DNA from: Pseudomonadota bacterium
Lineage (GTDB): Bacteria; Pseudomonadota; Gammaproteobacteria; Burkholderiales; JABEVD01
Direction: 5' to 3'
NCBI GenBank assembly: GCA_021835845.1
Contig: JAKBJU010000020.1
Span: forward strand, 1-36,720
Length of the DNA: 36,720 nt
The notes below the pieces were generated by a model that saw nothing but the letters and a program-made list of their open reading frames with translations, was not told the DNA's origin and did not search any database. This document shows, piece after piece, positions 1 through 36,720 of this stretch. How positions within the stretch are numbered: the stretch's first letter is position 1; the number at the start of each line of letters is the position of its first letter. Made by a program: the position numbers and the translations under genes.

Positions 1-1
1 C

Positions 2-109
2 TCATGAATTCTTCTTGAACAACAAGACAGCCAACCCGAAGAAAAATACAAAGAAACATATGTACATCGTCACTACTTGCGTCGTCGTCGTATCCGTCTC
101 AAACAGCAT
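2..109 (-). CDS. Small single-span membrane protein, 35 aa, unknown
   Basis: An open frame of 35 codons plus stop runs from ATG at 109 to TGA at 4-2. It is preceded by a strong Shine-Dalgarno (GGGAGGAA, about 4 bases before the ATG) and, further upstream, by a good sigma70-like promoter. The product has a short polar N-terminus with four consecutive threonines, one hydrophobic segment of about 17 residues (roughly 14-31, rich in Phe, Val and Leu), and a basic tail ending KKNS. This is the layout of a one-pass small membrane protein. I do not recognise the family; it does not look like CydX, CcoQ or CcoS as I know them. Codon use is more AT-rich than in the neighbours. It is too short for ordinary gene callers, so the call rests on the promoter, ribosome site and hydrophobic segment together. 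Confidence 0.55.
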   Translation of the reverse strand: MLFETDTTTTQVVTMYICFFVFFFGLAVLLFKKNS

Positions 110-165
110 GGCTTCCTCCCGTGAATGTCATTATGAATGCTACCTAAACCAGCCTACTTCGGCGA

Positions 166-195
166 AATATAATACATGATACTTCCGGGTGTCAA
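166..195 (-). promoter_or_regulatory. Sigma70-like promoter for the small ORF
   Basis: On the minus strand TTGACA (195-190, perfect -35) is followed after 18 bases by TATATT (171-166, 5/6 match to -10). Predicted transcription start is near 159, giving a leader of about 50 bases that ends in the GGGAGGAA ribosome site of the 35-codon ORF. The overlapping plus-strand TATAAT at 168-173 has no convincing -35. Confidence 0.5.
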
Positions 196-278
196 TCAAA
201 TCGGACTCGGCTTTGCGTTGAATCCGGGTTGCCGATAGAATAGGCGCAATTCTTTATGGCTTCCGGGTCTTTTCCTCC

Positions 279-1667
279 ATGGGCAACCTCACCATTCCGC
301 TCCGCTACAAGGTCCTTTCGGTATTCCTGATCTGGGGCGCAGCGATCCTTTTTTTCTTCATACGCTATGACCCCTACGGCCTTCAGGAAAATGCCGCAAG
401 GGCGCTGATGTTCGTCTGGTCGATCGTCGACGGAGTTGCTCATCCGGTCGTGGTATTGGGCGCTCCGGATTTCAGGGCGCTGCTTTTCATTCCCATAGGT
501 CTCATGTGGACGGGCAATATCGCCGCAGCCAAAGTTCTCACCCTGCTGATTCTGGCCGGCGCGGCACTGCTTCTGTATGACTGGGCGGCCCGTACCCAGG
601 ATCGGGAAAGCGCGCTGATTGCAATCGGACTGATGCTGGTTTCTCCGCTTGCGCTCACCCAGGTCGACTCGATCGGATCCGGCCCCTACCTCCTGCTCGC
701 GGCCGGCCTCGGCTTCTGGCTGGACAGGGCCTACCGGGCAGACCCGCGCCCCCTGGGCGGATGGTACTTCTCCCAGCTTTTTCTCGTCGCCCTTTCGGTC
801 AGCCTGCACCCCGCAGGACTTGCCTACCCCGCATCCCTGCTCTGGCAATGGTACAAGCATCCGGTCGATTCCAGACAGCAGCGGCATTACTTCATCGGAA
901 TACTCTCGATCACCGTCTTCGTCCTGCTGATCCGCATGGGCTGGAGCGATCTTTCCTGGTGGGCGAATCCGGCCAAGGCTCTCGCCATGGTCGCGCTCGG
1001 CCCCTCCGAGGAAATGACCTCGCTGCGCTGGATAACCGGAGGAATCGTGCTCGTGGCGCTGCTCTTCACCCTGGTCAGGAATCTGCGCGAATTCTGGCAG
1101 GATCTGGCAAAGCGAACCCTGATGCTGGGCGTGATTTTCGGCCTGACCTCGGCCGACTCCGCCTGGGCCATGATTGTGCTCGCATTTCTGCTCTTCACCG
1201 GGATTCCGCTCCTGATCCAGGTGCACGAATCGGTTCCCGGGGAAGGCTTCATGGCAAAGCGCAGCGGAATCATGGCATTCATTTTCATCGTCGCGACCAC
1301 TTTCATGGTCAACGACAGGGCGAATTACGATCTCAGGCGCCTTGACCCCATGCCCATCGGAGACAGACTGATCTCTACGATTGCGCGGCAGGCGAAAACG
1401 GATGCGGACGCCAAGAAACACATTCTCGTCGCGAGCCAGTGGCCGGGAAGAACCATGATTGCCTGCCAGTGCGACGTGCTTCCCCTGCCCGCCGCGGCCA
1501 CCGACCCCAAAACCCAGCTCGCCATGCTCAAGGGCGTGGATTACCTGATGTTCGACCCGAGGGACCGGAAAAATGAAATCCTGAGCAGGAACATGGCGAT
1601 GCTCGGCCAGGCCACGGAAACCATCGCGCTTCAGAGCGCCGGGGTGATCCTGCGCATCAGGAAGTGA
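279..1667 (+). CDS. Polytopic inner-membrane protein, possibly GT-C-like
   Basis: This is a 462-residue protein with about nine to eleven hydrophobic segments (for example around 12-30, 60-110 and 115-150), then a soluble C-terminal part after about residue 355. The overall layout (many membrane helices, an early loop with acidic residues, a small soluble C-terminal domain) recalls GT-C membrane glycosyltransferases, but I cannot point to a definitive family motif, so function is unknown. ATG 279 is the only ordinary start: the frame is closed by a TGA at 219-221 and the first helix begins about ten residues in. No clear ribosome site precedes it. It converges on potD with only 3 bases between the stop codons. 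It is not part of any recognisable operon. Confidence 0.75.
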   Translation: MGNLTIPLRYKVLSVFLIWGAAILFFFIRYDPYGLQENAARALMFVWSIVDGVAHPVVVLGAPDFRALLFIPIGLMWTGNIAAAKVLTLLILAGAALLLYDWAARTQDRESALIAIGLMLVSPLALTQVDSIGSGPYLLLAAGLGFWLDRAYRADPRPLGGWYFSQLFLVALSVSLHPAGLAYPASLLWQWYKHPVDSRQQRHYFIGILSITVFVLLIRMGWSDLSWWANPAKALAMVALGPSEEMTSLRWITGGIVLVALLFTLVRNLREFWQDLAKRTLMLGVIFGLTSADSAWAMIVLAFLLFTGIPLLIQVHESVPGEGFMAKRSGIMAFIFIVATTFMVNDRANYDLRRLDPMPIGDRLISTIARQAKTDADAKKHILVASQWPGRTMIACQCDVLPLPAAATDPKTQLAMLKGVDYLMFDPRDRKNEILSRNMAMLGQATETIALQSAGVILRIRK

Positions 1668-1670
1668 CCC

Positions 1671-2726
1671 CTACTCTATCTTGATCTTGATCCAGAGGCG
1701 GTTCAATACCCTGCGCTGCTCCATGTTGAGATCCTGAAGCATTTCAAGCTTTCCGAGTTCTTCCTTCCTGGGAAAAATGGCCGGGTTCGAAGCGATTTCC
1801 GGGTTGATGTACTTCAATGCGGCCAGATTGGGATTGCCCGAGCCGATCATGTTGGTGAGTTCGGAAGAATTCCTGCCATCCAGCATGAAGTTGATGAACT
1901 TGTGGGCGAGATCCGGGCGCGGAGCATACTTGTGGATCACCATGTTGTCCAGCGCGAGAACCGCCCCTTCCTTCGGAATGGAAAACCCTATGGTGAATTT
2001 CCGCTTCGCCGCTTTCGCGTCGTTCTGCGCCTGGAACATGTCGTTCGAGTAGCCGTGCACCAGCCAGATGTTGCCGACCGTCAGTTCCTTGATGTAGCTC
2101 GATGAATTGAATGCGGCCCAGTAGGGCTTCGCCCTCAGGATGAGCTGCTGGGCCCGGTACCAGTGCGCCTCAACGGTGTCGTTGGCAGAATAGCCGAGAT
2201 ACTTCAATGCCGCAGCCATCAGCTCGCGCTGGCTGTCGAGAACGGTGACCCTCCCTTTCACCCTGGCCAGATATTTGGGTTCGAATATCACCGCCCAGGT
2301 ATCGGTGGGAAGCCCGAGCTGCCTCATCTTCTCGACGTTGTAGCCGATCAGCGTCACGGTATAGGCGTAGGGGACAGAATAGCGGTTGCCAGGATCGAAA
2401 GGGGTGTTGAGATAGGCCGGGTTGACGTTTTTCAGGTTGGGAATCAGCTTCTTGTCGAGCGGAAGCAGGGCACCCTGCCTGACGAGCGACGCGAGCGCAT
2501 TTCCCGTCGGAACCAGAATATCGTAGCCCTTCGCTCCGGCGGCGAGCTTGGCGAGCAATTCCTCGTTGTCCGAATAATAATCCTGGATGACCTTGCACCT
2601 GCAGTAGGCCTCGAAACGGTCGATCGTTTCCGGGGCAATGTAATTGTTCCAGTTGTAGAGGTGCAGTTCGTCCGCAGCGAACGCGGGCATCGCGACAAGA
2701 CAGAGCAGGAAAAGCAGGCGGATCAA
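1671..2726 (-). CDS. potD: Polyamine ABC transporter periplasmic binding protein
   Basis: This is a 351-residue extracellular solute-binding protein of the PotD/PotF family, which captures spermidine or putrescine in the periplasm. A classical signal peptide is visible (MIR, hydrophobic core of about 12 residues, cleavage after AFA near residue 17). It is followed by the family start ELHLYNWNNYIAPETIDRFE and a full two-lobe length. It is the last gene of potABCD, which fits the family's order. The start is TTG at 2726. The Shine-Dalgarno AGGGGGAGA lies inside the last codons of potC, and the potC stop at 2730-2728 is one base upstream of the TTG, so the two are probably translationally coupled. 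Substrate (putrescine versus spermidine) cannot be decided by eye. Confidence 0.93.
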   Translation of the reverse strand: MIRLLFLLCLVAMPAFAADELHLYNWNNYIAPETIDRFEAYCRCKVIQDYYSDNEELLAKLAAGAKGYDILVPTGNALASLVRQGALLPLDKKLIPNLKNVNPAYLNTPFDPGNRYSVPYAYTVTLIGYNVEKMRQLGLPTDTWAVIFEPKYLARVKGRVTVLDSQRELMAAALKYLGYSANDTVEAHWYRAQQLILRAKPYWAAFNSSSYIKELTVGNIWLVHGYSNDMFQAQNDAKAAKRKFTIGFSIPKEGAVLALDNMVIHKYAPRPDLAHKFINFMLDGRNSSELTNMIGSGNPNLAALKYINPEIASNPAIFPRKEELGKLEMLQDLNMEQRRVLNRLWIKIKIE

Positions 2727-2727
2727 G

Positions 2728-3495
2728 TCATCTCCCCCTGATCGAATCGGGAGAAAGCCTGGACGCGACGACGATGAGGAACAGGGTCAGCAGCATCAGC
2801 AGGGTGGAAATCGCGTTGACTTCGGGCGTGACGGCGATCTTGATCATCGAATAGATCTGCAGCGGCAGGGTGGAAGCGCCCACCCCTGCGGTAAAGAAGG
2901 TGATCACGAAATCGTCTATGGAAAGCGTGAAGGCGAGCAGCGCCCCTGCGATGATGCCGGGCGCAATCAGGGGAAGGGTCACCAGGCGGAATGCCTGGAA
3001 CGGGGTCGCGCCGAGATCCCTTGCCGCTTCCGGAAGGCTCTCATCCATGCCGGACAGCCTGGAACGCACCACGATCGCGACGAACCCGACGCAAAATGCG
3101 ATATGGGAGAGCATGATCGAAAGCAGACCGAGAGTCAGATTGATCGCGACGAAAAATATCAGCAGGCTCACGCCGACCAGGATTTCAGGAATGGCGAGCG
3201 GGGCCATCACCAGAACGGGAAGCAGCTTCAGCTTGTAGCGGTACAAGGCATAACCCGCCATCGTCCCGAGCACCGTGGAAGCGAGGCTCGCGGTCAGCGC
3301 GATGAGAAGCGAATTGCCGGCCGCCTTCAGCATGATGTCGTCCGAAAGCAGTACCCGGTACCAGTGCCAGGTGAAGCCCACCCATTCGGCATTGAGCTTC
3401 GAATTGTTGAACGAATAGGCGATGACGACGACAAGCGGCAGATAAAGGAAGGCGTACACTGCGATTCCCGAGGCTGCGAGGAGCTTCCTAGACAT
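2728..3495 (-). CDS. potC: Polyamine ABC transporter permease PotC/PotI
   Basis: This is a 255-residue inner-membrane permease with six hydrophobic segments. The EAA loop reads EAARDLGATPFQAFRLVTLP (about residues 155-174), which docks onto the ATPase PotA. It pairs with PotB to form the membrane channel of the importer. The chosen start is ATG 3495, with AAGGAGGAAA about 5 bases upstream. A longer reading from TTG 3519 is possible but lies upstream of that ribosome site. The ATG overlaps the 3' end of potB by 8 bases. The last codons carry the potD ribosome site. Confidence 0.93.
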   Translation of the reverse strand: MSRKLLAASGIAVYAFLYLPLVVVIAYSFNNSKLNAEWVGFTWHWYRVLLSDDIMLKAAGNSLLIALTASLASTVLGTMAGYALYRYKLKLLPVLVMAPLAIPEILVGVSLLIFFVAINLTLGLLSIMLSHIAFCVGFVAIVVRSRLSGMDESLPEAARDLGATPFQAFRLVTLPLIAPGIIAGALLAFTLSIDDFVITFFTAGVGASTLPLQIYSMIKIAVTPEVNAISTLLMLLTLFLIVVASRLSPDSIRGR

Positions 3496-4378
3496 CGCCT
3501 TTCCTCCTTCTTCCCGCAAAGAGGGCCGCCCCGCCCACGATGATCATTGCGCCTATGGTCAGCATGATGGAAAGCGCGCTGCCGAAAGGCCAGTCCCTTG
3601 CCTCGAGAAATTCCTGCTTGATGAGGTTCCCGATCATGATGCCCCGCGTGCCGCCGAGGATGTCTGGAACAGCGAAGATGCCCAGCACCGGCACGAACAC
3701 GAGAGCGATGCCGGCATAAATTCCCGGCAGGGAAAGCGGAAAGGTGACGCGCCAGAAGCGCTGCCAGCCGTTCGCGCCAAGATCCTGCGCCGCATCCAGA
3801 AGAGCGGGGTCGTGCTTTTCCAGATTGGCGTAAAGAGGAAGCACCATGAAGGGAAGCTGAACGTAGATGAGGCACAGCACCACTGCGAAAGGGGTGAAAA
3901 GGAGCCTGACCGGCCCGACCCCGAATATGCCTAGGAAGCCGTTGAGGGCAGCCGAAAAAGCCGACTGGGGACCCAGCAGGATCATCCAGGCATAAATCCT
4001 GATCAGGAAATTGCTCCAGAACGGCAATATCACCAGCAGAACCAGCAGGTCACGGTATTTGCTGGCACTGCGCGCAATCAAAAGGGCGAGCGGATAGGCC
4101 ATCAGGAGGCAGAAGAAAGTCGTGACGAGCGCATAGATCAGGGTCTTGATGAAAAGCCAGCTGTAGATGAAGTCGGAAAAAAATTCCTGATAGCTCTCGA
4201 GCGTGAGATTGAGGTGCGCGCCGGATGCATCGCGCAAGAGAACCGGCGCGAGTCCGCCATATTCCCCGGCATAGCGGAAGGAGGCGAGCACCATGATGCA
4301 GGTGGGAATGACGAAGAAGACGATCAGGTAGAGCACGGGCGGGCCGCTGATCAGCCATTTCCCGAAATTTTTAGCCAT
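3488..4378 (-). CDS. potB: Polyamine ABC transporter permease PotB/PotH
   Basis: This is a 296-residue permease with about six membrane spans. The EAA-type loop reads DAAQDLGANGWQRFWRVTFP (about residues 191-210), the cytoplasmic contact with PotA. A large periplasmic loop between spans 1 and 2 is typical of PotB/PotH. Two starts are possible: ATG 4399 (MTRGHSS...) and ATG 4378 (MAKNFGKW). I prefer 4378 because it begins where family members normally begin and overlaps potA by 8 bases, exactly as potC overlaps potB. GGGGA lies about 9 bases upstream. It is the second gene of potABCD. Confidence 0.92.
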   Translation of the reverse strand: MAKNFGKWLISGPPVLYLIVFFVIPTCIMVLASFRYAGEYGGLAPVLLRDASGAHLNLTLESYQEFFSDFIYSWLFIKTLIYALVTTFFCLLMAYPLALLIARSASKYRDLLVLLVILPFWSNFLIRIYAWMILLGPQSAFSAALNGFLGIFGVGPVRLLFTPFAVVLCLIYVQLPFMVLPLYANLEKHDPALLDAAQDLGANGWQRFWRVTFPLSLPGIYAGIALVFVPVLGIFAVPDILGGTRGIMIGNLIKQEFLEARDWPFGSALSIMLTIGAMIIVGGAALFAGRRRKGDV

Positions 4379-5453
4379 CGAGGAATGTCCCCGCGTCATA
4401 GCGCCAGGAAATCTCCACGGGATCCCCCACCGCGAGAATCCTGGGGCGGCCCGCAGCAGAATTGGGAAGCAGGGCCTCGATATGCACCCCTTCTCCGACT
4501 TCGACGATGTAAACCGTCACATCCCCCATGTAGAGGAAATCGTGCACCCTGCCCTTGAAGTGGTTTTCATCGCTCCCGGGAACGAGCTGCGCAGCTATCC
4601 TGACCTTTTCCGGGCGCAGCGCAAGAATCCCTTTCGCCCCGCAGGTCGTCCCAGGATTCTTGGCCGCCACCTCCCCGAGCCCCCCGATCTGAAGAACCAT
4701 CTTCTCTTCGCCGACTACGGAAACTTCAGCATCGATCAGGTTGCAGGTGCCGATGAAATCGGCGACGAACCTGTTTTTCGGGGAATCGTAGATTTTTGAA
4801 GGCTCGTCGAGCTGCTCCACCTTTCCGCCGTTCATCACGGCGATTCTGTGGGAAAGCGCGAGCGCCTCGGTCTGGTCGTGGGTGACGTAAATGAAGGTGA
4901 TCCCGACTTCCTTCTGCAAATTGATCAGTTCGAGCTGCATCTGCTCCCTGAGCTTCATGTCGAGCGCGGCGAGCGGCTCGTCGAGCAGCAGCAGGCGCGG
5001 CCGATTCACCAGCGCGCGGGCGAGCGCGACGCGCTGCCTCTGTCCGCCGGAGAGTTCGCCCGGATAGCGCCCGCCGCGATCCGCGAGCCTCACGTCTTCG
5101 AGGGATTGCCTCACTTTTTCGCCGATTTCGGCTTTCCCCATTTTCCTCATCCTGAGCGGGAAGGCGATATTCTCGGCAACCGTCATGTGCGGGAAAAGAG
5201 CATAGCTCTGGAATACGGTATGGATCGGCCGCTTCTCGGGAGCGATGGAAGCGAGATCCCGCCCGTCGAGAAGCATCTCCCCCGACTGGGGCGAATCGAA
5301 GCCCGCGATCATCCTGAGCAGGGTGGTCTTGCCGCAGCCTGAAGGGCCGAGCAGGGTGAAAAACTCGCCGGCCTCGATATCCATGCTCACGCCGTCCACT
5401 GCAGTGAAATCTCCGAAGCGGCGGACGATGTTGCGGATCTCGAGCAGGGCCAT
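4371..5453 (-). CDS. potA: Polyamine ABC transporter ATP-binding protein
   Basis: This is a 360-residue ATPase that powers polyamine import from the cytoplasmic face. Walker A GPSGCGKT is at residues 36-43, the Q-loop near 82, the ABC signature LSGGQ at 134-138, and Walker B LLLLDEP at 154-160, with catalytic Glu159. The H-loop is YVTHD. The C-terminal 110 residues form the regulatory TOBE region expected for PotA. It is the first gene of potABCD, 39 bases downstream of trpC, with a perfect TATAAT just upstream. No strong ribosome site is seen before ATG 5453. Family assignment is firm; the subfamily (PotA versus PotG) follows from the full set of four genes. Confidence 0.95.
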   Translation of the reverse strand: MALLEIRNIVRRFGDFTAVDGVSMDIEAGEFFTLLGPSGCGKTTLLRMIAGFDSPQSGEMLLDGRDLASIAPEKRPIHTVFQSYALFPHMTVAENIAFPLRMRKMGKAEIGEKVRQSLEDVRLADRGGRYPGELSGGQRQRVALARALVNRPRLLLLDEPLAALDMKLREQMQLELINLQKEVGITFIYVTHDQTEALALSHRIAVMNGGKVEQLDEPSKIYDSPKNRFVADFIGTCNLIDAEVSVVGEEKMVLQIGGLGEVAAKNPGTTCGAKGILALRPEKVRIAAQLVPGSDENHFKGRVHDFLYMGDVTVYIVEVGEGVHIEALLPNSAAGRPRILAVGDPVEISWRYDAGTFLDG

Positions 5454-5480
5454 GGTAGCAGTCGTTATTGAAATGTAACG

Positions 5481-5486
5481 ATTATA
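5481..5486 (-). promoter_or_regulatory. Candidate -10 for potABCD
   Basis: TATAAT (perfect -10) reads on the minus strand at 5486-5481, in the 39-base gap between trpC and potA. The -35 would fall inside the end of trpC (about 5504-5510) and is weak (TGTTCG or CTGTTC). If used, transcription starts near 5475, about 22 bases before potA. Confidence 0.35.
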
Positions 5487-5492
5487 CTTTCG

Positions 5493-6287
5493 TCAGGGCG
5501 CCTCGAACAGCCTCGAAAGCTCCAGGCCCGGATCCCTCGCACGCATGAAAGCTTCCCCCACGAGAAAGGCGTTCACCCCGTTTTCCCGCATCAGGGAAAC
5601 GTCCTCCGGCGAAAGAATGCCGCTCTCCGTGACCACGACCCTGTCGTTCGGCAGGGCACCAAGAAGCTCCAGCGTATTGTCGAGGCTGACCTCGAAGGTC
5701 TTGAGATTGCGATTGTTTATCCCGATCAGCGGGCTCGAAAGTTCGAGCGCGACATCCAGTTCCTGCCTGTCGTGCACTTCCACCAGGACATCCATCTTGA
5801 GATCGAAGGCAAGCGATTCCATTTCGCGCATCTGCGTCAGATCGAGCGCCGCGACGATGAGCAGGATGGCATCCGCCCCCATCGCACGGGCTTCATAAAC
5901 CTGGTAGGGGTCGATCATGAAGTCCTTCCTCAGAACCGGCAGAGAACAAGCTTTTCTTGCTTCGATCAGATACTGCGGAGCGCCCTGGAAGAATGCCCTG
6001 TCGGTGAGCACGGAAAGACAGGCTGCACCGTGCGCAGCATAACTTCCGGCAATGGCCGCAGGATCGAAATCCTCTCTCAATATGCCCTTGCTGGGGCTCG
6101 CCTTCTTGATCTCCGCAATGACCGCGGCATGCCCTGAGCCGATTTTCTTGCGGATCGCCCGCAGGAATCCGCGCGGGGACGGAGCGGAAAGCGCTTCCGC
6201 CCGGACTGCTTCGAGCGGCTTCAGTCGGGAGGAAGCCCCGACCTCCTCCTTCTTGGCTGCAAGGATTCTATCCAGGATGTCAGACAT
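5493..6287 (-). CDS. trpC: Indole-3-glycerol phosphate synthase
   Basis: This is a 264-residue (beta/alpha)8 enzyme of tryptophan synthesis that closes CdRP to indole-3-glycerol phosphate. Active-site motifs are all present: [12 protein letters not shown] (about 58-69), the catalytic lysine in LRKDF, LVEVHD, GINNRNL and VTESGI near the C-terminus. It is monofunctional, without the TrpF domain fused in enteric bacteria. It is separated from any other trp gene in this window. ATG 6287 overlaps the dsbB stop by 8 bases (ATGTCTGA), so expression is probably coupled to dsbB. Confidence 0.96.
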
Positions 6288-6780
6288 TTTTCTTGCGCAT
6301 CAGAAAGAGGCTGTAAATCGCCAGCAGGGCGAAAATCAGCAGGGACCATTCGGCAATGCTGAACCCCAGGAAGCGCCAATCCACCTTGGCGCACTCCCCC
6401 GAGCCGCGGAGCACCATGCGCAGCGTCTGGTTGAGCGGAAAGGCGTCCAGCATGTAGTCGAGTCCGGGGCCGCATTCCGGAACCTGATCCGCGGGAAGAT
6501 GCTGCAGCCAGACCTGCCTTGCCGCAACGGCGGCGCCTCCCGCGGCCAGCAGCGCCGAAAGAATCCCGTAGACAACTTTCCCGAGCCGGCGCGGATTATG
6601 GAGCGCCGCCAGAAAAAAAACGATCCCCGTCCCGGCATAGAAAAGCCTCTGGAATATGCAAAGGGGGCAGGGCTCCAGGTGCCTCTCGAACTGGAGATAA
6701 TAGGCATAGGCCAATAGCGCCGCACAAACCAGGAACCCGAGCGCATAAGAACCCCGCGCGGGCAGACCGTTTTTCAGCAT
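6280..6780 (-). CDS. dsbB: Disulfide bond formation protein B
   Basis: This is a 166-residue inner-membrane protein with four hydrophobic helices. It reoxidises periplasmic DsbA and passes electrons to quinone. Both redox pairs are visible: Cys38-Pro-Leu-Cys41 in the first periplasmic loop ([10 protein letters not shown]) and Cys103/Cys130 in the second loop. The conserved Arg after the first pair is present. GGGGTGAGGA is a good ribosome site a few bases before ATG 6780. It lies 51 bases downstream of phoR and overlaps trpC by 8 bases. No dsbA is in the window. Confidence 0.95.
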
Positions 6781-6831
6781 TCCTCACCCCGAATCCTCAA
6801 TTTCACGCAGCCATTTTACCGGATAGCGGAA

Positions 6832-8142
6832 TCATTTTGTTTCCGGCATGGTGGAAACCACGCGCGAAGGGGGGAAGACCGCCCTGAAGAGGCTGCCCTT
6901 TCCGATCTCGCTGCTGATTTCGAATCTCCCCTGATGCCGGTTCAACACATGCTTGACGATGGCAAGACCCAGTCCCGTCCCGCCTGTTCCGCGGGAGCGA
7001 CTGCGGTCGACCCGGTAGAACCGCTCGGTCAGCCTCGGGATATGCTCGGATTCGATGCCTATGCCGCTGTCCTCCACCGCGAAGACGGCGCATCCATTCT
7101 CCATTTTCCAGGTGAGCACGATCTTGCCCCCCTCCGGAGTGTATCGCACGGCATTGCTGACAAGATTGCCGAATCCGCTCCTGAGTTCTTCGGTATTGCC
7201 GCGCAGACACGCCTCGGTCTCGATGCGAAGTCCGATCTGGTGATTCTTGCCGCTCAGGCTCAGGGCATCCTGATGGATCTGCGCAACGAGCAGGGGCACA
7301 TTCACTTCCTCCTCGCTCAGGTGGTTCTCGGCATTCTCAAGCTTCGACAGCGTCAGCAGGTCCTCGACCAGCCGCTTCATACGGTCGGTCTGCCCGGTCA
7401 TGAGGGCGAGCGAACGCTTCAGCATCTCCACATCCGGCGCATTCCCCATGTCGGACAGGGTCTCGAGAAACCCGTTCACCACCGTGAGGGGGGTGCGCAG
7501 CTCATGCGACACGTTCGCGACGAAATCGCGGCGCATCCTGTCCACATTCTCGATGCGCGTGATGTCTCTCGCAAGAAGCAGTTTTTTCCGGTCGGCATAG
7601 GGAATGAGCTGCACCGAAAGAATGCTGTCGCTGGAAAGCTTGAGGATGCAGGGCTGGTCGGGCTGGGGCTCCGACAAATATTCGACGAACTGCGGCTGCC
7701 TGATGAGATAGGAAATCTGCTGCCCCATATCCCGCCGCTCGTCCAGCCCGAAATATTCCTGCGCCATCGGATTGCACCATTCGATATGGTCCTTGGCATC
7801 GAGAATGATGATGGCATCCGGCAAAGCGGCGATGGCCTGCTGCAGATCGCGCAGCGCGGATTCCAGCTTCTGCTGGCTCTGGTCGCGCTGGCGAACCATC
7901 CTTCTTAGCCGCGAAAAAACGCCCTCCCAGAGGCCGCCGCCGTCCGGAACGCTTTCCACCGTCGGCGCATCGAGCCAGGCATCGATGCGCGCCAGATTGC
8001 GCAGCATCAGAAAAAAAGGAATCAGCCCGGACAAGCTCAGGAAGATGAACGCATCGGCGGCATCGAACGCCGCCCAGATCAGGAGCGTTCCCCCAATCAC
8101 GAAAAGAAACTGCGGCAGTATGCGTAGCCAGAACCTCGACAT
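6832..8142 (-). CDS. phoR: Phosphate regulon sensor histidine kinase
   Basis: This is a 436-residue membrane histidine kinase. Two hydrophobic segments lie at the N-terminus (about 8-27 and 31-48) with almost no periplasmic loop, as in PhoR. A linker and PAS-like domain follow (about 100-195). The dimerisation/phospho-acceptor motif is NVSHELRTPL with His213. The ATPase domain has the N-box NLVSNAVRYTPEGG, G1 DSGIGIE and G2 GTGLGLAIV. ATG 8142 is preferred over the in-frame TTG at 8154, because GAGG lies 8 bases upstream of the ATG. The gene begins 16 bases after phoB ends. The pst genes and phoU that usually accompany it are not here. Confidence 0.93.
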   Translation of the reverse strand: MSRFWLRILPQFLFVIGGTLLIWAAFDAADAFIFLSLSGLIPFFLMLRNLARIDAWLDAPTVESVPDGGGLWEGVFSRLRRMVRQRDQSQQKLESALRDLQQAIAALPDAIIILDAKDHIEWCNPMAQEYFGLDERRDMGQQISYLIRQPQFVEYLSEPQPDQPCILKLSSDSILSVQLIPYADRKKLLLARDITRIENVDRMRRDFVANVSHELRTPLTVVNGFLETLSDMGNAPDVEMLKRSLALMTGQTDRMKRLVEDLLTLSKLENAENHLSEEEVNVPLLVAQIHQDALSLSGKNHQIGLRIETEACLRGNTEELRSGFGNLVSNAVRYTPEGGKIVLTWKMENGCAVFAVEDSGIGIESEHIPRLTERFYRVDRSRSRGTGGTGLGLAIVKHVLNRHQGRFEISSEIGKGSLFRAVFPPSRVVSTMPETK

Positions 8143-8158
8143 TTTCCGCCTCAATGCT

Positions 8159-8845
8159 TCAATCGGCGGACATCCTGTAGCCCGCCCCTCTCACTGTCTG
8201 AATCATCTCATCGAGACCGCTCTCCTCGAGCGCCTTGCGCAGCCTGCGGATATGCACGTCGACGGTGCGCTCCTCGACGAAAACATGGTCCCCCCAGATC
8301 TGGTCGAGAAACTGGGCGCGCGAATGCACCCTGCCAGGATGTGTCATCAGGAAATGCAGCAGACGGAACTCCGTCGGACCGAGTTCGATGGGCTGGCCGC
8401 CTCCCGTCACTCTGCGGGAAACCGGATCCAGTCTCAGCTCGCCCATGGAAACCATGTCGTCGGTCATCTGCGGCGCGCGCCGCCTCAGCACCGCCTTGAT
8501 TCTCGCAATCAGCTCCCTGGGAGAGAACGGCTTGGTGATGTAATCGTCGGCACCCGTCTCGAGTCCCAGCAACTTGTCCCGTTCGTCGGTTCTTGCCGTC
8601 AGCATGATGATCGGAACCAGCTTCGTCCTTTCGGCAGCCCGCAGCCTTCTCGCCACATCCACCCCGCTCGCCCCGGGCAGCATCCAGTCGAGCAGAATCA
8701 GGTCGGGAAGCTCGTGCTTGATGAGGGAAAAAGCCTGCTCGCCAGTTTCGGCGCAAACGACGCGGTGCCCGGCCAGCTGCAGATTGTAGGTGATCAGCTC
8801 CTGGATAGCGGGCTCGTCTTCGACAACAAGTATGGTTGCAACCAT
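8159..8845 (-). CDS. phoB: Phosphate regulon response regulator
   Basis: This is a 228-residue OmpR/PhoB-type transcription factor. The receiver domain (1-120) has the acidic pair Glu9/Asp10, phospho-acceptor Asp53 (LLDWMLPG), Thr83 and Lys105 (TKPF). The winged-helix domain (about 130-228) carries ELGPTEFRLL and the recognition-helix region RTVDVHIRRLRKAL. It controls genes for phosphate uptake, with PhoR as partner. ATG 8845 is preceded by GAGG at about 7 bases. It is the first gene of the minus-strand series; its upstream gap is shared with the divergent ubi operon. Confidence 0.95.
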   Translation of the reverse strand: MVATILVVEDEPAIQELITYNLQLAGHRVVCAETGEQAFSLIKHELPDLILLDWMLPGASGVDVARRLRAAERTKLVPIIMLTARTDERDKLLGLETGADDYITKPFSPRELIARIKAVLRRRAPQMTDDMVSMGELRLDPVSRRVTGGGQPIELGPTEFRLLHFLMTHPGRVHSRAQFLDQIWGDHVFVEERTVDVHIRRLRKALEESGLDEMIQTVRGAGYRMSAD

Positions 8846-8861
8846 CGTCAGCCTCTATTGA

Positions 8862-8890
8862 ATTTTAACTTTGCAATGTTATTCAGCCAA
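8862..8890 (-). promoter_or_regulatory. Candidate promoter for phoBR
   Basis: On the minus strand TTGGCT (8890-8885, 4/6) is followed by 17 bases and TAAAAT (8867-8862, 5/6). Predicted start is near 8855, about 10 bases before phoB. A single half-site resembling a Pho box (CTGTCAC, 8909-8903) lies upstream, but the second repeat is not recognisable. Confidence 0.4.
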
Positions 8891-8911
8891 TATTGCGACA
8901 TTGTGACAGGT

Positions 8912-8939
8912 TTGAGTTTCGATGCGGCTGGTTTATGAT
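8912..8939 (+). promoter_or_regulatory. Candidate promoter for the DUF971-ubi operon
   Basis: TTGAGT (8912-8917, 4/6) is followed by 16 bases and TATGAT (8934-8939, 5/6). The predicted start is near 8946, about 22 bases before the first gene of the plus-strand operon. It sits back-to-back with the phoB promoter in a 122-base divergent gap. Confidence 0.45.
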
Positions 8940-8967
8940 ATAGGATCACGCGGAATCTAGGAATGCC

Positions 8968-9342
8968 ATGGCCGGACTGGAAAAAGACACCCCCTCTCCC
9001 ACGGAGATCAGGCTGCACAAAAAATCCCGTTTTCTGGAGATCGCCTTCTCGGACGGCAAGACCTTTTCCCTCCCTTTCGAATTCTTGAGAGTCTACTCTC
9101 CTTCAGCCGAAGTCCGCGGTCACGGCCCAGGGCAGGAAGTGCTGCAGACCGGGAAGAGGGACGTGGACATCGAGAACATGGAGCCGGTGGGACGCTATGC
9201 CCTGCAGATCACCTTCTCCGACGGGCACGATACCGGCATTTATTCCTGGGACCTGCTTCACGATTACGGGATCAACCAGGAAAAGCTCTGGCAGGATTAC
9301 CTGAAGCGCCTCTCCGAGGCCGGCGCGAGCAGGGAGTCCTGA
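8968..9342 (+). CDS. DUF971 (gamma-butyrobetaine hydroxylase N-like) protein
   Basis: This is a 124-residue small soluble protein of the DUF971 family. The same domain forms the N-terminus of gamma-butyrobetaine hydroxylase and the C-terminus of HCF101-type P-loop proteins. Family features visible are [20 protein letters not shown] near the start, [19 protein letters not shown], and the later repeat of the same fold, [21 protein letters not shown]. The biochemical role of stand-alone members is not settled. It is the first gene of an operon with ubiE, ubiJ and ubiB; only one base separates its stop from the ubiE ATG, so a connection to ubiquinone synthesis is suggested by context alone. Confidence 0.9.
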
Positions 9343-9343
9343 C

Positions 9344-10078
9344 ATGAAGAAAACCACCCATTTCGGGTTCAAGACCGTCGAGGAAGAAGAAAAAGCCCGC
9401 AAGGTCGCCGACGTTTTCGATTCCGTGGCGAGCCGCTACGACCTGATGAACGACCTGATGTCCGCCGGGATGCACCGCCTCTGGAAAGCCTTCACTATCG
9501 GACTCTCCGGGGTCGGCCCGGGCGCCAGGGTGCTCGACATCGCCGGCGGCACCGCCGACCTCAGCCTCAAATTCGCCGAAAAAGTCGGCCCCGAAGGGCG
9601 GGTATTCCTCACCGACATCAACAATGCGATGCTCGGAAGGGGGCGCGATCGCATGCTCGACCATGGCTTCAGGATGGACGCAGTACAGTGCGACGCGGAA
9701 AAACTCCCTTTCAGGTCGAACTACTTCGACTGCACGACCGTCGCTTTCGGGCTCAGGAACATGACCCACAAGGATACGGCGCTGAAGGAGATGTACCGGG
9801 TGCTGCGCCCGGGCGGAAAACTGATGGTGCTGGAGTTTTCCAAAGTATGGAAGCCGCTGCAGGGCGCTTACGACTTCTACTCCTTCAAGGTGCTGCCTTT
9901 CATGGGGCAGCTCGTCGCAAACGACTCCGAAAGCTACCGCTATCTCGCCGAGTCGATCAGAATGCATCCCTCGCAAGAGGACTTGAAGGCGATGATGGAG
10001 GAAGCCGGGTTCGAGCGCGTCGATTACTACAATCTGAGCGCAGGGGTGGTCGCGCTGCATGTGGGCCACAAACTCTGA
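9344..10078 (+). CDS. ubiE: Ubiquinone/menaquinone C-methyltransferase
   Basis: This is a 244-residue SAM-dependent methyltransferase that adds the ring C-methyl group in ubiquinone (and menaquinone) synthesis. The family signature [17 protein letters not shown] lies at 24-40, SAM motif I ([14 protein letters not shown]) at 61-74, and the later signature [22 protein letters not shown] is complete. The C-terminal [16 protein letters not shown] is also typical. The ATG follows the DUF971 stop by one base, and the stop abuts the ubiJ ATG directly (TGAATG), indicating tight coupling. Confidence 0.97.
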
Positions 10079-10639
10079 ATGCTGAACAACCCCTTGATTT
10101 CAGCCATCAATCACCTGCTTCAAACCGAATCCTGGGCAAGAGAAGCTCTCGCCCCCCATACGGGAAAATCGGCGCGACTCTCCCTTCCTCCCGTCGACCT
10201 CGACATCACCGTACTGCCGGACGGCAGGCTGGCTGCAGCCGAAGGCGATCCGGAAACCCGGATCAGGGCCACCCCTTTCGCGCTGATCAAGTCGCTGGAG
10301 GGTGAAATGGCCGAAATCGGCATCGAAGGAGACGTGGCATTTGCAAAAGCCCTGAGCTTCCTGCTCAGGAACCTCAGGTGGGATTACGAAGCGGATCTGG
10401 CCAGATTGACCGGGGACATTCTCGCGCACAGGATCGCCGGCGCAGCGAGCGCACTTTTTTCCTGGCAGAAAAAGGCGGCATGGAATCTGTTGGGAAATCT
10501 TGCCGAATACTGGACCGAGGAGCGCCCCCTTCTCGCGAAATCGGGCGACATCGCGAGGTTCCTGGGGGATGTGGATGCCATCAGGGACGATGCGGCGCGC
10601 CTCGAAAAGCGGATCGAGAAACTGGAAGGCCGTTCTTGA
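10079..10639 (+). CDS. ubiJ: Ubiquinone biosynthesis accessory factor, SCP2 domain
   Basis: This is a 186-residue protein with an N-terminal SCP2-like lipid-binding domain (about 15-110) and a helical C-terminus rich in charged residues that probably forms a coiled coil (about 150-186, [15 protein letters not shown]). UbiJ helps the cytosolic ubiquinone-synthesis complex handle hydrophobic intermediates. Sequence conservation is modest, so the name relies heavily on its place between ubiE and ubiB, which is the classical ubiE-ubiJ-ubiB order. Its ATG directly follows the ubiE stop, and its stop overlaps the ubiB TTG start. Confidence 0.88.
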
Positions 10640-12153
10640 GAGTCCTGCGCCTACTGAAAATATTCCGCATCGGCTTCATCTTCGGCCTGGACGAATTTCT
10701 GCTCGCCCACCCCGAAGCTTCCCGCCTCAGGCACCTCGTCAACACGATATTCTTCTTCAGGAACCTGAATTCCCCGCGGGCGATCCGGCTGAGACAGGCG
10801 CTCGAGAGGCTGGGGCCCATTTTCGTCAAGTTCGGACAGGCCCTGTCGACGAGGCGGGATCTCCTTCCCGCGGACATCGCCGACGAACTGGCCAAGCTCC
10901 AGGACAGGGTTCCGCCCTTTGCCTCGAAGCTCGCCCTGGCCGAGATCGAACGCGCCTACGGCAAGCCCTGGGACAAGATCTTCGAATCCTTCGATCCCGT
11001 GCCGGTGGCAAGCGCATCGATCGCCCAGGTGCATTTCGCGACCCTGCCGGGCGGCCGCGAAGTCGCCGTCAAGATATTGCGTCCCGGAATGCTCGGGGTG
11101 ATCGCGAACGATATCGCGCTCATGGACATCGCGGCAGGATTGATCGAGAAGCTGTGGGCGGACGGCAAAAGGCTCAAGCCCAGGGAGGTCGTCGCGGAAT
11201 TCTCCAAGCATCTTTACGACGAGCTCGACCTGATGCGGGAAGCGGCGAGCGCGAGCCAGCTGAGGCGAAACTTCGCAGGTTCCCCGCTCCTCATCGTGCC
11301 GGAAGTGTACTGGGACTATTGCACCACATCGGTCATGGTGATGGAGCGCATGACGGGAACGCCGATCAGCCAGATCGATACCCTGCGCGAGCTCTCGATA
11401 GATATCCCGAAACTCGCGAGCATGGGAGTCGAGATATTCTTCACCCAGGTTTTCCGGGACGGCTTCTTCCATGCCGACATGCATCCGGGAAACATTTTTG
11501 TATCCGCCCGGGGGCAATACATCGCGCTCGATTTCGGCATCATGGGAACCCTGACGGACGAGGACAAGAACTATCTCGCGCAGAACTTTCTCGCCTTTTT
11601 CCAGCGCGATTACAGGCGTGTCGCCCAGGCGCACATCGATGCCGGATGGGCGCCCAAGAACACGCGCGTGGACGAATTCGAAGCGGCGATAAGGGCGGTT
11701 TGCGAACCGATCTTCGACAGGCCGCTCAAGGACATTTCATTCGGAAAGGTGCTCCTCTCCCTTTTCCAGACATCCCGCCGGTTCAACGTCGAGATCCAGC
11801 CCCAGCTGGTGCTGCTGCAAAAAACCCTGCTCAACATAGAAGGCCTCGGAAGGCAGCTCGACCCGGACCTCGATCTCTGGAAAACCGCCAAGCCCTTCCT
11901 CGAAAAATGGATGAGCGAGCAGGTCGGGTGGCGCGGGTTCGTCAATGCCGTCAGGACGGAGGGTCCCAACTGGGGGGCGATGATTCCGCAAATTCCACGC
12001 CTTGTCCACAGGGCGCTCGTTGAGAACAGGCTGGAGCCGCTCGAAGCCGAACTGCGCACGCTGGTTCGCTTGCAGAAAAGCCGGAATCGCCTGCTGTTCA
12101 TCGCAACCCTGCTGCTCGCGACCCTGATCGCCTGGCAGATTTATTCCGGCTAG
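10636..12153 (+). CDS. ubiB: Ubiquinone biosynthesis ATPase/kinase-like protein UbiB
   Basis: This is a 505-residue member of the ABC1/ADCK/UbiB atypical kinase family, required for ubiquinone synthesis. The KxGQ motif reads KFGQ (about 65-68). The Ala-rich loop [11 protein letters not shown] replaces the usual P-loop. [10 protein letters not shown] carries the ATP-binding Lys, and the catalytic and metal motifs are [11 protein letters not shown] and [10 protein letters not shown]-terminal hydrophobic anchor ends the protein. The frame stays open far upstream. I choose TTG 10636 because it overlaps the ubiJ stop (TTGA), has GGAAGG 7 bases before it, and gives the normal family N-terminus. The stop TAG lies in a CTAG shared with the stop of rsmI. 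Confidence 0.95.
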
Positions 12154-13004
12154 GGCGGCCCGCGCCACTCCAGGGCAAGCTCGTAAAGCGAATTCCTGTT
12201 TTCCCCGCTGATTCGCGCAGCGAGCTTTACCGCCTGGGCAAGCGGAAGATCGGGCAGCAGTATTTCCAGCACTCTTTTTGCCTCTTCCGATATTCCCTCC
12301 TGCTTCACGGAATGCGCCCCTTCCACGATGACGACGAATTCCCCCCTCTGCTGCGAGGAAAGCCACTGCCCCGCCTCCCCCAGGCGGCAGGCATGGATGG
12401 TCTCGTACAGTTTGGTGAGCTCTCTCGCGAAAACGACGGTGCGCTCCGCCCCCAGGATATCCGAAAGGTCGCCGGCCAGATCCATGATCCTGTGAGGGGC
12501 CTCGAAAAACACCAGGGCCTGGGGAAGTATTTTCAGAGATTCGAGCGCCTTTTTTCTCGCAGCGCTCTTTGCCGGAAGAAAGCCGCAGAAGAGAAAGCCG
12601 TTCTCGCTCATGCCGGAAGCCGAAAGCGCCGTGATCGCGGCACTGGGGCCGGGGATGGGCAGGACATCGAAGCCTGCATTCCTGGCCGATGCCACCAGAT
12701 GGGAACCGGGATCGGAAATCGCCGGGGTTCCGGCATCGCTCACCAGGGCAACCTGCTTTCCATCGCCGAGGTACGCCAGAACAGCCTCGCTTTTTTCCCG
12801 TTCGTTGTGCTGATGCAACGAAACCAGCCGTACCGAAATGCCATAATGCTTCAGCAGACCGGAAGTGGTCCGCGTGTCCTCTGCCGCGACCACGTCGACG
12901 CTCTTCAGGATATCCAGCGCTCTCAGGGTGATGTCTCGCAGGTTCCCGATCGGCGTGGCCACCACATATAATGTCCCTTTAGCGTCGGGAGATGTCATGT
13001 TCAT
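12150..13004 (-). CDS. rsmI: 16S rRNA 2'-O-methyltransferase (C1402)
   Basis: This is a 284-residue tetrapyrrole-methylase-fold enzyme that methylates the ribose of C1402 in 16S rRNA, in the ribosome P site. Family motifs are [19 protein letters not shown] (about 12-30), [32 protein letters not shown] and FEAPHRI. Start ATG 13004 has no ribosome site, and a TATAGT sits 6 bases upstream, so the transcript may be leaderless; ATG 12998 is an alternative. It is divergent from yraN and convergent with ubiB (stops overlap by 4 bases). The rsmI/yraN neighbourhood matches the enterobacterial one. Confidence 0.96.
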
Positions 13005-13010
13005 TGCGAC

Positions 13011-13039
13011 ACTATACGGCAGCAGTTTTCCCTTTTCCA
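13011..13039 (-). promoter_or_regulatory. Candidate leaderless promoter of rsmI
   Basis: On the minus strand TATAGT (13016-13011, 5/6) follows TGGAAA (13039-13034, 4/6) by 17 bases. The predicted start at about 13004 coincides with the A of the rsmI ATG, and there is no Shine-Dalgarno. Confidence 0.35.
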
Positions 13040-13040
13040 G

Positions 13041-13403
13041 ATGAAAAGGGGAGAGGATGCCGAATCTGCCGCATTATCCTTCCTGGAAGGACAGGGACTC
13101 GATCTGCTCGAAAGAAACTACCGCTGCCGCATGGGCGAGATCGACCTCGTCATGAAGGAAGACAGCACGCTCGTCTTCGTCGAAGTCAGACAGCGCTCGA
13201 GTCCCGACTTCGGCGGAGCGGAGGAAAGCATCACCCCGGCCAAGCAGAAAAGAATTCTGGCCGCGGCGAAACACTATCTGATGCGATTCGAACCCGTGCC
13301 GGATTGCCGTTTCGATGCGGTGCTCTTCGGCGAAACCGGCAAACCCGAATGGATCAGGAATGCATTCCTCGAGCAAGATGGCAGCGCCGCCCGTTTCAGG
13401 TAA
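13041..13403 (+). CDS. yraN: YraN/UPF0102 nuclease-fold protein
   Basis: This is a 120-residue UPF0102 protein with the restriction-endonuclease-like fold. The conserved block is NYRCRMGEIDLVMKEDSTLV followed by FVEVRQRSS (about 26-54), including the Glu, Asp and Glu of the predicted metal site; the last motif residue is Arg in EVR rather than Lys. The C-terminal block RFDAVLFGE is also typical. Function is unproven in most bacteria. ATG 13041 is the natural start. Its stop codon TAA lies inside a TAAAAT that could act as the -10 box for the next gene. Confidence 0.92.
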   Translation: MKRGEDAESAALSFLEGQGLDLLERNYRCRMGEIDLVMKEDSTLVFVEVRQRSSPDFGGAEESITPAKQKRILAAAKHYLMRFEPVPDCRFDAVLFGETGKPEWIRNAFLEQDGSAARFR

Positions 13404-13433
13404 AATGCCACCATCGAATGCCGAACGCGGACC

Positions 13434-14024
13434 ATGAACCTGATCCAGAGAATCACCTCGACTTTCACCGAAAGCGCCAACCTCAAGCTGGAAATCATGG
13501 GCCAGCTCGCGACTCCCATCGCGGCTGCAGCCGAACGCATGCAGCAGTGCCTGATGGAAGACGGAAAGATCCTCTCCTGCGGAAACGGCGGATCCGCAGC
13601 CGATGCCCAGCATTTCGCGGCAGAACTCCTGAACCGCTTCGAAATGGAGCGCCCCGGGCTTGCGGCTTTCTGCCTGACCTGCGATTCCTCCACGCTCACT
13701 GCCATCGCAAACGACTATGACTATTCGCAGGTTTTTTCCAAGCAGGTCGCCGCGCTCGGCAGACCGAAGGATTTGCTGCTCGCCATATCGACCAGCGGGA
13801 GTTCGCGGAGCGTCGTGGAAGCCGTTTCCGCCGCCCACGACCTGAAGATGGGAGTCGTCGCGCTCACCGGGCATTCGGGAGGCGTGATCTCGGAAATCCT
13901 GCAGCCGGAAGACATCCACATCTGCGTACCTTCAAGCAGCACTGCACGCATCCAGGAAGTCCATATACTCGCATTGCACTGCCTGTGCGACGCGATCGAT
14001 TGTCTTTTATTGGGAGTCGAATAA
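13434..14024 (+). CDS. gmhA: SIS-domain phosphoheptose isomerase / DiaA-type protein
   Basis: This is a 196-residue SIS-domain protein. GmhA converts sedoheptulose 7-phosphate to D-glycero-D-manno-heptose 7-phosphate for LPS; its relative DiaA binds DnaA. The phosphosugar site GNGGSAADAQHFAAEL is at 50-65, and STSGSS follows at about 119-124. By position (yraN-X-dolP) and by sequence (RFEMERP, LTAIANDY) it resembles DiaA. However, Glu64 and His182 correspond to the GmhA catalytic Glu65 and His180, which as I recall are Ser and Asn in DiaA. The next-but-one gene is an LPS heptose gene. I favour an active isomerase, with DiaA function also possible. The stop overlaps the dolP start by one base. 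Confidence 0.88.
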   Translation: MNLIQRITSTFTESANLKLEIMGQLATPIAAAAERMQQCLMEDGKILSCGNGGSAADAQHFAAELLNRFEMERPGLAAFCLTCDSSTLTAIANDYDYSQVFSKQVAALGRPKDLLLAISTSGSSRSVVEAVSAAHDLKMGVVALTGHSGGVISEILQPEDIHICVPSSSTARIQEVHILALHCLCDAIDCLLLGVE

Positions 14025-14584
14025 TGCGCAAATTCTGCTGGATCCTCCTCGCCCCGCTGCTCCTTTCGGGCTGCTTTCCCGTCGTTGCAACAGGCGTCGG
14101 CGCCGGCGCGCTGATGGCCGCGGATCGCCGCACCAGCGGGGCCTACATCGACGATGAAGGGATCGAGCTGAAAGCAGGAAACCGCATCAGCGATGAATTC
14201 AAGGATCAGGTGCATGTCAACGTGACCAGCTACAACAGGAGCGTTCTCCTGACCGGGGAAGTGCCCTCCCAGGATGCCAAGAACAGGGTGGAGCAGATCG
14301 CAAGAAGCGTGGAAAATGTCCGCTCGATCACCGACGAACTCGGCATCATGCCCAACAGCTCCTTCAGTTCGAGAAGCAGCGACACCCTGATCACGACGAA
14401 AATCAAGGGGCAGCTTCTCGACGGCAAGACGGTGCCGGCCAACGTCGTGAAGGTCGTCACCGAGCGCGGGACCGTATATCTGCTCGGCATCGTCTCCCAC
14501 AAGGAAGGCGATGCGGCGACACAACTGGCAAGCAAGACTGGCGGGGTCATGAAAGTCGTCGATCTTTTCGAATATACCGACTGA
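14024..14584 (+). CDS. dolP: Outer-membrane lipoprotein with two BON domains
   Basis: This is a 186-residue lipoprotein. The signal peptide ([17 protein letters not shown]) ends in a lipobox with Cys17 as the lipidated residue. Two BON domains follow, about 50-115 and 120-186, which bind anionic phospholipid in the outer membrane. DolP (YraP) helps maintain outer-membrane integrity. The start is ATG 14024, overlapping the preceding stop by one base (TAATG); a longer frame upstream would bury the signal peptide. The stop overlaps the next ATG by one base (TGATG). Gene order yraN-gmhA/diaA-dolP matches enterobacteria. Confidence 0.92.
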
Positions 14585-15069
14585 TGACGCCTCCCGACTT
14601 CGAGAGGAAGCTGTGCAATCCTGACGAAATTCGAGGCAGGGTCGCCGCGCTCGACCGGCCGCTCGTCTTCACCAACGGCTGCTTCGACATCCTGCACCGG
14701 GGGCATGTCTCCTACCTCGCCCAGGCAAAATCCCTGGGGAAAAGCCTCTTGGTCGGAGTGAACAGCGACGATTCGGTGAGAAGGCTGGGAAAGGGCGGCG
14801 ACCGTCCGGTCAATCCTCTCGCCGACCGCATGGCGGTGCTCGCCGCGCTCGAAAGCGTGGATCTGGTGACCTGGTTCGGGGAAGACACGCCGCTCGAACT
14901 GATCCTCGCATGCAAACCGGATGTGCTGGTGAAAGGCGGCGACTGGAAAACAGCGGACATCGTCGGGGGGAAGGAAGTGGCCTCCTGGGGGGGAAGCGTC
15001 CATTCCATTCCTTTCATTTTCGAAAGATCGACAACCGCCCTCCTGGGCCGCATCCGCAATTCGACCTGA
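14584..15069 (+). CDS. rfaE2: ADP-heptose synthase, adenylyltransferase domain only
   Basis: This is a 161-residue nucleotidyltransferase equal to the C-terminal half of HldE. It transfers AMP to D-glycero-beta-D-manno-heptose 1-phosphate to make ADP-heptose for LPS inner core. The motif [17 protein letters not shown] (29-45) contains HRGH at 38-41, and the second motif VKGGDW and [16 protein letters not shown] are complete. The kinase half (HldA-like) is not in the window and must be a separate gene, as is common in betaproteobacteria. The start overlaps the dolP stop by one base. Confidence 0.94.
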
Positions 15070-15078
15070 AGCGCCGCC

Positions 15079-16140
15079 ATGAGCATGCCGCGCGGCACGA
15101 AACTGGCTTTCTACCTGGCGCTCGCCAACATCCTCATCATCGTTTTCGCCAGCCTCTATCCCTTCTCCGGCTGGCGCGACCCCGGCATAGCCGCGCTTTC
15201 CTTCCTGTCTAGGCCCCTGCTGAAACATGTGCTTCCGGGAGACCTGCTGATCAATTTCTCGGCCTATATTCCGCTCGGCTTTTTAATCTCCATGGCAGCC
15301 CTTTCCCGGTTCCGGCATGCGGGCGCGCTTATCGTCTCCGCACTGTTCTGCTGCCTGTTGAGCCTTGCCATGGAGTCGATGCAGATGTACCTGCCTGCCA
15401 GGGTCGCCTCCGGCCTCGACTGGCTCGCCAACAGCTGCGGCGGAATGATCGGGGCACTCGTCGCCCTGCGCACATGGCGCCTGCCCATTTTCGACATCCA
15501 CCTGGCGAAGTTCAGGGATGCGTGGATTCTTCATGGCAATGCAGGGGACGCCGGAATCGCGCTCATCGCGCTCTGGCTGTTCACCCAGGTCAACCCCTCG
15601 CTTCCCCTGATGGGCAGCTGGGTTCTCGACGAGGGACCGCTGCTGCAGCGCCTCTTCTCCCCCCACCATTTCAGCCCCGTCGAGGCGGGCTCGATCACGC
15701 TCAATCTGCTGTCTTTCGGACTGGTCGCTTCCCTGATGCTGCGCCCCGAGCGGACGAAGGTGGTGCCCGTCGTGCTGGCGCTTTTTCTGGCCATACTGAT
15801 CAAATCGGCCATGGCCGGCTTCCTGCTCAAGCCAGATGTTTTTTTCGCCTGGGCGAACCAGGAAGCGATCGTCGGCGTCGCAACGGGGCTTTCCCTTGTT
15901 TTCGCGCTCAGAAATTTCCCGCAGCGAAGTCGCGCGGCCATCGCGGCAGCGGCGATCCTCGCCCAGATCGCATTCACCGGCCTCACGCCGGACATCGCCT
16001 CCCCGGCTTCAGAACTTTTCCTCTTCGACTGGAAATACGGGCAGCTCATCACCCTGAGCGGCGCCACTTCCTTTCTCGCAAAGCTCTGGCCATACCTCGC
16101 ACTGGCCTACCTCGGCTTCATCTATCGCAGGCGGGTATGA
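15079..16140 (+). CDS. VanZ-family membrane protein
   Basis: This is a 353-residue polytopic membrane protein with a VanZ-like N-terminal domain. Recognisable features are ASLYPFSGWR after the first helix, DLLINFSAYIPLGFLI, SLAMESMQMYLPAR and DWLANSCGGMIGALVAL. Beyond residue 150 there are about five more hydrophobic helices not present in short VanZ proteins. VanZ gives low-level teicoplanin resistance in some Gram-positives; the role of Gram-negative members is unknown. It follows rfaE2 by 9 bases, so co-transcription with LPS genes is likely. ATG 15079 is chosen; ATG 15085 is equally possible. Confidence 0.88.
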   Translation: MSMPRGTKLAFYLALANILIIVFASLYPFSGWRDPGIAALSFLSRPLLKHVLPGDLLINFSAYIPLGFLISMAALSRFRHAGALIVSALFCCLLSLAMESMQMYLPARVASGLDWLANSCGGMIGALVALRTWRLPIFDIHLAKFRDAWILHGNAGDAGIALIALWLFTQVNPSLPLMGSWVLDEGPLLQRLFSPHHFSPVEAGSITLNLLSFGLVASLMLRPERTKVVPVVLALFLAILIKSAMAGFLLKPDVFFAWANQEAIVGVATGLSLVFALRNFPQRSRAAIAAAAILAQIAFTGLTPDIASPASELFLFDWKYGQLITLSGATSFLAKLWPYLALAYLGFIYRRRV

Positions 16141-16167
16141 GATAATCGCAGTTTTGGGTATCGGAAA

Positions 16168-16470
16168 ATGGGCCATTACGACAAGCATGTCTTTTTCTGC
16201 CTCAACCAGAGGGAAGCCGGGGAAGACTGCTGCAACAGTTTCGATGCGACCGCCATGCGCCTGCACACCAAGGAGAGGATCAAGTCGCTGGGGCTGGACG
16301 GAAAGATCAGGATCAATGCGGCAGGCTGCCTCGGCCGCTGCGGGGAAGGCCCGGTTATCGTCGTCTACCCGGAGGAAACCTGGTACACCTATGTCGACCG
16401 TGACGATATCGACGAAATCATCGATTCCCATCTGGTCGGGAACCGCGTCGTTTCCAGGCTGAAAATCTGA
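16168..16470 (+). CDS. Thioredoxin-like [2Fe-2S] ferredoxin
   Basis: This is a 100-residue thioredoxin-fold 2Fe-2S protein. Cluster ligands are Cys11 (FFCLNQ), Cys21/Cys22 and the C-x3-C motif in AAGCLGRCGEGP. The C-terminal pattern of a WYTYVDRDDIDEIIDSHL-like helix is standard for the family, which is related to the NuoE domain. Such proteins are generic low-potential electron carriers; the partner is unknown. It begins 27 bases after the VanZ gene (a GATAAT lies just after that stop, 16141-16146) and overlaps the following hydrolase by one base (TGATG). Confidence 0.9.
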   Translation: MGHYDKHVFFCLNQREAGEDCCNSFDATAMRLHTKERIKSLGLDGKIRINAAGCLGRCGEGPVIVVYPEETWYTYVDRDDIDEIIDSHLVGNRVVSRLKI

Positions 16471-17069
16471 TGGAACAATACAGGTTCGAAGCCCAAGGAC
16501 CCGCTGGAAAGATCGAAGCCCACGCCTATGACCCGGGGAAGAAAAGGGGCATCGCGCTCATTGCCCATCCCCACCCCCTGTTCGGCGGAACCATGGACAA
16601 CAAGGTGGCCCAGACGCTGGCAAAATCCTTTCTCGAGCTGGGCTACCTTTCGGTGCGCTTCAATTTCAGGGGGGTGGGGGCAAGCTCGGGGACCTACGAC
16701 GAGGGCATCGGAGAAACCGAGGATGCCCTCGCCCTGCTGGAGTTTCTGAAACGCCGCGAGGGGGATATTCCCCTCGCGCTCGCCGGCTTTTCCTTCGGCG
16801 GCTTCGTCCAGGCGAAGGTGGCGAACAGAATCGAAGCCGAGAAAGTCGCACTCGTCGCCCCTGCAGTGGGGAAATACGACGTGCCGGAAGTGAAGCAGGA
16901 TCTGCTTCTTATCCACGGGGAAGAGGACGAAGTGATCCCGCTTTCCGACCTCTTCGAATGGGCGCGCCCGCAGGGGCATGCCGTGACCGTGCTTCCGGGG
17001 GCGGGCCATTTCTTCCACGGCAGGCTCGCCCAGCTCAAGAAAATCGTGGTCGATTCTTTCAAGGACTGA
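16470..17069 (+). CDS. Alpha/beta hydrolase of the dienelactone-hydrolase-like group
   Basis: This is a 199-residue serine hydrolase. The oxyanion region HPHPLFGGTMDNKVAQTL is near residues 32-49. The nucleophile elbow is GFSFGG, with Ser as nucleophile near residue 109. A candidate acid is in LLIHGEEDEVIPL, and a terminal His lies in GAGHFFHG, giving a full triad. It lacks a signal peptide and is probably cytoplasmic. Substrate is unknown; family members are often annotated only as alpha/beta hydrolase. It is coupled to the upstream ferredoxin by a one-base overlap, and hemJ follows after one base. Confidence 0.88.
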   Translation: MEQYRFEAQGPAGKIEAHAYDPGKKRGIALIAHPHPLFGGTMDNKVAQTLAKSFLELGYLSVRFNFRGVGASSGTYDEGIGETEDALALLEFLKRREGDIPLALAGFSFGGFVQAKVANRIEAEKVALVAPAVGKYDVPEVKQDLLLIHGEEDEVIPLSDLFEWARPQGHAVTVLPGAGHFFHGRLAQLKKIVVDSFKD

Positions 17070-17070
17070 C

Positions 17071-17481
17071 ATGCTCTGGGTCAAGGCTTTTCACATCATC
17101 CTGGTCACCAGCTGGTTCGCCGGCCTCTTCTACCTCCCCCGCATCTACGTGAATCTGGCGATGGCGGAACAGGAAGCCGAGATCGAACGCCTTCTGCTGA
17201 TGGCGGGAAAGCTCTACCGATTCATGACGCCCCTGGGAGTCCTGGCGCTCGGCCTGGGCACCTGGCTCTGGCTGGGATTCGGCTTCTCGGGAGGCTGGCT
17301 GCATGCCAAGCTGCTCCTGGTGCTGCTTCTCATCCTCTATCACTTCTACTGCGGAAAGCTGCTGAAGGACTTCAGGGCGGGCAAAAACGAAAGAAGCCAT
17401 GTCTGGTACCGCTGGTTCAACGAATTTCCGGTCCTGGCGCTGACCCTCGTGGTGATACTGGTGGTGGTCAAGCCCTTCTGA
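17071..17481 (+). CDS. hemJ: Protoporphyrinogen IX oxidase, HemJ type
   Basis: This is a 136-residue inner-membrane protein with four hydrophobic helices. HemJ oxidises protoporphyrinogen IX to protoporphyrin IX in haem synthesis and replaces HemG/HemY in many proteobacteria. The N-terminal block WVKAFHIILVTSWFAGLFYL and PRIYVN (about 3-28) carries the conserved His, and the later LHAKLLLVLLL contains the conserved Lys. Length matches the family. It ends the plus-strand series and converges on coq7 with 6 bases between stops. Confidence 0.92.
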   Translation: MLWVKAFHIILVTSWFAGLFYLPRIYVNLAMAEQEAEIERLLLMAGKLYRFMTPLGVLALGLGTWLWLGFGFSGGWLHAKLLLVLLLILYHFYCGKLLKDFRAGKNERSHVWYRWFNEFPVLALTLVVILVVVKPF

Positions 17482-17487
17482 GAGACG

Positions 17488-18114
17488 CTAGACCCAGTAG
17501 GTGATCCCGGTCATCGCTTTCGACGACAGCTTCATCAGCACCCTTGCCGGGAAGGGAAGTTCCGCCCCCCCCAGCGACACGGCCATCGACGCGTGCTGGA
17601 CTTCGTCGTACTTCATCTGCTCGACCACCGCGCGGCTTTTCAGGTCGGCAAGCGGCAGGCGCTCCAGGTGTCCGGCGAGATGGCGCTCCACCTGGCGCTC
17701 CGTTTCCGCGAGGAAACCCAGATTCCATCTGTCGCCGATGAGCCCCACCCCGGCGCCGATCGCGAGCGACCCCGCATACCAGAGCGGATTGAACAGGCTC
17801 TTCCTTCCCCCCAGCTCCTTTATCCTGTTTTCCGTCCAGCAAAGATGCTCCGTCTCTTCCCAGGAAGCCCGCTCCAGGGAGTGCGCGATTTCCCTGTTTT
17901 TCGCTGTCATGGCCTGGCCCTGGTAGAGCGCCTGGGCGCATATCTCCCCGCTGTGGTTGATGCGCATCAGGGCTGCGGAAAGCCGCTTCTCCTCGCGGCT
18001 CAGCGCTCCTTCCGGCATGTCTTCCCCAGGCTGCGGACGGAGAGATGCGGCAGGAGCGAAAAGCGTCCTCAGCCCCCTGTCGAACCCTGTGATAATCCTG
18101 TCGATATCGATCAT
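17488..18114 (-). CDS. coq7: Coq7-type demethoxyubiquinone hydroxylase
   Basis: This is a 208-residue diiron monooxygenase that makes the last ring hydroxylation in ubiquinone synthesis using oxygen. Metal-ligand motifs are [15 protein letters not shown] (about 51-65), EETEHL and DEVQHA. A hydrophobic stretch after residue 105 is consistent with peripheral membrane binding. ATG 18114 ([18 protein letters not shown]) is the family start and overlaps the glcF stop as ATGA, so it is probably coupled to glcF. An upstream in-frame ATG at 18198 would add 28 residues encoded inside glcF and is unlikely. Coq7 stands in for UbiF of enteric bacteria. Confidence 0.94.
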
Positions 18115-19295
18115 TCGAATCCCATCTGAAAAGCCAGTATAACCACGGGATGCAGCACCGCCGCACCGGAGAGGCGCCCCCCCATAAACATCGCGCACCC
18201 GACGTTGGAGGTCGCGATGAAATCCGCGCCGGATTCCCCCACCATCTCCATTTTATCATCCAGAAGCGAGTTTGCCATTTTCGGCTGGGTCAGGAAATAG
18301 CTTCCGGCGGAACCGCAGCACTGGCCGTTCCCGCCCAGAGGCGCGATCTCCGCCCCCGGTATCCTTTCGAGAAGCCGGTAGGGATACTCCTGCCCTTTCA
18401 GCACATTCCTCATAGAGCAGGGGTCGTGCACGGCTATCCTTGCCTTGAGGGGCGCAATTTCGATTTCCTCCCACCCTTTCGCTTCGTTCAGGAACCGGCT
18501 GATGTCATACACCCTTTCCGGGAAAGCCCCGAGAAGCTCGGAAGTGCAGGCCGAGGAAGTGCACACTATCCTCTCCACCCCCTGAAAGGCATCGACATTT
18601 CTTTCGCTCAGGGAAGACGCATCCTCCCCGAAGCGGGCGTGGAGCGCGCCGCAGCAAGTCTGGCTTTTCGGCACATGAACCGTGTAGCCCAGCCTGTTGA
18701 GGACATGGATCGAAGCGTTCAGGGCGAGCGTATCGGAAAGCCTGGCGACGCAGCCGAGGAAGAGCCCGACCTCCCCGCGGACCCTGCCCTGCGCGGGATG
18801 GACGGTTTTTTCAGGAGCCGGCCCGGCATTTTTCGGAAGCATGGCATCCAGCCTTTTCAGCTTTCCCGGGAGGACTTTTCCGATTCCGCTCGCCGAATAG
18901 ATCCTTCCGATTTTTTCCAGTCTGTCCGGATGCGCGGCGAGGCTCAGAGAAACGCTCTCGACAGCTCTTCTCCAGAAGCCGGAATTCCTGGCCGACTCGA
19001 CGGGTCTTCTCATGTCCCTCAGGATGTCGCCATAGGAAACCTGGTTGGGGCAGGCCTTCTCGCATGCCCTGCAGTCGAGGCAGAGATCGATGTGCTCGAT
19101 GAACCTGGCGCTGACCGGAAGCTCGCCCTTCATCACGCCGCGCATCAGGTTGATCCTGCCCCTGGGAGAATCGGCCTCGGACAAGGTTTTCCGGTATGTC
19201 GGGCAGGCGGGCAGGCAAAGCCCGCATGAGACGCAGCGATCGGATTCTGAAATCGCCTTGGAAAAGGGAGAGGGCATTGCCTCGGCAGTCTTCAT
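18111..19295 (-). CDS. glcF: GlcF-like glycolate oxidase iron-sulfur subunit
   Basis: This is a 394-residue protein with two [4Fe-4S] ferredoxin motifs at the N-terminus (Cys21-24-27-31 and Cys72-75-78-82) followed by two CCG domains; the second ends in DPCSMRN and [12 protein letters not shown]. This is the GlcF layout, where the subunit passes electrons from the flavin subunit GlcD. No glcD or glcE is nearby, so it may serve another FAD-oxidase or partner; the exact role is inferred only from the family. The stop overlaps the coq7 start. ATG 19295 has no clear ribosome site; a TATAGT lies 9 bases upstream. Confidence 0.9.
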
Positions 19296-19304
19296 GATCG
19301 TGCT

Positions 19305-19310
19305 ACTATA
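19305..19310 (-). promoter_or_regulatory. Candidate -10 for glcF-coq7
   Basis: TATAGT reads on the minus strand at 19310-19305, 9 bases before the glcF ATG. The -35 region is poor. If used, the leader would be only about 3 bases. Confidence 0.25.
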
Positions 19311-19434
19311 GCATTTTGAACCCCATTTCGAGGCCCCCTGTCATCAAATCGCCTCGATTTTGCTTTACAATCTGGTTTTGCATTCAGCAAAACAATTCTA
19401 TCCCAACAGGGCTCCGGAACCCCGAAAAACAAAC

Positions 19435-20262
19435 ATGGACGAGCCTTCCAAGGCAAGCTGGCTGCACCGATTGAGCGCGCTTCTGATGCGCGAACCCGAA
19501 GACAGGGAACAACTTGTCGCCCTGCTGCACTCGGCCTACGAGCGCAACCTGCTCGATGCGGACGCGCTCGGCATGATCGAAGGGGTCATGCAGGTTTCGG
19601 AAATGCAGGTGCGCGACATCATGATCCCGCGGCCGCAGATGGACGTGATCGACGTCAACGACCCGCCTGAAAAATTCATTCCTTTCGTCATCGAGACCGC
19701 GCATTCCCGCTTTCCCGTCATCGACGGCGACAAGGACAACGTGATCGGCATCTTGCTCGCCAAGGACCTGCTGCGCCACTATGCCGACGGCGAATTCGAC
19801 ACCCGGGAAATGCTGAGGCCCGCCGTCTTCATCCCGAAATCGAAGCGGCTCAACGTGCTGCTCAAGGATTTCAGGAGCAACCGCAACCATATCGCCATCG
19901 TCGTCGACGAATACGGCGGAGTGGCGGGGCTCGTCAGCATCGAGGACGTGCTCGAGCAGATCGTCGGCGAAATCGAGGACGAATTCGACTTCGACGAGAC
20001 CGAAGACAACATCATCGCCGACTCCTCGGGCCATTACCGCGTCAAGGCGGTCACCGAAATCGCGGATTTCAACGAGGCTTTCGGGACCCGCCTGAGCGAC
20101 CAGCACTACGACACGATAGGCGGACTGGTATTGAGCCGGTTCGGCAGGCTTCCCAAGCGGGGCGAGCATATCCAGGTCGAAGGACTCAAGATACAGATCC
20201 TGCGCGCCGACAGCAGGAGGATCCATTCGTTGCTGATAGAAAAGCTGAAGCCGGCAGAATAA
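19435..20262 (+). CDS. corC: CorC/YbeX-type CBS-domain protein
   Basis: This is a 275-residue cytoplasmic protein. A short N-terminal helix region is followed by two CBS domains (about 60-180; motif MIPRPQMDVID marks the first, IVVDEYGGVAGLVSIEDVLE the second) and a C-terminal CorC/HlyC domain (about 195-270). Lacking the DUF21 membrane domain, it is the short CorC/YbeX class, linked to divalent-cation (Mg/Co) handling and ribosome physiology. The frame opens at 19360, but ATG 19435 (MDEPSKASWLHRLSALL) is the family start. No strong ribosome site is visible. The stop overlaps the lnt ATG by one base (TAATG), the standard ybeX-lnt pair. Confidence 0.94.
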   Translation: MDEPSKASWLHRLSALLMREPEDREQLVALLHSAYERNLLDADALGMIEGVMQVSEMQVRDIMIPRPQMDVIDVNDPPEKFIPFVIETAHSRFPVIDGDKDNVIGILLAKDLLRHYADGEFDTREMLRPAVFIPKSKRLNVLLKDFRSNRNHIAIVVDEYGGVAGLVSIEDVLEQIVGEIEDEFDFDETEDNIIADSSGHYRVKAVTEIADFNEAFGTRLSDQHYDTIGGLVLSRFGRLPKRGEHIQVEGLKIQILRADSRRIHSLLIEKLKPAE

Positions 20263-21725
20263 TGCTTCCCAAAAAAAGAGTTGCGGCATTCCTGCTGGGC
20301 GCATTTTGCGTCGCCGGATTCGCCCCCTTCCACCTGTTCTTCCTTCCCATCCTGGCCATTGCAGGGCTGATTCATCTCTGGTCGGGAAAGGACGCAGCAT
20401 GGATCGGCTTCTTCTTCGGCATGGGGCTCTTCCTTTTCGGCGTCAGCTGGGTTTACGTGAGCCTGCACGATTTCGGCGGCATGCCCCTGCCGGTTGCGGT
20501 CCTCGCGACATTCCTGTTCTGCGCCTTCCTCTCGCTCTATCCGGCCCTTGCAGGCTTTGTCCAGGCGCGCATCGATACTTCCCCCGTCCTGAAATCCGTG
20601 CTTCTCGTTCCCGCCCTCTTCTCCCTGGGAGAATGGATGAGGGGATGGGTCTTCACCGGATTTCCCTGGCTCTCCCTGGGCTATTCGCAGACGGGGGCGA
20701 GCCCCCTGGGCGGATTCGCCCCGATTCTCGGCGTCTATGGCGTCTCGCTCCTTGTCGTGGCTTGCGGGGGACTGGTCTTCCTGCTGTCGAAACCACCTCA
20801 CCGGAAATTCGCTTCCATTCTTCTGATATTGATTTTCGCGGCCGGATACGGCCTGCAGCAGGTGACCTGGACGCATCCCGAAGGCAATCCCGTCACGGTC
20901 AGCCTGCTGCAGGGGAACATCCCCCAGAACAGGAAATGGGACGACGAAACGCTGGGCGACACCATGGACATCTACATGAAGCTCGCGCTCTCCAGCCGCA
21001 GCCGCCTGATCATCCTGCCCGAGACGGCGATCCCGCTGTTCAGCGACGAGGTTCCGAAGGAATACCTGGAAATGCTGCGAAACCACGGCAGGCAAAACGG
21101 CGGCGATGTCCTGATCGGATTGCCGGAACGGCAACCCAACCACGAGCAGACCTACTACAACAGCGTATTCAGCTTCGGCGCATCCCCGAGCGGCGTCTAC
21201 CGGAAATCGCACCTCGTTCCCTTCGGCGAATACCTTCCCGCCGAGCCCCTGTTCGGCTGGCTGCTGGATCTCATGCACATCCCGATGTCCGATTTCTCCA
21301 GGGGCGCCTTCGACCAGAAGCCCCTGGATGCGGCAGGCGAGAAGCTTGCCATAGACATCTGCTACGAGGACGTTTTCGGGGAGGAAGTCATCAGGCAGCT
21401 TCCCCAGGCCACCCTGCTCGTCAACGTCAGCGACGACGCCTGGTTCGGCGATTCGATCGCCCCGCGCCAGCACCTGCAGATCGCCCAAATGCGGGCGATG
21501 GAAACGGGGAGAATGATGCTGCGTTCGACCAACACGGGAGTGACGGCGGTCATCGACGAGCGCGGGCGGGTTCTCTCCAGGCTTCCCGAATTCAGGGAAG
21601 GATCGCTGGACGCCACCGTGCAGGGCTATTCCGGCGCGACGCCCTACGTGCGCTGGGGAAATCACGCCTTCATCCTGCTCGCGGGCGGCATGCTTTTGTT
21701 GGCGACATGGCGCAAAAACAAGTAG
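20262..21725 (+). CDS. lnt: Apolipoprotein N-acyltransferase
   Basis: This is a 487-residue inner-membrane enzyme that adds the third acyl chain to the N-terminal Cys of lipoproteins. About six N-terminal helices (to residue 200) precede a nitrilase-like periplasmic domain. The catalytic triad is visible: Glu254 in PETAIP, Lys315 in YRKSHLVPFGEY and Cys367 in CYED. A last helix closes the protein. It acts on the lipoproteins encoded here (dolP, lptM) among others. The stop TAG is embedded in TAGAAT, a likely -10 element for glyQ. Confidence 0.96.
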   Translation: MLPKKRVAAFLLGAFCVAGFAPFHLFFLPILAIAGLIHLWSGKDAAWIGFFFGMGLFLFGVSWVYVSLHDFGGMPLPVAVLATFLFCAFLSLYPALAGFVQARIDTSPVLKSVLLVPALFSLGEWMRGWVFTGFPWLSLGYSQTGASPLGGFAPILGVYGVSLLVVACGGLVFLLSKPPHRKFASILLILIFAAGYGLQQVTWTHPEGNPVTVSLLQGNIPQNRKWDDETLGDTMDIYMKLALSSRSRLIILPETAIPLFSDEVPKEYLEMLRNHGRQNGGDVLIGLPERQPNHEQTYYNSVFSFGASPSGVYRKSHLVPFGEYLPAEPLFGWLLDLMHIPMSDFSRGAFDQKPLDAAGEKLAIDICYEDVFGEEVIRQLPQATLLVNVSDDAWFGDSIAPRQHLQIAQMRAMETGRMMLRSTNTGVTAVIDERGRVLSRLPEFREGSLDATVQGYSGATPYVRWGNHAFILLAGGMLLLATWRKNK

Positions 21726-21728
21726 AAT
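21699..21728 (+). promoter_or_regulatory. Candidate promoter for glyQS
   Basis: TTGGCG (21699-21704, 4/6) is followed by 18 bases and TAGAAT (21723-21728, 5/6), whose first three bases are the lnt stop codon. The predicted start is near 21735, only about 3 bases before the glyQ ATG, and no Shine-Dalgarno is present there. Confidence 0.4.
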
Positions 21729-21737
21729 CGCGGATTT

Positions 21738-22649
21738 ATGGCTAATTTCCAGGACATCATTCTCAGGCTGCAGAACTACTGGTCCGGCAAGGGCTGCGTG
21801 CTGCTCCAGCCCTACGACATGGAAGTCGGCGCGGGCACCTCCCATACCGCGACCTTTCTGCGCGCACTAGGTCCCGAACCCTGGAAGGCAGCCTATGTCC
21901 AGCCTTCACGCCGCCCGAAAGACGGCAGGTACGGCGAGAATCCCAACAGGCTGCAGCACTACTACCAGTTCCAGGTGGTGCTCAAACCTGCCCCCGGAGA
22001 CATCCTCGATCTCTATCTCGGCTCGCTTGAGGCGCTCGGCTTCGACCTCAGGCAGAACGACATCCGCTTCGTCGAGGACGACTGGGAGAACCCCACCCTG
22101 GGCGCATGGGGGCTCGGATGGGAGGTGTGGCTCAACGGCATGGAAGTCACCCAGTTCACCTATTTCCAGCAGGTCGGCGGGATAGACTGCAGGCCGATCA
22201 CCGGGGAAATCACCTACGGCCTGGAGCGCCTCGCGATGTATCTGCAGGGGGTGGAAAACGTGTTCGACCTGAAATGGACGGAAGGCGTCACCTACGGCGA
22301 CGTCTACCACCAGAACGAAGTCGAGCAGTCGAAATACAATTTCGAGCACAGCGACGTGGAATTTCTGCTCCAGGCCTTCTCCAGTCACGAAAAACAGGCG
22401 AAGCATCTGATGGACGAGCAGCTTCCCCTGCCCGCCTACGAGCAGGTATTGAAAGCCGCGCACACCTTCAACCTGCTGGATGCGCGCGGAGCGATTTCGG
22501 TCACCGAGCGCGCAGCCTATATCGGGCGCATCAGGAATCTCGCGCGAAGCGTGGCGAGCGCCTACTTCGACAGCCGCGCCCGCCTGGGATTTCCCATGGC
22601 GCCGCAATCATGGGCCGAGGAAGTATTGGCGAAGAGGGAGAAGGCATGA
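21738..22649 (+). CDS. glyQ: Glycyl-tRNA synthetase alpha subunit
   Basis: This is a 303-residue catalytic alpha subunit of the bacterial alpha2beta2 glycyl-tRNA synthetase. The hallmark N-terminus [20 protein letters not shown] and the class II motifs ([37 protein letters not shown]) are present at expected positions, and the length equals that of the E. coli protein. It attaches glycine to tRNA-Gly together with GlyS. It sits 12 bases after lnt and overlaps glyS by 4 bases (ATGA). Confidence 0.97.
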
Positions 22650-24763
22650 TGAAGAACCTTCTGGTCGAGCTTTTCGTCGAGGAATTGCCCCCGAAGTCCC
22701 TGAAGAAGCTGGGCGAGGCGTTTGGCAACGATATTTTTGCGCATTTACGCAAATTGGATTTTGCCAAAGCCAATAGCTCACCTACTTTCTTTGCATCCCC
22801 AAGACGAATTGGCGTACATGTGACGAATGTCCGTGACAAATGCCCTGATGTTCCTGTGCGTAAACGACTGGTTCCAGTTGAAGTTGCTTTCGATTCCACA
22901 GGACATCCAACAGCAGCTCTTACGAAACGCCTTGAAAAAGAAAATGCAACTTTGGCAGATACAAGCCGTGCTTTTGAAGATAACAAGGAATTTGTATGGT
23001 TGGATCGGACTGCGCCCGGAGTGCCGCTCTCATCCCTTTTTGAGTCAATTATTCTTGCTGCGATTTCAAACTTGCCAATCCCGAAAGTAATGACTTACCA
23101 GCTCGAAGACGGCTGGGAAAGCGTGAAGTTCGTGCGCCCCGTGCACGGCCTGGTTGCGCTCCACGGAACCGACATCGTTCCGGTTTCAATCCTGGGACTC
23201 TCTTCCGGAAGAACCACAAAAGGCCATCGCTTCGAAGCCGAAAAGCCCGAGATGGAAATCAGGGACGCAGACAGCTACGAAAACCAGATGGAAACCGAGG
23301 GCGCGGTCATTCCGAATTTCGAGAAGCGCCGGGCCGAGATTCTGCGCCAGCTCAATGAAGCTGCCGCGAAACTCGGCGGCGTGAAGCCGGTCGAGGACGA
23401 GGCCTTGCTCGACGAAGTAACCGCCCTGGTCGAGCGCCCCAACGTGCTGGTCGGGCAATTCGACAGGGCATTCCTCGAAGTGCCCCAGGAATGCCTGATC
23501 CTGACCATGAAGGCGAACCAGAAATACTTCCCCCTGCTGGATGCGCACGGAAAATTGACCGACCGGTTCCTGATCGTCTCCAACATCAACCCGTCCGACC
23601 CTTCTGCTGTGATCGGCGGGAACGAGCGCGTGGTGAGGCCGAGACTTGCGGACGCGAAATTCTTCTATGACCAGGACAGGAAGAAGCCGCTCGATTCGCG
23701 CATCATGGGGCTCTCCAGAATCGTCTACCACAACAGGCTGGGGAGCCTGGGCGAGCGCGTGGAGCGGGTCCAGGCAATCGCGCAGGCCATCGGCTTTCAG
23801 CTGGGCGGCGAAACATTGGCGCGGCAGGCCGACCAGGCTGCGCTCCTTTCGAAGGCCGACCTCACCACCGACATGGTCGGGGAATTTCCGGAACTCCAGG
23901 GCGTCATGGGGCGCTATTATGCCCTTCACGACGGCCATTCTCCCGAGATCGCCTTCGCCATAGAAGACCATTACAGGCCGCGCTTCTCTGGAGACGAGCT
24001 GCCGCGCAACCAGGCCGGCACTGTAGTCGCTCTGGCGGACAAGCTCGAAATACTGACGGGCCTCTTCGGCATCGGGCAGACCCCGACCGGGGACAAGGAC
24101 CCCTATGCCTTGCGGCGCCACGCCCTGGGGGTGATCCGCATCCTGATGGAACTGGATTTGCCTTTGAATTTGAACGAGCTTTTAAACGATAGTCTTGGAA
24201 ACTGGCTTTCTGCTGCGGCTTCGCAGAACGTGAACGCGCTGGCCGGCGTTATGGAAAGTCTCCCTGTCTTCATATGGGATCGCCTGTCCGGCCTGCTGCG
24301 CGAGCAGGGATATTCGGCGCTGGAAGTGGATGCCGTAGTAAGCCTGCATCCGCAACGTCTCGGCGACATTCCAAAACGACTTGCCGCAGTGCGTGCCTTT
24401 ACCGAACTCCCGGAGGCCGAAGCGCTGGCCGCAGCCAACAAGCGCGTGGGCAACATTCTCAAGAAATCCGAAGAAGGGGTGAGCGGCAGGGTCGACGCTG
24501 CATTGTTCGAAGAGCCGGCCGAAAAGGCGCTTTTCCATGCGCTCGAAAAAATCTCGCCGCAGGCCTCGGCCTGCTTCGAAAGAGGGGATTATTCGGGCTA
24601 CCTGAAGGCTTTCGCGGCATTGAAAACCCCGGTCGACGCCTTCTTCGACAGCGTGATGGTGAATGCCGAAGCCCCCGCTCTGCGCGCCAACCGCCTCGCA
24701 TTGCTCGGGGATCTCCGGCAGGCGATGAACAAGGTCGCCGATCTTTCGAGGCTGGCATCTTGA
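22646..24763 (+). CDS. glyS: Glycyl-tRNA synthetase beta subunit (mosaic)
   Basis: This is a 705-residue beta subunit, needed for tRNA binding. N-terminal [21 protein letters not shown] is diagnostic; the middle carries [20 protein letters not shown] and [18 protein letters not shown], and the C-terminal helical domain binds the anticodon. The frame stays open upstream; ATG 22646 with GAGGGAGAAGG before it is the start (ATG 22649 is adjacent). The stretch 22735-23100 (about residues 30-151) is about 45% GC with Arg codons CGT/CGA/CGC and no AGG, unlike the flanks at 60-67%, and a smaller such patch lies near 24150-24210. The protein remains intact. The stop overlaps the gmhB TTG. Confidence 0.95.
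22735..23100 (+). other. AT-rich patch inside glyS, likely recombined segment
   Basis: By hand count 22741-23100 has 162 G+C of 360 (45%); the following 60 bases have 40 of 60 (67%). Codons shift to ATT, GTT, CTT, TTG, CCA, CGT and CGA. Nine Arg codons occur and none is AGG, though AGG is common elsewhere in the gene. The right boundary is sharp near 23100. The reading frame and family motifs are unbroken, as expected from homologous replacement. Confidence 0.6.
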
Positions 24764-25293
24764 AGCTCGTCATCCTCGACCGCGACGGCGTCATCAATTA
24801 CGACTCCGACCAGTTCATCAAGAGCCCCGAGGAATGGAAGCCCATCCCCGGCAGCCTGGAGGCGATCGCGCGCCTCAACCATGCGGGCTATACCGTCGTC
24901 GTCGCGACCAACCAGTCCGGAATCGGGCGCGGCCTCTTCGAGATGTCCACGCTCACCGCCATCCACGAGAAGCTGCAGAAAATGCTCGCCCAGGCGGGGG
25001 GAAGGATAGATGCATTCTTCTACTGTCCCCACACGGCCGATTTGAAATGCTCGTGCAGGAAACCGGAACCGGGGATGCTTCTGGAAATCGCCGACCGCTT
25101 CGACACCGATCTCGGGGGGGTCCCGGCGATAGGCGACTCGCTGCGCGACCTGGTTTCCGCCGAAAAGGTGGGAGCCAATCCCATTCTGGTGCTGACCGGC
25201 AAGGGACAGAAGACCCTCGAAAGCGGCGGGCTGCCTGCAGGCACCCGGGTTTTCCGGGATCTCTCCGAGGCGGTGCAGTCTCTCGTGGGGTGA
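24760..25293 (+). CDS. gmhB: D-glycero-D-manno-heptose 1,7-bisphosphate 7-phosphatase
   Basis: This is a 177-residue HAD-family phosphatase. LDRDGVIN near the start holds the catalytic aspartates. TNQSGIGRG and the zinc-binding loop CPHTADLKCSCRKPEPGM (Cys-x-His ... Cys-x-Cys) are the GmhB hallmark, and GDSLRDL supplies the metal-binding Asp. It removes the C7 phosphate in the ADP-heptose pathway, between the HldE kinase step (not here) and the adenylyltransferase encoded at 14584. The start is TTG 24760, overlapping the glyS stop (TTGA) with GAGG 10 bases upstream; no ATG lies in the usual position. Confidence 0.95.
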   Translation: MKLVILDRDGVINYDSDQFIKSPEEWKPIPGSLEAIARLNHAGYTVVVATNQSGIGRGLFEMSTLTAIHEKLQKMLAQAGGRIDAFFYCPHTADLKCSCRKPEPGMLLEIADRFDTDLGGVPAIGDSLRDLVSAEKVGANPILVLTGKGQKTLESGGLPAGTRVFRDLSEAVQSLVG

Positions 25294-25295
25294 GC

Positions 25296-26006
25296 ATGAT
25301 CTTCCTCCGCTCCCTGGTCTTCATCCTGCTGCAAAGCGCGCTGACCCCGATCTTTTCCATCGCATCCCTGCTCACTTTCCCCTTCCATCCCCTGACCCGC
25401 TACAGGGTGATTTCGCAGTGGGCGCGCATCGTGATGTTCCTCGTCAAGGCGATCTGCGGGGTGAAATACCGGGTCCTGGGGATGGAAAACATCCCCGACC
25501 GTCCCTGCGTGGTCCTCTCCAACCACCAGTCGGCATGGGAGACCATCGCCTTTCAGGTCATCCTCCCTCCCCAGGTCTGGGTGCTCAAGAAGGAACTGCT
25601 GAAGATCCCCTTCTTCGGCTGGGGGCTCGCCATGACGAGTCCGATCGCGATCGACCGGGAAGAAGGGAGAGCCGCGCTCAAGCAGCTGATCGACCAGGGA
25701 AAGGACCGGCTGGAAATGGGGTTCTTCGTCATCGTTTTCCCGGAAGGCACGCGCATCCCCCCCGGGGAAATCGCGCCTTTCAGGATAGGCGGGGCATGGC
25801 TTGCGACGCACAGCGGCAGCCTCGCGCTGCCGATCGCCCACAATGCGGGCAGCCTTTGGGGGAAAAACGCATTCATCAAGCGCCCCGGCACCATCACGGT
25901 CAGCATAGGCGAGCCGATCGAGGCGAAAGGCATGAAACCCAACGAACTCAATGTGAAAGTCGAAGAATGGGTGCGCGCGGAAATGGCGAAAATGGAAAAG
26001 CCTTGA
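25296..26006 (+). CDS. plsC: 1-acyl-sn-glycerol-3-phosphate acyltransferase
   Basis: This is a 236-residue membrane-associated acyltransferase making phosphatidic acid. The HX4D/E motif reads NHQSAWE (Glu variant, seen in many betaproteobacterial members), and FPEGTR and the final LPIAHNAG block are present. Two hydrophobic N-terminal segments (about 2-24 and 45-55) anchor it. ATG 25296 is two bases after the gmhB stop. The stop overlaps the ygjP TTG start. The lnt-glyQS-gmhB-plsC order is typical of betaproteobacteria. Confidence 0.94.
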   Translation: MIFLRSLVFILLQSALTPIFSIASLLTFPFHPLTRYRVISQWARIVMFLVKAICGVKYRVLGMENIPDRPCVVLSNHQSAWETIAFQVILPPQVWVLKKELLKIPFFGWGLAMTSPIAIDREEGRAALKQLIDQGKDRLEMGFFVIVFPEGTRIPPGEIAPFRIGGAWLATHSGSLALPIAHNAGSLWGKNAFIKRPGTITVSIGEPIEAKGMKPNELNVKVEEWVRAEMAKMEKP

Positions 26007-26686
26007 AGGAGAAGACGGTCACCCTCTCCGGACGGGAAACGAGCTATGTTCTGAAGCGCAGCAGCCGGCGCACCGTAGGGCTCAGGATCACCCCGGACGG
26101 CCTCACCGTCAGCATTCCGCTGAGAATGCCGGAATGCGGCATCGAAAGCATCCTGAAGGAGAAGGCGGGATGGATACTGAAGAAGCTGGACGAGGCCAGA
26201 TCCCATCCCCTTCGGCAGTGGGCGGACGGGGAAGCAATCCCTTACCTCGGAAAGCATCATCCCTTGCGCATCGTCCATGCGACGAGAACCAGGGCGGACA
26301 TGAAGGAAGGCTTCCTGGAAGTCGCCCTGCCGGAAGCCCGCCCCGAAAAGATCGAAGCCGCAGTCGTCGGCTGGTACAAGCGGCAGGCGCTGGACTGCTT
26401 CGCGGAAAGGATAGCCCATTACTGCCCGAAGCTCGGGCTGCATCTGCCCAAACTTCACATATCCAGCGCCAGAACGCGCTGGGGAAGCTGCAACTCGAAG
26501 GGCGAGGTTAGGCTCAACTGGCGCCTGATGCGCCTGCCGATCGAACTCGTCGACTACGTGGTCGCCCACGAGCTTTCCCACCTCCTCGAAATGAACCACT
26601 CTCCCGCATTCTGGAAAACCGTGGAAAGCATCTATCCCGCCTACCGGACAGCGCGATCGGAACTCAGGCGCGATTCGCTGTGGTAA
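26003..26686 (+). CDS. YgjP/M48-like zinc metallopeptidase-fold protein
   Basis: This is a 227-residue DUF45 (YgjP-like) protein. The motif ARTRWGSCNSKGEVRLNWRL (about 159-178) and the zinc site HELSHLLEMNHSPAFW (HExxH plus a third His) are diagnostic. The biochemical function is not well established; the fold is that of zinc metalloproteases. The frame is open far upstream; I choose TTG 26003 because it overlaps the plsC stop (TTGA) and yields the family N-terminus, though the ribosome site (GGAAAAG) is weak. Confidence 0.9.
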   Translation: MKEKTVTLSGRETSYVLKRSSRRTVGLRITPDGLTVSIPLRMPECGIESILKEKAGWILKKLDEARSHPLRQWADGEAIPYLGKHHPLRIVHATRTRADMKEGFLEVALPEARPEKIEAAVVGWYKRQALDCFAERIAHYCPKLGLHLPKLHISSARTRWGSCNSKGEVRLNWRLMRLPIELVDYVVAHELSHLLEMNHSPAFWKTVESIYPAYRTARSELRRDSLW

Positions 26687-26708
26687 CATTCTTCTATTTG
26701 GAAAAGCG

Positions 26709-26810
26709 ATGCGGACAATCCTCCTCCTGCTGCTATTCTCCCTGACTCTGGAAGGTTGCGGGCTGAAGGGTCCGCTCTACCTGCCCACCCCCCAGAACCA
26801 GACGAAATGA
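26709..26810 (+). CDS. lptM: LptM (YifL-type) small lipoprotein
   Basis: This is a 33-residue lipoprotein, too short for ordinary ORF calling. A hydrophobic signal peptide (MRTILLLLLFSLTLEGC) ends in Cys17, and the mature part begins CGLKGPLYLP, the family signature. LptM binds the LptD/LptE outer-membrane LPS translocon and assists its oxidative maturation. After the signal only 16 residues remain. Its stop overlaps the lysA ATG by 4 bases (ATGA). The lptM-lysA pairing is a common proteobacterial arrangement. Confidence 0.92.
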   Translation: MRTILLLLLFSLTLEGCGLKGPLYLPTPQNQTK

Positions 26811-28051
26811 ATTTTTTTGCCTACCGCAACGGCGTCCTCCACGCCGAGGATGCATCGCTCGAATCCGTCGCCGAAAAATATGGCACGCCCTGCTACGTCT
26901 ATTCCAGAGCCGCCCTGGTCTCGGCCTTCAGGGCCTACTCCGACGCATTTTCCCCGAGAGACCACCTGGTCTGCTATGCGGTCAAGGCGAATTCCAACAT
27001 CGCGATCCTGAACCTCTTCGCGAAAATGGGCAGCGGCTTCGATATCGTCTCGATCGGGGAAATGGAGCGCGTGCTGAAAGCGGGGGGCGATCCCGCCAGG
27101 ATCGTTTTCTCAGGCGTGGGAAAGCGCGAGGACGAAATGCGCGCAGCGCTTTCCGCCGGCATCCTCTGCTTCAACGTGGAATCCGAAGGCGAACTGGAGC
27201 GCCTCGACCTGGTCGCGAAAAGCATGGGCAAATGCGCCAGCATCAGCTTCAGGGTCAATCCCAACGTGGACGCAAAAACCCACCCCTACATTTCGACCGG
27301 ACTCAGGCAGAACAAGTTCGGCATCCCCTACGATGACGCGCTGCGGCTGTACAAAAAGGCGAATGCCATGGAGAACCTCGCCATACTCGGGATTGACTGC
27401 CACATCGGCTCGCAGCTCACCGAAATCCCCCCGTTCGTCGAAGCGCTCGAAAAGATCCTGCTTCTCGTCGACGAGCTCGAAAAGGAAGGCATCGCGCTTT
27501 CCCATATCGACGTGGGTGGCGGGCTCGGCATCCGCTACCGGGAAGAGCGCCCTCCCGAAATTTCGGATTACGCGAAAGCCCTCCTGGAAAGATTGCAGGG
27601 ACGCCCGCAGAAGCTCCTGCTCGAACCCGGAAGATTCCTGGTCGGGAATGCCGGAATCCTGCTGACCAGAATCGAATACCTGAAGCACGGCGAGGAAAAG
27701 CATTTCGCCATAGTCGACTGCGCGATGAACGACCTGATGCGCCCCGCCCTGTACGATGCCTACCACGAGATAATCCCGGTGAAGCAGGGCGAAGGAGGAG
27801 GCGATCTCTGCGAAATCGTCGGCCCGGTCTGCGAAACCGGGGACTTCCTGGGACACGACCGGAATCTCGATGCAAGTCAGGGAGATCTGCTCGCCATTTG
27901 CTCCGCGGGCGCCTACGGCATGAGCATGAGCTCCAACTACAACTCGAGGCCCAGAGCCGCAGAAGTCCTGGTCGACGGCGCTTCGCTCCATCTCGTCAGG
28001 GAAAGGGAAACAATTTCCCAGCTGATGGCGGCCGAAAAACTCGTTCCCTGA
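26807..28051 (+). CDS. lysA: Diaminopimelate decarboxylase
   Basis: This is a 414-residue PLP enzyme that makes L-lysine from meso-diaminopimelate. The PLP lysine is Lys60 in YAVKANSN. HIGSQ, GGGLGIRY, EPGRFLVGNAG and the CETGD active-site Cys motif are all present, as is the C-terminal AYGMSMSSNYNSRPR. ATG 26807 overlaps lptM. The stop TGA abuts the stop of the convergent GGDEF gene with no intervening base. Confidence 0.97.
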   Translation: MNFFAYRNGVLHAEDASLESVAEKYGTPCYVYSRAALVSAFRAYSDAFSPRDHLVCYAVKANSNIAILNLFAKMGSGFDIVSIGEMERVLKAGGDPARIVFSGVGKREDEMRAALSAGILCFNVESEGELERLDLVAKSMGKCASISFRVNPNVDAKTHPYISTGLRQNKFGIPYDDALRLYKKANAMENLAILGIDCHIGSQLTEIPPFVEALEKILLLVDELEKEGIALSHIDVGGGLGIRYREERPPEISDYAKALLERLQGRPQKLLLEPGRFLVGNAGILLTRIEYLKHGEEKHFAIVDCAMNDLMRPALYDAYHEIIPVKQGEGGGDLCEIVGPVCETGDFLGHDRNLDASQGDLLAICSAGAYGMSMSSNYNSRPRAAEVLVDGASLHLVRERETISQLMAAEKLVP

Positions 28052-29920
28052 TTACTTCGCGATCCTGACGAGATTTCTCCCGGCCTGTTTCGCGTTGTAG
28101 AGCGCGACGTCGGCTGCCTTGATGAGCGCGTCGAACCCGCCCATTCCCGGATTCCTGATGGCCACGCCGATGCTCGCCGTGACGGGAATCCGGATTTTTC
28201 CGTCCACGAAAGGAGCGGATTCCACCGCCGACCTGAGCCGTTCTGCACACTGCTCGGCGGCCTTCGGGTTCGCCTCGGGAAGAATCGCCAGAAACTCCTC
28301 CCCTCCGAAGCGGCAGATCACGTCCTGGGCCCTGGACGCCTTCTTCAGCACATGGGCGAAATGGCGGATCACCTTGTCTCCGATGTCGTGGCCGTAAGCG
28401 TCGTTGATCGGCTTGAATCTGTCTATGTCCAGCATCATGCAGGCAAGCTCCCCGTGGCGATTCCATTCCCAGGCCATGCGCTCCATGGCATAGCGCCTGT
28501 TCGGCAGGCCGGAAAGCGGGTCGGTACGGGAAGCTTCCTGCGCACGCCGGTTCGCCACGGCGAGATCGGAGGCGACATTGCGCAATTCCTCCCTGTCCTT
28601 CGACAGCTCCTCCCGCATTTCCACGAAATGCCGGGCAGCGAGAAGGTGGGCAGCGAGAAAGCGCTGTCCGCGGGAAAGGGCGATGCAGTCGTCCGCGCCC
28701 GCCTCGAAAGCTTCGACCTGGCTTTCCAGGTCGTCCTCTCCGGCGAGAAGAACGGCATAGACGAGCTTCCCGGAAGGCAGCCTGCGCAGGGCTTCGACGA
28801 ATGCCGGGCCCGCCAGGCCCGGCACTGAAAATTCGCACAGGACCAGCTGGGGATCGGCCTCCAGCGCGATCCGCATGGCTTCCTCCTCCGTGGAGGCCGT
28901 CAATACGGCATGCCCCAGGGACGCGAGGAACCCGGAAAGCTCCGACAAGACGGGCTCCTTTGCAATCAGGAGAATTTGCAGTCCAGGAGCGAATTCCCCG
29001 GTGCGGGGTCCATCCTGAGGAATCGCCACCATCATTTCTTCGAAGCTGGGAAGAGGCTGGCTCGGCACATCGAGTATCCTGCCCCATTCCTGCCAGCTTG
29101 CGCTCGCCCTGTTGCAAAGCGCCCCGAACTCTTCCTGGTCGAACCCGAGCTCCTTCGCTTCGCGCAGCAGATCGGGCATCCTGGACGAGATGCGCGCCTC
29201 CCCGGAAAGAAAGTCTTCGGCAAGCGCGCCTGAAAAATGCCATATCCTGCACAGTTTGTATTCCCTCGAACTCCTGGGAAAAGGCATCGCGTCGGGATCT
29301 TCCTGATGCAGGGCGACGCTGGCGAAAAGGGGCGGAAGCATCCAGTCCTGGAGCAAGGCGCCGGTCAGCTCCAGGTGGTCGGTCGCAAAACGGCTCCTCT
29401 CCAGCTCCAGGCGCGCCGGCCCGGACGATCCGCCGGACAGGATCTCCGAATAGGCTGCGGGATACAGCGTCGCCAGGGCAAGCGAGCCCACTCCGGAGAG
29501 CAGCGCGCCGATGAAGCATTCCTCCGGCTGGGCCACCCTGGTTCTTTCGCAGATCAGCTGGGCAACGATGGCGCAGGCAAGGGATTTGGACCAGAAGCGC
29601 ATGTAGTCGAATTCTTTGCATGCCCCCTGCCTGTTGTTGTTCAGGACGGAAAATCCCAGCGCGATCTGCCGGGTCGCTGCCATGCCGAGCAGATTGAGCG
29701 CATCGGGTATCGAAGCGATGACCCGGCTTCCGGCCTTCAGGTGATTGGCATACTTGATCAGCTTGCCGCTGAGAACGGGGTCGGCCTGGACGATGTGGCC
29801 GATTTCGGCAAGCGACGCGTCAGGCTCCAGGGTGAGCTGGAAGAGCGCCAGCGCAACCCCCGCAGGGGAAGGAAGATTGCCGCTCGCCTTCAGCTCGTCG
29901 AAATTCAGTGCGGATCTCAT
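28052..29920 (-). CDS. HDOD - degenerate receiver - GGDEF diguanylate cyclase
   Basis: This is a 622-residue signalling protein. Residues about 12-210 form an HDOD domain ([32 protein letters not shown]). Residues about 315-435 look like a response-regulator receiver, but the phospho-acceptor Asp is Glu363 (LCEFSVPG), the N-terminal acidic pair is lost (IAKE), and the Thr and Lys positions are not conserved. A charged helical linker leads to a GGDEF domain (465-620) with active-site GGEEF at 539-543 and an inhibitory I-site RAQD at 530-533, five residues upstream. It should make cyclic di-GMP and bind it as feedback. ATG 29920 (MRSALNF) is chosen; a longer reading to 29983 runs into the promoter region. 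Confidence 0.9.
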
Positions 29921-29945
29921 TTGATCTCTATTGTTGTTTCCGGGA

Positions 29946-29975
29946 ATTCTACCCCCATCCCGCAGAAAATCCCAA
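29946..29975 (-). promoter_or_regulatory. Candidate promoter for the HDOD-GGDEF gene
   Basis: On the minus strand TTGGGA (29975-29970, 4/6) is followed by 18 bases and TAGAAT (29951-29946, 5/6). The predicted start is near 29939, about 19 bases before the ATG, with GAGA near it as a weak ribosome site. Confidence 0.35.
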
Positions 29976-29978
29976 CTG

Positions 29979-30008
29979 TTCACCCAAAACGGCAGCCGGG
30001 AGTATAAT
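29979..30008 (+). promoter_or_regulatory. Candidate promoter for miaB-phoH-ybeY
   Basis: TTCACC (29979-29984, 4/6) is followed by 18 bases and a perfect TATAAT (30003-30008). The predicted start is near 30015, about 19 bases before the miaB ATG, with GGGACAGGG as a possible ribosome site. It overlaps the divergent promoter of the GGDEF gene, so the two may interfere. Confidence 0.5.
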
Positions 30009-30033
30009 TGGAAGTTTTCAGCGGGACAGGGCC

Positions 30034-31374
30034 ATGGCCGGAGCCGGCGGGTCGAAAAAGCTTTACATCAAAACCTACGGATGCCAGATGAACGAGTACG
30101 ACTCGGAAAAGATGGCGGACGTGCTGCACGCCGAAGCCGGGCTCGAAATCACGGCAGACATGAATGATGCCGACGTGATCCTGCTCAACACCTGCTCGGT
30201 TCGGGAAAAGGCCCAGGAAAAGATCTTCCACGAACTGGGGCGGATCAGGCGTCTCAAGGAAAGGAATCCCGATCTGCTGGTCGGGGTCGGCGGCTGCGTC
30301 GCGAGCCAGGAGGGGGCCGCCATCTTCAGGAGGGCCTCCCATGTCGACCTGGTTTTCGGCCCGCAGACCCTGCACAGGCTGCCCAAGATGATAGGCGATC
30401 GCATCAGCTCCGGGCGCAGCCAGATCGACATCGCCTTTCCAGAAATCGAGAAATTCGATTCCCTGCCCCAGCCGAAAGTCTCGGGGCCGGCCGCATTCGT
30501 TTCGATCATGGAAGGATGCAGCAAATACTGCAGCTTCTGCGTCGTTCCCTATACCCGCGGCGAAGAAATATCGAGGCCCCTGGAAGACATCCTGATCGAG
30601 GTGAGAAGCCTCGCCTCGCAGGGGGTCAAGGAAGTGACCCTGCTGGGGCAGAACGTCAACGCCTACAGGGGGCTCATGGAAGACGGCGAAACCGCCGACC
30701 TGCCGCTCCTGATCGAGTATCTTGCCGCCATGCCGGAAATCGGGCGGATACGCTACACCACCTCGCACCCAAGGGAATGCACGCAGCGCCTGATCGACGT
30801 CCATGCCAGGGAACCCAAGCTCGCGAACCACCTCCACCTTCCTGTCCAGTCGGGATCCGACAGGATCCTGGCCGCGATGAAGCGGGGCTACACCGCCCTC
30901 GAATACAAGTCCATCGCCAGACGCCTGAAGGCGGCCCGTCCCGACATTTCGCTTTCATCGGATTTCATCGTCGGCTTTCCGGGAGAAACCGAAGCCGATT
31001 TCGAGGCCACCATGAAGCTCATCGAGGAGCTGAATTTCGATTCCAGCTTCAGCTTCGTCTACAGCCCGAGGCCGGGGACGCCAGCCGCGGCGCTGCCTGA
31101 CGACATTCCAATGGAGGTCAAGCAGGCTCGCCTGGCGAGACTCCAGGCGAAAATCGAGGGGCAGGCAGCCGGAATCGGCGCGGCAATGGTCGGAACCGTG
31201 CAGCAGGTTCTGGTCGAAGGGCCTTCCAGGAAAAGCCGCGCCGATCTGTCCGGAAAAACCGGGAACAACAGGACCGTCAATTTCGCGGGGAGTCCGGATC
31301 TCGTCGGCCGGTTCGTCAGCGTCGAAATCACCGAAGCGCTGCGCAATTCGCTCAGGGGGAAAATCGTCCGATGA
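30034..31374 (+). CDS. miaB: tRNA-2-methylthio-N6-dimethylallyladenosine synthase
   Basis: This is a 446-residue radical-SAM methylthiotransferase modifying A37 of tRNAs. The N-terminal cluster ligands are Cys17, Cys54 and Cys88 ([25 protein letters not shown]), and the radical-SAM cluster is Cys162-x3-Cys166-x2-Cys169. The C-terminal TRAM domain ends [18 protein letters not shown] 30034 gives the normal N-terminus; the frame opens earlier at 29908 but across the promoter. Its stop overlaps phoH by 4 bases (ATGA). Confidence 0.97.
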
Positions 31375-32315
31375 AGACGGAATCCGTCTCCTTTTCTCCT
31401 GCCGACAACAGGCGGCTTTCCAGCCTTTGCGGGGCTCTGGACGAGAATCTGCGCCAGATCGAGGTGGCGATGGGCGTCTCCATTTCGAGGAGGGGGGAGC
31501 ATTTCGCCGTGAAGGGGGAACCCGAAAAAGCCAAGCTCGCCGTCTCCGCCCTCGAGAAATTCTATCTCCAGACGAAAGGGCGCGACATCGACATCGAGGA
31601 AATCCAGCTCGGTCTGGTCGAACTGCTCTCCCCCGGAAGATCGGAGGGGCAGGCCGCAAGTCCGATGCTGATGACCCGAAAATCCAACCTGCACGGCAGG
31701 ACCCCGCGCCAGACGGAGTACCTCGAATGCATCCAGAAGCACGACATCACTTTCGGCATAGGGCCTGCCGGAACCGGGAAAACCTATCTCGCCGTCGCCT
31801 CCGCAGTCGACGCCATCGAGCGGGAATGGGTGAAGCGCATCGTCCTGGTGAGGCCCGCCGTGGAAGCGGGGGAGCGCCTCGGATTCTTGCCCGGGGACAT
31901 GGCGCAGAAGATCGATCCCTATTTGCGCCCCCTTTACGACGCGCTCTACGACCTGATGGGGTTCGATCGGGTGGGCAGGCTCTTCGAATCGGGTGCGATA
32001 GAAGTCGCGCCGCTCGCCTACATGCGCGGCAGGACGCTCAACCATTCCTTCATCATTCTCGACGAAGCGCAGAACACCACCCCCGAGCAGATGAAGATGT
32101 TCCTCACCAGGATGGGATTCGGGAGCCGCGCCGTGATCACCGGAGACGTGACCCAGGTCGACCTCGCCAAAGGCCAGAGAAGCGGCCTCGTCGAAGCTGC
32201 CGCGGTCCTGAGGAAGGTGCCGGGAATCGCCTTCACCCACTTCCAGGCCGAGGACGTGGTGCGTCACCCGCTGGTCCAGCTGATCGTCAATGCCTACCAG
32301 GCCTATGAAAAGTGA
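31371..32315 (+). CDS. phoH: PhoH/YbeZ family ATPase
   Basis: This is a 314-residue PhoH-type P-loop ATPase (YbeZ). Walker A GPAGTGKT is at 131-138, Walker B is in FIILDEAQN, and MRGRTLNH and [10 protein letters not shown] are typical. The N-terminal 100 residues form the small RNA-binding-like domain. YbeZ works with YbeY in RNA processing, and the two genes overlap here. It lies in the conserved miaB-ybeZ-ybeY order, but corC-lnt, which normally follow, are about 10 kb upstream. Confidence 0.95.
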
Positions 32316-32733
32316 TTTGAGCCTCTCCGTCCAGTACGCTTCGACCGCAGAAAACCTCCCGACCCGACCCCGTTTCAGGAAGTGGGTCGGCGCCGCCCTG
32401 CAAAGTCCGGCGAAAATCACGATCAGGATCGTCGACGAGGAAGAAGGCAGAAGCCTCAACAGGGACTACAGAGGCCGCGACTATGCGACCAACGTGCTCA
32501 CCTTCGTCTACGAAGAAGCGGAAGGGGACATCGTGATCTGCGCGCCGGTTCTGATGAAGGAAGCGCTTGAGCAGAAGAAGCCGCTCGAATCCCATTATGC
32601 GCACATGACGGTGCACGGGACGCTGCATCTCCAGGGGTACGACCACGAAAGCGACGGAGAAGCCGCGATCATGGAATCGCTCGAAACCGCGATCATGGCG
32701 AAGCTCGGTTACCCCGATCCTTACGGTGTATAA
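32305..32733 (+). CDS. ybeY: Endoribonuclease YbeY
   Basis: This is a 142-residue zinc metalloprotein acting in 16S rRNA 3'-end maturation and ribosome quality control. The zinc site [11 protein letters not shown] (H-x3-H-x5-H) and the earlier block [16 protein letters not shown] are diagnostic. Two in-frame starts exist, ATG 32290 and ATG 32305. I prefer 32305 ([13 protein letters not shown]), which overlaps phoH by 11 bases and has CAGG just upstream, but this is uncertain. Its stop TAA lies inside the TATAAT of the next gene's likely promoter. Confidence 0.93.
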
Positions 32734-32734
32734 T
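32729..32734 (+). promoter_or_regulatory. Candidate leaderless -10 for the dacC-like gene
   Basis: A perfect TATAAT at 32729-32734 contains the ybeY stop codon (TAA 32731-32733) and ends 6 bases before ATG 32741, so the predicted start falls on the A of that ATG. No good -35 and no Shine-Dalgarno are seen; the bases just before are TG. Confidence 0.35.
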
Positions 32735-32740
32735 CGGGCC

Positions 32741-33871
32741 ATGAAAAAAGCCATTTTCCTTGCGCTTTGCCTGCTCTGCGCGTCCGCCCCCGCAAGGCCC
32801 TCCGATCTCCCGCCCGCGCCGCATGTCGAGGCGAGCGCCTACCTGGTGCTCGATTACAACAGCGGACAGATCCTGCTTTCCCGCCATGCCGACGAGCGCA
32901 TCGAGCCCGCATCGCTCACCAGGCTGATGAGCGCCTACATCGTATTCGACGCCCTGAAGCAGAAGGCGATCAGGCCGAATCAGAAGATCACCGTCTCGGA
33001 AAAGGCATCGCATGCCGAAGGGCCCAGGATGTTCATCGAGCCGAAAATGGCCGTGACCGTCGACCAGCTGCTCCACGGCATGATCGTCGAGTCCGGCAAC
33101 GATGCCTGCATCGCGCTCGCCGAAGGCGTGGCCGGATCGGAGCAGGCCTTCGTCGAAAAGATGAACCGGGAAGCGCAGCACCTCGGCATGAAGAACACGC
33201 ATTTCACCAATGCGACCGGGCTGCCGAGCCCGGATCACTACACCACGGCCCGCGACCTCGCGACCCTTTCGGCTGCGCTCATCAGGAACTTCCCCGAATA
33301 CTACCCCCTCTTCTCGATCAGGCAGTACACCTGGAACGGCATTGCCCAGCCCAACAGGAACAGGCTGCTGTGGATGGACCCCTACGTCGACGGGCTGGAA
33401 ACCGGGCATGGCGGAACAGCCGGCTACTGCCTCGTCGCCTCGGTGAAAAGGGACAGCAGGCGGCTGATCTCGGTGCTGGCAGGCGCGGGCTCGGACAGCG
33501 GCAGGGCGATGGATAGCCTGCAGCTTCTCAATTACGCGCTCCAGTACTACAACTCGGTGCGCCTCTATGCAAAAGGGCAGACGGTCACCACCCTCAGGGT
33601 CTGGAAGGGCAAGCAGAACACCCTTAAGGCGGGATTTCTCGACGATCTTTACGTCACCGTTCCCAGGGGGGAGGAGTCCGGGCTGCAGGCCACGATAGAA
33701 GCCCAGCAGCCGCTCATCGTTCCCGTTCTCGCGGGGCAGAAGGTCGGGGTGGTGAAAATCAATCTCGACGGAAAGCGTTTCGCGGAATTCCCCCTCGTCT
33801 CGCTGGAAAACGTGGCTCCGGCCAACATTTTCGGCCGGGTCTGGGACAGTTTCAAGCTACTTTTCGACTAG
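32741..33871 (+). CDS. DacC-family PBP homologue with both catalytic Lys replaced
   Basis: This is a 376-residue class C low-molecular-weight penicillin-binding protein (D-alanyl-D-alanine carboxypeptidase family, PBP5/6-like). The signal peptide is clear (MKKAIFLALCLLCASAPARP). The fold is complete, with a peptidase S11 domain (about 28-255), a PBP5 C-terminal beta domain (about 275-365) and a terminal amphipathic helix (DSFKLLF). The nucleophile Ser58 is in PASLTRLM, but the SxxK lysine is Arg61 (AGG, 32921-32923). SGN 118-120 is intact. The KTG triad is ETG, Glu220 (GAA, 33398-33400). Such a protein is not expected to be an active carboxypeptidase. It sits where active dacA/dacC lies in relatives, before dat-ybeD-lipB-lipA. 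Confidence 0.92.
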   Translation: MKKAIFLALCLLCASAPARPSDLPPAPHVEASAYLVLDYNSGQILLSRHADERIEPASLTRLMSAYIVFDALKQKAIRPNQKITVSEKASHAEGPRMFIEPKMAVTVDQLLHGMIVESGNDACIALAEGVAGSEQAFVEKMNREAQHLGMKNTHFTNATGLPSPDHYTTARDLATLSAALIRNFPEYYPLFSIRQYTWNGIAQPNRNRLLWMDPYVDGLETGHGGTAGYCLVASVKRDSRRLISVLAGAGSDSGRAMDSLQLLNYALQYYNSVRLYAKGQTVTTLRVWKGKQNTLKAGFLDDLYVTVPRGEESGLQATIEAQQPLIVPVLAGQKVGVVKINLDGKRFAEFPLVSLENVAPANIFGRVWDSFKLLFD

Positions 33872-33877
33872 GAAATC

Positions 33878-34726
33878 ATGATCTATCTCAACGGAAAATT
33901 CATGCCGATGGAGGAGGCGCGCATTCCCGTCCTCGACCGCGGCTTCATTTTCGGCGACGGCGTCTACGAAGTCATTCCCGTCTATTCCCGGCATCCCTTC
34001 CGGCTGGAGGAGCATCTTTCCAGGCTGCAGCACAGCCTGGACGGCATCAGGCTGGACAATCCGCACTCTGCGGGCGAATGGGAAGAACGTATCCGGCGCC
34101 TCGTCGAGCTCAACGAGCCAGAGGATCAGAGCGTTTATCTCCAGGTCACGCGGGGAGTGGCGAAACGGGACCATGCCTTCCCGAAAGGCATCGAGCCCAC
34201 CGTGTTCATGATGTCCAATCCGCTCGTCACCCCTTCCAGGGAAACCCTGGAGAAGGGAGTCGCGACGATCAGCGCGGCGGACAACCGCTGGCTGCGCTGC
34301 GACATCAAGGCGACCTCCCTGCTGCCCAACGTGCTTCTTAGGCAGATGGCGGTGGATGCTGGCGCCGCGGAAACGATCCTGCTGCGGGACGGCTTCCTCA
34401 CCGAAGGCGCGGCCAGCAACATCTTCGCGGTGAAGGACGGCATCCTGCTCGCGCCTCCCAAGGACAACCTGATGCTGCCGGGCATCACCTACGACGTGGT
34501 GCTGGAGCTCGCGCAAAGCATCGGACTGCCTTGCGAAGTGAGGCAGGTGTCGGAGAACGAGCTCTTCTGTGCATCCGAACTCCTGCTCACTTCCTCCACC
34601 AAGGAAGTCACGCCGATCACGTCCCTAGACGGAAAACCCGTGGGGAACGGCAAGCCGGGGCCGGTGTTCGAAAAACTGCATGCCGCCTACCAGGCATTCA
34701 AGCATTCCGTGATGAGGAGGGCATGA
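33878..34726 (+). CDS. dat: D-amino acid aminotransferase
   Basis: This is a 282-residue fold-type IV PLP aminotransferase (BCAT/D-AAT group) converting D-alanine and 2-oxoglutarate to pyruvate and D-glutamate. The N-terminal PVLDRGFIFGDGVYEVIPVY, PLP lysine in CDIKATSLLPNVL, and EGAASNIFAV are typical of D-AAT. D-amino acid metabolism fits its place beside a PBP homologue. ATG 33878 has AGGA nearby. The stop overlaps the ybeD start by 4 bases (ATGA). Confidence 0.93.
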   Translation: MIYLNGKFMPMEEARIPVLDRGFIFGDGVYEVIPVYSRHPFRLEEHLSRLQHSLDGIRLDNPHSAGEWEERIRRLVELNEPEDQSVYLQVTRGVAKRDHAFPKGIEPTVFMMSNPLVTPSRETLEKGVATISAADNRWLRCDIKATSLLPNVLLRQMAVDAGAAETILLRDGFLTEGAASNIFAVKDGILLAPPKDNLMLPGITYDVVLELAQSIGLPCEVRQVSENELFCASELLLTSSTKEVTPITSLDGKPVGNGKPGPVFEKLHAAYQAFKHSVMRRA

Positions 34727-34989
34727 GCGGGGAGTCCCTGATCGAATACCCCTGCGCCTTTCCGATCAAGATCATGGGAAGGAGCGAAAACGCGGGATTC
34801 GCCGACGCGGTTCTGGGCGTGGTGCTCGCGCACGATCCAAGTTTCGAGGCGTCCGGCATGGAAATGCGCGCCAGCCGCGAGGGAAAATACATCAGCCTCA
34901 CCTGCACCGTGAACGCGACCTCGCGCGAGCAGCTCGATTCCCTCTACCGGGAATTGTGCGGCCATCCCCTGGTCGTCATGGTGCTTTGA
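34723..34989 (+). CDS. ybeD: YbeD/DUF493 family protein
   Basis: This is an 88-residue DUF493 protein of ferredoxin-like ACT-type fold. The block LIEYPCAFPIKIMGR near the N-terminus, SREGKYISLTCTVNATSREQLD and the C-terminal VVMVL are typical. Function is unproven; the gene is almost always next to lipB. ATG 34723 has GAGGAGGG directly upstream and overlaps the dat stop. Its own stop overlaps the lipB ATG by one base (TGATG). Confidence 0.93.
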   Translation: MSGESLIEYPCAFPIKIMGRSENAGFADAVLGVVLAHDPSFEASGMEMRASREGKYISLTCTVNATSREQLDSLYRELCGHPLVVMVL

Positions 34990-35591
34990 TGGAAATCCTC
35001 GTGAGGCGGCTCGGCCTCGCCGAATACCTGCCGACTTTCCAGGCGATGCAGGATTTCACCTCGCGAAGGGATCCGCAAACCCCCGACGAAATCTGGATGC
35101 TGCAGCATCCGCCGATCTATACTTACGGGCTCGCGGGAAGGCCGGAGCACCTTCCGCTTAAGCCCGCGATTCCGGTCCTGAAGGTGGACAGGGGGGGGCA
35201 GGTCACCTACCATGGCCCGGGACAGCTCGTCCTTTATCTCCTGCTCGACCTGAAGCGCAGGAATACGGGCGTGCGGGCGCTCGTGACGAAAATGGAGCAG
35301 GCAGTGATCAGGCTGCTGGAAAACCACGGCGTGCAGGCAGAATCGAGGAGGGATGCGCCCGGAGTCTACGCGGGAAGCGCGAAAATCGCATCCCTGGGCC
35401 TCAGGGTGAAGCGGGGCTGCTGCTACCACGGCTTGTCCCTCAATGTGGACATGGACCTCTCCCCCTTTTCCATGATCGATCCCTGCGGCTACAGGGGACT
35501 GGAAGTGACCAGGACGAAGGACCTCGGAATCGGCGAATCGGCGGATCGGCTCGGGGACGAGCTGGTCGCTATACTGAAGGAAATGCTATGA
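34989..35591 (+). CDS. lipB: Octanoyl-ACP:protein N-octanoyltransferase
   Basis: This is a 200-residue enzyme that moves octanoate from acyl carrier protein onto lipoyl domains. The family block [20 protein letters not shown] (69-88) is complete. Catalytic Lys132 (SAKIASLG) and Cys166 (DPCGYRGL) are in place. The ATG overlaps ybeD by one base, and the stop overlaps lipA by 4 bases (ATGA), so the lipoate genes are translated as a unit. Confidence 0.96.
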
Positions 35592-36511
35592 CGGAAAGAC
35601 AGAAGGGGGAGGCCAAGACTGCCAGGATCCCGATCAAGATCGTGCCGCAGCCGGTTGCGAGAAAGCCGGAATGGATCAGGGTGAAGTCCGGAAGCTCAGG
35701 AAACTACCACGAGATCAAGAAGCTGCTCAGGGAGCGCAATCTCCACACGGTATGCGAGGAAGCCTCCTGCCCCAACATAGGCGAATGCTTCGGCAAGGGA
35801 ACGGCGACCTTCATGATCCTCGGGGATCTGTGCACCAGGCGCTGCCCCTTCTGCGACGTCGCCCACGGCAAGCCGCTGCCCCCCGATCCTCATGAGCCCC
35901 TGCATCTTGCCGAATCGATTGCCGCATTGAAGCTGAAGTACGTGGTGATCACGAGCGTCGACCGGGATGACCTGAGGGACGGGGGAGCGCGGCATTTCGT
36001 CGACTGCATCGATGCCGTCAGGGAGCATTCGCCCGAGACGAAAATCGAGGTTCTGGTTCCCGACTTCAGGGGAAGGCTGGATATCGCCCTCGAAATCTTC
36101 GGCGAAGGGCTTCCCGACGTGATGAACCACAATCTGGAAACGGTGCCGCGGCTCTACAGGGCGGCGCGGCCGGGGGCCGACTACCTGCATTCGCTCGCGC
36201 TCCTTTCCGAATTCAAGAAAAGGCATCCCGGCATCCCCACGAAGTCGGGCATCATGCTGGGGCTGGGCGAGGAGGACGGCGAGGTTCTGGAAGTGATGGC
36301 GGACATGAGGAAGCACGGCGTGCAAATGCTCACCCTCGGCCAGTATCTCCAGCCCTCGAAGGGCCATCTTCCCGTTTCGCGCTTCGTCCATCCGGACCGG
36401 TTTCTCGAATTCGAGAAGGCCGCCATGGAAATGGGATTCTCGCACGCGGCCTGCGGCCCCATGGTGCGCTCTTCCTACCATGCGGACCTCCAGGCGCACG
36501 GCTTGGTGTGA
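35588..36511 (+). CDS. lipA: Lipoyl synthase
   Basis: This is a 307-residue radical-SAM enzyme inserting two sulfurs into octanoyl lipoyl domains. The auxiliary cluster is Cys56, Cys61 and Cys67 ([12 protein letters not shown]), and the radical-SAM cluster Cys82-x3-Cys86-x2-Cys89. The C-terminal RSSYHAD supplies the Ser ligand. By my count 11 of its 22 Arg codons are AGG. It ends the plus-strand series; an IS30-family element begins about 15-20 bases after the stop. Confidence 0.97.
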
Positions 36512-36527
36512 AGTGACACAAGATAAT

Positions 36528-36720
36528 GAGACTTTCTAATAGTTGACGAGACAGTTATACGCGTTTTATGTATTTCAATGCAATTTTTTGGCACCGCGGA
36601 TTCAATTTTGAAGTGCAACGCCTGATTGGTTGAAGAATACCTGACTTGGGGTCAGGAATCCAAGTCGTTTTCTGGGGCGATTGTTCAATTTGACCATGGC
36701 CGCTTCAATCTCCTGGTGAG
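36528..36720 (-). mobile_element. IS30-family insertion sequence, partial (cut by window edge)
   Basis: From about 36528 the base composition becomes AT-rich. The segment around 36535-36560 contains AGTTGACGAGACAGTTAT, which resembles from memory the terminal repeats of IS30-type elements. A minus-strand transposase C-terminus ends at 36602, so this is the 3' end of the element. The exact outer border is uncertain by about 10 bases, and the other end lies beyond the window. Confidence 0.6.
36602..36720 (-). CDS. IS30-family transposase, C-terminal fragment
   Basis: The minus strand is open from the window edge to TGA at 36604-36602, giving 38 complete residues. The sequence LNNRPRKRLGFLTPSQVFF followed by a short tail ending GVALQN is the classic C-terminus of IS30-type DDE transposases. 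The rest of the gene lies beyond the window, so nothing can be said about its integrity. Confidence 0.85.
   Translation of the reverse strand, partial: HQEIEAAMVKLNNRPRKRLGFLTPSQVFFNQSGVALQN

Follow-up and report, generated by a model that had tools for sequence, protein, structure and literature searches.

The dacC gene in the 36,720-nucleotide stretch of DNA analysed here (the window) encodes a PBP5-type protein without the SxxK and KTG lysines, and this protein is retained by purifying selection, less tightly than its two paralogues. In the clade to which the window's genome belongs, the catalytic domain of DacC evolves about twice as fast as its C-terminal beta domain, and intact DacC and the paralogue DacA2 show the opposite. 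We consider it probable, from sequence comparisons, that DacC is a retained pseudo-carboxypeptidase: DacA2, with PbpG and an S13 enzyme, would do the trimming, and DacC would serve as a scaffold or partner through its C-terminal domain and membrane anchor.

DacC lacks both motif lysines and is predicted to keep the PBP5 fold

Contig C31, which forms the window, belongs to a 2.2-Mb genome (32 contigs, 95.55% complete); dacC lies there between ybeY and dat, upstream of lipB and lipA (Table 1). Elsewhere in the window, a gene for an HDOD, response-regulator-like and GGDEF fusion protein (28052-29983, minus strand) adjoins miaB.

Table 1. Features of the dacC locus, in positions of the window.
Feature	Position	Strand	Basis and remarks
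ybeY, upstream neighbour of dacC	32290..32733	+	Pfam YbeY
dacC (probable pseudo-carboxypeptidase)	32741..33871	+	376 aa plus stop, ATG start; open frame
Putative N-terminal signal peptide, codons 1-19	32741..32797	+	hydrophobic N-terminus judged by eye
Catalytic-fold domain I, codons 27-264	32819..33532	+	Pfam S11 match at residues 26-249; boundary set for rate tests
SxxK motif, S-L-T-R	32912..32923	+	Ser58 TCG at 32912-32914; codon 61 AGG at 32921-32923
SxN motif, S-G-N (118-120), intact	33092..33100	+	
KTG motif, E-T-G (220-222)	33398..33406	+	codon 220 GAA at 33398-33400
C-terminal beta domain II, codons 265-358	33533..33814	+	PBP5_C match at residues 270-358; rates from codons 265-365
Predicted C-terminal amphipathic anchor helix, codons 363-375	33827..33865	+	AlphaFold2 helix, block pLDDT 52-59 (low)
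dat, class IV aminotransferase, downstream neighbour of dacC	33878..34726	+	Pfam Aminotran_4
Small protein gene that we take to be of the ybeD type	34723..34989	+	ORF; served as locus anchor in comparisons
lipB	34989..35591	+	Pfam LplA-B_cat
lipA	35588..36511	+	Pfam LIAS_N and Radical_SAM

The dacC product matched Peptidase_S11 at 256.3 bits (curated Pfam cut-off 27.6) and PBP5_C at 85.4 bits (cut-off 21.2). Its AlphaFold2 model (pLDDT 89.1, pTM 0.83) had P. aeruginosa PBP5 (4k91) as the top PDB match, with TM scores of 0.86/0.94, suggesting that the fold is retained. None of the NCBIfam equivalogs for DacA, DacC and DacD reached its cut-off, the best being DacD (301 bits against 610), and DacA2 likewise stayed under the equivalog cut-off (258 bits), so that 'DacC' is used here as a locus name and not as an equivalog assignment. 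In common with PBP5/DacA, PBP6a/DacC and PBP6b/DacD (MEROPS S11), the protein has the two-domain fold, Ser58 and SGN, to which a putative signal peptide (by eye) and a predicted anchor helix (at low model confidence) may be added. Unlike them, it carries Arg and Glu in place of the SxxK and KTG lysines, and its domain constraint is inverted. The ORF and the Pfam matches bear out what a sequence-only reading had described, namely SLTR with Arg61 and ETG with Glu220 beside an intact Ser58, SGN and C-terminal domain. By descent DacC is a peptidase S11 of the PBP5 type, and its motifs, with Ser58 and SGN present and both lysines missing, suggest that it is not an active carboxypeptidase.

The two codons were reproduced in relatives: AGG and GAA recur in the orthologues of G006 (97% amino acid identity) and G001 (91%), two further species-level genomes, whereas the intact sister G007 reads AAG and AAA at these positions. 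The proposed derivation by single A-to-G steps from AAG and AAA is compatible with the codons of G007, which is a sister rather than an ancestor. Given that three MAGs carry identical codons, sequencing error and a fresh pseudogene are both unlikely; G006 and G001 are suggested to be MAGs from one sample. Recoding of AGG as lysine was ruled out: at 106 AGG columns where the relatives are unanimous, they had Arg at 101, Lys at four and another residue at one, and GAA at position 220 would still be unexplained. Over all 206 AGG codons in the compared genes, the commonest residue in the relatives was Arg (163), Lys (27), another residue (12) or a gap (4).

Loss of the KTG lysine marks one clade of the genus

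The set for this uncultivated genus comprised nine genomes (G000 to G008, G000 being that of the window). DacC covered all motifs in eight of them, the G002 copy ending without its last residues at a contig end, and the G005 copy is a contig-end fragment in which SLTK is visible. The KTG lysine was absent from six of the eight covering orthologues, with Glu220 in G000, G006 and G001, Met in G003, Gly in G004 and Ala in G008; G007 and G002 keep Lys. Arg61 was found only in the three Glu220 species. Further motif changes were GGN in G003, and SLAK and SAN in G008.

The six genomes lacking Lys220 formed one clade with support of 100/100 on 17 concatenated markers, with G007 and then G002 plus G005 outside it. 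In an earlier tree of eight concatenated markers the support for this clade was weak (62), and in the DacC gene tree it was 98. The marker rpoB was without a match in three genomes (G001, G004 and G006) and fragmentary in a fourth (G005). Lys220 was either lost once on the clade stem, with later drift, or lost several times inside the clade.

Arg61 and Glu220 might support another hydrolytic or transfer reaction, as the kept nucleophile and SGN and the joint occurrence of both substitutions in three species would allow. We regard such altered chemistry as very improbable, because the sisters have Met, Gly or Ala at 220 with Lys61 unchanged, which points to drift of the site and not to a new fixed pair.

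An intact PBP5-type paralogue, dacA2, is present throughout the clade

The window's genome has three S11 genes: dacC, a PbpG-type gene on C16, and dacA2 (G000:C24:24191-25321; L058, L114), a full-length PBP5-type gene with SLTK, SGN and KTG. The earlier suggestion that the genome may rely on another paralogue is supported by the presence of dacA2 and the PbpG type, both intact, and of an S13 gene of the DacB type as well. The S13 gene was found in all nine genus genomes except G007, and as a cause of the motif loss the S13 enzyme is unsupported by this distribution. We also observed that G007, the sole genus genome without an S13 match, has an intact DacC.

In all six clade genomes, dacA2 sits between cysN and ribF, and in G007, G002 and G005 these two genes are adjacent with nothing between them. 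Since the cysN-ribF junction is present and empty, it was ruled out that dacA2 had been overlooked in these three genomes through incompleteness. A single gain of dacA2 on the clade stem is the simplest history.

In a sample of 399 genomes from the order, which included our nine, close relatives of dacA2 (67-71% identity) were found in six genomes beyond the genus, of which genus g35 accounts for five and g15 for one. The DacC motifs are kept in each of the six, and also in G128 with a 53% relative of dacA2, indicating that a second copy does not force the loss; G200 in this comparison had SSN at the SxN motif. Neighbours of the cys, ribF, ileS, lspA and ispH kinds were absent within 3.6-4 kb on either side of the six outside relatives. 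Found in two other families, dacA2 looks horizontally spread.

DacC is under purifying selection in both domains

Among the three R61/E220 species, the dN/dS of dacC was 0.133, 0.203 and 0.171. These values are similar in range to those of the adjacent genes ybeY (0.140-0.206) and lipB (0.124-0.158), and are 1.4 to 2.9 times those of dacA2 (0.082-0.092) and pbpG (0.064-0.071). Purifying selection was significant for domain I alone (p 4.3e-5 to 1.9e-9) and for domain II alone (p 6.3e-6 to 4.4e-7) in the same species, and on dN/dS and these two tests we rejected a simple pseudogene as the main reading. The sequence-only reading had proposed, as one of two options, a pseudo-carboxypeptidase kept for binding or scaffolding; that such a protein is kept by selection appears to be supported by a dN/dS of 0.13-0.20 after motif loss, the counted substitutions postdating the loss only if the R61/E220 loss is shared by descent.

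A dN/dS above that of dacA2 and pbpG would also be given by slow decay, in which DacA2 made DacC redundant and dacC is becoming a pseudogene. In the same direction, at positions where 58 other DacC do not vary, each clade member shows 5-6 changes, against 3 in G007 and G002. However, the dacC frames are open and free of stops in all six clade genomes, both domains are under significant purifying selection, and domain II is no faster than in intact DacC; we therefore hold slow decay to be improbable.

The catalytic domain is the faster-evolving part of DacC in the clade

With the species tree fixed, domains I and II of clade DacC had maximum-likelihood tree lengths of 1.191 and 0.582, compared with 1.268 and 2.149 for intact DacC (G007, G002 and four outgroup genomes). 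Parsimony changes per site gave the same picture: 0.866 and 0.475 for domains I and II of clade dacC, 1.021 and 1.436 for intact DacC, and 0.437 and 1.129 for clade dacA2. The contrast of clade dacC was significant against both intact DacC (Fisher 4.6e-7) and dacA2 (2.9e-14).

We then expressed the shift as a ratio of divergence, domain I over domain II, in pairs of 55-90% identity, a range that dropped 3 of the 15 clade pairs among others. The ratio was 1.53-2.17 in the 12 remaining clade pairs, and had a median of 0.67 and a maximum of 1.38 in 1133 intact outgroup pairs; such pairs share branches and cannot be treated as independent, and the clade's dacA2 counts as one event. The intact pair G007-G002 stood at 1.08, above the outgroup median, and 12 pairs of a clade member with an intact sister at 1.19-1.43, which suggests that the shift may in part extend to the whole genus and predate the loss. 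The picture of a protein devoid of both lysines is sharpened: loss at KTG is clade-wide, loss at SxxK is confined to three species, and to these are added the dacA2 insertion and the lower constraint on domain I.

These rates bear on a further reading that starts from the pocket. With Ser58 and SGN intact, acylation by beta-lactams may be possible, and DacC could be a substrate-holding decoy that shields stems or buffers beta-lactams by binding pentapeptides or by slow acylation of Ser58, its role then lying in the pocket and not in domain II. The presence of Ser58 and Asn120 in all eight genus orthologues covering them favours a decoy. So does E. coli PBP5, in which changing the KTG lysine to arginine reportedly abolished carboxypeptidase activity but not penicillin binding. 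In the same vein, two reports describe E. coli PBP6a as an apparently inactive DD-carboxypeptidase that may protect pentapeptides (PMC4916385, PMC5596342). In contrast, clade DacC changes faster in domain I than in domain II, and substitutions continue at motif positions or next to them (A57G, T60A, Q117E, S118G and K220 to E, M, G or A), which would be odd for a kept binding site. On balance we find the decoy rather unlikely.

Degenerate DacC recurs in other families of the order

According to the sequence-only reading, both lysines are close to invariant. In a first sample of 58 other DacC rows they were indeed invariant; this sample was too favourable, as it held the more similar DacC. Among 60 further DacC rows, 53 were intact and seven degenerate, one in each of seven families, so that near-invariance does not hold for DacC of the order. 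The duplicate row L160 and the dacA2 rows were excluded from the DacC counts. Lys220 was kept in 135 of the 155 rows of the wider sample, in which 21/155 is not a base rate because sisters of degenerate rows had been added. Closer to a base rate is the 7/44 of non-genus genomes examined in which DacC is degenerate, the 44 being 51 non-genus genomes minus G016, G029, G031 and G033, and minus G039, G047 and G048, which gave a PbpG-like hit only. The seven degenerate copies show HLTK and ATG (G032); SLAK and MSG (G030); NAN and MAG (G009); ALTQ and KAG (G051); GLSG, GAH and YAT (G025); PLTK, GAN and ILG (G026); and DFVQ, NAE and MSN (G027). These rows (L298, L299, L300, L301, L302, L303 and L304) and their sisters range from one or two motifs changed up to all three lost.

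In six of the seven genomes ybeD lay downstream of the degenerate gene, and in five of these (G009, G025, G026, G030 and G032) lipB was visible as well. For G027 only ybeD is in view, whereas lipB and lipA also appear in its sisters G073 and G116; counting sisters, degenerate DacC stands beside ybeD and lipB in six of seven families, with lipA visible in five. Around the degenerate copy of G051 no anchor gene was found. Intact sisters occur within the degenerate families f2 (G058), f23 (G157) and f44 (G135, G205 and G347). On a FastTree gene tree made without the motif columns, which has long branches, Lys220 changed at least five times and motif status at least six times.

An S11 profile search covered 18 genomes of the degenerate families, 15 of them with a degenerate DacC, and found no dacA2-like S11 gene in those 18. 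Their other S11 genes were of the motif-intact PbpG type, apart from a short S11 gene in three f25 genomes. These short genes (L308, L309 and L310, in G159, G032 and G078) have SLTK, SAN and KTG intact; at 266-274 aa, their frames probably leave no room for a PBP5_C domain. Occurring in genomes with a degenerate full-length DacC, they possibly represent another split of catalysis and stalk domain. An S13 match was found in all nine genomes searched, eight degenerate ones and the intact G058. Given that seven families are degenerate without dacA2 and six outside genomes are intact with it, the motif loss neither requires dacA2 nor follows from its presence, and dacA2 is ruled out as the general cause.

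We also compared domain rates in 11 degenerate pairs of these other families, some of which lie outside the 55-90% identity range. Their ratio was 0.71 to 1.63, and five of the 11 (three of f25, one of three of f18 and one of f19) showed no shift, at 0.71-0.91. The domain II shift is therefore a clear feature of the window's clade but not of degenerate DacC at large.

Discussion

S11 enzymes use the SxxK lysine as their general base, and a part in substrate binding or in activation of the serine is possible for the KTG lysine (PMC9953012). By analogy with this chemistry, DacC without Lys61 and Lys220 should fail at normal D-Ala-D-Ala trimming. In the arrangement that we favour, DacA2 would take over trimming, together with PbpG and the S13 enzyme, and DacC, tethered to the membrane, would act as a scaffold or regulatory partner; DacA2 or another wall enzyme is the most plausible protein for it to pair with. 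A gain of dacA2 on the clade stem, as in the simplest history, probably eased the loss here, although other families lost the motifs without it. A more specific version, which we put forward only tentatively, is that the two jobs of PBP5 have been split, with catalysis in DacA2 and a conserved stalk-domain job in DacC, perhaps as a heterodimer with DacA2.

Work on E. coli makes partner-based roles of such proteins plausible. Self-association is described for PBP5, PBP6a and PBP6b, and the inactive S44G variant of PBP5 causes effects not seen on deletion (PMC5596342). Inactive PBP5 and PBP6b worsen shape defects (PMC4916385), and most of the S44G protein disappears from midcell (PMC2909392). 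The same work also weighs against our reading: inactive PBP5 is harmful in E. coli (PMC4916385, PMC5596342), so an inactive DacC must here be tolerated or put to use.

Several known proteins resemble DacC in part. EnvC and NlpD are degenerate relatives of peptidoglycan hydrolases that regulate active ones. Like DacC, they have a catalytic fold without catalytic residues, and they act through partners; unlike DacC, they belong to a different fold family, and the partner of DacC is a candidate only. E. coli PBP6a keeps the motifs. Reports on PBP6a present, as here, an S11 protein that may serve for something other than trimming, and they differ from our case in that they concern activity in cells and not motif loss (PMC4916385, PMC5596342). 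Further parallels are the seven other families with broken motifs in the resident DacC, from which the window's clade differs in having dacA2; their domain-rate shift is not uniform. In titles and abstract openings of the papers listed by our searches, a scope that leaves most subscription papers outside, we found no earlier description of a DacC/PBP5 pseudoenzyme.

The label 'D-alanyl-D-alanine carboxypeptidase' at the dacC locus can mislead in this order. The window's clade offers a natural experiment in which the catalytic residues are gone and the C-terminal domain is held tightest, while an intact paralogue in the same genomes shows the reverse, and a non-catalytic role of PBP5-type proteins becomes directly testable. 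If the proposed split of the two PBP5 jobs is true, the recurrent motif loss, mostly at one locus, would mean that PBP5-type proteins repeatedly become non-catalytic regulators of the cell wall.
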